Below are positions 1 to 48,042 of a stretch of 48,042 nt of DNA, piece after piece (within the stretch, counting starts at the first letter, position 1; every line of letters starts with the position of its first letter). The position numbers and the translations under genes are program-made. The notes beneath the pieces are model-generated. The model was not told where the DNA came from. It saw nothing but the letters and a program-made list of their open reading frames with translations, and made no database searches. Source of the DNA: an uncultured bacterium (lineage in GTDB: Bacteria > Bacteroidota > Bacteroidia > Chitinophagales > CAIODY01); contig CAIODY010000134.1 in assembly GCA_903857255.1 (NCBI GenBank), positions 1 through 48,042 of the forward strand, written 5' to 3'.

Positions 1-196
1 GAGTATCGTTAGTTTGATTTTCATATTAGGACAAATGAGACCTGCTGCTGGTTGGGGTTCAAGTGTGTTGAGTGTGGGCTTAGGATTATTTATGGATTGA
101 ATGGAATAGTTGGTGGCTTTATTGCAGGCTTATGTATTCACACTTTTAACAAGTGTATTCATCAGCCAAGCAGTTGAAGAGCCTCATCATCATTAA
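1..196 (+). pseudogene. atpB: ATP synthase F0 subunit a, 3' end, with two in-frame stops
   Basis: This is the C-terminal end of the proton-channel subunit a of F1F0-ATP synthase. The frame starting at base 2 reads through GQMRPAAGWGSS and LSVGLGLFMD, meets TGA (98-100), continues ME, meets TAG (107-109), and then reads LVALLQAYVFTLLTSVF and ends EEPHHH at 194-196. The last part is the final membrane helix typical of Bacteroidota AtpB, and the conserved frame is kept on both sides of the stops. Each stop is one base from a Leu or Trp codon. TGA and TAG are ordinary stops elsewhere in the window, so recoding is unlikely. Either this copy is broken or there are base errors near the window start. 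The gene lies 39 bp upstream of atpE. Confidence 0.75.
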
Positions 197-220
197 TCAG
201 GATTTTATTTTTTAACATAA

Positions 221-493
<273 letters not shown>

Positions 494-513
494 TCATCAT
501 TCAGCAAAAAATT

Positions 514-550
514 AAAATGGTGTTTCAACGGTTGGTTGCGACACCATTTT
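514..550 (+). terminator. Intra-operon hairpin between atpE and atpF
   Basis: A perfect 10-bp stem (514-523 AAAATGGTGT with 541-550 ACACCATTTT) encloses a 17-base loop that can pair again (CAAC with GTTG). It runs into T residues and then A-rich DNA. It resembles a weak intrinsic terminator or an mRNA-stabilising 3' hairpin. Its place after atpE suggests differential expression of subunit c relative to the downstream genes; that role is inference. Confidence 0.6.
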
Positions 551-586
551 TTAAAAATTAAAATTTCAAATTAAGCTAAATAAAAA

Positions 587-1081
587 ATGGAATTACTAAA
601 ACCAGAGTTAGGGTTAATGTTTTGGACAACATTGTTGTTCTTGTTGTTGTTGTTCATTTTGAAAAAATTTGCATGGGGTCCAATCTTAGGCATGTTGAAA
701 GAACGTGAAGAAGGCATTGCTACTGCATTGCAAAGTGCCGAAAAAGCAAAAGCTGAAATGGCTGCTTTAACGGCTGACAATCAACGCATCTTGAATGAAG
801 CGAAAGAAGAGAAAGCAAAAATTTTGAAAGAAGCACGTGAAACTTATGATAAAATAGTTGGCGAAGCTTCAAACAAAGCTAAAGACGAAGCTGCAAGATT
901 ATTGGCAGAAGCAAAACGTGATATTGACAACCAAAAAAATGCAGCAATGGTTGAAATCAAAAATCAGATTGGCAACTTAGCAACATCAGTAGCTGAAAAA
1001 ATGATTCGCAAAGAATTGAAAAAAGATGGCGAACAAATGAACTATTTGAATCAGTTGGTAGGCGAAATAAAACTGAATTAA
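587..1081 (+). CDS. atpF: ATP synthase F0 subunit b
   Basis: Peripheral stalk subunit b (164 residues, normal length). It has one N-terminal membrane helix (about residues 9-27, rich in Leu and Phe), then FAWGPILGMLKERE and a long charged alanine/lysine/glutamate-rich coiled coil that reaches F1 and binds the delta subunit. The gene sits between atpE and the inserted S23-family gene; in related genomes atpH follows directly. No Shine-Dalgarno is seen, and the start is preceded by an AAATAAAA stretch as in neighbouring genes. Confidence 0.96.
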   Translation: MELLKPELGLMFWTTLLFLLLLFILKKFAWGPILGMLKEREEGIATALQSAEKAKAEMAALTADNQRILNEAKEEKAKILKEARETYDKIVGEASNKAKDEAARLLAEAKRDIDNQKNAAMVEIKNQIGNLATSVAEKMIRKELKKDGEQMNYLNQLVGEIKLN

Positions 1082-1101
1082 GAACTAAGTATTAGGTATT
1101 A
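1077..1101 (+). repeat. Left arm of inverted repeat flanking the S23-family gene
   Basis: The 16 bases at 1086-1101 (TAAGTATTAGGTATTA) are the exact reverse complement of 1466-1481. Extending outward gives 25 bp with one mismatch. The arm begins at the atpF stop codon. The same AATACTTAA-type word recurs before atpA and after atpA. Confidence 0.8.
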
Positions 1102-1114
1102 AGAAAAATACAAA

Positions 1115-1468
1115 ATGCACCGTTATAAGGATTTGAAGGTTTGGCAAAAGGCGATGGAATTAGCGAAAGAGGTGTATGAAATAACTGCATCATTTCCAAA
1201 AGAAGAAAAATACGGATTAACAAGTCAGATAAATCGTTCAGCTGTTTCAGTGCCAAGTAATATTGCCGAAGGAGCAGGAAGAAATTCGAACAATGAATTT
1301 GTACATTTTTTGTCAATTGCATCAGGTTCGTTGTGTGAGTTGGAAACGCAGTTGATTTTATCAGTAACGTTTAAATACTTTGAAACCAAAAAATTAGAAG
1401 AATTATCAGAAAGAATAAAGGAATTACAAAACATGATTTTTAAATTGCAGGAAAGCTTAAAATCATAA
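1115..1468 (+). CDS. Four-helix bundle protein, S23/23S rRNA intervening-sequence family
   Basis: A 117-residue protein of the S23/IVP four-helix-bundle family (TIGR02436 type). It shows the family pattern YKDLKVWQKAMELAK, FPKEEKYGLTSQINR, SVPSNIAEGAGR, and an ASGSLCELETQL helix. Members are small, basic, probably RNA- or protein-binding pentameric bundles; the Avd accessory protein of diversity-generating retroelements has the same fold. No specific function is established here. It is inserted between atpF and atpH in the same direction and is bounded by a 25-bp inverted repeat at 1077-1101 and 1466-1490. That suggests it is a mobile cassette rather than an ATP synthase component. It is not inside an rRNA gene. 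Confidence 0.88.
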   Translation: MHRYKDLKVWQKAMELAKEVYEITASFPKEEKYGLTSQINRSAVSVPSNIAEGAGRNSNNEFVHFLSIASGSLCELETQLILSVTFKYFETKKLEELSERIKELQNMIFKLQESLKS

Positions 1469-1490
1469 TACCTAATACTTAATTCTTAAT
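1466..1490 (+). repeat. Right arm of inverted repeat flanking the S23-family gene
   Basis: TAATACCTAATACTTA at 1466-1481 is the exact inverse of 1086-1101. The extension TTCTTAAT matches after a single mismatch. The arm overlaps the stop codon of the S23-family gene. Confidence 0.8.
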
Positions 1491-1503
1491 ACAATAAAGA
1501 GAA

Positions 1504-2061
1504 ATGGGAAACATTAAATTAGCTGGGCGATATGCTAAATCATTGATTGATTTGGCGAAAGAAAGAAATCAGGTAGAAGCGATTTACAATGATGCGTTGT
1601 ATTTCAATGCAATTGCTGAAAATACTGATTTTGCTGTAATGATGCGTAGCCCAGTGATTCCGGTTGATAAAAAACAAACTATTTTTCAAGCCATATTTGG
1701 TAGCAAGGTTTCGGATATTACAACTTCATTTTTTAAAATAGTTATTTCAAAAGGACGTGAAAGTTTTTTGAAAGAAATAATGAACGAAGTAATTAACCAG
1801 TACAACGAATTAAAAGGAATTACTAAAGTGCAATTCACCAGTGCTGTAGCGGTTGATGCGGCTATTGCAGCGAAAATTAAAACAGCAATTGAACAATCAA
1901 CTAATCTTAAAAATATTGATTTAGCAACTAAAATTGATGAATCATTAATTGGGGGTTTTATGTTGGAGTACAACAACAATTTGTTTGATGCCACTATCCT
2001 TCATGATTTAAAAACTATTAAAAAACAATTTACGAGCAATGACTTTGTAAGCAAAATTTAG
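1504..2061 (+). CDS. atpH: ATP synthase F1 subunit delta (OSCP)
   Basis: Subunit delta (185 residues) caps F1 and joins it to the b stalk. The N-terminus (LAGRYAKSLIDLAKER) and the pattern of the helical N-domain followed by a C-terminal segment with SLIGGFMLEYNN are characteristic; the late 'GG' motif is the family hallmark. Sequence conservation in this subunit is naturally low. It lies 35 bp after the S23-family gene and 66 bp before atpA, in the operon direction. Confidence 0.95.
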   Translation: MGNIKLAGRYAKSLIDLAKERNQVEAIYNDALYFNAIAENTDFAVMMRSPVIPVDKKQTIFQAIFGSKVSDITTSFFKIVISKGRESFLKEIMNEVINQYNELKGITKVQFTSAVAVDAAIAAKIKTAIEQSTNLKNIDLATKIDESLIGGFMLEYNNNLFDATILHDLKTIKKQFTSNDFVSKI

Positions 2062-2127
2062 TCATTAACTAAAATTTAAAAACAATCATTGTACTTAATA
2101 CTTAATTCATAATACAACTAAATAAAA

Positions 2128-3708
2128 ATGTCAGCAATTAATCCAGAAGAAATTTCAGCAATCCTTCGTCAGCAGTTGAGCAATTTCAACACTGCTGCTG
2201 AATTGGAAGAAGTAGGTACCGTATTGATGGTGGGCGATGGTATTGCCCGTGTGTATGGTTTGAACAATGTGCAATATGGTGAATTGGTAGAGTTTGAAAA
2301 TGGTGTACAAGCAATTGCGTTGAACCTAGAAGAAGACAATGTTGGTGTGGTATTGATGGGTTCATCTGCCAGCATTAAAGAAGGTGCAAAAGTGCGCCGT
2401 ACTGGTAAAATCGCTTCTATTAAAGTGGGTTATGGTATGGCTGGTCGTGTTGTAAACACATTGGGTTTGCCAATTGATGGTAAAGGACCAATTGCAGGTG
2501 ATACTTATGAAATGCCTTTGGAACGTAAAGCGCCGGGTGTTATCTATCGTCAGCCAGTTAAAGAACCATTGCAAACAGGTATTAAAGCGATTGATGCGAT
2601 GATTCCGGTTGGTCGTGGTCAACGTGAGTTGATTATTGGTGACCGTCAAACTGGTAAAACAACCATTGCGATTGATACCATCATCAACCAAAAGGAATTT
2701 TTTGATAAAGGAGAACCAGTTTATTGTATCTATGTTGCTTGCGGACAAAAAGCATCAACAGTTGCTCAGGTGGTAAAAACTTTGGAAGAAAAAGGTGCAA
2801 TGGCTTATACTACCATCGTGGTAGCATCAGCTGCTGACCCTGCTCCATTACAATTCTATGCACCATTTGCAGGTGCTGCAATTGGAGAATTCTACAGAGA
2901 TTTGGGTAAACCAGCTTTGATTGTTTATGATGATTTATCTAAACAAGCAGTTGCTTACCGTGAGGTATCATTGTTGTTAAGAAGACCTCCAGGACGTGAA
3001 GCTTATCCAGGGGATGTGTTCTACTTACATAGCCGTTTATTAGAACGTGCTGCAAAAGTTATCGCTCGTGATGACATTGCTCAAAACATGAATGATTTAC
3101 CTGCTTCTATTAAGCATTTGGTAAAAGGCGGTGGGTCATTAACTGCTTTGCCAATTATCGAAACTCAAGCTGGTGACGTTTCTGCATACATCCCGACTAA
3201 CGTAATCTCTATCACTGATGGTCAGATTTTCTTGGAATCGAACTTATTTAATAGTGGTATTCGCCCGGCGATTAACGTGGGTATTTCGGTAAGTCGTGTG
3301 GGTGGTTCGGCTCAGATTAAATCGATGAAAAAAGTAGCTGGTACTTTGAAATTAGACCAAGCTCAATATCGTGAATTGGAAGCGTTCTCAAAATTCGGTT
3401 CTGACTTAGATGCTGCTACAAAAGCGGTGTTGGATAAAGGTGCACGTAACGTAGAAATTTTGAAACAAAAACAATTCAGCCCGTTTGCTGTAGAAGACCA
3501 AGTGGCAATTATCTACTTAGGTACTAACGGTTTGTTGGGTGCTGTGCCTGTAAACAAGATTAAAGAATTTGAAGAAGAATTCTTAAGCGCCATGAAAGCT
3601 ACACAAAAAGATGCAATGGCTTCTATTGCGAAAGGGAACATTGGCGATGCTGAAATTGCAGCTATTACTAAAACAGCCAACGATTTGATGGTGCGTTATA
3701 AAAAGTAA
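2128..3708 (+). CDS. atpA: ATP synthase F1 subunit alpha
   Basis: Non-catalytic nucleotide-binding subunit alpha (526 residues, full length). It contains the beta-barrel N-domain, the P-loop GDRQTGKT (171-178), the [10 protein letters not shown] segment, [13 protein letters not shown], the [14 protein letters not shown] region and the arginine-finger region [11 protein letters not shown]. The C-terminus ends NDLMVRYKK. The last ~45 bp of this gene and its trailer are duplicated at 7326-7422. The usual downstream gene atpG (gamma) is absent; instead there is a strong hairpin and two reverse-strand accessory genes. Other F1 genes must lie elsewhere. Confidence 0.98.
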
Positions 3709-3757
3709 TTGTACAAAGTATTAGGTATTAAGTACAAGGAAAATACAAATCCCCGAA
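3664..3757 (+). repeat. Direct repeat copy 1: atpA 3' end plus trailer
   Basis: This segment matches 7326-7419 with about seven differences. The first 37 bases are identical, and TGTACAAAGTATTAGGTATT is also shared. It spans the last 15 codons of atpA and the start of the terminator hairpin. The two copies bracket the reverse-strand gene pair 3918-7141. Confidence 0.9.
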
Positions 3758-3780
3758 ACTGATTCAGTTTTGGGGATTTG
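3746..3780 (+). terminator. Strong hairpin after atpA
   Basis: CAAATCCCC (3746-3754) pairs with GGGGATTTG (3772-3780), and AAACTG pairs with CAGTTT inside, with one G-T wobble between and a 3-base loop. The stem is about 16 bp. The following T tract is poor (TGTTTGG), unlike the related copy at 7409-7443. Confidence 0.75.
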
Positions 3781-3867
3781 TGTTTGGAAATGTTAGTGGC
3801 GATTTACCCCTTTGCCTAATAGAAACAACAGTAGGTGTGGCTATTGCCTGATGAACCGCTGTGGCAC

Positions 3868-3898
3868 AAGCTTATATTGGGTACAGTCCCACTTGTCT
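3868..3898. repeat. Dispersed palindrome-like hairpin
   Basis: ACAAG and CTTGT form the outer arms, and TGGG/CCCA pairs around TACAGT inside. It lies in the short gap beyond the 3' end of the reverse-strand gene 3918-5279. It may serve as a transcript end for that gene; function is not established. Confidence 0.4.
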
Positions 3899-3917
3899 AT
3901 TGTTCATTCTTATCAAT

Positions 3918-5279
3918 TTATTGCTTCACTAATTTTGTTCGCCAAACATTGTCCGCTTGTCTGATTTCTACAAAGTAAATGCCTTGTGCTTGTTGTGAAA
4001 TGTCCAAGTTGAAATGGTCACCAGTTTGGTTATGTTTTTCAATTATTGTCTGCCCAGTCAAGTTGATGAGTTTAATGGTAGCTTTGTCAATGGCTTTTGT
4101 CAAAGTGATTGCCGTTGTGTTATTAGTTGGGTTGGGGTAAAGTTGTAAGGTGTTTGATGATGCTACTTTTTCTATTCCCGAAGCATTAGCAAATTCAGCT
4201 ACGTAATAATTTCCACTTGTATTTGTGAACCAACCACCTGCGTATAAATTTCCAATTGCATCAAGACAAAGTGAAATAATAAAATAATTTGCAAAAGTGT
4301 TGTTGCTTCCACCCATTTCGCTCCAGTTTGTTCCATTCCACTTTGCTACATAAGTAACACCGCTTAAATTGTCAAATTGACCAGCTGCATATACATTACC
4401 ATGTGCATCTACACAAATAGTCCTTATAAACCAATTAGTTGTCAAACTATTATTTCCCGTACCTAATTCACTCCAACTTATCCCATTAAATTTAGCTACA
4501 TAATCATAACTATTACTATCTACAAAATTACCAGCGGCATATATATTTCCGAAACCATCAGAGCAAATTGAATTAATTGCTCCATTGGCTTTTAAGCTAT
4601 TCATCCCTCCTAATTCACCCCAACTAGACCCATTCCATTCATTAACATAAAAATTTCCAAGTGAATTTCTAAATCCACCTGCGGCATATAAATTACCTGA
4701 AGCATCGGTGCAAATTGTGAGAATTGAAGCTGGTAAATATGGAGAGAAAGAACCTATTCCACCTAATTCACTCCAATTCACTCCATTCCACTTTGCAACA
4801 TATTGAATATTGTTACCGTTGATAAAGTAACCAGCGGCATATATATTATTTGAAGCATCGGAACAAATAGAATAAATTGAACCGTTAGCGGCTAATCCAT
4901 TTAAACCTCCTAATTCAGACCAAGTTGTTCCATTCCATTTTGCAACATAATTCCTTCCGCTACTATTGACAAAGTCACCTGCAGCATACACATTGCCAAC
5001 GGCATCAGTACAAATAGAAAAAATAACTCCATTTGCATTTAAACTATCAGAAACACTTGCTAATTCTTTCCATGTATTTCCATTCCATTTTGCAACATAA
5101 TTATAGCCCTTGCTATTATTAAACTGACCAGCAGCATATACATTACCAATGGCATCAGCACAAATTGAGCGAATGCTATAATTAGCAGCTAAACCATTCA
5201 ATCCCCCTACTTCGTTCCATTGAGCAAATGCTAATAGGTTGCTTAAAAGAATACATAAAAGTAAAATTGTCTTTTTCAT
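3918..5279 (-). CDS. Secreted repeat protein with T9SS type A sorting domain, probable seven-bladed propeller
   Basis: 453 residues. A signal peptide (MKKTILLLCILLSNLLAFAQ) is followed by seven ~48-residue repeats with consensus W.ELGG.N.L.AN..I.SIC.DA.GN.YAAG.F..S....YVAKWNG. The C-terminal ~75 residues are a T9SS type A sorting domain (LYPNPTNN, then GIYFVEIRQ and a basic end KLVKQ). Seven equal repeats with alternating aromatic and glycine positions suggest a seven-bladed beta-propeller; this is inference, and the ligand is unknown. The next gene (5447-7141) is a tandem paralogue with an almost identical C-terminus. The pair lies between two copies of the atpA 3' end. Confidence 0.88.
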   Translation of the reverse strand: MKKTILLLCILLSNLLAFAQWNEVGGLNGLAANYSIRSICADAIGNVYAAGQFNNSKGYNYVAKWNGNTWKELASVSDSLNANGVIFSICTDAVGNVYAAGDFVNSSGRNYVAKWNGTTWSELGGLNGLAANGSIYSICSDASNNIYAAGYFINGNNIQYVAKWNGVNWSELGGIGSFSPYLPASILTICTDASGNLYAAGGFRNSLGNFYVNEWNGSSWGELGGMNSLKANGAINSICSDGFGNIYAAGNFVDSNSYDYVAKFNGISWSELGTGNNSLTTNWFIRTICVDAHGNVYAAGQFDNLSGVTYVAKWNGTNWSEMGGSNNTFANYFIISLCLDAIGNLYAGGWFTNTSGNYYVAEFANASGIEKVASSNTLQLYPNPTNNTTAITLTKAIDKATIKLINLTGQTIIEKHNQTGDHFNLDISQQAQGIYFVEIRQADNVWRTKLVKQ

Positions 5280-5401
5280 TTTTGTTTGTGATTTTAATGT
5301 TTGAGAATTATGTTTTTGTCGTTCATTTATGTTGTATAAAGTCGCAGTCAGTGGGTTGCCGCCAACTTGTATATAGCGGTTTCAAATCCTTTTGCTCATT
5401 A

Positions 5402-5424
5402 GAATCGAATTATAAATCCGATTC
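5402..5424. repeat. ATA-loop hairpin
   Basis: GAATCGAATT and AATCCGATTC form a 10-bp arm pair with one mismatch around the loop ATA (5412-5414). Two other perfect hairpins with the same loop occur at 26548-26566 and 34989-35009. Confidence 0.55.
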
Positions 5425-5446
5425 AGCACAAATCTGCCACGACTGG

Positions 5447-7141
5447 TTATTGCTTCACTAATTTTGTTCGCCAAACATTGTCCGCTTGTCTGATTTCTAC
5501 AAAGTAAATGCCTTGTGCTTGTTGTGAAATATCGAAGTTGAAATGGTCGCCGCTTTGTTTTTGCGTTGATAAAATTGTTTGTCCAGTGAGGTTGATGAGT
5601 TTGATAGTGGCGTTGTCAACGGGTTTTGTTAATGTGATTGTTGTAGTGGTGTTGGTTGGATTGGGAGCAATGTTGATTATGTTTTCAGTCAATGTCTGAA
5701 TGCCCGAAGCTGTTGGCAATTGATTCACAACATTAATTGTTACGATTGAATTAGTGCTATTTAATCTGCTCAAGTAAGAGGAATCGCAATAAGTATTTGA
5801 GCACCCATTGGCTTCACTGATTGTAACACAAACTTTGTAACTGCCAGCTGTTGAATATATATGCGAAGGTGTCCTACCTGTATCATTAAAAGAAGCATCG
5901 CCCCAAGACCAAGAGTAAGTTAATGGTGATGCTCCTGTGCATTGGTTCAGAGCGTACCAATGGTGCGCCATATTAGTGTCAGGCGACAAACTAAAAAAAG
6001 CAATTGGTGCTGAAACACATATCGAAGGTGTATATTTTGCTACATAATAATTTCCCATGCTATTAATAAAAGTTCCGCCAGCATAAACATTTCCAGACGC
6101 ATCACAATAAAGTGTATAAATTACCGAATCAACATTTATTCCATTATTTCCTCCTAATTCACTCCAAGTAGTCCCATTCCACTTAGAAACAAAATAATTT
6201 CTCCAAGCATTAAATTGACCGCCAGCAGCATAAATATTTCCACTACTATCTATGCAAATTGCCTCAATGGTGAAGTTAGCTGTTGTTCCATTGTTATGTC
6301 CAACTTCACTCCAAACAACCCCATTCCATTTCGCAATATAATATTCATTGTTGTTATTTGTGAATTCGCCAGCAGCATAAATATTTCCTGTTGCATCTGT
6401 ACATATAGAAATTATTGGACCGTTTGCAGCTAATCCATTTAATCCACCTAATTCACTCCAAGTGTTATTGCTTTTGTCCCATTTTGCAACATATTTGTTA
6501 CCATTTGCATTGGAACTCCCATTAGTAAAAAGCCCAGCTGCGTAAATATTTCCATTTACATCAGAGTAAATACTAAAAATAGTACAATTTGCCATCAAAC
6601 TATTTGTTCCCCCTAATTCGCTCCAAGCTGTTCCATCCCATTTTGCAACATACTTATTGTTATTTGAATTTGTAAAATCACCAGCAGCATAAACATTTCC
6701 AAATGAATCACAGCAAATACTATAAATAAGCCCATTTGCATTTAATCCATTAGCCCCTCCTAATTCGCTCCAAGCTGTTCCATTCCATTTTGCAACATAG
6801 CGTTTCCCTAAACTGTCTTTGAAATCACCTCCTACATATAAGTTGCCATTGTTATCGCCCCAAATAATCCCAATTATTGAATCAGCCGCTAATCCATTCA
6901 ATCCCCCTAATTCGCTCCAAGCTGTTCCATCCCATTTTGCAACATAGAACTTGCCAGAACTATTTTTAAAACCTCCTGCCGAATATACATTGCCATTCGC
7001 ATCGGTGTAAATTGTATAAATTCCATTATTAGCGCCTAAAGAGTTTGCGCCACCTAATTCAGTCCAACCATTTTGTCCTTGTGCATTCATTTTGAATAAA
7101 AAAAGAAAAACAAATGCTAAAAGTGTAATTGTTTTTGTCAT
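5447..7141 (-). CDS. Secreted repeat protein with PKD and T9SS type A sorting domains
   Basis: 564 residues, paralogous to the downstream 3918-5279 gene. A signal peptide (MTKTITLLAFVFLFLFKMNAQ) is followed by seven WSELGG...YVAKWNG repeats (to about residue 370). Then comes a PKD domain with TYSWSWGDASFNDTG and HIYSTAGSYKVCVTIS, and a T9SS type A sorting domain ending GIYFVEIRQADNVWRTKLVKQ-type sequence shared with the paralogue. The PKD domain distinguishes the two copies. Both upstream regions share an AGTGGGTTGC..CCAACTT stretch, so the duplication included non-coding DNA. It is presumably exported through T9SS to the cell surface. No enzyme motif is seen. Confidence 0.88.
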   Translation of the reverse strand: MTKTITLLAFVFLFLFKMNAQGQNGWTELGGANSLGANNGIYTIYTDANGNVYSAGGFKNSSGKFYVAKWDGTAWSELGGLNGLAADSIIGIIWGDNNGNLYVGGDFKDSLGKRYVAKWNGTAWSELGGANGLNANGLIYSICCDSFGNVYAAGDFTNSNNNKYVAKWDGTAWSELGGTNSLMANCTIFSIYSDVNGNIYAAGLFTNGSSNANGNKYVAKWDKSNNTWSELGGLNGLAANGPIISICTDATGNIYAAGEFTNNNNEYYIAKWNGVVWSEVGHNNGTTANFTIEAICIDSSGNIYAAGGQFNAWRNYFVSKWNGTTWSELGGNNGINVDSVIYTLYCDASGNVYAGGTFINSMGNYYVAKYTPSICVSAPIAFFSLSPDTNMAHHWYALNQCTGASPLTYSWSWGDASFNDTGRTPSHIYSTAGSYKVCVTISEANGCSNTYCDSSYLSRLNSTNSIVTINVVNQLPTASGIQTLTENIINIAPNPTNTTTTITLTKPVDNATIKLINLTGQTILSTQKQSGDHFNFDISQQAQGIYFVEIRQADNVWRTKLVKQ

Positions 7142-7272
7142 CTTGTCTTGATTTTATTGTTTGAAATTCTGTTTGTTTTATTGTCCGTTTAGATTGTGTA
7201 AAGCCTAGCCAGTGGGTTGCTACCAACTTATATACAGCGTCAGCTTTACAAAAAAGCTTTCGCTTATATTCA

Positions 7273-7280
7273 CAAATATA
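7273..7280 (-). promoter_or_regulatory. Putative Bacteroidota -7 element for the reverse-strand pair
   Basis: On the minus strand this reads TATATTTG, matching TAnnTTTG. It would start a transcript with a leader of about 125 bases before the gene ending at 5447. The -33 element is not clear. Confidence 0.45.
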
Positions 7281-7325
7281 AAAGACAGTTTTAAAAATAG
7301 CACGGTTATTTTTTTTGTTTTAGCA

Positions 7326-7370
7326 ATTACTAAAACAGCCAACGATTTGATGGTGCGTTATAAGAAATAA
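7326..7370 (+). pseudogene. atpA: Duplicated 3' end of atpA
   Basis: These 45 bases encode the last 14 residues of subunit alpha ([14 protein letters not shown]) and a stop, in the same orientation as atpA. The only differences from atpA within the codons are synonymous (AAA/AAG swaps in the two terminal lysines). Homology continues into the trailer and terminator (to about 7422) but stops abruptly at 7326 upstream. It is a remnant left by a duplication or insertion event, or derived from a slightly diverged atpA allele. Confidence 0.92.
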
Positions 7371-7408
7371 CTGTACAAAGTATTAGGTATTAAGTACAAT
7401 GAAAATAC

Positions 7409-7443
7409 AAAATCCCGAAGCAGCAATGGTTCGGGATTTTTTT
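7409..7443 (+). terminator. Intrinsic terminator (displaced ATP-synthase terminator copy)
   Basis: AAAATCCCGAA (7409-7419) pairs with TTCGGGATTTT (7430-7440), followed by more T. Unlike the atpA-proximal copy it has a full T tract. Similar stems occur at 14762-14800 and 23397-23434. Confidence 0.85.
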
Positions 7444-7653
7444 ATGCTTTTGCACCACACCAAAACTCCATATTTAGGAACGAATATTCTTTTTTTGGAA
7501 AAACACCGCCCAACATTATAAGCGAATGTATTTTGTTAAACCCTGCTGCTGACAATAGTTACAGCCTATTTGTAGGGTATGTATATCTTTTTTTTGCGGC
7601 TGCAAAAGTATAAAATAATTGTGAAAAATATTTTTTGATAAAAATTTGTGGAT

Positions 7654-8895
7654 ATGTTTTTTTCTCCTCAACATTGTTGCAACAAAATTTTACAACCATG
7701 GGAAAATTTCACAGCACACAGCACACAGCACACAGCACACAGCACACAGCACACAGCACACAGCACACAGCACACAGCACACAGCACACTAAATTTTAAA
7801 CCAAGCAAGTTAACTGTCATAATAGTAGCTATGCTTTTTTTCAATGCCTTTGTTTTTAAAGCGCAAGCACAACAACAAACTGCTGATAGTGCTTTGGTAG
7901 TAACGGATACCTCGGTGAGTACTGTTAATAATGTGGTAGTAACCGATAGCAGCGGCAATACTACCCTATTTGCTGGTGGTGAGCAAAGCGGCTTTAGTGG
8001 CATGGTAGGGGTAGGTACCAGTACACCTGCTGTAAAATTGCATGTATATGATGACAACAAAGCCAACTTTCGTCTTAGCCAACGGATGAATAATAGTAAT
8101 AGCAACAGGTGGGCTGCTGGTGTGCAACACAGCACACAAAGAATGACGAACCATAACAATGGCTTGACACAAGGCAATGGGCAACATTTATTTGGGCAAC
8201 AAATAATAAATAGCAATGGGCAGCCTATTGAAAACTTCAATATTGATTTTTTAGATTCGCCTACTGATGATGGCATATTTGCACCAGGAACTGTTCTTAT
8301 TTCTACTTCAACCAGCAGTAGTACCGCAGGTGGGTCATACACCTCGTCAGGCGCAATGGTTAATTCACTTAGTCAAGCACCACACGATAATTCAAATTGT
8401 GTGCTAACAGCACAAAACCCAGCTTTAGCCTATGCTACCACCAATTATGGATGGTATGTTCCCAACTGTACCAATAATACTTATTCGGGCAATATTATGG
8501 CAATGTATTTAGACCCCGATGTGTTTGCTTTAAATGTTAGAACTGTAATTAATGGTGAGTTTGTGGTAAACGATAACAATGGCAATGAATTGCTCAAATT
8601 GCACCAAGCCGACCAAACCCTTTACGCCCGTGAAATAAAAGTGCAAGCCACTCCTTTCCCTGCTGATTTTGTTTTTGAAAAAGATTATAAACTAATGGGC
8701 TTGCATGAGTTAGAAAACTATGTAAATGCCAACCACCACTTGCCCGAAATACCTTCGGCTGATGAACAAAAGAAAGACGGTGTGAATGTAGCCGATATGC
8801 AAAACAAACTACTGCAAAAAATTGAAGAACTAACTTTGATTGTGATTGAGCAAAACAAACGCATTGACGAGTTGGAAAAACAAGCCAAGCATTAA
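7654..8895 (+). CDS. Surface/adhesin-like protein with heptad-repeat leader and C-terminal coiled coil
   Basis: The frame is open from a GTG at 7648 and an ATG at 7654 to 8895. Residues encoded by an 11-copy ACAGCAC repeat (TAHSTQH pattern) precede a signal-peptide-like stretch LTVIIVAMLFFNAFVFKAQA. The mature part is Asn/Ser/Thr-rich. The C-terminus (FEKDYKLMGLHELENYV, HLPEIPSADE, then a Leu/Glu/Lys coiled coil with QNKRIDELEKQ) is a common ending in Bacteroidota tail-fibre-like surface proteins. The true start is uncertain: no ATG lies between the repeat and residue M of AMLFF (7831). The 7-bp unit means that copy-number change would shift the frame. A fragment of a paralogue lies at 10507-10557. 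Confidence 0.75.
   Translation: MFFSPQHCCNKILQPWENFTAHSTQHTAHSTQHTAHSTQHTAHSTLNFKPSKLTVIIVAMLFFNAFVFKAQAQQQTADSALVVTDTSVSTVNNVVVTDSSGNTTLFAGGEQSGFSGMVGVGTSTPAVKLHVYDDNKANFRLSQRMNNSNSNRWAAGVQHSTQRMTNHNNGLTQGNGQHLFGQQIINSNGQPIENFNIDFLDSPTDDGIFAPGTVLISTSTSSSTAGGSYTSSGAMVNSLSQAPHDNSNCVLTAQNPALAYATTNYGWYVPNCTNNTYSGNIMAMYLDPDVFALNVRTVINGEFVVNDNNGNELLKLHQADQTLYAREIKVQATPFPADFVFEKDYKLMGLHELENYVNANHHLPEIPSADEQKKDGVNVADMQNKLLQKIEELTLIVIEQNKRIDELEKQAKH
7711..7787 (+). repeat. Heptanucleotide tandem repeat, (ACAGCAC)x11
   Basis: Eleven perfect head-to-tail copies of ACAGCAC. They sit just before the signal-peptide coding region of the 7654-8895 gene. Seven is not divisible by three, so slipped-strand gain or loss of one unit would switch the upstream reading frame joined to the signal peptide. 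Confidence 0.95.
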
Positions 8896-8912
8896 ACTTT
8901 GAACTTATCAAC

Positions 8913-9572
8913 ATGAAAAATATTTACATTCTACTCCTGCTTATTTCGGGTAATGTTTTTGCACAAACGGATAGTTTGCAAACTAAACACAACAGTTTAA
9001 AAAACAGATTTTATCTGTCAATAGCTATTGGCGCAACAAGAATTAATGCACCAAATAGATCAACAGAAATCCATTCACATCTTCTTGCTCATCCATGTTG
9101 CTTATCAATTGGCTGGCAAATAAGTAAAGCAAAATTTTTACTCCAAAACCAGTTGAATTTAAAATTTGTATCAGCAAAATTAAATTATCAATACTATCAA
9201 ATTCATGATAATCCGCACTGGGAAGGTTATATTAATGTTACAGAAGATTTTTTTCTCTACACTTTTAATTACTCATTATTAGGTGGATACAAAATCAAAA
9301 GAATATCTTTTTTAACTGGCTTTGAAATTGGAAAAATATTAAACGGAAGTATGATTCCAACATTTGGAACTTATCACGATGTTAGTTATTACAAGTTTAA
9401 TGGTAATGAATTTGGAATTTTATTTAATGCAGGATATGGTATTGGTAAAAGGGTAGTAATAAATTTAAATTATAGCAAAATGTACATCTCGAAAAATGAT
9501 GTACGTACCGCTGCAGGAAAAAATTATAATTTCAATACTTATTCAGTAGGTGCGACTTTTTTTATTAAATAA
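8913..9572 (+). CDS. Outer-membrane beta-barrel protein, hypothetical
   Basis: 219 residues with signal peptide MKNIYILLLLISGNVFAQ. The rest alternates hydrophobic and polar residues with many aromatic residues, ends in an aromatic strand (FNTYSVGATFFIK) and contains GIGKRVVINLNYSKM, all consistent with an 8-strand outer-membrane barrel of the broad PorT-like type. The C-terminal Phe region fits the barrel signature. It starts 17 bp after the adhesin-like gene and is probably co-transcribed with it. The specific role is unknown. Confidence 0.7.
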   Translation: MKNIYILLLLISGNVFAQTDSLQTKHNSLKNRFYLSIAIGATRINAPNRSTEIHSHLLAHPCCLSIGWQISKAKFLLQNQLNLKFVSAKLNYQYYQIHDNPHWEGYINVTEDFFLYTFNYSLLGGYKIKRISFLTGFEIGKILNGSMIPTFGTYHDVSYYKFNGNEFGILFNAGYGIGKRVVINLNYSKMYISKNDVRTAAGKNYNFNTYSVGATFFIK

Positions 9573-9583
9573 TTTGTATACAA

Positions 9584-9817
9584 ATGAAGAAATACTTACT
9601 TTTTTTCGTGTCACTACATTGGTGCAGCAGTGTATTCTCTCAATCAAATATCTATCCACTCAAAGAAAACTATGATGAAATTTATAATAATTATGCGCCT
9701 GCTAATATAAATTACACTGACCATGAAAAAACAGGCAATCAACTGTCTTGGGTATTGATGAGCTTAATCAGAATGTACGAGGCTACAAATGACAAACCCC
9801 TGCTGGCGCAAGTCTGA
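9584..9817 (+). pseudogene. N-terminal fragment of a helical-toroid secreted protein
   Basis: 77 residues with a signal peptide (MKKYLLFFVSLHWCSSVFSQ) followed by YDEIYNNYAPANIN and GNQLSWVLMSLIRMYEATND. This aligns with the start of the 11261-13315 protein (GNSISWDMQQLLNLYETTHD). The reading frame ends within the left inverted repeat of the transposase element (9797 on), so the gene was truncated at the element boundary. The rest of the gene is not found on the far side, so DNA was deleted or the fragment was captured. Confidence 0.8.
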
Positions 9818-10506
9818 AGCGTAGGAAAAGAGCGTAGCCGACTTGTGCCTGTAATAACAAGCCAAACTATAAACCATGAGTAGAAAATATAAATTTCAAA
9901 ACCCCGAAGGGCTATATTTTATAACCTTTGCCACAGTGTGGTGGGTAGATGTGTTTTCGAGAATGGAATACAAAGATATGCTGATAAAGAGTTTTGAATA
10001 TTGTCAAAAAAATAAAGGGTTAGAATTGTTTGCATGGTGCATCATGACCAATCATGTGCATTTAATAGCCCGAGCCGAAGAAGGATTTTTATTGCAAAAT
10101 ATTTTACGGGATATGAAAAAACATACCAGCTTGCAAATCATAGAAGCTATTGAAACCAATCCACAAGAAAGCCGAAAAGAATGGTTGATGAAAATTTTTA
10201 GGCATCATGGAAAAAACAATAGCAACAACACTACCTATCAATTTTGGCAACAAGATAATCACCCGATAGAATTGTGGAGTGTGGCAGTGATAGAAGAAAA
10301 GCTGGAATACATTCATCAAAACCCTGTAAAAGCAGGTTGGGTAGCCGAACCACAGCATTATTTGTATAGCAGCGCAAAAGATTATGCAGGAAAAAATGGA
10401 CTTCTAAAAATTAAAATGTTATGGTAATGAAAAATAGTTTTGAAAAAATAGCAAGGCACAAGTCGGCTTCGCTCAAATGCTCTGCTTCAGAATGCGCCAG
10501 CAGGGG
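9797..10506 (+). mobile_element. REP-type element with REP-associated tyrosine transposase (RAYT)
   Basis: A 710-bp unit bounded by imperfect inverted repeats of about 53 bp: left 9797-9850 starts CCCCTGCTGGCGCA, and right 10454-10506 ends TGCGCCAGCAGGGG. GCCGACTTGTGCCT is the inner end of the left arm and its reverse complement AGGCACAAGTCGGC is the inner end of the right arm. It contains one gene, a Y1-type transposase. The arms resemble REP palindromes associated with such transposases. It joins a truncated toroid gene on the left with the tail of an adhesin-like gene on the right. Confidence 0.85.
9876..10427 (+). CDS. REP-associated tyrosine transposase (Y1_Tnp family)
   Basis: 183 residues. 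It has the RAYT start (SRKYKFQNPEGLYFITFATV), the HUH metal-binding motif in MTNHVHLIA (His60 and His62), and a likely catalytic tyrosine Tyr145 in YIHQNPVKAGWV, which is the family signature. Length and motif order are normal, so the enzyme is probably intact. Such proteins cleave and rejoin single-stranded REP palindromes. It lies inside inverted repeats at 9797-9850 and 10454-10506, which are its probable substrates. Confidence 0.93.
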   Translation: MSRKYKFQNPEGLYFITFATVWWVDVFSRMEYKDMLIKSFEYCQKNKGLELFAWCIMTNHVHLIARAEEGFLLQNILRDMKKHTSLQIIEAIETNPQESRKEWLMKIFRHHGKNNSNNTTYQFWQQDNHPIELWSVAVIEEKLEYIHQNPVKAGWVAEPQHYLYSSAKDYAGKNGLLKIKMLW

Positions 10507-10557
10507 ATTGAGCAAAACAAACGCATTGACGAGTTGGAAAAACAAAGTAAGCATTAA
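10507..10557 (+). pseudogene. C-terminal fragment of adhesin-like gene
   Basis: These 51 bases encode IEQNKRIDELEKQSKH and a stop. They match the last 17 codons of the gene ending at 8895; 39 consecutive bases are identical, then a few mismatches. The match starts immediately after the right end of the RAYT element. This is either a relic of a second copy of that gene or a fragment moved with the element. Confidence 0.88.
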
Positions 10558-10605
10558 ACCAATTACTGCCTTTTTATTCTTTAATTTTACTACAAATAGT
10601 TTGTT

Positions 10606-11247
10606 ATGAAAAAGAGTTCTTTTTTTTTACTGCTTCTGGTTCCATCCATATTGTTTATTAGATGCTACAAATATAAAAACACCACCCTTGACTTTACATT
10701 TACCGATGCCAATAACAACCAACCAATACAAGATTTGGAAATTTATCTACAAGAGTTTGACTTGAGCAGTACAGGCAATGTTTCTAACAAGGTAACTATT
10801 GCTTCCTATAAAACCGATGCATTGGGTAGATTATATACAAAAGCAAGGGGCTTAAAACCAAAGAAAAGCTATGCCATTGAATGGCAAAAGCCAAGTGAAT
10901 GTTACGAGGCATCAGGATATGCCATTAATGTAGATAAACAAAATTCGTATGAAAGGACTTTGATTGCAGGGGGGATATTTATGCTATATGTAAAAAATTC
11001 ATTGCCATTTAATTCTAATGACTCAATAATTGTGGATGAATCGAATACACGAGAAGTTAATATTAATACTTTTAAGTATGGTGCCAATGTAGGAGTGGGT
11101 GTTAATTACAGCTACATTGTAGACAATCAAGGGAAGAAAAAATGGTATATACACTGGAGAGTAGTTAAAAATAATATCTCATCCGTTTATCTGGATTCAA
11201 TCACTACACTTACTTGTGACACCACTCGATTTCATATTAATTACTAA
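10606..11247 (+). CDS. Putative lipoprotein, unknown function
   Basis: 213 residues. The N-terminus MKKSSFFLLLLVPSILFIRC looks like a lipoprotein signal ending at Cys20, although Arg just before the Cys is not canonical. The following TTLDFTFTDANNNQPIQDLEIYL resembles the start of a carboxypeptidase-regulatory-like beta-sandwich seen in Bacteroidota surface lipoproteins. No catalytic motif is visible. It lies 13 bp upstream of the T9SS protein at 11261 and probably shares its transcript. I do not recognise a family for the remainder. Confidence 0.6.
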   Translation: MKKSSFFLLLLVPSILFIRCYKYKNTTLDFTFTDANNNQPIQDLEIYLQEFDLSSTGNVSNKVTIASYKTDALGRLYTKARGLKPKKSYAIEWQKPSECYEASGYAINVDKQNSYERTLIAGGIFMLYVKNSLPFNSNDSIIVDESNTREVNINTFKYGANVGVGVNYSYIVDNQGKKKWYIHWRVVKNNISSVYLDSITTLTCDTTRFHINY

Positions 11248-11260
11248 AAACAAAAATAGC

Positions 11261-13315
11261 ATGAAAAAAGCAGTTACGTTATTGATGATGTTAGTTATTT
11301 TTATTAAAAGCAATGATGCACAAGTGAATACATCAAACAACAAGGAGTATTTTGATTTTTTGTATCGCTATAATTTTAATCAGCAAAATTTAAGTTCAAC
11401 TGACCCCAGATACTATGGCAATAGCATCTCATGGGATATGCAGCAACTACTCAATTTGTATGAAACTACCCATGATAAAGCCTATCTGGTGCAGTTTGTT
11501 CATTTATCCTCCATTGCAATTTTAAATAGATTTGATGTGCAAAATAGTTTTGCATCTCAATGGCATCCTATGTGGACTTTAATAGGCGACCCAGGCGGCG
11601 AAAGCACTTATTTCAATATGCTTCTTACTGTGCCCATGGCTAAGTTTGTTTATCTGATTAAAAACGATAATACGCTCCTCAACGTGATTATACCATTTAA
11701 TCTACAAAAAGGGGATTTAATTTTTGATAATTTTCAGAAGCTTTTAACTAAAGGATATACTTCAATTCATTCGTTATCCACCTACGGTGATTATGCCGAT
11801 TGGTTAGGATTCAGAGTAGAAGAAACGATGAATTATTTATACACCAATTATTGGGATGATAGTTATGGGTTTAAAAAATTTCAAACAGATAATGTTCCTG
11901 CTGAAATAAACATGCAATCGTTAATGGGGTGTTTGTTTTTATATATGTACAAAGTGAATCATGCATTTGGTCCTATGGCTTTATCGCATAGTTTTTTACA
12001 AAGCAAAGTACAGATTTTGGCGAATTTGTATTTGGGAGATTTCTATAACCTTGACCATTGCGATATTTTTAATTGGGAAGCTTATGTGATTGATAATGTT
12101 TTCATGAGTGGAAATAATAATTCGTTTGTATGGAATCATTTTGGATGGAAAAAACTTACTTGCCCGATGAGTAGCGTTTTAAAAGAAGATGTATCGCACG
12201 GGGCAATGGATTTATTGTTTCCAATAGTGGATTATGAATTAGGGCAAGAGTTTTTTACAAACACTACATTTTTTAATAAACTTCATAACACTTTTACGGA
12301 AAATATTTGGGTGAGCCCGTATAAATTTTATAATAGTGTGTATGGCACAGATAATGGTATCGACCCTGGTCAGTCAGCTACAAATGTCTGTAACAATGCT
12401 AATTATGCTGGAAACTGGGCATTGAATTATTTCTGGCAAGAAATTTTAGATTGGATGCCACTATATCAGTTTGATAATGGTTCTAATCAAGTATATGATG
12501 ATTTGATGCTGCATGCCTATAATCTAAAAAATCAAAATTTTACTTCCTGTACAGATTGTAATTGCAGAAATGTAAGTTATTTGGGTGGTCAAGGCTTATT
12601 AGGTCTATCTGAAGTGATAAAAGCCCAATGGGATAAAGAATGTGTCAACTTATCACTTTATAACCGTGATGTGGTGTATGACCAAGATTTTACAGTGAAA
12701 AATAATTTAACTATCGAGCCACAGAGTAGTTCATCTTTAAATACAACTCAATCTTTTGCTGACCCTATTATCTCAACCCCTGATTTTATTATTGAAAGTG
12801 GTGTAACCAGTAAATTTACATCGGGTGAAGTCATTACATTAAAACCCGGCTTCCATGCCAAAGCTGGCAGCACTGTTGATATGAAAATTAATATCAGTGC
12901 TTGTACCGATGGGCATAGGGTTGCCAATCATTCAGCCCCCAATCCGGTTTATTCACATAATCAATTACAAAATGCAAATAATCTTGTCAGCTTTAAACCT
13001 AATAAAACCTTTTCAGGTTCTCAGATGAATAATGATATACAAACTACTCTGCTACTCAATGGCGAAATGAAATTGTTTCCCAACCCATTCACCCAAAGCA
13101 GCACCTTACAAATCAACCTCACCCAAGCCACCAATGCATCAATTTTGATGTATAATACCATGGGGCAAATGGTACAAATTATTCAAGCCATGCAACCCAT
13201 TGAAGCTGGTAATCGTCAATATAGTATCAACCGCAACAATTTAACCGCAGGTGTTTATCTGCTCGAAATAAAAACTGATAACGAAACAGTGCATAAGCAG
13301 ATGGTGATACAATAA
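11261..13315 (+). CDS. Secreted helical-toroid-like protein with coathanger and T9SS type A domains
   Basis: The ATG at 11261 gives a clean signal peptide (MKKAVTLLMMLVIFIKSNDAQ); a GTG at 11216 would add an unlikely leader. Residues ~25-430 form a mostly helical domain with DVSHGAMDLLFPIV, YGTDNGIDPGQ and NWALNYFWQEILDW, reminiscent of (alpha/alpha) toroid carbohydrate-active proteins. Next comes a stretch with ITLKPGFHAKAGS, typical of the '3-coathanger stack' module next to T9SS tails. The last ~75 residues are a type A sorting domain (LFPNPFTQSS, AGVYLLEIKTDN, basic end). The helical region is related to the 46248-47447 protein and the 9584 fragment. Substrate is unknown. Confidence 0.82.
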   Translation: MKKAVTLLMMLVIFIKSNDAQVNTSNNKEYFDFLYRYNFNQQNLSSTDPRYYGNSISWDMQQLLNLYETTHDKAYLVQFVHLSSIAILNRFDVQNSFASQWHPMWTLIGDPGGESTYFNMLLTVPMAKFVYLIKNDNTLLNVIIPFNLQKGDLIFDNFQKLLTKGYTSIHSLSTYGDYADWLGFRVEETMNYLYTNYWDDSYGFKKFQTDNVPAEINMQSLMGCLFLYMYKVNHAFGPMALSHSFLQSKVQILANLYLGDFYNLDHCDIFNWEAYVIDNVFMSGNNNSFVWNHFGWKKLTCPMSSVLKEDVSHGAMDLLFPIVDYELGQEFFTNTTFFNKLHNTFTENIWVSPYKFYNSVYGTDNGIDPGQSATNVCNNANYAGNWALNYFWQEILDWMPLYQFDNGSNQVYDDLMLHAYNLKNQNFTSCTDCNCRNVSYLGGQGLLGLSEVIKAQWDKECVNLSLYNRDVVYDQDFTVKNNLTIEPQSSSSLNTTQSFADPIISTPDFIIESGVTSKFTSGEVITLKPGFHAKAGSTVDMKINISACTDGHRVANHSAPNPVYSHNQLQNANNLVSFKPNKTFSGSQMNNDIQTTLLLNGEMKLFPNPFTQSSTLQINLTQATNASILMYNTMGQMVQIIQAMQPIEAGNRQYSINRNNLTAGVYLLEIKTDNETVHKQMVIQ

Positions 13316-13381
13316 TGAGGGGATGAGGAAATTAGCCGATGAGATGATTAGATGATGGAATACAAAAGGTAGGTTGTATTG

Positions 13382-13415
13382 CTCCCTCTCCTTCGGAGAG
13401 GGCTGGGGTGAGGTC
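13382..13415 (+). repeat. Dispersed Bacteroidota palindrome (CCCTCTC...GAGAGGG type)
   Basis: CCCTCTCC and GGAGAGGG form a hairpin followed by CTGGGGTGAGGTC. The same element occurs inside purH at 17548-17580 with a few substitutions. It is known as a recurrent sequence in Bacteroidota intergenic DNA and, when translated, as GEG.GEV-type inserts. Confidence 0.8.
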
Positions 13416-13433
13416 AAGAAAACCAAGCAATGG

Positions 13434-13685
13434 AATAGTCAGCAAGGAATCGAGTCCGGAATGTTTTCCGAATACAATAGTCAACAGAGAATCGAGTACA
13501 GAATGTTTTCCGAATACAATAGTCAACAGGGAATTGAGCTCAGAATGTATTCCGAATACAATAGTCAACAGAGAATTGAGCTCAGAATGTATTCCGAGTG
13601 CAATAGTCAACAGCAGATTGAGTGCGGAATGTTTTCCGAATGCAATAGTCAACAGAGAATCGAGTGCAGAATGTTTTCCGAATAT
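13434..13685. repeat. 42-bp tandem array, six copies
   Basis: Six contiguous 42-bp units begin AATAGTCA and contain GAATGT.TTCCGA; copies differ at a few positions each. A decayed seventh follows (AATAATTA). Open frames run through on both strands because the period is divisible by three: minus-strand units read F/L-G-x-H-S-x-L-N/D-S-L-L-T-I-V. I see no start signal or domain and treat it as non-coding repeat DNA until shown otherwise. The remaining parts of 13316-13780 hold the dispersed palindrome (13382-13415) and AT-rich sequence. Confidence 0.9.
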
Positions 13686-13780
13686 AATAATTAAATAACT
13701 ATGGCATTATTTCAAAAAAAGGAATTGAAAAATTAGTTTACAACTATATAAATTCTATTAACTTTTAAAACAAAACAATC

Positions 13781-14734
13781 ATGAACGCAAAAACTTGGCA
13801 TTTTATCATCAACACTTTCGAGGTAGCCACCCGTGGCAATTACAAAGCAGCCGTAACTTTAAGCACCCATTTAGATGCAGCCCTCAATGCTGCCAAAGCC
13901 GATGCGGCTATTTTGGTGCTGTACAATTATTATCACCCCATCCACTTGGCTTATGTGGCGGCTTACAATGCTTGGCTGACGCAGGGCGGCACACAAAAAG
14001 GCAATACGCAATCCTTAACGGCTTTGTTGGATGGCTTAACCGCTAAAATCAATGCTTGGGATGCTCAAATTCAAGGCACTTATGCTAAAGGCACACCGGG
14101 TTATACGGCATTGTTCCCCAAAGGTCATACTCCATTTTTAAAAGGCGGACAAACAGAACGCATTGCTGCTGTGCATGCTTTAGATGCTGCCCTCATAGGC
14201 ATTGTGCCTTTGGCGGCTACTAAAACTGATGTAGATAATTATGCCATAGCTTTAGATGGAGCTAACACCACCCAAAAAGGTAGCAAAACCACCACTATCG
14301 GCGATAGCACAGCCGTAGAAGCCGAACGCATCTTGATGACCAATGGGCAAATGTATTGTTATGGCGGCTTGGTGCAAAAATATACTACGCAGTTAGATAA
14401 AATTGAACAGTTTTATGACATGGAAATTGTACGCAATGGCAGTCAGACTGATTTCACTGGGCATGTAGCCGCCACCGAACATAAAAACATAGCTAAGCGC
14501 ACCTTGGTTGAAACCCAAGTGATTAAAATCAAAAACATGGGCAATGGCAAATTGCAATTTTATTTAGCTACGCAAAAAAATGATGCCATCGGCGTTATTT
14601 ATATTGAAGTACCTCCTATGACTGAATTAAGCACCACTGCCAAGCTGATGGGCGATGTAACTACCCAGCATTTTATCAACGTATTTAATGTAGATGCCAG
14701 CCTAATAGGCGAATGGGAATTGATTTTGGAATAA
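13781..14734 (+). CDS. Hypothetical protein, unknown function
   Basis: 317 residues with no signal peptide or membrane segment, so probably cytoplasmic. The N-terminal half is alanine-rich and helical (STHLDAALNAAKADAAILVL, YHPIHLAYVAAYNAWL), resembling a four-helix bundle. The C-terminal half is mixed, with a beta-rich end. Base composition is slightly richer in G+C than neighbouring accessory genes. It stands alone between the 42-bp array and a strong terminator. I do not recognise the family. Confidence 0.75.
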   Translation: MNAKTWHFIINTFEVATRGNYKAAVTLSTHLDAALNAAKADAAILVLYNYYHPIHLAYVAAYNAWLTQGGTQKGNTQSLTALLDGLTAKINAWDAQIQGTYAKGTPGYTALFPKGHTPFLKGGQTERIAAVHALDAALIGIVPLAATKTDVDNYAIALDGANTTQKGSKTTTIGDSTAVEAERILMTNGQMYCYGGLVQKYTTQLDKIEQFYDMEIVRNGSQTDFTGHVAATEHKNIAKRTLVETQVIKIKNMGNGKLQFYLATQKNDAIGVIYIEVPPMTELSTTAKLMGDVTTQHFINVFNVDASLIGEWELILE

Positions 14735-14761
14735 GGCGATATTCAAATGGCTGATGATAAA

Positions 14762-14800
14762 AAATCCTGAAACCCAATTTAGCGTTTCAGGATTTTTTTA
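14762..14800 (+). terminator. Intrinsic terminator
   Basis: AAATCCTGAAAC (14762-14773) pairs with GTTTCAGGATTT (14784-14795), followed by a T run. It ends the 13781-14734 gene. The stem is nearly the same as at 23397-23434. Confidence 0.92.
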
Positions 14801-14871
14801 TGGTGAATTTTAAAATAGACAACGCCACTCAATTGTCTATTTAATATACCAAAGTCTAATTTCTTTTCGTT

Positions 14872-14879
14872 TAACTTTG
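14872..14879 (+). promoter_or_regulatory. Putative -7 element for the PBP1A gene
   Basis: TAACTTTG matches TAnnTTTG and lies 22 bases before the start codon at 14902. No clear -33 TTG at the preferred spacing. Confidence 0.5.
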
Positions 14880-14901
14880 CTCTTCTTTTAAAACGCATTC
14901 A

Positions 14902-17139
14902 ATGTCAGCCGATATTAAAAAGTATATCAAGTATTTCTGGTTTGCTTACCTCGGAGCAATTTTGCTTTTTTGTTTGATATTATTGTTAGTGAATTTTGGT
15001 TTATTCGGCAAAATGCCCAACTGGCAAGAGTTAGAGAACCCAAAATCGGCTTTAGCCACCGAAGTAATTTCAACCGATGGCAAAGTATTGGGCAGATATT
15101 ATTTAGATGAAAACCGAACTAACGCTTCCTTAAACGAACTGAATTCCAACGTAGTGAATTGCCTGAAAGCCACCGAAGATGTACGATTTGATGAACACAG
15201 CGGCATAGATGTAAGAGGATTGATGAGAGCTGTTTTTGGATTGGGGCATGAGGGCGGCGCAAGCACTTTAACACAGCAGTTGGCAAAAAACATGTTCCAT
15301 ACTCGTGGCAGCAGCAAGCTGCTCGTGCCATTCAGCAAATTGAGAGAGTGGATAATTTCTATCAAATTAGAACGCCGTTATACCAAAATTGAAATACTGA
15401 ATTTGTATTTGAACACCGTACCATTTAGCGAAAATGCTTATGGCATCAAAACCGCTGCACAAACATTTTTCAGCAAACCTGTTGATTCATTAAAAGTGGA
15501 AGAAGCAGCGGTGTTGATTGGTATGTTGAAATCGCCCACAAAATATAATCCACATACACACCCCGATAATGCTAAAAACCGCCGCAACACAGTGTTGGAG
15601 CAAATGGTAAAATACGATTACCTGAAAAAAGAAGACTACGAAAAATTAAGAGAAAAGCCCATTGTATTAGCCTATAACAAATCAACCCACAACGAAGGTT
15701 TAGCACCCTACTTCCGTGAGTTTTTACGAATGGATTTGGCAAAATGGATTAAGGATAATCCCAAACCCGATGGCAGTTATTATGACCTGTATAAAGATGG
15801 ATTGAAAGTTTATACCACCATCAACAGCAAAATGCAAGAATATGCCGAAGAAGCTATGACAAAGCATTTGACCGAACATCAAAAATTATTTTTTGCACAA
15901 TACCGCAACAAAAATCCGTTTGAAGGACATCCTAACGAATGGAACAACGCTTATCATGGTTGCGACAGATACAGAGCTTTGAAAGCGCAAGGCATGAGTG
16001 AAGCCGACATTGAAGATAATTTTAAGCGGCACATCAAAATGAAAGTGTTCACTTGGGCTGGCGAAACTGATACGATTATGAGCCCATGGGATTCGATTAT
16101 TTATCATCGTGAATTTTTGCAGACAGGCTTTATGGTGATGGATGCTCAAACAGGTGAAATCAGAGCATGGGTGGGTGGCATCAATCATAAATATTTTCAG
16201 CTCGACCATGTGAATGTGAACACCAAAAGGCAGATTGGTTCTACATTTAAGCCATTTGTTTATACTGTGGCTATTGATAATGGTTGGTCGCCATGTATGC
16301 AAATACCCAACGAACCTGTGGTGTTTACTGCCTATAACAATTGGACACCAAAAAATTCGGATGGGAAATATGGCGGCTCGATGAATATGTTTAGAGGTTT
16401 GGCAAATTCGGTGAATTGTATCACTGCTTATTTAATGAAACAAATTGGTCCGCGACCTGTGGCTGAAATGGCGCACAAAATGGGTGTTACTTCACAAATT
16501 GACCCATTCCCAAGTATTTGTCTCGGAACACCTGATATATCGGTGTTTGAGATGGTGGGTGCTTATAGCACTTTTGCCAACAAAGGCATTTGCAGCAAAC
16601 CCATTTACATCACCCGAATTGAAGATAAATATGGCAATGTGATTAAAGAATTTGTGCCACAACAAACCGAAGTCATCAGCGACCAAACTGCTTATGTGAT
16701 GAATAAATTATTACAAGGCGTAGTGCAACATGGCACAGCTGTTCGCTTATTAAACTTAGGATTGAATTGCCAATTGGCTGGCAAAACAGGCACCACACAA
16801 GGACATACCGATGCTTGGTTCATGGGCATGACGCCGCAATTGGTGGGTGGTTGTTGGGTGGGTTGTGAAGACCCTATTTTGCATTTTACCAGCATGGCTG
16901 CCGGACAGGGCGCTGCTTCGGCTTTGCCAATTTGGGCTAATTTTTTGAAAAAAGCGTATGCCGACAAATCATTGAAGCTCGACAATGAAGCCACATTTCC
17001 AACACCCGAAACCGAATTAACCATCGAAATGGATTGTAGCCATTATAAAGGCGGCAGCACCAAACCAACCGAAGAAGCTGGCACACATGGCGGCGGCGGT
17101 GGCAACAGCGGCGATGATTATACGCCTGTGGAAGATTAA
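14902..17139 (+). CDS. Class A penicillin-binding protein 1A (bifunctional peptidoglycan synthase)
   Basis: 745 residues. One membrane helix (about 12-34) anchors a periplasmic glycosyltransferase domain (GT51) with EDVRFDEHSGID (Glu92 on), GGASTLTQQLAKN and IKLERRYTKIEILNLYLN. The transpeptidase domain follows, with STFK (Ser447 nucleophile), SVN (503-505) and KTGT (628-631). All catalytic motifs are present, so it should polymerise and cross-link peptidoglycan. The C-terminus has a Gly/Ser/Thr-rich tail. It is monocistronic in appearance, preceded by a TAACTTTG element and followed 58 bp later by purH. Confidence 0.95.
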   Translation: MSADIKKYIKYFWFAYLGAILLFCLILLLVNFGLFGKMPNWQELENPKSALATEVISTDGKVLGRYYLDENRTNASLNELNSNVVNCLKATEDVRFDEHSGIDVRGLMRAVFGLGHEGGASTLTQQLAKNMFHTRGSSKLLVPFSKLREWIISIKLERRYTKIEILNLYLNTVPFSENAYGIKTAAQTFFSKPVDSLKVEEAAVLIGMLKSPTKYNPHTHPDNAKNRRNTVLEQMVKYDYLKKEDYEKLREKPIVLAYNKSTHNEGLAPYFREFLRMDLAKWIKDNPKPDGSYYDLYKDGLKVYTTINSKMQEYAEEAMTKHLTEHQKLFFAQYRNKNPFEGHPNEWNNAYHGCDRYRALKAQGMSEADIEDNFKRHIKMKVFTWAGETDTIMSPWDSIIYHREFLQTGFMVMDAQTGEIRAWVGGINHKYFQLDHVNVNTKRQIGSTFKPFVYTVAIDNGWSPCMQIPNEPVVFTAYNNWTPKNSDGKYGGSMNMFRGLANSVNCITAYLMKQIGPRPVAEMAHKMGVTSQIDPFPSICLGTPDISVFEMVGAYSTFANKGICSKPIYITRIEDKYGNVIKEFVPQQTEVISDQTAYVMNKLLQGVVQHGTAVRLLNLGLNCQLAGKTGTTQGHTDAWFMGMTPQLVGGCWVGCEDPILHFTSMAAGQGAASALPIWANFLKKAYADKSLKLDNEATFPTPETELTIEMDCSHYKGGSTKPTEEAGTHGGGGGNSGDDYTPVED

Positions 17140-17167
17140 TTTCTTTTTATTTCCTGCTTTATTACCT

Positions 17168-17175
17168 TACCTTCG
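17168..17175 (+). promoter_or_regulatory. Putative -7 element for purH
   Basis: TACCTTCG resembles TAnnTTTG (one mismatch) 22 bases before the purH start. Confidence 0.35.
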
Positions 17176-17197
17176 CACTCCCAAAAAATTATTTTGA

Positions 17198-18715
17198 ATG
17201 AGCGAAAGAAAAATTAATTCCATCCTGATTTCTGTTTTTGATAAAGAAGGTTTAGATACGATTTTAGAAAAACTAAATGAGCAGCAAATAAAAATTTATT
17301 CCACTGGCGGCACTTACGAATTTATTCGCAACAAAGGTTTTAATGCCATTGAAGTAGAAAGCGTAACTGGCTACCCATCTATATTTGGTGGCAGGGTAAA
17401 AACTTTGCATCCTGCTATTTTTGGTGGCATTTTATCACGAAGAAATAATGCACAAGACAAAGATGAGTTGGAAAAATATGGCATCCCGATGATTGATTGT
17501 GTGGTGGTTGATTTGTATCCGTTTGAAAAAACAGTGGCTGCTCACAACTCCCTCTCTGTTGGAGAGGGTCGGGGTGAGGTTGATGAAGCAATTATAGAAA
17601 AGATTGACATTGGCGGCATTTCATTGATTCGTGGCGCAGCAAAAAACTTTAATGATGTAGTAATCATCGCATCCAAAGCGCATTACAAGTCTTTAGAAAA
17701 TATTTTAGCTAACCAAAATGGTTCATCCACTTTAGCACAACGCAAACATTTAGCTGCCGAAGCATTTGGCGTTACCTCACATTATGATACAGCGATTCAC
17801 AACTGGTTTAACCCCGGCACAATTTTAAGATACGGCGAAAACCCTCATCAGCAAGGCTTTTTCAAAGGTGATTTAACAGAATTGTTTGAGCAACTCAACG
17901 GCAAAGAAATTTCTTACAACAACTTACTCGACATGGATGCCGCCATGGGCTTGATTGTAGAGTTCAGCAAACCAACGGTTGCCATTTTAAAACACAACAA
18001 TGCTTGCGGTTGTGCAAGTGCTTCAACTATTTGCGAAGCTTGGAAACGTGCATTGGCAGGCGACCCTGTGGCTGCGTTTGGTGGAGTAGTAATTTGCAAT
18101 GGACATGTTGATTTAAAAACTGCCGAAGAAATTCACAAAGTTTTTATCGAAGTTTTAATCGCACCAAGTTATGATGATGATGCTTTGGCTTTATTGAAAG
18201 AAAAAAAGAATCGCATCATTTTGAAACAGAAAAAACTATACGTGCCGCAAAATAAAACTACACGAACAACCTTGAATGGCGCATTGGTGCAGGATTACAA
18301 CAATCGTGTAATCACTGAAGCTGATTTTAATTATTGCACCAACAGCAAACCAACTACTGACGAAATCAAAGATTTATTGTTTGCCAACATCATCAACAAG
18401 CATTTAAAATCGAATGCTATTACGTTAGTAAAGAACGAACAATTAATTGGCAGCGGTTGTGGTCAAACCAGCCGCATTGACGCTTTGAAAGGAGCGATTG
18501 AAAAAGCTAAAAATTTTGGTTTCGATTTAAGAGGTGCTGTGATGGCAAGCGATGCGTTTTTTCCTTTCCCTGATTGTGTGCAAGTGGCGCATGAAGCAGG
18601 CATCAGCGCTGTGATTCAGCCTGGTGGTTCGGTAAAAGATAAAGAAAGTGTTGATTATTGCAACGCCAATAATTTAGCGATGGTGATGACTGGTGTTAGG
18701 CATTTTAAACATTAA
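17198..18715 (+). CDS. purH: Bifunctional AICAR formyltransferase / IMP cyclohydrolase
   Basis: 505 residues catalysing the last two steps of de novo IMP synthesis. The N-terminal cyclohydrolase (MGS-like) part shows ILISVFDKEGLD, YSTGGTYEFI, SVTGYPSIFGGRVKTLHP and KIDIGGISLIRGAAKNF. The C-terminal transformylase shows LRYGENPHQQG, LKHNNACGCA, GCGQTSRIDA, and SDAFFPFPD with a GVRHFKH end. Residues ~116-128 (HNSLSVGEGRGEV) are not part of the family pattern; they are encoded by a dispersed palindromic repeat that was inserted in frame. All catalytic motifs remain, so the enzyme is probably active. Confidence 0.97.
   Translation: MSERKINSILISVFDKEGLDTILEKLNEQQIKIYSTGGTYEFIRNKGFNAIEVESVTGYPSIFGGRVKTLHPAIFGGILSRRNNAQDKDELEKYGIPMIDCVVVDLYPFEKTVAAHNSLSVGEGRGEVDEAIIEKIDIGGISLIRGAAKNFNDVVIIASKAHYKSLENILANQNGSSTLAQRKHLAAEAFGVTSHYDTAIHNWFNPGTILRYGENPHQQGFFKGDLTELFEQLNGKEISYNNLLDMDAAMGLIVEFSKPTVAILKHNNACGCASASTICEAWKRALAGDPVAAFGGVVICNGHVDLKTAEEIHKVFIEVLIAPSYDDDALALLKEKKNRIILKQKKLYVPQNKTTRTTLNGALVQDYNNRVITEADFNYCTNSKPTTDEIKDLLFANIINKHLKSNAITLVKNEQLIGSGCGQTSRIDALKGAIEKAKNFGFDLRGAVMASDAFFPFPDCVQVAHEAGISAVIQPGGSVKDKESVDYCNANNLAMVMTGVRHFKH
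17548..17580 (+). repeat. Dispersed palindrome inserted in frame in purH
   Basis: CTCCCTCTCTGTTGGAGAGGG followed by TCGGGGTGAGGT matches 13382-13414 with a few substitutions. It is a GAGAGGG/CCCTCTC hairpin element, here translated as SLSVGEGRGEV between the conserved FEKTVA and EAIIEKIDIGG segments. Confidence 0.85.
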
Positions 18716-18769
18716 AATTTCTTCACAAAAATCAAGTTGTTAAATTTCAAAACATCGGGGCAAAAGGCT

Positions 18770-18777
18770 TATATTTG
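18770..18777 (+). promoter_or_regulatory. Putative -7 element for small lipoprotein genes
   Basis: TATATTTG matches TAnnTTTG, 27 bases upstream of the start at 18805. Confidence 0.5.
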
Positions 18778-18804
18778 TCCTTCAAAAAAAAATAACAAAT
18801 TAAC

Positions 18805-19047
18805 ATGAAACAAACTTTATTAGTTGCCATTGTTGCCATCGGGTTTGGCACAATGTTATCATGCAACCAAATGGCAAACGCCCCTATTGGTGCAGATTTA
18901 GACAAAAAAATTGATTCTATCAAACAAGCAAAGCTTGAAAAAATGACATCCGATATGGATAGCATTTGCAAAATGAAAATGAAAACTGTAGTAATGGAAA
19001 AAGCAGATTCAATTGCTAAAGCCATGAAAGAAACTAAACACAGTTAA
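18805..19047 (+). CDS. Small putative lipoprotein
   Basis: 80 residues. Lipoprotein signal with lipobox TMLSC (Cys20), then a charged helical region (DKKIDSIKQAKLEKMTSDMDSICKMKMK) rich in Lys and Met, likely a short coiled coil. No known domain is recognised. It is followed 27 bp later by another small lipoprotein of similar design, and both end at the terminator 19512-19542; they probably form one transcript. Confidence 0.75.
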   Translation: MKQTLLVAIVAIGFGTMLSCNQMANAPIGADLDKKIDSIKQAKLEKMTSDMDSICKMKMKTVVMEKADSIAKAMKETKHS

Positions 19048-19074
19048 TTAACCTAAACAACAATTTATTTTATC

Positions 19075-19491
19075 ATGAAAAAAATATCATTCATCATCGT
19101 ATGCGGTGCAATTGCTTTTGCTTCTTGCAAAAATGGCGCTAATGTAGATACTACTAAACAACAAGCACATATTGATTCAGTTGTCAACGCATTTTTAGAT
19201 ACACAAAAAGCTACTTTGCAAAAAAATTGCGATGACAATATTATGCAAGCTGCACAAGACAGTGCTAAAGAAATTTTAGAAAACGAAAAGAAAATGGGTA
19301 TGCACCATTGGGCACCTAAACCAGTTGTGAAAAAAGTAGAGCCAAAATCTACAACACCAACAATTTCAAATAGACCTGGTGCTTCAAATCAAACACAGGG
19401 CACAATTTCAAATAGACCTGGTGCCTCAAATAATCCAAACACTTCTTCGGGAGCAGTTAATACTATCAAAAAACGCCCAGGAGCAAACTAG
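19075..19491 (+). CDS. Small putative lipoprotein with Asn-Arg-Pro-Gly repeats
   Basis: 138 residues. Lipobox AFASC (Cys18), then a helical charged region similar in style to the preceding gene (QQAHIDSVVNAFLDTQKATL). The C-terminal ~55 residues are a low-complexity Pro/Ser/Asn/Thr tail with the repeated motif TISNRPGASN (twice) and a final KKRPGAN, possibly a cell-wall- or matrix-binding tail. Function is unknown. It is the second gene of a two-gene unit closed by a strong terminator. Confidence 0.75.
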   Translation: MKKISFIIVCGAIAFASCKNGANVDTTKQQAHIDSVVNAFLDTQKATLQKNCDDNIMQAAQDSAKEILENEKKMGMHHWAPKPVVKKVEPKSTTPTISNRPGASNQTQGTISNRPGASNNPNTSSGAVNTIKKRPGAN

Positions 19492-19511
19492 TTTTTATCT
19501 TGTATCTTAAT

Positions 19512-19542
19512 AAAAAAGCCAACTATTTTAGTTGGCTTTTTT
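19512..19542 (+). terminator. Intrinsic terminator
   Basis: AAAAAAGCCAACTA (19512-19525), loop TTT, TAGTTGGCTTTTTT (19529-19542). Perfect 14-bp stem with A/T flanks that could work in both directions. Confidence 0.95.
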
Positions 19543-19568
19543 ATTTTTGTTTATTTAACTTTTAAAAG

Positions 19569-19605
19569 AAAAGGGAGACAAACTATCTTGATTTATCCCC
19601 CTTTT
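19569..19605 (-). terminator. Possible terminator for the reverse lipoprotein gene
   Basis: AAAAGGG (19569-19575) can pair with CCCTTTT (19599-19605), giving, on the minus strand, a stem followed by a T-rich stretch. The stem is short and the loop long. Confidence 0.35.
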
Positions 19606-19627
19606 TATAAATAAAAAATCTTAAAAT

Positions 19628-20143
19628 TTACTGTTTGATAATTGTTGAAGTTGTGCAAGTATCACGAGCACCTGCTGCGTCTTTTACAATGTAATTAGAG
19701 GTGATTTTGGTTCCGTCTGTGCTTATTGAACCACCGCCCGACATAATAGTATAACCATTTTGAGTTTGAGCGTCAATAGTGAAAGTAGATGTGCTGCTAA
19801 GCGTACATGAAAATTGTGCAGATGTACCTAAGCCACCCATGTTTGTAATATAAAACACAACTGGATTAGTAGACGATTTAGAAATAGCACCATTCCAATT
19901 ATAAGTTCCAGAAGTACAAACATCAGTACCTTTCCAATTCGCTACATATTTAGTAACCCATGCTGTGCTACAAGTAGCATCTTCATAACCAGAAGCGCAA
20001 GAGCAATTGCCATCAGCGCAAACACCACCATTGTTACATACAACATTTTTACAAGGGTCAGTTTTACAAGAGTTGAAATACAAAACGGAAGATACCGTTA
20101 AAAAAGTTGCGGCTGCAAAAGCCAAGAATTTAATTCTTTTCAT
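19628..20143 (-). CDS. Putative lipoprotein with EGF-like cysteine module
   Basis: 171 residues. The signal MKRIKFLAFAAATFLTVSSV ends in a lipobox-like YFNSC (Cys26). Residues 31-58 form an EGF-like cysteine pattern (CKNVVCNNGGVCADGNCSC...C), an arrangement frequent in Bacteroidota surface lipoproteins. The remaining ~110 residues are beta-rich and Ser/Thr/Gly-rich, with paired cysteines (FSCTL, DTCTTS). Probable surface lipoprotein; no enzymatic signature. Its promoter lies just upstream (20192-20221). Confidence 0.8.
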   Translation of the reverse strand: MKRIKFLAFAAATFLTVSSVLYFNSCKTDPCKNVVCNNGGVCADGNCSCASGYEDATCSTAWVTKYVANWKGTDVCTSGTYNWNGAISKSSTNPVVFYITNMGGLGTSAQFSCTLSSTSTFTIDAQTQNGYTIMSGGGSISTDGTKITSNYIVKDAAGARDTCTTSTIIKQ

Positions 20144-20191
20144 GTTTGTGATTGTTTATTTTTGTTTGATTGTTTATTTTTTTTCGGATGG

Positions 20192-20221
20192 CAAATTTAA
20201 GTAAACCTTTTTGAAAAACAA
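20192..20221 (-). promoter_or_regulatory. Putative promoter of the EGF-like lipoprotein gene
   Basis: On the minus strand a TTG (20219-20221) is followed after 19 bases by TAAATTTG (20192-20199). Both elements and the spacing match the Bacteroidota TTG / TAnnTTTG consensus. Confidence 0.65.
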
Positions 20222-20297
20222 TTAATCGAATAGCTATTTAACAATTGTTGTTTTTAAAAATTAACATTTATTCATTACAATTAGAGTAAACACCTTA

Positions 20298-20328
20298 TTG
20301 TGTGTGTCAGAATAATGAAGTACGTTTG
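20298..20328 (+). promoter_or_regulatory. Putative promoter of the pnt operon
   Basis: TTG (20298-20300), 20-base spacer, TACGTTTG (20321-20328). It fits the Bacteroidota housekeeping consensus and lies 31 bases before the pntAA start. Confidence 0.65.
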
Positions 20329-20359
20329 CTACTCATTTTTATAACCTCCTAATCAACCA

Positions 20360-21481
20360 ATGACCATAGGAATTTTAAAAGAACAAGCCCCCGAAAATCG
20401 TGTGGCTGTTTTGCCCGAAAGTGCCGCTGCTTTCATCAAATTAAATGCTCAAATTGCTGTAGAACAAGGTGCTGGAAACAACGCCTCTACTGCTGATGCT
20501 GATTATACAGCCGCTGGTGCAAAAATTTTATCTCGTGATGAAATCCTTTCGCAATCGGATATTGTAATCAGTATAAATGGTGTAGAAGAAGCTGATTTTG
20601 GTAAATTAAAAAACGGAGCAATTCTCGTTGGGCAATATTTACCATTGTATAATGGTGCAAAAATGAAAACCATTGCTGCCAAAGGAATCACCTTATTCAG
20701 CATGGATATGTTGCCACGAACCACTCGTGGGCAAGCGATGGATGTGCTTTCATCACAAGCCAACTTAGCTGGCTACAAAGCAGTAGTGTTGGCGGCTACG
20801 CATTATCCAAAATTATTTCCGATGTTAATGACGGCGGCTGGAACTATCACTCCTGCCAAAGTAATGATTATAGGTGCTGGTGTAGCTGGTTTGCAAGCGA
20901 TTGCCACAGCAAAACGTTTAGGCGCACAGGTAGAAGCATTTGATACCCGACCTGCTGTAAAAGAAGAATGTCAATCATTAGGTGCTAAATTTATAGAAGT
21001 AGAGGGCGCTGCCGACGCTTCAAAAGCTGGCGGATACGCTGTTGAGCAAAGTGCTGAATTTATCGCTCGTCAAAAAGCCAAGATTCACGAACATGCTTCA
21101 AAGGCTGATATTATAATAACTACAGCACAAATCCCTGGAAGAAAAGCGCCATTGTTGGTTGAAAAAACTACCGTTGATGCTATGAAACCAGGCAGTGTGA
21201 TTGTTGATTTAGCTGCTTCGACAGGTGGAAATTGCGAATTAACTAAAGACCGTGAAATTGTAATTTATAATGGCGTAAAAATTATTGGTAACTCCAACTT
21301 GGCTTCGGATACGGCTTTAGATGCAAGCAAGTTGTACGGAAAAAATTTAGTCAACTTTTTAAAATTGATTATTAATAAAGAAGGCGGCATTAATTTAAAC
21401 TGGGAAGACGATTTGGTAAAAGGTACCTGCATTACACATGGCGGCAATGTTACCAATGAAAAAGTAGCTGCTGCTAACTAA
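20360..21481 (+). CDS. pntAA: NAD(P) transhydrogenase subunit alpha part 1
   Basis: 373 residues, the cytoplasmic NAD(H)-binding domain I of proton-translocating transhydrogenase. It shows the N-terminal IGILKEQAPENRVAVLPES, PRTTRGQAMDVLSSQANLAGYKAV, and the Rossmann fingerprint GAGVAG (172-177), with EAFDTRPAVKEECQSLGAKF after it. It ends before the membrane domain, as in species with a split alpha subunit. pntAB and pntB follow in the same direction. Together they couple NADH oxidation to NADP+ reduction using the proton gradient. Confidence 0.96.
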   Translation: MTIGILKEQAPENRVAVLPESAAAFIKLNAQIAVEQGAGNNASTADADYTAAGAKILSRDEILSQSDIVISINGVEEADFGKLKNGAILVGQYLPLYNGAKMKTIAAKGITLFSMDMLPRTTRGQAMDVLSSQANLAGYKAVVLAATHYPKLFPMLMTAAGTITPAKVMIIGAGVAGLQAIATAKRLGAQVEAFDTRPAVKEECQSLGAKFIEVEGAADASKAGGYAVEQSAEFIARQKAKIHEHASKADIIITTAQIPGRKAPLLVEKTTVDAMKPGSVIVDLAASTGGNCELTKDREIVIYNGVKIIGNSNLASDTALDASKLYGKNLVNFLKLIINKEGGINLNWEDDLVKGTCITHGGNVTNEKVAAAN

Positions 21482-21512
21482 AAACTCAACATTAAAAACT
21501 AACAACTAACAC

Positions 21513-21827
21513 ATGGATTTTATAACAGAACTTTTTTCGCAAGACGTAAACGTAAGAATGTTGTACATCATCATTCTTTCAATTTTCGTAGGTATTGAAG
21601 TAATCGAAAAAGTACCAACAATTTTGCATACACCATTAATGAGTGGTGCAAATGCCATACATGGTGTGGTAATTATCGGCTCTATTATCGTCATGGGTAA
21701 AGCTGCTGAAGGAGATTGGTTAGTACAAATTTTAGGATTCTTAGCCGTTGTGTTTGGAACATTGAATGTGGTTGGTGGATTTGTGGTAACGGATAGAATG
21801 TTGGAATTGTTTAAAAAGAAAAAATAA
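21513..21827 (+). CDS. pntAB: NAD(P) transhydrogenase subunit alpha part 2 (membrane)
   Basis: 104 residues with several membrane helices (MLYIIILSIFVGIEVIEKV, GVVIIGSIIVMG, ILGFLAVVFGTLNVVGGFVV). VGGFVVTDRMLEMF-type ending (here GGFVVTDRMLELFKKKK) is characteristic of PntAB. It forms part of the proton channel together with the membrane part of PntB. It begins 31 bp after pntAA and is normal in size for the split form. Confidence 0.95.
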   Translation: MDFITELFSQDVNVRMLYIIILSIFVGIEVIEKVPTILHTPLMSGANAIHGVVIIGSIIVMGKAAEGDWLVQILGFLAVVFGTLNVVGGFVVTDRMLELFKKKK

Positions 21828-21931
21828 ACATCGTTAATTGTTAATCGTTAATTGTTATTGGGAAATACAGTTTTCGGTTTTCAATTTTAACTCACCTATT
21901 AACAAATAACTATTAACAAATAACTTTTTCA
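21828..21931. repeat. Simple AT-rich repeats in the pntAB-pntB spacer
   Basis: The 104-bp spacer holds two copies of CGTTAATTGTTA-type words and two of TTAACAAATAACT. They resemble the short spacer repeats in the ATP synthase operon and have no evident function. Confidence 0.6.
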
Positions 21932-23356
21932 ATGAGCAATTACGCACTATTAAACATTTGCTACGTCATCGGAAGCCTTGGATTTATCATTGGCTTAAAA
22001 ATGTTATCAAAGCCCGAAACAGCCCGAAAAGGTAACTTGGTAGCGGCTTTTGGAATGGGCATCGCCATTTTCGGCACCATATTTTTGTATGAATTTAAAA
22101 GCGATGATGGCACTACAAAACATCTTGGCAACTTAATCTGGATTTTTGCAGGAATGATAGTAGGCACAATACTCGGTACTGTTTCAGCCAAAAAAGTTCA
22201 GATGACTGCCATGCCTCAAATGGTTTCCATCTTTAATGGTATGGGCGGTTTGTGTGCTGCATTAATTGGTATCATTGAGTTTCGACATGTGTTACATACT
22301 ATTGGCGAAGGTTCGTTGATGAATGGAAACACCATCACTATTATTTTAGGAATGATTATCGGCTCGGTTTCATTTGCTGGTTCGGTGATTGCATTTTTAA
22401 AATTGAATGGCAACCTGAATGATTATTCATTTAAAGGACAAACATTTTTCAACTTGTTTTTCTTGGTAGCAGTTTTCGCTGTTGCAGGATTTATGTTGAA
22501 CGGAAATGTTGAATCAGCGCACCTGATGATGTATGTTGTTTTTGGAATGGCTTGCATTTATGGTATTTCATTCGTGATGCCCATCGGCGGCGCAGATATG
22601 CCTGTTGTAATTTCTTTACTGAACTCATTTACTGGTGTGGCGGCGGCTTTCGGCGGCTTTTTATATCACAACCAAGTGATGTTGACTGGCGGAATTTTAG
22701 TTGGTGCGGCTGGAACGCTCTTAACTATTTTGATGTGCAAAGCCATGAATCGTTCATTGCTCAATGTCATCATTGGTTCGTTTGGAGGTGGCTCTGCCAC
22801 TGCTATTACAGGCGAAGGCGGCGGCACGATAAAAGAAATTTCGGTGGGTGATGCAGCTATCAACATGAGTTACTCGAAAAAAGTAATCATCGTGCCAGGC
22901 TACGGCTTAGCAGTGGCGCAGGCTCAACACATTTGTCATGAATTAGAAAAACAATTAGAAGAAAAAGGGGTGGAAGTAAAATACGCCATTCATCCAGTAG
23001 CAGGGCGTATGCCTGGTCACATGAACGTATTGTTGGCTGAAGCTGATGTGAGCTACGATAAATTATTAGAAATGGATGCGGCGAATGATGAATTTGCAAC
23101 CACTGATGTAGTGTTAATTTTAGGCGCAAATGACGTAGTAAATCCTGCGGCGAAAACAAATCCTGCTTCGCCAATTTATGGTATGCCGATATTAGAAGTT
23201 GAAAAAGCAAAAACTGTTATCGTGAACAAACGCTCGATGAATAAAGGTTATGCAGGTATTGACAATGAATTATTCTACGGCAACAAAACCCGAATGTTAT
23301 TCGGCGATGCGAAAAAAATGTTGGGTGAGTTAGTGAATGAAGTGAAAGCGAATTAA
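21932..23356 (+). CDS. pntB: NAD(P) transhydrogenase subunit beta
   Basis: 474 residues. The N-terminal ~270 residues contain multiple membrane helices of domain II; the C-terminal ~180 are the NADP(H)-binding domain III with VIIVPGYGLAVAQAQH, YAIHPVAGRMPGHMNVLLAEADVSYD, DVVLILGANDVVNPAA and NKRSMNKGYAGIDNELFY. All are family signatures. It is the last gene of the pnt operon and is followed by an intrinsic terminator. Length and motifs indicate an intact enzyme. Confidence 0.97.
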   Translation: MSNYALLNICYVIGSLGFIIGLKMLSKPETARKGNLVAAFGMGIAIFGTIFLYEFKSDDGTTKHLGNLIWIFAGMIVGTILGTVSAKKVQMTAMPQMVSIFNGMGGLCAALIGIIEFRHVLHTIGEGSLMNGNTITIILGMIIGSVSFAGSVIAFLKLNGNLNDYSFKGQTFFNLFFLVAVFAVAGFMLNGNVESAHLMMYVVFGMACIYGISFVMPIGGADMPVVISLLNSFTGVAAAFGGFLYHNQVMLTGGILVGAAGTLLTILMCKAMNRSLLNVIIGSFGGGSATAITGEGGGTIKEISVGDAAINMSYSKKVIIVPGYGLAVAQAQHICHELEKQLEEKGVEVKYAIHPVAGRMPGHMNVLLAEADVSYDKLLEMDAANDEFATTDVVLILGANDVVNPAAKTNPASPIYGMPILEVEKAKTVIVNKRSMNKGYAGIDNELFYGNKTRMLFGDAKKMLGELVNEVKAN

Positions 23357-23396
23357 TTTGTAGAGCCGCACAATTGTGCGACTTTATCAAAATACA

Positions 23397-23434
23397 AAAT
23401 CCTGAAACGCTGAAAAGTGTTTCGGGATTTTTTT
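23397..23434 (+). terminator. Intrinsic terminator of the pnt operon
   Basis: AAATCCTGAAAC (23397-23408) pairs with GTTTCGGGATTT (23419-23430, one wobble), followed by T4. The stem is almost identical to 14762-14800. Confidence 0.92.
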
Positions 23435-23452
23435 ATTTATAAAAACAATTTT

Positions 23453-23460
23453 TACTTTTG
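23453..23460 (+). promoter_or_regulatory. Putative -7 element
   Basis: TACTTTTG matches TAnnTTTG, 16 bases before the start at 23477. The spacing to the ATG implies a very short leader. Confidence 0.45.
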
Positions 23461-23476
23461 ATAAAAATCAAACCAA

Positions 23477-24250
23477 ATGAGATTGAAATTAATGTTGCTT
23501 CTGTTGGTGGTTTTCTTTGCACCTATCGCTTCAGCGCAAGATAGAGGCTATTTTGCATTGGGCGGTGGCTGTGGTTTTCCTGTTGGAGATTATGCTTCAA
23601 CAGATGGCACCAATTCAAATGCAGGATTTGCCACACAAGGCTTTTCTTATCATATTTCGATGGAAATAAAAATCGGCGAATATTTCTGTTTAGGCGTTTT
23701 AGCTCGGCATTTTAATAATGGTTTTGATGGCGATGCTTATTCATCAGCCATCAGTAAGTTGAGTAACGTGTCAAATGTGGTTGCCGTAAATCAACCTTGG
23801 AAAGCAAATATGCTTTTGGGCGGACCACAATGGTGCATTCCATTAGATAAAGGGGTTAATTTAGAAATAAAAGGGTTAATGGGTATTATTAATTTAACAA
23901 ACCCTGCTATCGAAATTACTGTTAGCCAATATCAATATCCGCCCGTCAATACTGTGGTTGCCAACATTGCTAATTCAAGCAATATCGCATTCGGTGGGTT
24001 ATTGGGGCTGGGCTTTAGGTTTGATATCACCCCCTACACCTGTTTGAATTTTAATGCTGATTATTTTCTTTCAAATGTTGATATGCAAGCATCAGCCACC
24101 ACATCAAATGGAAATAGTGCTACACTAAAGGGTATGCAACCAGTGAGAACAATAAACATCGGGTTAGGATTTGGGTTTAGGTTCAGCCCTGAAAAAGAAC
24201 CTATAAAGCCCAATTTCTACGACCCCCACTTTCCGTTGGATAAACATTGA
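23477..24250 (+). CDS. Outer-membrane beta-barrel protein, hypothetical
   Basis: 257 residues with signal peptide MRLKLMLLLLVVFFAPIASAQ. The mature protein begins DRGYFALGGGCGFPVGDYAS and shows alternating hydrophobic strands, such as AFGGLLGLGFRFDITPYTCLNF and VRTINIGLGFGFRF, typical of an OmpA-like or PorT-like barrel. There is a short C-terminal extension (EKEPIKPNFYDPHFP) after the last strand. Function is unknown. It appears monocistronic between two terminators. Confidence 0.72.
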   Translation: MRLKLMLLLLVVFFAPIASAQDRGYFALGGGCGFPVGDYASTDGTNSNAGFATQGFSYHISMEIKIGEYFCLGVLARHFNNGFDGDAYSSAISKLSNVSNVVAVNQPWKANMLLGGPQWCIPLDKGVNLEIKGLMGIINLTNPAIEITVSQYQYPPVNTVVANIANSSNIAFGGLLGLGFRFDITPYTCLNFNADYFLSNVDMQASATTSNGNSATLKGMQPVRTINIGLGFGFRFSPEKEPIKPNFYDPHFPLDKH

Positions 24251-24270
24251 TGCAAAGGGTTTTTCACAAG

Positions 24271-24291
24271 GAAAAGTTTGTCGAACTTTTC
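24271..24291 (+). terminator. Hairpin after the outer-membrane gene
   Basis: GAAAAGTT (24271-24278), loop TGTCG, AACTTTTC (24284-24291), then T-rich DNA. A related palindrome AAGTTCGACAAACTT occurs about 50 bp further on, near the end of the reverse-strand gene. Confidence 0.6.
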
Positions 24292-24352
24292 TTTATTAAT
24301 TATTTCGCAACTTGAAATATTTTTACATTTCAACAACATAAGTTCGACAAAC

Positions 24353-26464
24353 TTATTGCTTCACAAATTTAGCTACATGCTGCAAACCTTTATCATCAGT
24401 GGCTTTGAGGAAGTAAATGCCCGATGGCAAACTAACCACATTGATTAGTAAATTAGAAGATGAGGAAATGAGTGGATGCAATACCACCTGACCTATCACA
24501 TTTTCTATCACCACTTTTTGAACTTTCAATAATTCATAATTCCTAATTCTTAATTCATCATTACATGGGTTTGGATAAATAGTTAATCGTTCCTCATTCA
24601 TCGTTACAGAATTGATGCCCACACTACAATTTTTCATAGCCGAATCGCTTGTACTCATATAACCTTCGCCTACATTATTGTGCGCTGAAAGCGCATACCA
24701 ATAAGCTGTTCCGCTGCTGACGTTGTTATCGAAATATTGTGTAGTGGTATTGCTAACACTATCAATTTTAGAAAAGCCGCTACCAGCCGAAAGGCTGCGA
24801 TAGATATAGTATTTATCAGCCGTGGTGCTGATATTTTGCCAAGTGATTTTAATATTAGTACCATTGCAATTGGCTACTACATTTTGCGGAGCAGCTGCTG
24901 CAATAAGTGATTGATTGCTACCACATGGCAAACCATATTTGATGATAAACATATCGTTGTTGCCACCGTAATATTGGGCGGTGTCGGTGCCAACAATTAC
25001 ACTATTGCTGGTTAAATTGCCACTCATGTATAGATTGCCTTGTTGGTCAATAAGAAGATTTTGGAGCGTAACTTGATTATTGGAGTTGTTGACTATGGAA
25101 GTATTCAAGTCAGGGAAGCGTTCAAGTAAAGTGCCATTGCTCCTTGATAATTTTACAACAAAATCCCTAAATTGATTGGTAGGAATAGTAAGTCTTAAGT
25201 TTTGAAATTTCATGATGTCAACGTAAGGCAATTTGCCATAAATATCACCATTTACATCTGAAATGAGGTGGATAAAACCACCTCCTGCACCAGTGGTATC
25301 AGGACATTGCCCCCAAATAAAAGAACTGATGTCTTTGAAGTGCATAGCCGCATCTCCTCCTGTTCTGCCAAAATTCGTACTGTATAAATGAGTAGAATAA
25401 TTTGCATAAAGAGGTTTACCATACCCACCACCTCCTGCAAGATTAAATTCACCTGTCTTGTCATTCAAATCAATGGAAAAGAAGGCGCAACTATCATTCG
25501 CCTCTATATGCCTCAACACATGATGGCGGTTGAATTTGATAACGGTGCTTAACTGGTTGAAGAAACTGGCATCGCTTCTATTGTAGGTGCTATCTAAAAA
25601 TTGATTGTTGGGTCCCATAAAATTCATGATGCCAATGTAATTACCATCTTTATCAATGCCATAACCTGCACAATAACCATTTGAATCTAACAATACAGCA
25701 TCCAACAAATGCCCTGAAGTAGAAAACCGAACAAGGCTTGAACCTGTATTGATGGTTACTCCACCTAATGTAATTGAGCCTTGTAGTTCGCCAGTGTAGC
25801 CAATTATTGAAATAGTATCCTTATACAATGCCATCATGTTAGGTCTTACACTGCCCGATGAATTTTGACTTTGTGGTGCAATGCTAAAATAGTTGTTACT
25901 AATATAGGGTTGTAGATAGTTCCAACGCATTATGCCATTCTTATTTAGTCCAAGTAATACGATTGGTCCTTGAGTTGGTGGTGTCCAACTAAAAGGCGAA
26001 AACAAAGAATCATTCCAATAAATATTTTCTGCAGGTGCATCGCATTTGCCAAAAGCATAAATATTATCGCTGCTATCAATTACAAAGTCATAAATTTCAG
26101 AACCGTTGATAGAATCTTCTAATTCTTTAAACCACAATAAGTTTCCATTGCAATCATATTTAGAAATGAATCCTTGTAGGTTATTGGAGTTTTGCCAACG
26201 ATTAAAAAGTGTTGAGTCTTTTTTACCGCCTAATCCCTGCACATGTGCATAGCCCATAATTCTACCACAAACAATCATATTGCCTTCGTGGTCTAACTTT
26301 GTGGCATTCACCATTTCATCTGTTCCCGATTGTTGGTTGGCACTCCCAAAACCTTTTACCCATTGGTAAGAACCAGCAGCGGTGGGTACTTGGGCTGACA
26401 ATGTGCTAATGGGATAATGTGCTATTGTGCTAATGAATACAAAAAGTAAAAGTGTTTTTTTCAT
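24353..26464 (-). CDS. Secreted protein with fibronectin type III and T9SS type A sorting domains
   Basis: 703 residues from the ATG at 26462-26464, which starts a signal peptide (MKKTLLLFVFISTIAHYP...SAQ). An upstream in-frame start would add an implausible 28-residue leader. Residues ~25-500 contain repeated strands such as DHEGNMIVCGRIMG, DSSDNIYAFGKC and DQQGNLYMSGNL, a beta-propeller-like SBBP pattern. A fibronectin type III domain follows (ITWQNISTTADKYYIYR ... YWYALSAHNNVGEG). The T9SS sorting domain (IYPNPCNDEL...GIYFLKATDDKG...KFVKQ) carries two segments coded by dispersed repeats (ELRIRNYELLK and LISSSSNLL). Ligand is unknown. Confidence 0.85.
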   Translation of the reverse strand: MKKTLLLFVFISTIAHYPISTLSAQVPTAAGSYQWVKGFGSANQQSGTDEMVNATKLDHEGNMIVCGRIMGYAHVQGLGGKKDSTLFNRWQNSNNLQGFISKYDCNGNLLWFKELEDSINGSEIYDFVIDSSDNIYAFGKCDAPAENIYWNDSLFSPFSWTPPTQGPIVLLGLNKNGIMRWNYLQPYISNNYFSIAPQSQNSSGSVRPNMMALYKDTISIIGYTGELQGSITLGGVTINTGSSLVRFSTSGHLLDAVLLDSNGYCAGYGIDKDGNYIGIMNFMGPNNQFLDSTYNRSDASFFNQLSTVIKFNRHHVLRHIEANDSCAFFSIDLNDKTGEFNLAGGGGYGKPLYANYSTHLYSTNFGRTGGDAAMHFKDISSFIWGQCPDTTGAGGGFIHLISDVNGDIYGKLPYVDIMKFQNLRLTIPTNQFRDFVVKLSRSNGTLLERFPDLNTSIVNNSNNQVTLQNLLIDQQGNLYMSGNLTSNSVIVGTDTAQYYGGNNDMFIIKYGLPCGSNQSLIAAAAPQNVVANCNGTNIKITWQNISTTADKYYIYRSLSAGSGFSKIDSVSNTTTQYFDNNVSSGTAYWYALSAHNNVGEGYMSTSDSAMKNCSVGINSVTMNEERLTIYPNPCNDELRIRNYELLKVQKVVIENVIGQVVLHPLISSSSNLLINVVSLPSGIYFLKATDDKGLQHVAKFVKQ

Positions 26465-26482
26465 GGTGGTGCGGTTGTGTTG

Positions 26483-26490
26483 CAAATATA
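26483..26490 (-). promoter_or_regulatory. Putative -7 element for the T9SS protein gene
   Basis: Minus-strand TATATTTG, 18 bases upstream of the ATG at 26464. Confidence 0.5.
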
Positions 26491-26547
26491 AAAGCGTTTG
26501 TTTAATTGGCGTAACATATTTTTCAATGCCCAATGTAGCATGGTGCA

Positions 26548-26566
26548 AGTTGGCTATAAGCCAACT
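26548..26566. repeat. ATA-loop hairpin
   Basis: AGTTGGCT, loop ATA, AGCCAACT: a perfect 8-bp stem. Same loop as the hairpins at 5402-5424 and 34989-35009. Confidence 0.7.
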
Positions 26567-26659
26567 AAAGTGTAATTGCGCACAATCAAAATTCAGTTGT
26601 CGGTTGTGGATGTGCGCTACTGCATGTTTGCTGATATCAACTCAACAGCAGCAGTTCAG

Positions 26660-26932
26660 TTCAACACTTCCGCTGGTGTCATCAACACTTTGAACAAGCG
26701 CAACATAACTATGAAAATCATGTTGAACACTTCCACTGCGTTCAACATAATTGTTGTAATCATCTTTAACGAATTTAAAGCGTTAGACATGATTTATGCA
26801 ATCGTATTTAACGCAACCAATGAGTTAGTCATAATTTGTACAGTTGTGTTGAACCCGTTCAAAGTGTTCAACACAGTTGTCATCATCGTGATGAACGCAG
26901 TGAAAATCAAGTCGAACACTACGGTAATCGTG
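26660..26932. repeat. 21-bp periodic degenerate array, 13 units
   Basis: Thirteen consecutive 21-base units without a break, many with T[TC]GAAC or TTTAAC near the start and GTTC or AAC at the end (for example TTGAACACTTCCACTGCGTTC). GTTGAAC/GTTCAAC arms make local palindromes. One frame stays open from 26576 to 26983 and, in pairs of units, reads [FL]-N-x-x-x-x-[LF]-x-x-x-x-x-I-V. There is no signal peptide or promoter; I regard it as repeat DNA. The remaining bases of 26465-26997 show nothing else recognisable. Confidence 0.8.
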
Positions 26933-26997
26933 GGGGAAATTGTAAAGCTCCATTTGCTTTCAGCAACAAGCATCAATAATTAATCAATAGCCATGGT

Positions 26998-28857
26998 CTA
27001 TCTCCCCATAAATATCATCAACACCTGCACATCGCTGGGTGAAACCCCACTGATTCGGCTTGCCTGACCTAAAGTGGCTGGTTTAATTTTCGTTAGCTTC
27101 TCTCTCGATTCCATCGAAAGCGAACTTAATTTATGGTAGTTGAATGTTTCGGGAATCACCACATCTTCCAGGCGTTGCATTTTCATCACCAATTCCAATT
27201 CTTTGGCAATATAGGTTTCGTACTTCATTTGTATTTCTGCCTGTTCCCTTTCTTCCAATGTGAAAGGCTCTAAAAACGATTTAACGCTGGGTATTTTATT
27301 TAAGTCTTCTATTTTCACTTGTGGACGGAGAGCAATGAGTGCCAGTTTTTGCCTTTGGGTCAGCTCGGCACTGTTCAAGCTCAACAACAATTCATTGATT
27401 TCCAATGGTTCAACGCTTGTTTTTTCAAAATGCGAAATTATGGCTTTTGCGTTGTTTCGCTTTTTTTCTGTTTTTTGCATTCTGTCCTCTTTTGCCAATC
27501 CGAGCTTATAGGACAATTCCGTTAATCTTAAATCGGCATTATCTTGTCGCAAAATCATTCGGTATTCGGCTCGGCTGGTAAACATGCGATAAGGTTCTTC
27601 CGTTCCTTTGGTGATTAGGTCATCAATCAACACCCCGATATAAGCATCGTTTCTTCCTAAAATAAATGGTTGTTCTTCTTTCACCGCTAAATGTGCATTT
27701 ATGCCAGCCATCAACCCTTGGCAGGCTGCTTCTTCATAACCCGTTGTTCCGTTTATCTGCCCTGCAAAAAACAGGTTCTTCACCAGCTTTGTTTCTAAAG
27801 TATGTTTCAATTGAGTTGGGGGAAAATAATCATACTCAATGGCATAGCCAGGGCGGAAGAATTTTACGTTTTCAAATCCCGGCACTTGTTGCAATGCCTT
27901 GTATTGCACTTCTTCGGGCAGCGAAGTTGAAAATCCATTCACATAGATTTCCACCGTGTTCCATCCTTCGGGTTCTACAAATATCTGGTGTCGGTCTCTT
28001 TCGGCAAAGCGATTGATTTTATCTTCGATGCTCGGGCAGTATCTTGGTCCTGTGCCTTCAATTCGCCCCGAATACATCGGCGAACGGTCGAATCCTGTCT
28101 TTAAAATATCATGTGCGTTTTGGTTGGTGTACGTTATCCAACAACACCTTTGTTGCTTCGGCTTTGGAATATCTAGGTATGAAAAGCCCACAATTTCTTC
28201 ATCCCCATCCTGCACTTCCATTTTGGTATAGTCCAACGAACGTCCATCAATCCGTGGTGGCGTTCCTGTTTTTAATCTGTCGGCATCAAAGCCTAACGAA
28301 ACTAATTGTTCTGTAATTCCTGTGGCTGCTTTTTCTGCTAATCTGCCACCGCCAAATTGTTTTTCGCCAATGTGAATGATACCATTTAAAAAAGTTCCAC
28401 TGGTTAGTACGACTGATTTTGCTTTTATCTCCATTCCCATTCCCGTTTTCACACCACAAACCTTTCCGTTTTCTACCAGCAAATTGACCACCATGTCCTG
28501 AAAAAAATCAACGTTAGGTGTTTGCTCCAACATGTTTCGCCATTCCGCAGCGAATAGCATCCTGTCGTTTTGCGTTCTTGGGCTCCACATCGCTGGTCCT
28601 TTCGAGCGGTTCAACATTCTGAACTGAATCATGCTTTTGTCGCTTACAATTCCCGAATAGCCACCCATAGCATCTATCTCTCTTACTATTTGTCCTTTTG
28701 CCACACCACCCATAGCAGGGTTGCAACTCATTTGGGCAATGGTTTGCATATTCATGGTTATCAATAAAACTTTGCTGCCCATATTGGCAGCGGCAGCGGC
28801 GGCTTCGCATCCTGCATGACCAGCGCCTGCAACAATAACATCGTAAGAGTTAAACAT
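26998..28857 (-). CDS. mnmG: tRNA uridine-5-carboxymethylaminomethyl synthesis enzyme MnmG
   Basis: 619 residues. FAD-binding GAGHAGCEAA (11-20) at the N-terminus, SCNPAMGGVAKGQ and EIDAMGGYSG next, then GTPPRIDGRS, GYAIEYDYFPP and the GQINGTTGYEEAACQGLMAGINA signature. The C-terminal helical domain ends SGVSPSDVQVLMIF. With MnmE (not in the window) it modifies U34 of certain tRNAs. mnmG (gidA) is often near the replication origin, and two parS sites lie in its 192-bp upstream gap. Confidence 0.98.
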   Translation of the reverse strand: MFNSYDVIVAGAGHAGCEAAAAAANMGSKVLLITMNMQTIAQMSCNPAMGGVAKGQIVREIDAMGGYSGIVSDKSMIQFRMLNRSKGPAMWSPRTQNDRMLFAAEWRNMLEQTPNVDFFQDMVVNLLVENGKVCGVKTGMGMEIKAKSVVLTSGTFLNGIIHIGEKQFGGGRLAEKAATGITEQLVSLGFDADRLKTGTPPRIDGRSLDYTKMEVQDGDEEIVGFSYLDIPKPKQQRCCWITYTNQNAHDILKTGFDRSPMYSGRIEGTGPRYCPSIEDKINRFAERDRHQIFVEPEGWNTVEIYVNGFSTSLPEEVQYKALQQVPGFENVKFFRPGYAIEYDYFPPTQLKHTLETKLVKNLFFAGQINGTTGYEEAACQGLMAGINAHLAVKEEQPFILGRNDAYIGVLIDDLITKGTEEPYRMFTSRAEYRMILRQDNADLRLTELSYKLGLAKEDRMQKTEKKRNNAKAIISHFEKTSVEPLEINELLLSLNSAELTQRQKLALIALRPQVKIEDLNKIPSVKSFLEPFTLEEREQAEIQMKYETYIAKELELVMKMQRLEDVVIPETFNYHKLSSLSMESREKLTKIKPATLGQASRISGVSPSDVQVLMIFMGR

Positions 28858-28896
28858 TGTTGTTAAATCTATTTATTTGATGGTGTTTGTTTTTTA

Positions 28897-28904
28897 AAAA
28901 GTTA
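28897..28904 (-). promoter_or_regulatory. Possible -7 element of mnmG
   Basis: Minus-strand TAACTTTT, one base off TAnnTTTG, about 40 bases before the mnmG start. The first parS site begins 10 bases upstream of it, so ParB binding could overlap the promoter. Confidence 0.35.
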
Positions 28905-28913
28905 TAACGCCTG

Positions 28914-28929
28914 CGTTTCACGTGGAACA
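28914..28929. promoter_or_regulatory. parS: parS site 1 (ParB-binding centromere)
   Basis: CGTTTCACGTGGAACA matches the conserved bacterial 16-mer TGTTTCACGTGGAACA at 15 of 16 positions, including the whole GTTTCACGTGGAAC core. It lies between mnmG and the ABC-2 permease gene. ParB clamps load at such sites and recruit SMC. Confidence 0.93.
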
Positions 28930-29005
28930 TTGCGCTGGATTTGTTTGGAATTGGTTGAGACAACCCAGGGCTATGGTTTTGCTACCCTGTGTTCTGTTTA
29001 AGTCT

Positions 29006-29021
29006 TGTTTCACGTGGAACA
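29006..29021. promoter_or_regulatory. parS: parS site 2 (ParB-binding centromere)
   Basis: TGTTTCACGTGGAACA is a perfect match to the canonical parS 16-mer. It is in the same orientation as site 1, with 92 bases between site starts. Confidence 0.96.
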
Positions 29022-29049
29022 AAAGCACAAAGCCATGATTATCAACTAA

Positions 29050-30153
29050 TTACTCCCATTTAAAGGTTTTTATTGCCACGGCATAAACCACTACTCCCCA
29101 AGCTAACATAATCAGCAATTGGATTTTTACATCCCACAAATTCAACCCGTCGAAAGCAATTTTTCGCATTGCTTCGTTCATATAAGTCAGCGGTAAAGCT
29201 TTGCTGATTGGCTGCAACCATTTCGGAAAAACCTCAACAGAAAAAAATGTTCCGGCTAACAAAAACTGTGGCATCGTAATAATATTTGCCAGTGGCGGAA
29301 TACTTGCTTCGTTTTTGGCTAAACCACTAATAATAAACCCAAACCCCATAAAGATGATTAATCCAAAAGCACATAAAAAAAGCATTTCGAGCACCGTGTA
29401 TATGCCGTGAACCAAGGTAAAATGAAAGAAAAATTTTCCAATCAAAATAATTATCAAAGCGGCGGTGAGTTGAAAAATAAGTCTGCTCATCATCTCTCCT
29501 ATAATAATACTTGCCTTGGAAACGGGTGTTGCAAAAAATCTTTTAATCACCAAGGTTTGCCGCAAACTAAAAAACACAAATGCTGCCCCAAAAACCCCGG
29601 CACTTAACATTGAAAAACCAATTTGCCCCGGTAAAATAAAATCAATAGTTTGATACACCCTGGCTTCAACTGGTGGAGGAGTATTGATAATAGCAAACTT
29701 TTGAAAGTTGGGCAATTCTTTTTCAGAAATCCTAGAAACAACTTCCTTGACAACACTTTTAAATAATTGTCCGTTCTGTATTGAAACAGTTGATGTTTGA
29801 ACGTTTAGTTGATAAACAGAAATGCTATCATCAGTTTTTCGTATAGAAACTATCGCATCCAACTTTCCCTTTAATAGGGCTACATTTTTTTCTTCCGTTG
29901 TTCCAGAATGAATAATAGTGTTCGAATCAGTGCACATCCATTGGTAAATCGGATTAAGTGTGTCGCTATTCTGTGCAATTGCAATATCGAAATGATAATT
30001 ATTTCTTCCGCCAATAAAGCCAAAAACTAAAATAAAAATAATTGGAAACGCTAAGCTGAAAACAACAGCCGACGGGCTTCGTAGCATACTACGCAAACTG
30101 GCTTTAGTAATAGCCAGTGTCGCCTTTACATGATTATACTTCTTTTCTTCCAT
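29050..30153 (-). CDS. ABC-2 type transporter permease
   Basis: 367 residues from the ATG at 30151-30153 (MEEKKYNHVKATLAITKASLRSMLRSPSAVVF); a TTG at 30180 is less likely. It has an N-terminal membrane helix (AVVFSLAFPIIFILVFGFIGG), a large extracytoplasmic domain (~45-190), and five further membrane helices. FGFIISGLAKNEASIPPLANIITMPQFLLAGTFF and YMNEAMRKIAFDG are typical of ABC-2 permeases. No ATPase subunit is adjacent. Substrate is unknown; drugs, polysaccharides or antimicrobial peptides are possible in this family. Confidence 0.9.
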   Translation of the reverse strand: MEEKKYNHVKATLAITKASLRSMLRSPSAVVFSLAFPIIFILVFGFIGGRNNYHFDIAIAQNSDTLNPIYQWMCTDSNTIIHSGTTEEKNVALLKGKLDAIVSIRKTDDSISVYQLNVQTSTVSIQNGQLFKSVVKEVVSRISEKELPNFQKFAIINTPPPVEARVYQTIDFILPGQIGFSMLSAGVFGAAFVFFSLRQTLVIKRFFATPVSKASIIIGEMMSRLIFQLTAALIIILIGKFFFHFTLVHGIYTVLEMLFLCAFGLIIFMGFGFIISGLAKNEASIPPLANIITMPQFLLAGTFFSVEVFPKWLQPISKALPLTYMNEAMRKIAFDGLNLWDVKIQLLIMLAWGVVVYAVAIKTFKWE

Positions 30154-30227
30154 TTTGATTAATCCACAATTTACCCACAAATGTAGTGTTTAACCACAAT
30201 TGATGCGTTTTGTTTTGGTAGAGAAAT

Positions 30228-30235
30228 TATATTTG
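30228..30235 (+). promoter_or_regulatory. Putative -7 element for scpB-nadD
   Basis: TATATTTG matches TAnnTTTG, 27 bases before scpB. A TTTTG lies about 15-19 bases further upstream. Confidence 0.5.
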
Positions 30236-30262
30236 CGACGAAATAAACAGAACAACTAAATA

Positions 30263-30838
30263 ATGGAAAAAATTCAACAACAAATAGAGGCATTAATTTT
30301 TTCGGCTGAAGTGCCACTTACTATAAAAGATATCCAGGAATGTTTGAGTAAACGTTTTGGTTTGTTTGTAGCCGATGCTGATATTCAGGCGGCGGTAAAT
30401 AATTTAATGGAAAAATATCAGAACGATAATTTTGCTATCGAAATAAAAGGCATTTCAGAAGGCTATCAGTTTTTCACAAAGGAACAATACTACGAAACCG
30501 TTTCGGTGTTGATGAAAGAAAAAAATGTAAAACGATTGACTACTGCAGCCATGGAAACCTTAGCTATCATAGCTTATAAACAACCCATCAGCAAAGGTGA
30601 GATTGAACAAATCCGTGGCGTAAGTGTGGATTACTCTATTCAAAAATTATTAGAAAAAGAGTTGATTGTACCTGCTGGCAGGAGCGAAGGATTGGGAAAA
30701 CCAATGCAATACGCTACCTCACAACAATTTATGGATTACTTCGGTATTAGTTCGGTGGGAGATTTACCAAAGCTGAAAGATATTCAACCAATGGATGAAG
30801 CATCAAGCGCTGGAACGCCCGTGGAACAATTAAATTAA
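30263..30838 (+). CDS. scpB: Segregation and condensation protein B
   Basis: 191 residues, composed of two winged-helix domains. IEALIFSAEVPLTIKDIQE at the start and AMETLAIIAYKQPISKGEIEQIRGVSVDYSIQKLLE are ScpB hallmarks; the end is YFGISSVGDLPKL. ScpB dimers bind ScpA and SMC to form the condensin that ParB loads at parS. Two parS sites lie about 1.3 kb away, and a putative oriC lies 0.6 kb downstream, so its context fits. It is followed 5 bases later by nadD, which it is probably co-transcribed with. Confidence 0.96.
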   Translation: MEKIQQQIEALIFSAEVPLTIKDIQECLSKRFGLFVADADIQAAVNNLMEKYQNDNFAIEIKGISEGYQFFTKEQYYETVSVLMKEKNVKRLTTAAMETLAIIAYKQPISKGEIEQIRGVSVDYSIQKLLEKELIVPAGRSEGLGKPMQYATSQQFMDYFGISSVGDLPKLKDIQPMDEASSAGTPVEQLN

Positions 30839-30843
30839 TCATT

Positions 30844-31419
30844 TTGAAAATCGGTTTATTCTTTGGTTCGTTTAATCCAATTCATGTTGGGCATTTGGTT
30901 ATTGCTAATCATTTGGCTGAATACACTGATTTGAAGCAGGTTTGGCTGGTTGTATCACCACAAAATCCGTTGAAAGAAAAAGAAACTTTATTGAATGAAT
31001 ATCACCGGCTTGATTTAGTGAACACAGCGATTGAAGGCAACAGTAAATTAAAATCGTGCGATATTGAATTCAAATTACCAAAGCCGAGTTATACGATTGA
31101 TACGCTCCAATATTTAAAAGAAAAACATCCCAAACATCAGTTTTGTATCATCATGGGAAGTGATAATATTGTTTCGTTTCATAAATGGAAAAACGCCGAA
31201 ACAATTTTAAACAACTATCCAATTTATGTTTACAAACGCAGTGGTGATGAGGTTTTACCGTTGCAAAAAAAATATCCTAAAGTAAATTTTTTAGAGGTGC
31301 CTTTGTTAGATGTAAGCTCTTCTTTAATTCGAAAAATGATTAAAGAAAAAAAATCGGTTCGTTATCTTTTGCCTGAAAACGTTTATGAGCAAGTGATTCA
31401 GGGTGGTTATTATAAATAA
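30844..31419 (+). CDS. nadD: Nicotinate-nucleotide adenylyltransferase
   Basis: 191 residues, transferring AMP to nicotinate mononucleotide in NAD synthesis. The nucleotidyltransferase motif GSFNPIHVGH (His14, His17) and C-terminal DVSSSLIRK (the ISSTxIR motif) are present. The start is TTG at 30844; it is only five bases after the scpB stop and no ATG or GTG precedes the essential KIGLFFGSF strand, so TTG is well supported. nadA, another NAD gene, lies downstream across the putative oriC. Confidence 0.95.
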   Translation: MKIGLFFGSFNPIHVGHLVIANHLAEYTDLKQVWLVVSPQNPLKEKETLLNEYHRLDLVNTAIEGNSKLKSCDIEFKLPKPSYTIDTLQYLKEKHPKHQFCIIMGSDNIVSFHKWKNAETILNNYPIYVYKRSGDEVLPLQKKYPKVNFLEVPLLDVSSSLIRKMIKEKKSVRYLLPENVYEQVIQGGYYK

Positions 31420-31916
31420 GTTATAAAGTTCATTAAGTCTGTACAGTTGTAAAGCCAGTAATTAACCTCTTAAATCCTTTATGATAAAGTCTTTCACCCA
31501 CTTACCAACACTATGTGAATTTTAATGTGTGAATACCGTGTTCCTAAATGTTGATAAAAAGTGTTTGTTAAAAAGCCTAAAGTTATGCCTGTTGATAACC
31601 GATTTACGAACCAAAAAAATATAGTTGCGGACAGAGATTGTGCATAAAAAAGAAAAGTATTTATACACATTTTACTTTACACACAGCTTGTTAATAAACT
31701 AAAGAAATGAGTAAAATCAATAGTTTGCAGTGTGGATTACGAAGTGAATAAGTGTTTTAAAATTGTATAACTCTTAAAGCAAGTGAAAATGAAAATTGTT
31801 TCGCACTAATCCACAGCCTTAATAATTAATGATAATAATCTACTTTAAATATTAATTACTAATTAGAACGTGAGGAGTGAGTTTGTAAATCAAATTTTGT
31901 TGTGAATCTTTGCAGC
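31420..31916. other. oriC: Putative chromosome replication origin (oriC) with DnaA-box cluster
   Basis: A ~497-base gap with no gene. DnaA-box-like 9-mers (TTATNCACA type): TTATACACA at 31661-31669 and TGTGCATAA (reverse) at 31639-31647 fit exactly. One-mismatch forms are at 31528-31536, 31549-31557, 31590-31598, 31677-31685, 31731-31739 and 31807-31815. The right part (31819-31867) is extremely AT-rich, suiting an unwinding element. parS sites lie 2.5 kb away, with scpB and mnmG near. This is inference from sequence; no cumulative skew could be computed. Confidence 0.72.
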
Positions 31917-32894
31917 ATGAATTTAGAAAAAATAAAACAAACAGGATTTGTGGATGAAACCATTGACCCAACTTTAGATTTGTTTGAAGAAATAAAAAAA
32001 TTAAAAAAAGAAAAAAATGCAGTGTTGTTGGCGCACTACTACCAAGATGCCGACATTCAGGACATAGCAGATTTCATCGGTGATAGTTTGCAACTTTCGC
32101 AAGAAGCTGCAAAAACAAATGCGGATATGATTGTGTTTGCTGGTGTGCATTTCATGGCTGAAACAGCAAAAATTATTTCACCACAAAAAAAAGTTGTATT
32201 GCCCGATTTGAAGGCTGGATGCAGTTTAGCAGATAGTTGTCCGCCAGAATTATTTGCAAAATTTAAAGCAAAATATCCTGACCATGTGGTGGTGAGTTAC
32301 ATCAATTGTTCTGCTGAAATAAAAGCTTTGACGGATATTGTTTGCACATCGAGCAATGCCGAAAAAATTATCAATTCTATTCCAAAAGACAAAGGAATAA
32401 TCTTTGCACCCGATAAAAATTTAGGGGCTTATTTGATTAAAAAAACTGGTCGCGATATGGTGTTGTGGAATGGTGCTTGTATGGTGCATGAAATTTTTTC
32501 GTTGGAAAAAATAATCAAATTGAAAGAGCGAAATCCAAAAGCAAAATTATTAGCGCATCCTGAATGCGAAGAAGCAGTTTTAAATAAGGCTGATTATATT
32601 GGCTCTACAACTGGTATTTTAAATTTTTCACAGGAAGATAGTTGTCAGGAATTTATTGTTGCCACCGAAACAGGCATCTTACATCAAATGATGAAAGCTT
32701 CACCCAATAAGACTTTTATACCAGCTCCGCCAAATAATAATTGCGCTTGCAACGATTGCCCACACATGAAACTGAATACGCTGGAGAAAATTTATTTATG
32801 CCTAAAACATGAACAGCCCGAAATTATTTTAGATGAAACTATGCGAAAAAAAGCCGAAGGAAGTATTTTAAGAATGTTGGAAATTAGTAAATAA
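31917..32894 (+). CDS. nadA: Quinolinate synthase A
   Basis: 325 residues from ATG 31917 (a GTG at 31902 would add five residues). It condenses iminoaspartate with dihydroxyacetone phosphate to quinolinate, using a [4Fe-4S] cluster. Recognisable parts: [33 protein letters not shown], cluster cysteines Cys102 (KAGCSLAD), Cys188 (WNGACMVHE) and the [10 protein letters not shown] segment (276-284). It sits immediately after the putative oriC and ends at a terminator shared with gltX. nadB and nadC are not in the window. Confidence 0.96.
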
Positions 32895-32895
32895 A

Positions 32896-32925
32896 AAAAG
32901 GCTTCTAAAAAATTAGAAGCCTTTT
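32896..32925. terminator. Bidirectional terminator between nadA and gltX
   Basis: AAAAGGCTTCTAA (32896-32908), loop AAAA, TTAGAAGCCTTTT (32913-32925). The perfect 13-bp stem with A and T flanks serves both converging genes. Confidence 0.93.
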
Positions 32926-32928
32926 AAT

Positions 32929-34449
32929 TTAAAATTGTTTCAATGCCAATTTAATTCTTTCAACCGTTTCATTTTTACCAATGGTATGAGCAATTTCAAA
33001 AACTGGTGGACCAAATTTTCCGCCGCAAAGCATTATGCGGAAAGGCATTTGCAACTCACCAACTTTAATATTTTTTTCGGTTGCCAAATCTTTGAAGCAT
33101 TTTTCAATGTCAGCATTTTCCCAATTTGGTAAGTTTTCAAATTGCGAAATCAGCACATTGAAAAACGTATTTTTTTCTTCTGTCCATTTTGGTTTCACCG
33201 CTTCTACATCATATTTCTCTGGGCGTTGAAAAAAGAAAAAAGCATTGTCCCACACATCATTCATAAAAGTGCAACGCTCTTTCACCAAGCCGCAAATATG
33301 CTCTACAAAAGCTCTTTCAGCTTTTATGTTTTTTTCAGCCAATATTTTTTCAGTTACGTCAGCCAATTGACTATTGCTGATTTTCTGCACATATTGATGA
33401 TTGAACCACTTGCATTTTTCAAAATCGAATTTTGCTCCGGCTTGATGAACACGAGCAATATCAAAGCGTTCAACCATTTCATCCAACGTAAAAATCTCTT
33501 GTGCAATACCCGGATTCCAACCTAATAAAACAAGGAAATTGATTAATGCTTCAGGTAAAAAACCACGTTCACGGAAACCACTTTGGCGTTCGCCATCTTT
33601 TGTTGTCCAATCTAAACTGAAAACAGGAAAGCCCAATCTATCACCATCTCGTTTGCTTAATTTACCATTACCATCAGGTTTTAAAATCAATGGAAGATGC
33701 GCCCACAGTGGCATTTCAGCTTCCCAACCTAAATATTTATACAACAAAATATGCACTGGCGCACTGGGCAACCATTCTTCGCCACGAAATGCATGACTGA
33801 TTTTCATGGTGAAATCATCAACAACAACCGCCAAATGATAAGTGGGCATTCCATCGGCTTTCAACAATACTTTATCATCTACCTGATTGGTTTGAAAACT
33901 TACCCAACCACGAATCAAATCTTCAAATTTCACTTCTTCATTTCGAGGCATTTTGATGCGAATAACATGCGGTTCGCCAGCTTCTAATTTTTGTTTTACC
34001 ACATCACTTGGCAGCGTTAATGAATTTTTCATGTATTCACGGGTTGCCCAGTTGTATTGCGGCGCAGGATTACCAGCTGCTTTCATTCGCTCTCTCATTT
34101 CTTCCAGCTCTTGTGGTGTATCAAATGCATAATAAGCATGACCAGCTTCTACTAATCTTTCAGCATATTGCCGATACATGGGCTTGCGTTCACTCTGGCG
34201 ATACGGACCGTATTCTCCACCATAACCCACACCTTCATTCGGCTCAATGCCGCACCATTTCAGTGTCTCAATGATGTATTCTTCAGCGCCTTCTACAAAA
34301 CGGGTTTGGTCGGTATCCTCAATTCTTAATAAAAAATCACCACCATGTTTTTTAGCAAACAGATAGTTGAACAATGCAGTGCGAACACCACCAATATGCA
34401 AGCCTCCTGTAGGGCTTGGCGCAAATCGAACTCTAACTCTTTTACTCAT
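32929..34449 (-). CDS. gltX: Glutamate--tRNA ligase
   Basis: 506 residues, a class I aminoacyl-tRNA synthetase. The HIGH-type motif is in RFAPSPTGGLHIGGVRTAL (HIGG at 18-21), and the KMSKS-type motif KLSKRDG is near residue 270. EDTDQTR and AFRGEEWLPS are also conserved. The C-terminal helical anticodon-binding part is complete. It converges with nadA on a shared terminator. Whether it is discriminating for Glu only cannot be judged from sequence alone. Confidence 0.97.
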   Translation of the reverse strand: MSKRVRVRFAPSPTGGLHIGGVRTALFNYLFAKKHGGDFLLRIEDTDQTRFVEGAEEYIIETLKWCGIEPNEGVGYGGEYGPYRQSERKPMYRQYAERLVEAGHAYYAFDTPQELEEMRERMKAAGNPAPQYNWATREYMKNSLTLPSDVVKQKLEAGEPHVIRIKMPRNEEVKFEDLIRGWVSFQTNQVDDKVLLKADGMPTYHLAVVVDDFTMKISHAFRGEEWLPSAPVHILLYKYLGWEAEMPLWAHLPLILKPDGNGKLSKRDGDRLGFPVFSLDWTTKDGERQSGFRERGFLPEALINFLVLLGWNPGIAQEIFTLDEMVERFDIARVHQAGAKFDFEKCKWFNHQYVQKISNSQLADVTEKILAEKNIKAERAFVEHICGLVKERCTFMNDVWDNAFFFFQRPEKYDVEAVKPKWTEEKNTFFNVLISQFENLPNWENADIEKCFKDLATEKNIKVGELQMPFRIMLCGGKFGPPVFEIAHTIGKNETVERIKLALKQF

Positions 34450-34457
34450 AAGTGGGG

Positions 34458-34465
34458 CAAAGATA
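34458..34465 (-). promoter_or_regulatory. Putative -7 element for gltX
   Basis: Minus-strand TATCTTTG matches TAnnTTTG, 8 bases before the start codon, implying a very short or leaderless transcript. Confidence 0.5.
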
Positions 34466-34560
34466 AATTATTTTTCAGCCATCGTTGGTGTTTGTTCAGC
34501 AACGGTTCCAATTTAGTTGGTGGAAAACAAACTCTGCCAAAGGCTAAAATTTATTTTGCT

Positions 34561-34580
34561 CACAAAGGCGCAAAGACACT
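34561..34580 (+). repeat. Dispersed CACAAAGGCGCAAAGACACT element
   Basis: This AAAG-rich word is a recurrent intergenic string in Bacteroidota genomes (recalled knowledge, not searched). No function is seen. The surrounding 34450-35110 gap also holds a 21-bp array, a hairpin, a terminator-like stem and a promoter element. Confidence 0.4.
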
Positions 34581-34701
34581 AAACCATGCAGCATACATTT
34601 CACCACCCAAAAATAAATTTTGAGGGCGCAAGCGGTCAGGCGTTTTTAGCAGTGCTTATCTCCCCTGCATTTTTTCAAACCATTTTTCAAAAAATAGGTG
34701 T

Positions 34702-34827
34702 GTTGGAATGGTTCACGGACGCCCGTGAGTCATTCAAAGTTGTCCGTGGGTCATCCACGGACGACCGTGGGTCACTCCCTTGGATTCATTCCAAGACGAC
34801 TTGGATTCGTTCCAACATGTGTTGGAA
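34702..34827. repeat. 21-bp periodic palindromic array, six units
   Basis: Six contiguous 21-base units. Each pair has inverted arms such as CCACGGACGACCGTGG, TTCCAAGACGACTTGG and TTCCAACATGTGTTGG, so units can fold into successive hairpins. Units share the frame CCGTGGGTCA / TCGTTCCAAC. The period is the same as in 26660-26932 and half that of 13434-13685, although the bases differ. Confidence 0.85.
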
Positions 34828-34988
34828 TTGCATCAAGAGAGCCATTTACAGTTAAAACCAATTTTCTAATCCATAAATTTTCAATTTATCGGTCGTGCAA
34901 GACCGTTCTGCCGAGTTTATTCACCCTTTAATTATTTTTTATGGCGTTCATCAGTTCGCTTCGCTCGTGTGAAATCGGTAAATAGCAG

Positions 34989-35009
34989 CAACGAGTTATA
35001 AACTCGTTG
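34989..35009. repeat. ATA-loop hairpin
   Basis: CAACGAGTT, loop ATA, AACTCGTTG: perfect 9-bp stem, third member of the ATA-loop set. Confidence 0.7.
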
Positions 35010-35016
35010 GAACAAC

Positions 35017-35054
35017 AAAAAAGTCCACCACGGTTTTAGTAGCGGACTTTTTTT
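35017..35054. terminator. Terminator-like stem upstream of the toxin-antitoxin pair
   Basis: AAAAAAGTCC (35017-35026) pairs with GGACTTTTTT (35044-35053). The sequence is similar to the terminator after the toxin (35715-35753), including CCAC and TTAGTAGC inside, so the pair is bracketed by related stems. Confidence 0.7.
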
Positions 35055-35085
35055 ATGCATCGAAATACAATTCATGAAAATGGTT

Positions 35086-35093
35086 TACTTTTG
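35086..35093 (+). promoter_or_regulatory. Putative -7 element of the toxin-antitoxin operon
   Basis: TACTTTTG matches TAnnTTTG, 17 bases before the antitoxin start at 35111. Confidence 0.5.
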
Positions 35094-35110
35094 TAACAAC
35101 AATTTCAACC

Positions 35111-35314
35111 ATGAATACACATAGCATTCAGCAAGAAATAAATTCGCTGCCAACTAATTTAAAGCAAGAGGTGTATGATTTTATTGCGTTTTTAAAAACA
35201 AAAGTAAAATCAACCGCTGTTATTAAAGAACGTGAAATAGGCGTTGCTAAAGGAAAAATTAAAATCGCTGCTGATTTTAATGCCCCATTAGATGAATTTA
35301 AAGACTACCAATAG
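35111..35314 (+). CDS. Antitoxin, DUF2281 family
   Basis: 67 residues. The N-terminal helix INSLPTNLKQEVYDFIAFLK is the DUF2281 pattern found in antitoxins paired with PIN toxins. The C-terminal part (GVAKGKIKIAADFNAPLDEFKDY) is the flexible, toxin-binding end (the KGK...DFD.PL.DF motif is typical). The toxin gene begins two bases after its stop, so the two are translationally linked. By family rule the pair should autoregulate its promoter. Confidence 0.9.
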   Translation: MNTHSIQQEINSLPTNLKQEVYDFIAFLKTKVKSTAVIKEREIGVAKGKIKIAADFNAPLDEFKDYQ

Positions 35315-35316
35315 GC

Positions 35317-35703
35317 ATGCATTATTTGTTAGATACACACACCTTTCTTTGGTTTTTAACCAATGATAAACAATTGCCAAAACCAACAGCGCAAAAAATA
35401 AAAAATCTGCAAAACACCTGTTGGATAAGTATCGCAAGCATTTGGGAAATTGTTATAAAAGCCAACATTGGCAAACTTAGTTTGGAATTTAGTTTGCAAG
35501 AAATTTTAGATTATATCCATCGCAATCAAATTTCAGTTTTACCAATTGAATTGACACATCTTTTGGTATTAGATAAACTTCCACAACATCATAAAGACCC
35601 GTTTGATAGAATAATTATATCACAAACCATGGCTGAAAATTTTGTGGTGCTTTCAGATGATGCCATGTTCAAGAAATATCCAGTAACAATTTCGTGGAAC
35701 TAA
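35317..35703 (+). CDS. PIN-domain toxin (VapC-like ribonuclease)
   Basis: 128 residues. PIN-domain acidic residues are present: Asp6 (LLDTHTFLW), Glu44 (SIWEIVIK), Asp94 and Asp97 (KDPFDRI) and Asp114 (LSDD). This is the 'LLDTHTFLW' subgroup of VapC-like toxins, Mg-dependent RNases that cut specific RNAs (tRNA or rRNA in studied members). Length is normal, so it is probably intact. The cognate antitoxin lies immediately upstream. Confidence 0.93.
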   Translation: MHYLLDTHTFLWFLTNDKQLPKPTAQKIKNLQNTCWISIASIWEIVIKANIGKLSLEFSLQEILDYIHRNQISVLPIELTHLLVLDKLPQHHKDPFDRIIISQTMAENFVVLSDDAMFKKYPVTISWN

Positions 35704-35714
35704 TTTCAGTTGAT

Positions 35715-35753
35715 AAAAAAAGTCAGCCACTATTATTAGTAGCTGACTTTTTT
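35715..35753 (+). terminator. Terminator after the toxin gene
   Basis: AAAAAAAGTCAGC (35715-35727) with GCTGACTTTTTT (35742-35753); inner ACTA/TAGT also pair. Strong intrinsic terminator, related to 35017-35054. Confidence 0.92.
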
Positions 35754-35805
35754 ATTTCATTACAAATAGCGCATTTACCATTCACCATACACCAGCCTTA
35801 TTCTT

Positions 35806-35813
35806 TACATTTG
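35806..35813 (+). promoter_or_regulatory. Putative -7 element for the Lpt permease gene
   Basis: TACATTTG matches TAnnTTTG, 19 bases before the TTG start at 35833. Confidence 0.5.
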
Positions 35814-35832
35814 CGCCTCAATAATTATATAG

Positions 35833-36915
35833 TTGAAAAAGCTCGACTCCTATATTGTCAAAAAGTTTTTAACCACTTTTTTCTTTTCGCTCATTCTGTT
35901 TTTGGTGATAGCGATAGTGATTGATTTGGTTGAACGCATTGATGATTTTATGGAAAGCTCTGCTCCTCTTTCGCTCATCATCACCAATTATTATTTGCCT
36001 TTTCTGCCTTGGATTGGCGCACAGTTGTTTCCTTTATTTGTGTTTTTATCGGCTTTGTTTTTTACTTCAAAAATGGCTGGCGAATCGGAGATTATTGCCA
36101 TGCTGGGCAATAGCATTAGTTTTTACCGAGTGCTTCGTCCTTATGTTTTCACAGCCTTGTTGCTGGCTACTTTGCTGTATTTTGGTAATCATTATGTAGT
36201 GCCTTGGAGCAATGGAAAAAAGCTGGCTTTTGAAAATACTTATTTCCGTGGTGGCAGAAAAGAGGCGGCGCAGGGTACACATATCCGCATTTCAAAAAAC
36301 GAATTTCTTTATTTAGAAAATTTCAACACGGTTGATAATGAGGGTTATAAATTCAGCTACGAAAAATTCGACAATAACAATAAGATGATTTTGAAATTGG
36401 TTGCCGATAAAATTGAATGGAATTATCAAAAGAAAAACTGGAACTTATATAATGTAACCACCCGAACTTTTGATGGCTTGAACGAAACTTTTAAAAAAGA
36501 TAACAAGCTCAACCAATCGTTTACTGTTACACCCACCGATTTTGAAAAACGACAAGATGAAACCAAAGAGATTTTAACCACACCAGCTTTGAATGCTTTT
36601 ATCGAAAAGCAAGAATTACGAGGCGCCGAAAATTTAGAACAATATTATGTGGAACGCCTGCGCCGAACTGCCGCGGCTTATTCTTTAATCATCATGACTT
36701 TGATTGCTTTTGCTGTGGCAAGCAGAAAAACCCGTGGCGGTATTGGTGTTCATATTGCCATTGGATTAATGCTAAGCGCCTCTTACATTTTGTTGATGCA
36801 AATGAGTACCACATTCTCCAACCAAGCTGGGCTGAATCCTTATTTGGGGGTGTGGTTGCCCAATATTTTATTTACAGGCATTGCCATTTATTTATTGCGG
36901 ATAGCGCAGAAATAA
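35833..36915 (+). CDS. LptF/LptG family lipopolysaccharide export permease
   Basis: 360 residues from a TTG start (KKLDSYIVKKFLTTFFFSLILF), the usual N-terminus of the YjgP/YjgQ family; no ATG occurs upstream in a sensible position. Three N-terminal membrane helices, a periplasmic beta-jellyroll (about 130-250) and three C-terminal helices (IIMTLIAFAVASRKTRGGIG, IAIGLMLSASYILLM, PNILFTGIAIYLL) are seen. The protein extracts LPS from the inner membrane for the Lpt bridge. LptF and LptG cannot be told apart here; no partner is adjacent. Confidence 0.92.
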   Translation: MKKLDSYIVKKFLTTFFFSLILFLVIAIVIDLVERIDDFMESSAPLSLIITNYYLPFLPWIGAQLFPLFVFLSALFFTSKMAGESEIIAMLGNSISFYRVLRPYVFTALLLATLLYFGNHYVVPWSNGKKLAFENTYFRGGRKEAAQGTHIRISKNEFLYLENFNTVDNEGYKFSYEKFDNNNKMILKLVADKIEWNYQKKNWNLYNVTTRTFDGLNETFKKDNKLNQSFTVTPTDFEKRQDETKEILTTPALNAFIEKQELRGAENLEQYYVERLRRTAAAYSLIIMTLIAFAVASRKTRGGIGVHIAIGLMLSASYILLMQMSTTFSNQAGLNPYLGVWLPNILFTGIAIYLLRIAQK

Positions 36916-36917
36916 AA

Positions 36918-37394
36918 TTAAAACAAACTGGGTAATTTTAAATCAACATCATCGGTATAATCAATTGGTAATTTAATGGGCACAGCCTTTTTACGCAATT
37001 TGCAAATTCCTTTCACTGATACTTTTACTTTCCCTTTTTGCGATTTTTCCCACAAGTCTTTTAAGTAACTCAAATCTAATTGTGCCATTTCTATTTCTAC
37101 TTCAATCGGCAAAGCAAATTCCGAAATCCGATTTACTCTTGTCGGTTGTACTTGTTTCGATTTACCAATTAATTTATCATTGATATAAATATCCATGTCG
37201 GAATCAACCATATCAACACCAATTGAATTGGGATTATACAACTGCAAATTTGTTTTCAATACAATTTTGCTAAAAGTGAAGGTTTCAAATTTTACATCGG
37301 TTAATTTTCGATATTCTAAAGGTTTGAATTGGGTGTGGCAATTGTAAAACAGAAAACAACTCACCACCAAAAGCAGCAAATAAATTTTTTTCAT
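36918..37394 (-). CDS. LEA type 2 family putative lipoprotein
   Basis: 158 residues from the ATG at 37392-37394 (MKKIYLLLLVVSCFLFYNC); an upstream ATG at 37427 would spoil the signal. The lipobox-like FLFYNC gives Cys19. The remainder fits an LEA14-like beta-sandwich, with FSKIVLKTNLQLYNPNSIGVDMVDSDMDIYINDKLIG, and a second half KVKVSVKGICKLRKKAVPIKLPID. It ends three bases from the Lpt gene stop and converges with it. Role unknown; such proteins are often envelope stress related. Confidence 0.8.
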   Translation of the reverse strand: MKKIYLLLLVVSCFLFYNCHTQFKPLEYRKLTDVKFETFTFSKIVLKTNLQLYNPNSIGVDMVDSDMDIYINDKLIGKSKQVQPTRVNRISEFALPIEVEIEMAQLDLSYLKDLWEKSQKGKVKVSVKGICKLRKKAVPIKLPIDYTDDVDLKLPSLF

Positions 37395-37545
37395 CGGTTG
37401 AAAATGTTTGAAAAAATCTTTTAGCAAATAAAGATAACTTTTAGCAAAAAGACATCCTCTTCAAAATTCGCTTCCTAATTTGTTGAGGGTTAAACAAAAA
37501 TTAATTATTTTCGGGCACTTTTTAAAACCGCATTTTAAGAAAAAT

Positions 37546-38271
37546 ATGGCAGTAGATTTATCGTGGAAAAAAGGTGTCTTTTATAAAATAGAACAAGAAA
37601 CCTACAACACACGTCGTTTTTATATTGAATTTCCCGAAATGGAAAAGTTTGATTTTATCCCTGGTCAGTTTGTAACCATGGATTTGCCCATTCATGAAAA
37701 GAAAAATTTGCGCTGGCGCAGTTATTCCATTGCTTCCAATCCTGATGACACCAACAAAATTGAATTAGTAATTGTGTTAGCAAAAAATGGCATTGGCACC
37801 GATTATTTATTCAACAATGCAAAAAATGGTGATGAAATAATGATGAGAGGACCATTGGGCAAATTTATTATTCCCAATGAAATTGATGAATTGTGTTTCA
37901 TCTGCACAGGCACTGGCATAGCGCCTTTCCGCAGTATGATAAAACATATTAAGCGCAACAATATTCCGCATAAATCTGTTAAAATGATTTTTGGAACACG
38001 GGTAGAAACCGATATTTTGTATCAGGAAGAAATGAAACAATTGATGCAAGAAATGCCAAGCTTTGAATTTATTCCAGTGTTATCAAGAGCTGATGAAAAC
38101 TGGCAAGGTGAAAAAGGTTATGTGCATGCGGTGTATGAGAAAATTTATGCTGACAAGCCCAACGCAAAATTTATGTTGTGTGGGTGGACGGCGATGGTTG
38201 AAGAAGCCAAAGACCGCTTAAAAGCAATGGGCTACGGAAAAGAAAGTGTTCACTACGAACTTTTTGGATAA
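37546..38271 (+). CDS. Ferredoxin--NADP reductase-like FAD oxidoreductase
   Basis: 241 residues from ATG 37546 (MAVDLSWKKG). An FAD-binding barrel with RWRSYSIAS (the RxYS motif) and GPLGKFIIP is followed by an NAD(P)-binding domain with CTGTGIAPFRS and a C-terminal CGWTAMVEEAKDRL. No iron-sulphur motif is present, so it accepts or donates electrons to a separate partner (ferredoxin or flavodoxin). It stands 27 bp before the acyl-CoA dehydrogenase gene and may share its transcript. Exact partner is unknown. Confidence 0.87.
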   Translation: MAVDLSWKKGVFYKIEQETYNTRRFYIEFPEMEKFDFIPGQFVTMDLPIHEKKNLRWRSYSIASNPDDTNKIELVIVLAKNGIGTDYLFNNAKNGDEIMMRGPLGKFIIPNEIDELCFICTGTGIAPFRSMIKHIKRNNIPHKSVKMIFGTRVETDILYQEEMKQLMQEMPSFEFIPVLSRADENWQGEKGYVHAVYEKIYADKPNAKFMLCGWTAMVEEAKDRLKAMGYGKESVHYELFG

Positions 38272-38298
38272 TTTTTTAAAAACTAAAATCTTTATAGA

Positions 38299-39453
38299 AT
38301 GAATTTTGAATTGAACGAAGAACAATTAGCAGTGCGTCAAGCTGCTCGTGATTTTGCACAAAACGAATGTTTGCCAGGTGTAATTGAAAGAGATGAACAT
38401 CAAAAATTTCCGAAAGAACAATTAACCAAATTGGCTGAATTGGGTTTTTTAGGAATGATGGTTGACCCAAAATATGGCGGCAGCGGAATGGATACAATTA
38501 GTTATGTTTTGGCGATGGAAGAAATTTCAAAAATTGATGCATCAGTTTCTGTTGCGGTGAGCGTAAACAACTCGTTAGTGTGCTGGGGTTTGGAAACTTA
38601 TGGCAACGAAGCGCAGAAAGAAAAATATTTAAAACCATTAGCACAAGGCATGAAAGATGGCGAATTGTGCATTGGTGCATTTTTGTTGAGTGAACCTGAA
38701 GCTGGTTCTGATGCTACTTCACAACGCACAACTGCTATTGATAAAGGCGACCATTATGTTTTGAATGGTACAAAAAACTGGATTACAAATGGTAATTCAG
38801 CATCCTACTATTTAGTAATTGCACAAACGGATGTGGCTAAAGGTCACAAAGGCATCAATGCTTTTATTGTAGAGAAAAATTGGAAAGGTGTAGTAGTTGG
38901 AGCCAAAGAAAATAAAATGGGAATCAGAGGAAGTGATACACACTCGATTTTGTTCAACGATGTGATTGTGCCAAAAGAAAATAGAATTGGCGAAGATGGT
39001 TTTGGTTTCACTTTCGCCATGAAAACATTGGCTGGAGGTCGCATAGGGATTGCATCACAAGCATTGGGTATTGCCAGCGGTGCTTATGAATTGGCATTAA
39101 AATACTCGAAAGAGCGTAAAGCTTTTGGCAAAGAAATCAATCAACATCAAGCCATTGCTTTCAAATTGGCTGATATGGCAACTGAAATAGAAGCTGCAAG
39201 ATTGCTGTGCATGAAGGCTGCTTGGGAAAAAGACCAACATTTAGATTATGCTTTGAGTGGCAGTATTGCAAAAGTATTCGCCAGCGAAGTAGCCATGAAA
39301 ACCACTGTGGAAGCGGTTCAAGTACATGGCGGTTATGGTTATGTAAAAGAATACCATGTAGAACGATTGATGAGAGATGCAAAAATTACACAGATTTATG
39401 AAGGCACTTCAGAAGTAAACAGAATTGTAATAAGCAGAAGTGTTTTGAAATAA
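38299..39453 (+). CDS. Acyl-CoA dehydrogenase
   Basis: 384 residues, full length for the family. FAD-dependent oxidation of acyl-CoA in beta-oxidation or branched-chain amino acid breakdown. Motifs: LSEPEAGSDATSQ, NGTKNWITNG, KMGIRGSDTHSILFNDVIVP, and the end QIYEGTSEVNRIVISR with the likely catalytic base Glu368. The sequence resembles short-chain (butyryl) enzymes of Bacteroidota, but substrate length cannot be set from sequence alone. Followed by a terminator. Confidence 0.96.
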   Translation: MNFELNEEQLAVRQAARDFAQNECLPGVIERDEHQKFPKEQLTKLAELGFLGMMVDPKYGGSGMDTISYVLAMEEISKIDASVSVAVSVNNSLVCWGLETYGNEAQKEKYLKPLAQGMKDGELCIGAFLLSEPEAGSDATSQRTTAIDKGDHYVLNGTKNWITNGNSASYYLVIAQTDVAKGHKGINAFIVEKNWKGVVVGAKENKMGIRGSDTHSILFNDVIVPKENRIGEDGFGFTFAMKTLAGGRIGIASQALGIASGAYELALKYSKERKAFGKEINQHQAIAFKLADMATEIEAARLLCMKAAWEKDQHLDYALSGSIAKVFASEVAMKTTVEAVQVHGGYGYVKEYHVERLMRDAKITQIYEGTSEVNRIVISRSVLK

Positions 39454-39485
39454 TTTTTGATAAAGCACTCTAAGATAAAAGTTTT

Positions 39486-39513
39486 AAAGCCTTCACATTT
39501 TTGTGGAGGCTTT
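39486..39513 (+). terminator. Intrinsic terminator after acyl-CoA dehydrogenase
   Basis: AAAGCCTTCAC (39486-39496) pairs with GTGGAGGCTTT (39503-39513), one wobble pair, then T. It abuts the end of the converging paaD-like gene. Confidence 0.92.
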
Positions 39514-39515
39514 TT

Positions 39516-40007
39516 TCATTCCGCCACCACAGGTTTGAACTGTTCAAATGTTTGGTGGCAGTTTTTGCAAAACTGAATTGCTCGGCACAATGTTGAACCA
39601 AATGGCGAACGCAAAACTGTATTAGTACTTTTGCAATGCGGACATTCAGCACCTAACAACATTTCGCTGGTTACTTCGCCAACATGTTTTCGTGGTGGGG
39701 CAATACCAAAATTTTTCAACTTTTCTTTTCCTGCTTCGCTCATTCGGTTGGTATCCCAATGAATGGAATTATCAACTACTACCGAAATATTTTCGTCAGG
39801 AAATTCTTTTTTTAAATGTTGCTCAATATGATTTTTTATGAATGATGTAGCAGGGCAAGCTGCATAGGTTGGAATCATTTTCACCACAGTATTTTCTGCA
39901 TTCACTTCAACACAAGTAATCATGCCTAAATCCAATACGCTCATCACCGGAATTTCAGGGTCAGCAACATTTTCAAGGGCAATAAAAATTTGTTCTTTCG
40001 TCAGCAT
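39516..40007 (-). CDS. paaD: PaaD-like protein (phenylacetyl-CoA epoxidase subunit D family)
   Basis: 163 residues. N-terminal DUF59/MIP18-like domain with VADPEIPVMSVLDLGM and AACPATSFIKNHIE. C-terminal zinc-ribbon-like part with CPHC and CKNC pairs (AECPHCKSTNTV ... IQFCKNCHQTF). This is the layout of PaaD/PaaJ, thought to aid iron or iron-sulphur maturation of the PaaABCE oxygenase. No other paa gene lies next to it, so either the rest of the cluster is elsewhere or it acts in general Fe-S assembly. Confidence 0.88.
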   Translation of the reverse strand: MLTKEQIFIALENVADPEIPVMSVLDLGMITCVEVNAENTVVKMIPTYAACPATSFIKNHIEQHLKKEFPDENISVVVDNSIHWDTNRMSEAGKEKLKNFGIAPPRKHVGEVTSEMLLGAECPHCKSTNTVLRSPFGSTLCRAIQFCKNCHQTFEQFKPVVAE

Positions 40008-40088
40008 AATTACTTCAACAAAGCTACAGCGAAAAATGTTGTATTATTCGATGATAAAAATCATTTCAAATTAATCATTACAAAAAAC

Positions 40089-40096
40089 TACTTTTG
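40089..40096 (+). promoter_or_regulatory. Putative -7 element for pdxH
   Basis: TACTTTTG matches TAnnTTTG, 13 bases before the start at 40110. Confidence 0.5.
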
Positions 40097-40109
40097 AAAA
40101 AAAATAGCC

Positions 40110-40745
40110 ATGAATTTATACGACATCCGCACCGACTATAAAAGCCACACTTTGAATAAAGATGAGGTAGAAAAAAATCCGATTCACCAATTTCAAAAAT
40201 GGATGAATGAGGCTATGAAGGCTGACATCGGCGATGTAAATGCTTTTACATTAGCTACTGTAGATGAAAAAAATCATCCAACAGCACGAATGGTTTTGCT
40301 GAAAGAGGTGAATGATTATGGCTTTGTTTTTTTCACAAATTATTTGAGCAACAAAGGAAAACAAATGGGTGAAAATCCGTTTGTAGCAATAAATTTTTTC
40401 TGGAAAGAGCTAGAACGACAAGTAAGAATTGATGGCATTGTTGAAAAAATATCAGAAGAAGATAGCGATGATTATTTTAACAGTCGCCCACGTGAAAGCC
40501 AGATTGGTGCTTGGGCTTCACCACAATCGAGCATTATTCACAATCGCCCGGTGTTAGAATCGAGGGTTGAATTTTATACCGAAAAATTTAAAAACAAAAC
40601 AATTCCACGTCCGCCACAATGGGGTGGTTACATTGTAAGACCTGATACTATTGAGTTTTGGCAAGGTCGTCCTTCACGTTTGCATGACAGACTTTTGTAT
40701 GAATGGCATGACGGGCATTGGATTATTGAACGATTAGCACCATAA
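40110..40745 (+). CDS. pdxH: Pyridoxamine 5'-phosphate oxidase
   Basis: 211 residues, FMN-dependent oxidation of pyridoxine/pyridoxamine phosphate to PLP. Conserved: NAFTLATVDEKNHPTARMVLLK, GFVFFTNYLSNKG, SRPRESQIGAWAS, PPQWGGYIVRPD, EFWQGRPSRLHDR and the C-terminal IERLAP. Full length and motifs are present. It is separated by 66 bases from the histidine kinase gene downstream. Confidence 0.97.
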   Translation: MNLYDIRTDYKSHTLNKDEVEKNPIHQFQKWMNEAMKADIGDVNAFTLATVDEKNHPTARMVLLKEVNDYGFVFFTNYLSNKGKQMGENPFVAINFFWKELERQVRIDGIVEKISEEDSDDYFNSRPRESQIGAWASPQSSIIHNRPVLESRVEFYTEKFKNKTIPRPPQWGGYIVRPDTIEFWQGRPSRLHDRLLYEWHDGHWIIERLAP

Positions 40746-40811
40746 AAATTTTTGCAAAAAAAATTGCCAACACGTTTTTTTGAACGTAATTTGTAAAAGA
40801 GAATTTTGCAA

Positions 40812-43004
40812 ATGGAAGAAACAACATTACCCAATCAAATTACTGAATCAATTGATAGAGCCCTGAAACTGTCAATTGATAAGCCTTCCGAAGCAGCGAA
40901 ACAATTAGAAGAAATTTTAAGCAAGCACCAAAATGAAATTTCGCTTGCCGAAAAAGCTAACATTCATTATCAATTAGCCGAATTATTTCGTCTACAAAAA
41001 AATCAACATCGTGAGTTAAGGCATTTAAAAGAATGCTTGACATTTTATAACAACGTTGGTGATTCAGAGCGAAATTATTTATGCCACATCAATTTGGGGC
41101 GCATCATGGCAAACCTTGGCAAATATGCCATGGCATTGAATCATTTGATGAAGGCTTTACAAATTGCTGAACATTTAAACAATATTCATTGGCAAATAAG
41201 AGCACACAACAATTTGGGTTTGTTGCATGGGCGAATGTTTAATTATGATAACAGCATCAAACATTTTTTAGAATCAAAATCACTGATAAAAACAAATGCC
41301 ATTAAAGATGATTTGTTGCAAATGCGAACCAATTGTTTTTTAGGCAATGCTTATACCCGAATGCGTTTGTTTGATAGAGCTGCTGACCATTTCATTTCGG
41401 CATACAGCGAATTGAAAAATCATTTTTCGATTACTGATTATTTGATGCCGATAAGAGGAATGGCGTATTTGCATTTAGAGCAAAATCAACTAACCAAGGC
41501 AAAAATTTATTTAGATAAAGCCGACCAATTTTTAATTGACAAAGAAGATTCTTTTTCAAAAATAAATTTGTTAATGCTGAAAGGTAGCTACTACAAGCTT
41601 TCTAAGGAATTTAATTTGGCGATTCAAACATTTTTAGAAGTGTTGCAACTAAGTGAAAAAGAAAAAGTGATGGTGTTGCAAATTGAATCGTTGCATGAGT
41701 TGGCAAGTATTTATGAATCAAGAAATGATTTTCAAAACAGCTTATCATTTTGGAAAAAATATTACGAACTAAAAACAAAAAATGTAGGTGAAGAAAGTTT
41801 GTATAATGTGCAAGCTTTAGAGTTGCAATATAAATTTGAAGAAGCCGTGAAAGCCAAGTCGGCAGCGGAAGAAGCGGTGGAAATGAAAGAACACATCATG
41901 CTCAATTTGAGTCATGAAATTCGTACGCCGATGAATTCGATACATGGATTTTTACAACTTTTGCAACGCACAAAATTAGACGAAGAGCAGAACGAATATG
42001 TTTCTGTCATTGGTAAATCAACCATCACTATTTTAGATATTATTGAAGATGTGCTGCAGCTTACAAAAATTTCAACAGGCAACGAACAATTAGAAGAACG
42101 CGATTTTAATTTGGCTGATTTGTTGGAAGAAATCAAACAAATGTTGTCGTTAAAATGTCAGCAAAATAATTTAGCGTTTGTTTATAAAGTCGCTGATGAT
42201 GTGCCCTCCAGCATTCGTGGTGACGTAAGCCATTTGAAACAGATTTTAGTAAACTTGTGCAACAACGCTGTAAAATTTTCGATGAATTCGCCTGTTGAAA
42301 TTGAAGTGATTTCTAAAGGCTATCGAGCACCAGTGTATGATTTGCAATTTAAAATAATCGACCACGGCATTGGTATTTCACCCGAACATTTGCCGCAAAT
42401 TTTTGAAACATTTAATCCTGCAAGTTTTGTTACTAACAAGCTGTATGGCGGAACCGGCTTGGGTTTGAACATTTGTAAAAAATTAACTGAAATGATGCAC
42501 GGCACCATTTCAGTTACAAGCGAATTGAAAAAAGGAACAACTTTTTATTTGAGCCTACCATTAAAAAGAGCTAATCAAATTGAAAAACCAAAAAGAGAAA
42601 AAACAATTGATGAACGATTATTGAATCGTGAAATAAGAATTTTATTGGTAGAAGATAATTTGTTTAATCAAAAATTAGCCTCTAAATCAATTGCTATTGC
42701 GTTGCCAAAAGCCACGGTGGATGTGGCTGAAAATGGTATGATGGCAATTGAATTGTTGAACAAAAATATTTACAATATTGTGTTGATGGATATTCAAATG
42801 CCTGTGATGAACGGTTATGAAACTGCCACTTTTATTCGCAAACAAATGCCTGAACCAATTAATCAAATTCCGATTTTAGCACAAACTGCCAATGTGATGA
42901 AAAGCGAAATGGACAAGTGCTTTGAAGTGGGTATGAACGATTATATTTCAAAACCATTTGCCATAAATATTTTGATTGAGAAGATTCAAAATTTGGTGAA
43001 GTGA
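40812..43004 (+). CDS. Soluble TPR hybrid histidine kinase
   Basis: 730 residues from ATG 40812. N-terminal tetratricopeptide repeats (about 1-340, such as YALMALNHLMKALQIAEHL-like helices) lead by a short coiled coil to HisKA with NLSHEIRTPMNSIHG (His368). The HATPase_c domain has ILVNLCNNAVKFS, DHGIGISPEHL and GGTGLGLNICKKL. A C-terminal receiver domain has VEDN and LMDIQMPVMNGYE (phospho-acceptor Asp660) and SKPF. No membrane segment or signal peptide, so it senses an internal partner through the TPRs. The output partner is unknown. Confidence 0.93.
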   Translation: MEETTLPNQITESIDRALKLSIDKPSEAAKQLEEILSKHQNEISLAEKANIHYQLAELFRLQKNQHRELRHLKECLTFYNNVGDSERNYLCHINLGRIMANLGKYAMALNHLMKALQIAEHLNNIHWQIRAHNNLGLLHGRMFNYDNSIKHFLESKSLIKTNAIKDDLLQMRTNCFLGNAYTRMRLFDRAADHFISAYSELKNHFSITDYLMPIRGMAYLHLEQNQLTKAKIYLDKADQFLIDKEDSFSKINLLMLKGSYYKLSKEFNLAIQTFLEVLQLSEKEKVMVLQIESLHELASIYESRNDFQNSLSFWKKYYELKTKNVGEESLYNVQALELQYKFEEAVKAKSAAEEAVEMKEHIMLNLSHEIRTPMNSIHGFLQLLQRTKLDEEQNEYVSVIGKSTITILDIIEDVLQLTKISTGNEQLEERDFNLADLLEEIKQMLSLKCQQNNLAFVYKVADDVPSSIRGDVSHLKQILVNLCNNAVKFSMNSPVEIEVISKGYRAPVYDLQFKIIDHGIGISPEHLPQIFETFNPASFVTNKLYGGTGLGLNICKKLTEMMHGTISVTSELKKGTTFYLSLPLKRANQIEKPKREKTIDERLLNREIRILLVEDNLFNQKLASKSIAIALPKATVDVAENGMMAIELLNKNIYNIVLMDIQMPVMNGYETATFIRKQMPEPINQIPILAQTANVMKSEMDKCFEVGMNDYISKPFAINILIEKIQNLVK

Positions 43005-43059
43005 GGTTTTAAAGTTTGTCAAGTTCATAAAGTTGTAAAGAAATCTTGAATCTTTTTTA

Positions 43060-43653
43060 ATGCTCAAAAATCATTTTCAAACGAAACTTATTGAAGCTGG
43101 TTGCGATGAAGCTGGTCGTGGGTGTCTTGCTGGTCCTGTGTTTGCAGCCGCTGTAATTTTGCCTAAAAATTATAAAAACGAAATGCTGAACGACAGCAAA
43201 AAATTGTCGGAATCAGTTAGAAATGATTTGCGAAAAATAATTGAAAATGAAGCAATAGATTTTGCAGTTGCTTCTATTGATAATCATGAAATTGATAAAA
43301 TTAATATTCTCAACGCATCGTTCAAAGCCATGCACAAAGCGGTTTCGCAATTAAAAAATGAACCACAATTGTTATTGATTGATGGCAATCGTTTTAATGC
43401 TTATCCAAACATTTCGCATAAATGTGTAGTGAAAGGCGACTCAATTTTTATGAGCATTGCGGCGGCATCTATTTTAGCAAAAACTTATCGAGATGAATAC
43501 ATGGAAAAAATTGCAAAAGAACATCCGCAGTATGATTGGCATTTGAACAAAGGCTATCCCACGGCTCATCACCGAGCGATGATGGCAAAATTTGGTGTAA
43601 CAAAATTTCATCGAAAAACATTTAATTGGCAAAAACAGCCAGAGTTATTTTAA
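43060..43653 (+). CDS. rnhB: Ribonuclease HII
   Basis: 197 residues. Active-site segment EAGCDEAGRGCLAGPV (Asp16, Glu17), then NDSKKLSE, the LLIDGNRF region with a further acidic residue, KGDSIFMSIAAASILAKTYRDEYM and the late YDWHLNKGYPTAHHRA. It removes RNA from RNA-DNA hybrids, including single ribonucleotides. It converges with recQ on a shared terminator. Confidence 0.97.
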   Translation: MLKNHFQTKLIEAGCDEAGRGCLAGPVFAAAVILPKNYKNEMLNDSKKLSESVRNDLRKIIENEAIDFAVASIDNHEIDKINILNASFKAMHKAVSQLKNEPQLLLIDGNRFNAYPNISHKCVVKGDSIFMSIAAASILAKTYRDEYMEKIAKEHPQYDWHLNKGYPTAHHRAMMAKFGVTKFHRKTFNWQKQPELF

Positions 43654-43657
43654 TAAA

Positions 43658-43688
43658 AAAAACGCCAATCAATTTGATTGGCGTTTTT
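43658..43688. terminator. Bidirectional terminator between rnhB and recQ
   Basis: AAAAACGCCAATC (43658-43670), loop AATTT, GATTGGCGTTTTT (43676-43688). Perfect 13-bp stem. Confidence 0.95.
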
Positions 43689-43715
43689 TGAAAAAGTTAT
43701 TTTTTTCAAACGATT

Positions 43716-46055
43716 TTAATTTCCCAATTCACTCATGAATTTTATTCGCATCAATTGCACTTGTTCGTAATCAAAATCTTCTTTGCCTAATTCATTCACG
43801 GCTGTGGCAATATCATCAGTGGCAGCATGTTTGAAGTAATCAAAAATATCTTGCTGCGTATATTCATCGATGTGTTGGTCGATGTAATAACTCAAATTTA
43901 ATTTTGTTCCGCTGGCAACAATAGTTTCCAATTCAGTCATCAAATCAACCATACTTAAATTTCGTTGACGAGCAATTTCATCTAACGGAATTTTCTTGTC
44001 AACGTTTTGAATAATTTGCACTTTGTTAGCCGATTTGTTGGCGATGGTTTTAATCAACATATCCAACGGACGCTCGATATTGTTGTCTTCCACATACTTT
44101 GCAATCAGCTCTACAAAAGGCTTTCCGTACCGTACAGCTTTTCCTTTACTAACGCCTTGACAATTTTCCAACTCCTCTAAAGTAGTTGGATAAATAGTTG
44201 CCATATCATTCAATGAAGGGTCTTGAAAAATTACAAATGGCGGTAACTTTTTTTCTTGTGCCACTTTTTTCACTAAATCTTTCAGCATTTTCATCAACAC
44301 ATTATCTAATGCGCCCGAGCTTGAACTTGAAGTGTTGGTAATCACATCATCATCATCAGTATCTTCCACCACCTCGTAATTGTGATTCATGGTGATTTTG
44401 AGGGAAACTGGCTTTTTCAAAAATTCTTTTCCTTCATCGGTTAATTTCAACAAACCATATTGCTCAATATCTTTTTTTACAAAATTATTGATGAGTGCTT
44501 GGCGAACAACTGAATTCCAAAAATGGTCACCTTGCTTTATACCAGTACCAAACTCTTTCAATTTATCGTGCCCGAACATCACTAATTGCTGGTCTTTTTT
44601 GCCAGTTACAATTTTTACGATGTAATCAATGCCATAATTTTCACCAACAGCTTTTACAATTTTCAATACTGTGTTGATGTAATCTTTTCCTTCCATCGAT
44701 TCTTTCGGATTCACACAATTGTCGCACATGCCACAATTCTTGTCTTCATATCTTTCGCCGAAATAATGCAGAATAAATTTTCTGCGGCAAACCGATGTTT
44801 CAGCAAATGCTTCCATTTCCATCAGTAATTGCCCACCCAATTCACGTTCAGCCATGGGCTTGTCTCTCATGAATTTTTCGAGCTTCAATAAATCGGCATA
44901 AGAATAATAACTGCGGCAAATTCCTTCTAATCCATCGCGCCCGCTTCTGCCTGTTTCTTGATAATAATTTTCTAAACTTTTTGGGAAATTATAATGAATT
45001 ACAAATCGCACATCGGGTTTATCAATACCCATTCCAAATGCAATGGTGGCAACAATTACATCAGTTTCTTGCATCAAAAACCAATCTTGCCTTTGGCTAC
45101 GAACAGCGGCTTCTAAACCAGCATGATAGGCAACAGCTTTTACGCCATTTACGGATAAAATTTGTGCAATTTCTTCCGCCATTTTTCTACTCAATGTATA
45201 AATAATGCCTGATTTTCCTTGATGTTTGCGGATGAAACGAATGATTTCTTTTATCGTATCTTCCTTTTTTCTTTTTGGCAATACTTCATAAAATAAATTT
45301 GGGCGATTGAACGATGAAATAAAGATTTCAGGTTTGTTCATGCCCAAGTTTTTTAAAATATCGCTTTGCACTTTTGGTGTTGCAGTTGCAGTTAAAGCCA
45401 TCAACGGAATTTTTTGGTCGAAGGCTTTTATCATTTCTTTTATGCGGCGATATTCAGGGCGGAAATCATGACCCCATTCGCTGATACAATGCGCTTCATC
45501 AACAGCTACAAAAGAAACTTTGATGCCTTTAAAAAATTCAACATTATCTTCTTTGGTTAAAGTTTCAGGAGCGATGTACAACAATTTTGTGTGCCCTTTT
45601 TTAATATCTTCTTTAACTTTTTTCGATTGTGTTTTATTAAGCGATGAATTTAAAAAATGCGCCACCGAATCATTTTCGCCATAGCTGCGAATAGCATCTA
45701 CTTGATTTTTCATCAATGCAATTAATGGCGAAACAATTATTGCTGTGCCTTCGCTCATTAAAGCTGGCAATTGATAGCACATTGATTTTCCGCCACCTGT
45801 TGGCATAATTACCAAACTATCTTTGCCATTCAAAACAGCTTCAATAATAGCTTCCTGATTGCCTTTGAAAGAATCGAAGCCAAAATATTTGTGCAAGGCT
45901 TCGCCCATTTTTGGGTTTACTGTGGCTGATTTACTAACGCTTTTATAAACAGAGCCTTGTTTTTCATAAGCCTCTTTTTTGGGTGCAGTTTTTTTTGCGA
46001 CTGGTTTTTCGTTCACTGCTTTTTTTGGTGCAGCTTTCTTTGTTGTTGTTGGCAT
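43716..46055 (-). CDS. recQ: ATP-dependent DNA helicase RecQ
   Basis: 779 residues. Helicase core with MPTGGGKSMCYQLPAL (Walker A, 87-90), AVDEAHCISEWGHDFRPEYR (DEAH, 186-189) and YYQETGRSGRDG (motif VI). Four cysteines in VCRRKF...NCGMCDNC form the zinc site, followed by RQC winged helix and an HRDC domain (LEELENCQGVSKGKAVRYG). The first ~45 residues are a Lys/Ala/Pro-rich tail (KKAAPKK, AKKTAPKKE) like that of histone H1, unusual for RecQ. The long C-terminal extension is helical. It likely acts in recombination and replication repair. Confidence 0.96.
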   Translation of the reverse strand: MPTTTKKAAPKKAVNEKPVAKKTAPKKEAYEKQGSVYKSVSKSATVNPKMGEALHKYFGFDSFKGNQEAIIEAVLNGKDSLVIMPTGGGKSMCYQLPALMSEGTAIIVSPLIALMKNQVDAIRSYGENDSVAHFLNSSLNKTQSKKVKEDIKKGHTKLLYIAPETLTKEDNVEFFKGIKVSFVAVDEAHCISEWGHDFRPEYRRIKEMIKAFDQKIPLMALTATATPKVQSDILKNLGMNKPEIFISSFNRPNLFYEVLPKRKKEDTIKEIIRFIRKHQGKSGIIYTLSRKMAEEIAQILSVNGVKAVAYHAGLEAAVRSQRQDWFLMQETDVIVATIAFGMGIDKPDVRFVIHYNFPKSLENYYQETGRSGRDGLEGICRSYYSYADLLKLEKFMRDKPMAERELGGQLLMEMEAFAETSVCRRKFILHYFGERYEDKNCGMCDNCVNPKESMEGKDYINTVLKIVKAVGENYGIDYIVKIVTGKKDQQLVMFGHDKLKEFGTGIKQGDHFWNSVVRQALINNFVKKDIEQYGLLKLTDEGKEFLKKPVSLKITMNHNYEVVEDTDDDDVITNTSSSSSGALDNVLMKMLKDLVKKVAQEKKLPPFVIFQDPSLNDMATIYPTTLEELENCQGVSKGKAVRYGKPFVELIAKYVEDNNIERPLDMLIKTIANKSANKVQIIQNVDKKIPLDEIARQRNLSMVDLMTELETIVASGTKLNLSYYIDQHIDEYTQQDIFDYFKHAATDDIATAVNELGKEDFDYEQVQLMRIKFMSELGN

Positions 46056-46247
46056 ATTAAGTTCGTTCGTTTCATCACTTTTTTCAACGATAAGGTGAAA
46101 GTAAGAATAAGAATTGAATTATTCAAATGATACCAAGTTTTTTATACAAAGAAGCTTTAAACTTGTATTTTGAATTAGTTTAACAGCCAATCGTTTGTAT
46201 TTGTTTGTACAATTCGTTTCCTTTGCTTTTCAAATATTTACATCAAT

Positions 46248-47447
46248 ATGAAACGCACTATTTTAGCAACAACAGTTTGTGTTACAATGTTTTTTTGTTT
46301 GTTGGGAACAAGCGCAAAATCAAACACTAATATCTTTTTAGCTGAAAAATGCAGCCTGCCAGATACTACAAACTTTGCTCACAAGATTGAACCACCAAAA
46401 TATTGGAAGAATTTGTTTGATTCGATTTACTACAAACATTATGGTCGTTATTCTTACAAAGTTATTTACCAGCAATATTCAACAAGTGCTAATTCAGCTA
46501 AATATTATTACTTAGCAAATGGCATTGACGCACTAAACACGATGTATCAAACATCGTTAGATACGACCTATTTAAATGAGGCAATTCGGTTTACAAAAAA
46601 TGTTTTAAAATCAGCCGTAGTAAGCAATCAAATTGAAAATAGCACCTTCAAGGATTCTTATTTGGGTTGGCCTGATATTAATGAACCCGAAAAAGTAAAC
46701 GGTCAGGAAATTCCATTATGCGAAAGTATTTTTTTTAAGTACGTGCTTAAAACACTTTACATTATTAAAGAAAATAAAAAACTTTATGCTACCAAAGAAT
46801 ATCAAGAGTTTTATGAAACAACATTAAATTTTATTGAAGAAAACATTTGGAATAAATGGTATCACCGTGGTGAAAGTAATTTGATACGAAGCCGAACACA
46901 CATGGCAAGTCATTGGGCATTCATTGCCATGTATCTTGAAAAACTGTCTGAAAATAACACGATTAAAAATCAGTGCAGCGAAATAAAAGAAAAACTAAAC
47001 CAAAAATTTAAAAAACAATTGGTAGTTGATTATAAAAACAATTGTATTTGGAATCAAACCTGGGATGATGAAGTTAAAAAACCAATTGTACAAGATGTTA
47101 ATCATGGTAATCATTTTGTTAGTTATTTGGTTGAATCAACAAGGCTGAACGATTTTTTTACTACTACTGATTTGATGTACATTGAAAACACGCTCTTAAA
47201 TATTATTTGGGACAGCGAATCATGTTATCTGCATGATAATATTGATGGAACTGACCAAGGCAATAAAAAAGATTGTTTTTTTGTTGCTGATGGATTTATG
47301 AAAATGGCTGAATGGAATAAAGCACTTTTTTTATTGTTTCAAGATAAGAAAGCAACATTCTTAACTAACTATCAGCCACAGTTTTACGCTAATATGTACA
47401 ACCTATCAACCAAATACAGTAGAAAAAATGGAAATAAAACTAAATAG
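46248..47447 (+). CDS. Secreted helical-toroid-like protein, polysaccharide-locus member
   Basis: 399 residues with signal-like N-terminus (MKRTILATTVCVTMFFCLLGTSAKS). The body is helical: YYYLANGIDALNTMYQTSLDTTYLNEAI, ESIFFKYVLKTLYII, SHWAFIAMYLE, DVNHGNHFVSYLVE, NIDGTDQG and ADGFMKMAEWNKALF. This resembles the helical toroid of the 11261-13315 protein (DVSHGAMDLLFPIV; YGTDNGID). The next gene, a Wzz-like chain-length regulator, begins 20 bases before this stop, suggesting translational coupling and a role in surface polysaccharide. Enzymatic activity (lyase or glycoside hydrolase) is possible but unproven. Confidence 0.72.
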   Translation: MKRTILATTVCVTMFFCLLGTSAKSNTNIFLAEKCSLPDTTNFAHKIEPPKYWKNLFDSIYYKHYGRYSYKVIYQQYSTSANSAKYYYLANGIDALNTMYQTSLDTTYLNEAIRFTKNVLKSAVVSNQIENSTFKDSYLGWPDINEPEKVNGQEIPLCESIFFKYVLKTLYIIKENKKLYATKEYQEFYETTLNFIEENIWNKWYHRGESNLIRSRTHMASHWAFIAMYLEKLSENNTIKNQCSEIKEKLNQKFKKQLVVDYKNNCIWNQTWDDEVKKPIVQDVNHGNHFVSYLVESTRLNDFFTTTDLMYIENTLLNIIWDSESCYLHDNIDGTDQGNKKDCFFVADGFMKMAEWNKALFLLFQDKKATFLTNYQPQFYANMYNLSTKYSRKNGNKTK

Positions 47448-48042
47448 AAGTGAATTAGATTTTTTTTTGAAAGTTTTTAGAAAAGGAAAAAGGAAAATTT
47501 TTATTTTTTCGATTATCCCAACCATTCTGTTGTTTGGTTATATGTTTTTTATCCAACAAACCACTTATACAGCAAAAACATCTTTAACAATTATAAGCCA
47601 AGACCCAAACAGCATCATGAATTCGTTGGGTTCGTTAGGGCTATTGGGCGGATTAAATTTGTTTTCATCAGGCTTTTCGCTCAATGATAACAAATCGCTG
47701 GTTGCCATTATTCAATCAAGCCGAGTGATGAAATCGACCATGTTGTCAAAAGTTACAATAAATGATAAAGAGGACTTAGTAGTTAACCACTATTTGCGAT
47801 TAAAAACAAAATTTTTCAAAGGTCGGATCGAGAAAAAATTAATCAAAAACGATTCTTTAATGTCAATGAATAGTCATGAAGATAGTTTATTAGAAATTCA
47901 CTACGAAAAATTTTCGGCGGATGCCATCAACGCAAAAAACGATGACAATGAAGGGTTGATAAAACTTTTTGTAACAACAACTAACAAAGCACTATCAATT
48001 GCCATCAGCAATTTTTTGACGAAAAATGTTGAGAAATTTTAC
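47428..48042 (+). CDS. Wzz-like polysaccharide chain-length determinant (partial)
   Basis: 205 codons from ATG 47428, open to the window end. The start overlaps the previous gene by 20 bases in another frame. It has an N-terminal basic segment (FLKVFRKGKRK), a membrane helix (IFIFSIIPTILLFGYMFFI), then YTAKTSLTIISQDPNSIMNSLGSLGLL and NKSLVAIIQSSRVM, the periplasmic Wzz pattern. Such proteins set the length of O-antigen or exopolysaccharide. The C-terminal second membrane helix lies beyond the window. Confidence 0.85.
   Translation, partial: MEIKLNRSELDFFLKVFRKGKRKIFIFSIIPTILLFGYMFFIQQTTYTAKTSLTIISQDPNSIMNSLGSLGLLGGLNLFSSGFSLNDNKSLVAIIQSSRVMKSTMLSKVTINDKEDLVVNHYLRLKTKFFKGRIEKKLIKNDSLMSMNSHEDSLLEIHYEKFSADAINAKNDDNEGLIKLFVTTTNKALSIAISNFLTKNVEKFY

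Follow-up and report, generated by a model that had tools for sequence, protein, structure and literature searches.

The window, that is, the whole stretch of DNA analysed here, is the entire contig C134 (48,042 bp), one of the 134 contigs that make up the 2.97-Mb draft genome of a Bacteroidota bacterium. The region of interest contains, in order, mnmG (-), two parS sites, an ABC-2 permease gene (-), scpB (+), nadD (+), a gap of 497 bp, nadA (+) and gltX (-). Its features are as follows.

26998-28857, minus strand: mnmG (gidA), TIGR00136, 847 bits; conserved neighbour of parS and of the candidate origin
28914-28929, plus strand: parS site 1, CGTTTCACGTGGAACA, 15/16
29006-29021, plus strand: parS site 2, TGTTTCACGTGGAACA, 16/16, exact
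29050-30153, minus strand: ABC-2 type permease, a bystander gene
30160-30198, plus strand: three near DnaA boxes (30160, 30171, 30190) in 39 bp of the 109-bp permease-scpB gap
30263-30838, plus strand: scpB, SMC-Scp complex subunit, TIGR00281, 131 bits
30844-31419, plus strand: nadD, nicotinate-nucleotide adenylyltransferase, TIGR00482, 173 bits
31420-31916, no strand: candidate oriC, gene-free, 29% GC, six one-mismatch DnaA boxes
31549-31557, minus strand: DnaA box TTATCAACA
31590-31598, minus strand: DnaA box TTATCAACA
31639-31647, minus strand: DnaA box TTATGCACA, fits TTATNCACA
31661-31669, plus strand: DnaA box TTATACACA, fits TTATNCACA
31731-31739, minus strand: DnaA box TAATCCACA
31807-31839, plus strand: basal-unwinding-like element, with DnaA box TAATCCACA, spacer GCCT and triplet tract TAATAATTAATGATAATAAT
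31819-31870, no strand: 87% A+T stretch, the putative unwinding region, not the single most A+T-rich stretch of the window
31917-32894, plus strand: nadA, quinolinate synthase, TIGR00550, 400 bits; downstream of the candidate origin element

The block from mnmG to nadA (26999-32892) is collinear with its counterpart in the sister species G002 (L097:6391-12305), at 91.5% identity. Beyond mnmG-parS-scpB-nadD-oriC-nadA there is no collinearity with G002; the sequence diverges on either side, and the breakpoints fall at the ends of genes. Because only this block is collinear, its flanks may have been recently rearranged or misassembled, in which case the local skew could be young or a join wrong. 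G002 also has a second NadA copy (C97:2669-3577, L246), which is 90% identical to the NadA of the window, has no boxes upstream and is either a paralogue or contamination.

The two parS sites, one perfect and one matching at 15 of 16 positions, lie where the original prediction had placed them, within the 192-bp gap between the start of mnmG (28857) and the 3' end of the permease gene (29050). No further copy with up to 2 mismatches is found in the whole 2.97-Mb draft. Among the 299 genomes of the order, 186 contain parS, against 3 with a control pattern, and mnmG adjoins parS in many relatives. In the window the sites are ~2.9 kb (about 3 kb) from the nadD-nadA gap. They show the properties of a parS centromere, being 16 bp long, near-unique and proximal to the candidate origin. 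As in ParABS centromeres (the TGTTTCACGTGAAACA family), two 16-bp sites are clustered near the putative origin, and ParB and SMC are encoded in the genome itself: the cognate ParB on contig C81 (C81:69024-69533, 182 bits) and full-length SMC on contig C57 (1002 bits). The present case differs in that parB lies on another contig, the sites adjoin mnmG, and a nearby scpB was detected only in the genus. The start of scpB (30263) is 1.24 kb from parS, inside the 1.3 kb first given. The presence of scpB in the presumed origin centre thus holds, but its position beside parS was detected only within the genus, and scpB next to parS was rejected as a conserved feature. Its proximity is also a weak argument because a protein that acts in trans can be encoded at a distance from parS.

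The gap between nadD and nadA, described earlier as a gene-free AT-rich stretch of about 500 bp, measures 497 bp and has 29% GC. Six 9-mers within it (31420-31916) are one mismatch from TTATCCACA (31549-, 31590-, 31639-, 31661+, 31731- and 31807+), making it the densest DnaA-box cluster of the window. Dinucleotide shuffles of the same gap contained 0.17 boxes on average and 3 at most, and 0/2000 reached six; this is an intergenic DnaA-box cluster beyond chance, as is characteristic of oriC. Of the "two exact and about six near" boxes counted previously, the two exact ones are exact only for TTATNCACA (31639 and 31661, both among the six) and not for TTATCCACA, which has no perfect copy anywhere in the window. 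A denser cluster elsewhere, named beforehand as a finding that would speak against the origin, was not encountered in those parts of the genome that the scans covered.

The nadA side of this gap carries a box-GC-trio element at 31807-31839 that the earlier reading of the sequence overlooked. It was discovered by comparing the regions upstream of nadA at the best NadA loci in named genomes. These regions share a block composed of a ..TTCACA or ..TCCACA box, four usually GC-rich bases, TAATAGTAGTAG or TAATAATAATAG, and then A+T-rich DNA. The block is kept upstream of nadA in Chitinophaga, Niastella, Terrimonas, Sediminibacterium, Hydrotalea and Sphingobacterium, with weaker versions in Pedobacter. 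In the window the trio-like tract spans 31820-31839; it is irregular and slips by one base. Since the strict trio pattern has no exact match in this genome, a weight matrix and an alignment were used instead. The matrix, built from 24 loci that are all from other genera, with this family left out, gives its highest score in the window to the 31807 site (11.6 bits; the runner-up has 6.4) and 19.9 bits to the element of G002. In the gap alignment the element is present in all three members of the genus, with AATCCACAGCC-N-TAATAA kept throughout; in one of them, G001, the gap is much diverged and holds, besides the element, eight boxes, two of them perfect. Judged by eye, 31807-31839 also agrees with the definition of a basal unwinding system (BUS) in PMC8287927: at least three NAN triplets occur no more than 16 bp from a box, and the flank is A+T-rich. 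According to PMC6669920 and PMC8287927, the layout of this system is a DnaA box, a GC-rich spacer and DnaA-trios. Like the BUS of Bacillus subtilis oriC and its relatives, the element found here consists of a DnaA box, a short GC spacer, a triplet tract and A+T-rich DNA, in equal order and polarity, but it differs from the Bacillus subtilis BUS in having a single AATCCACA or TTCACA box, a 4-base spacer and an imperfect trio run.

It might also be supposed that parS and mnmG mark the origin region while initiation takes place in another nearby gap, the 109-bp one between permease and scpB, or that a bipartite origin uses both gaps. The three near boxes within 39 bp at 30160-30198 are found in G002 as well, and bipartite origins are known in other bacteria, for example Helicobacter pylori (PMC8235120). 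However, G002 is too close for an independent test, no trio tract was found in the permease-scpB gap, and the gap on the nadA side has more boxes together with the conserved unwinding element, so that we regard such an arrangement as quite improbable. The boxes at 30160-30198, a group that the earlier reading of the sequence had also overlooked, are a possible accessory sub-origin cluster.

A search independent of gene content likewise points to the nadD-nadA gap. The 20-base pattern CACANNNNTAATARTARTRG was searched for in 299 genomes of the order, with the reversed pattern as control. It matches 46 genomes of one family (f21), exactly once in 44 of them, whereas the reversed control matches 2 genomes of f21. 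Outside this family 6 genomes matched, which is not above the control (10). At 26 of the 30 pattern loci fetched, the start of nadA lies 63-161 bp downstream on the same strand (family and distance tallies are manual counts of the listed places). In the 17 genomes listing both element and parS on one contig, the two are 2.9-15 kb apart. That A+T-rich intergenic DNA would simply yield box-like and trio-like strings by chance could be argued from the imperfect boxes and irregular trio tract of this genome and from TTATCCACA having no genome-wide enrichment (29 against 35 in the control); yet the shuffles never reached six boxes, position and order are conserved in other genera, and 44 of the 46 genomes of f21 have a single match, which leaves this explanation with a negligible probability.

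Two genomes of the same family, G004 and G005, have no element at nadA. Near their parS-mnmG, the gap after an nth-like gene carries a comparable series of box, spacer and triplets on the opposite strand (CATTTCCACAGCATAATAATAATGATAAG in G004). The link with nadA is hence not universal and that with parS-mnmG persists, because in these genomes the element sits by parS-mnmG and not by nadA. The gaps concerned (L100:8307-8680 and L104:8221-8590) lie 1.2 kb from parS-mnmG and are candidate non-nadA origins.

Regular arrays of DnaA boxes were observed in two Chitinophaga strains. Chitinophaga sp. CP_BE_BS_R2_1 (L016:11988-12862) has 15 boxes on one strand with a regular spacing of 61-62 bp, ~1 kb downstream of nadA and 1.4 kb before parS; this tandem array could titrate DnaA or extend the origin. 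The second regular array near an origin is in Chitinophaga sp. E66 (L069:18391-18614), where four boxes (three perfect, one TTATACACA) are spaced by 71-72 bp downstream of mnmG.

GC skew shows no switch inside the window (left +0.025, right +0.008), and the skew at fourfold sites within the window gave nothing decisive. In four relatives (Chitinophaga sp. E66, G009, G312 and G174) the skew turns from minus to plus at the homologous locus or within ~0.2 Mb of it. In the complete genome of Chitinophaga sp. E66 (CP079103) the change from minus to plus falls at 5.50-5.81 Mb; nadA (5.617 Mb) sits at the change point, and dnaA is at 0.109 Mb. In the single-contig genomes G312 and G174, each represented by ten 20-kb samples symmetric about the element, the mean skew is -0.039 on the left and +0.035 on the right (Mann-Whitney p=0.003), and dnaA is 0.89 Mb and 0.86 Mb from the element, respectively. 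In G009 the switch is located between 0.79 and 0.97 Mb and nadA at 0.975 Mb, the signal being blurred by a low-GC segment. In the genome under study dnaA is on another contig (C53), and in single-contig relatives it is ~0.8-1.9 Mb from the element. The locus is therefore not a dnaA-adjacent oriC, just as the original prediction of an origin away from dnaA had it.

The origin could still be placed elsewhere, near dnaA on C53 or at another pair of boxes, leaving the nadD-nadA cluster as a DnaA-regulated promoter region of nadA or a DnaA-titrating site. Besides the unswitched skew of the window and the lack of an element at nadA in G004 and G005, such a location could appeal to pairs of perfect TTATCCACA at C53:13163/13253, 7 kb from dnaA, and at C37:45199/45265; the C37 site reaches 12.6 bits on the matrix, a little more than the 11.6 of the window's site. 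But these other clusters consist of two boxes each, have no trio tract and stand upstream of ribonucleotide reductase and ruvB genes; both parS sites are at the present locus, the whole element is kept in the genus, and in the relatives the skew switches at or near the nadA element with dnaA ~0.8-1.9 Mb off. We consider an origin elsewhere highly improbable.

Three box pairs were rejected individually as origins. The C53 pair sits upstream of a ribonucleotide reductase gene. The C37 pair is upstream of ruvB at a contig end, its TAAAAATT tract is not a trio, and G002 has no equally spaced pair. A pair on C20 was also considered as a rival cluster and rejected. In the C53 pair (C53:13163-13261; L107:8163-8261), whose neighbouring gene encodes a ribonucleotide reductase of class II, two perfect TTATCCACA are separated by 90 bp and dnaA is ~7 kb away. 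G002 has a pair with equal spacing. Possibly the C53 pair serves DnaA control of nucleotide supply.

Taken with the conserved element, the skew of the relatives and the conserved parS linkage, which support the predicted position between nadD and nadA, the 497-bp gap (31420-31916) very probably serves this Bacteroidota bacterium as its chromosomal replication origin, which would function through DnaA melting and a parS-ParB-SMC scheme. This reading draws on the sequence elements, their conservation and spacing, the relatives' skew and the presence of dnaA, parB, smc and scpB; its molecular steps are modelled on the known protein families. DnaA (contig C53) would load on the box array and on the 31807 box. 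Its filament would then grow past the GC spacer along a single strand of the trio-like tract (31820-31839) and melt the neighbouring 87% A+T stretch, the presumed site of helicase loading. ParB (contig C81) is expected to bind both parS sites 2.9 kb off, marking the newly copied origin for segregation, and ParB on parS, with spreading, would load SMC-ScpAB (smc on contig C57, scpB at 30263).

In Escherichia coli, oriC lies in the order gidA-oriC-mioC, with mnmG/gidA close by and dnaA elsewhere. The present locus has the same nearby mnmG/gidA and distant dnaA, but nadD and nadA flank the box cluster instead of gidA and mioC, and the unwinding element is of the trio type. Among Bacteroidetes, a position of oriC remote from dnaA is common (PMC4755523). 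For two members of the Flavobacteriaceae, the genome papers report oriC at mnmG, consistent with skew (PMC11278836, PMC12843772; one figure legend in PMC11278836 has the labels of the sites swapped). Origins of gut bacteria, Bacteroidetes among them, are marked by parS clusters together with skew and coverage and are not always at dnaA (PMC10197239). The origins predicted by Ori-Finder in Mariniflexile, Algorimicrobium and Prevotella (PMC11278836, PMC12843772, PMC4755523) resemble the present one in being far from dnaA and in that box cluster or prediction agrees with skew, and the Flavobacteriaceae pair (PMC11278836, PMC12843772) also has mnmG next door to the origin. In contrast to these three, the box cluster here is ~3 kb from mnmG and directly upstream of nadA, with parS in between. 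An origin far from dnaA and near mnmG is already published for Bacteroidota, and this one is a well-supported further case. The unwinding element locked to nadA seems undescribed so far: no link between nadA and oriC in Bacteroidetes was found in the papers searched.

The putative melting element is fixed 63-161 bp upstream of nadA in many genera, with nadD on the opposite side in the genus studied here. It is conceivable, if rather unlikely, that DnaA assembly controls quinolinate synthase and NAD supply, or that transcription of nadA controls initiation, which would constitute an origin-NAD switch particular to this clade.

The origin position would be fixed to within ~500 bp in a group of Bacteroidota for which some genome records start their numbering at dnaA. 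The short signature, together with nadA and parS, would allow draft and metagenome-assembled genomes to be oriented and growth rates to be estimated from coverage. We know of no biochemistry of a basal unwinding system for this clade, and none was found for Bacteroidota in the papers searched; the element is ready material for testing such a system in this phylum.
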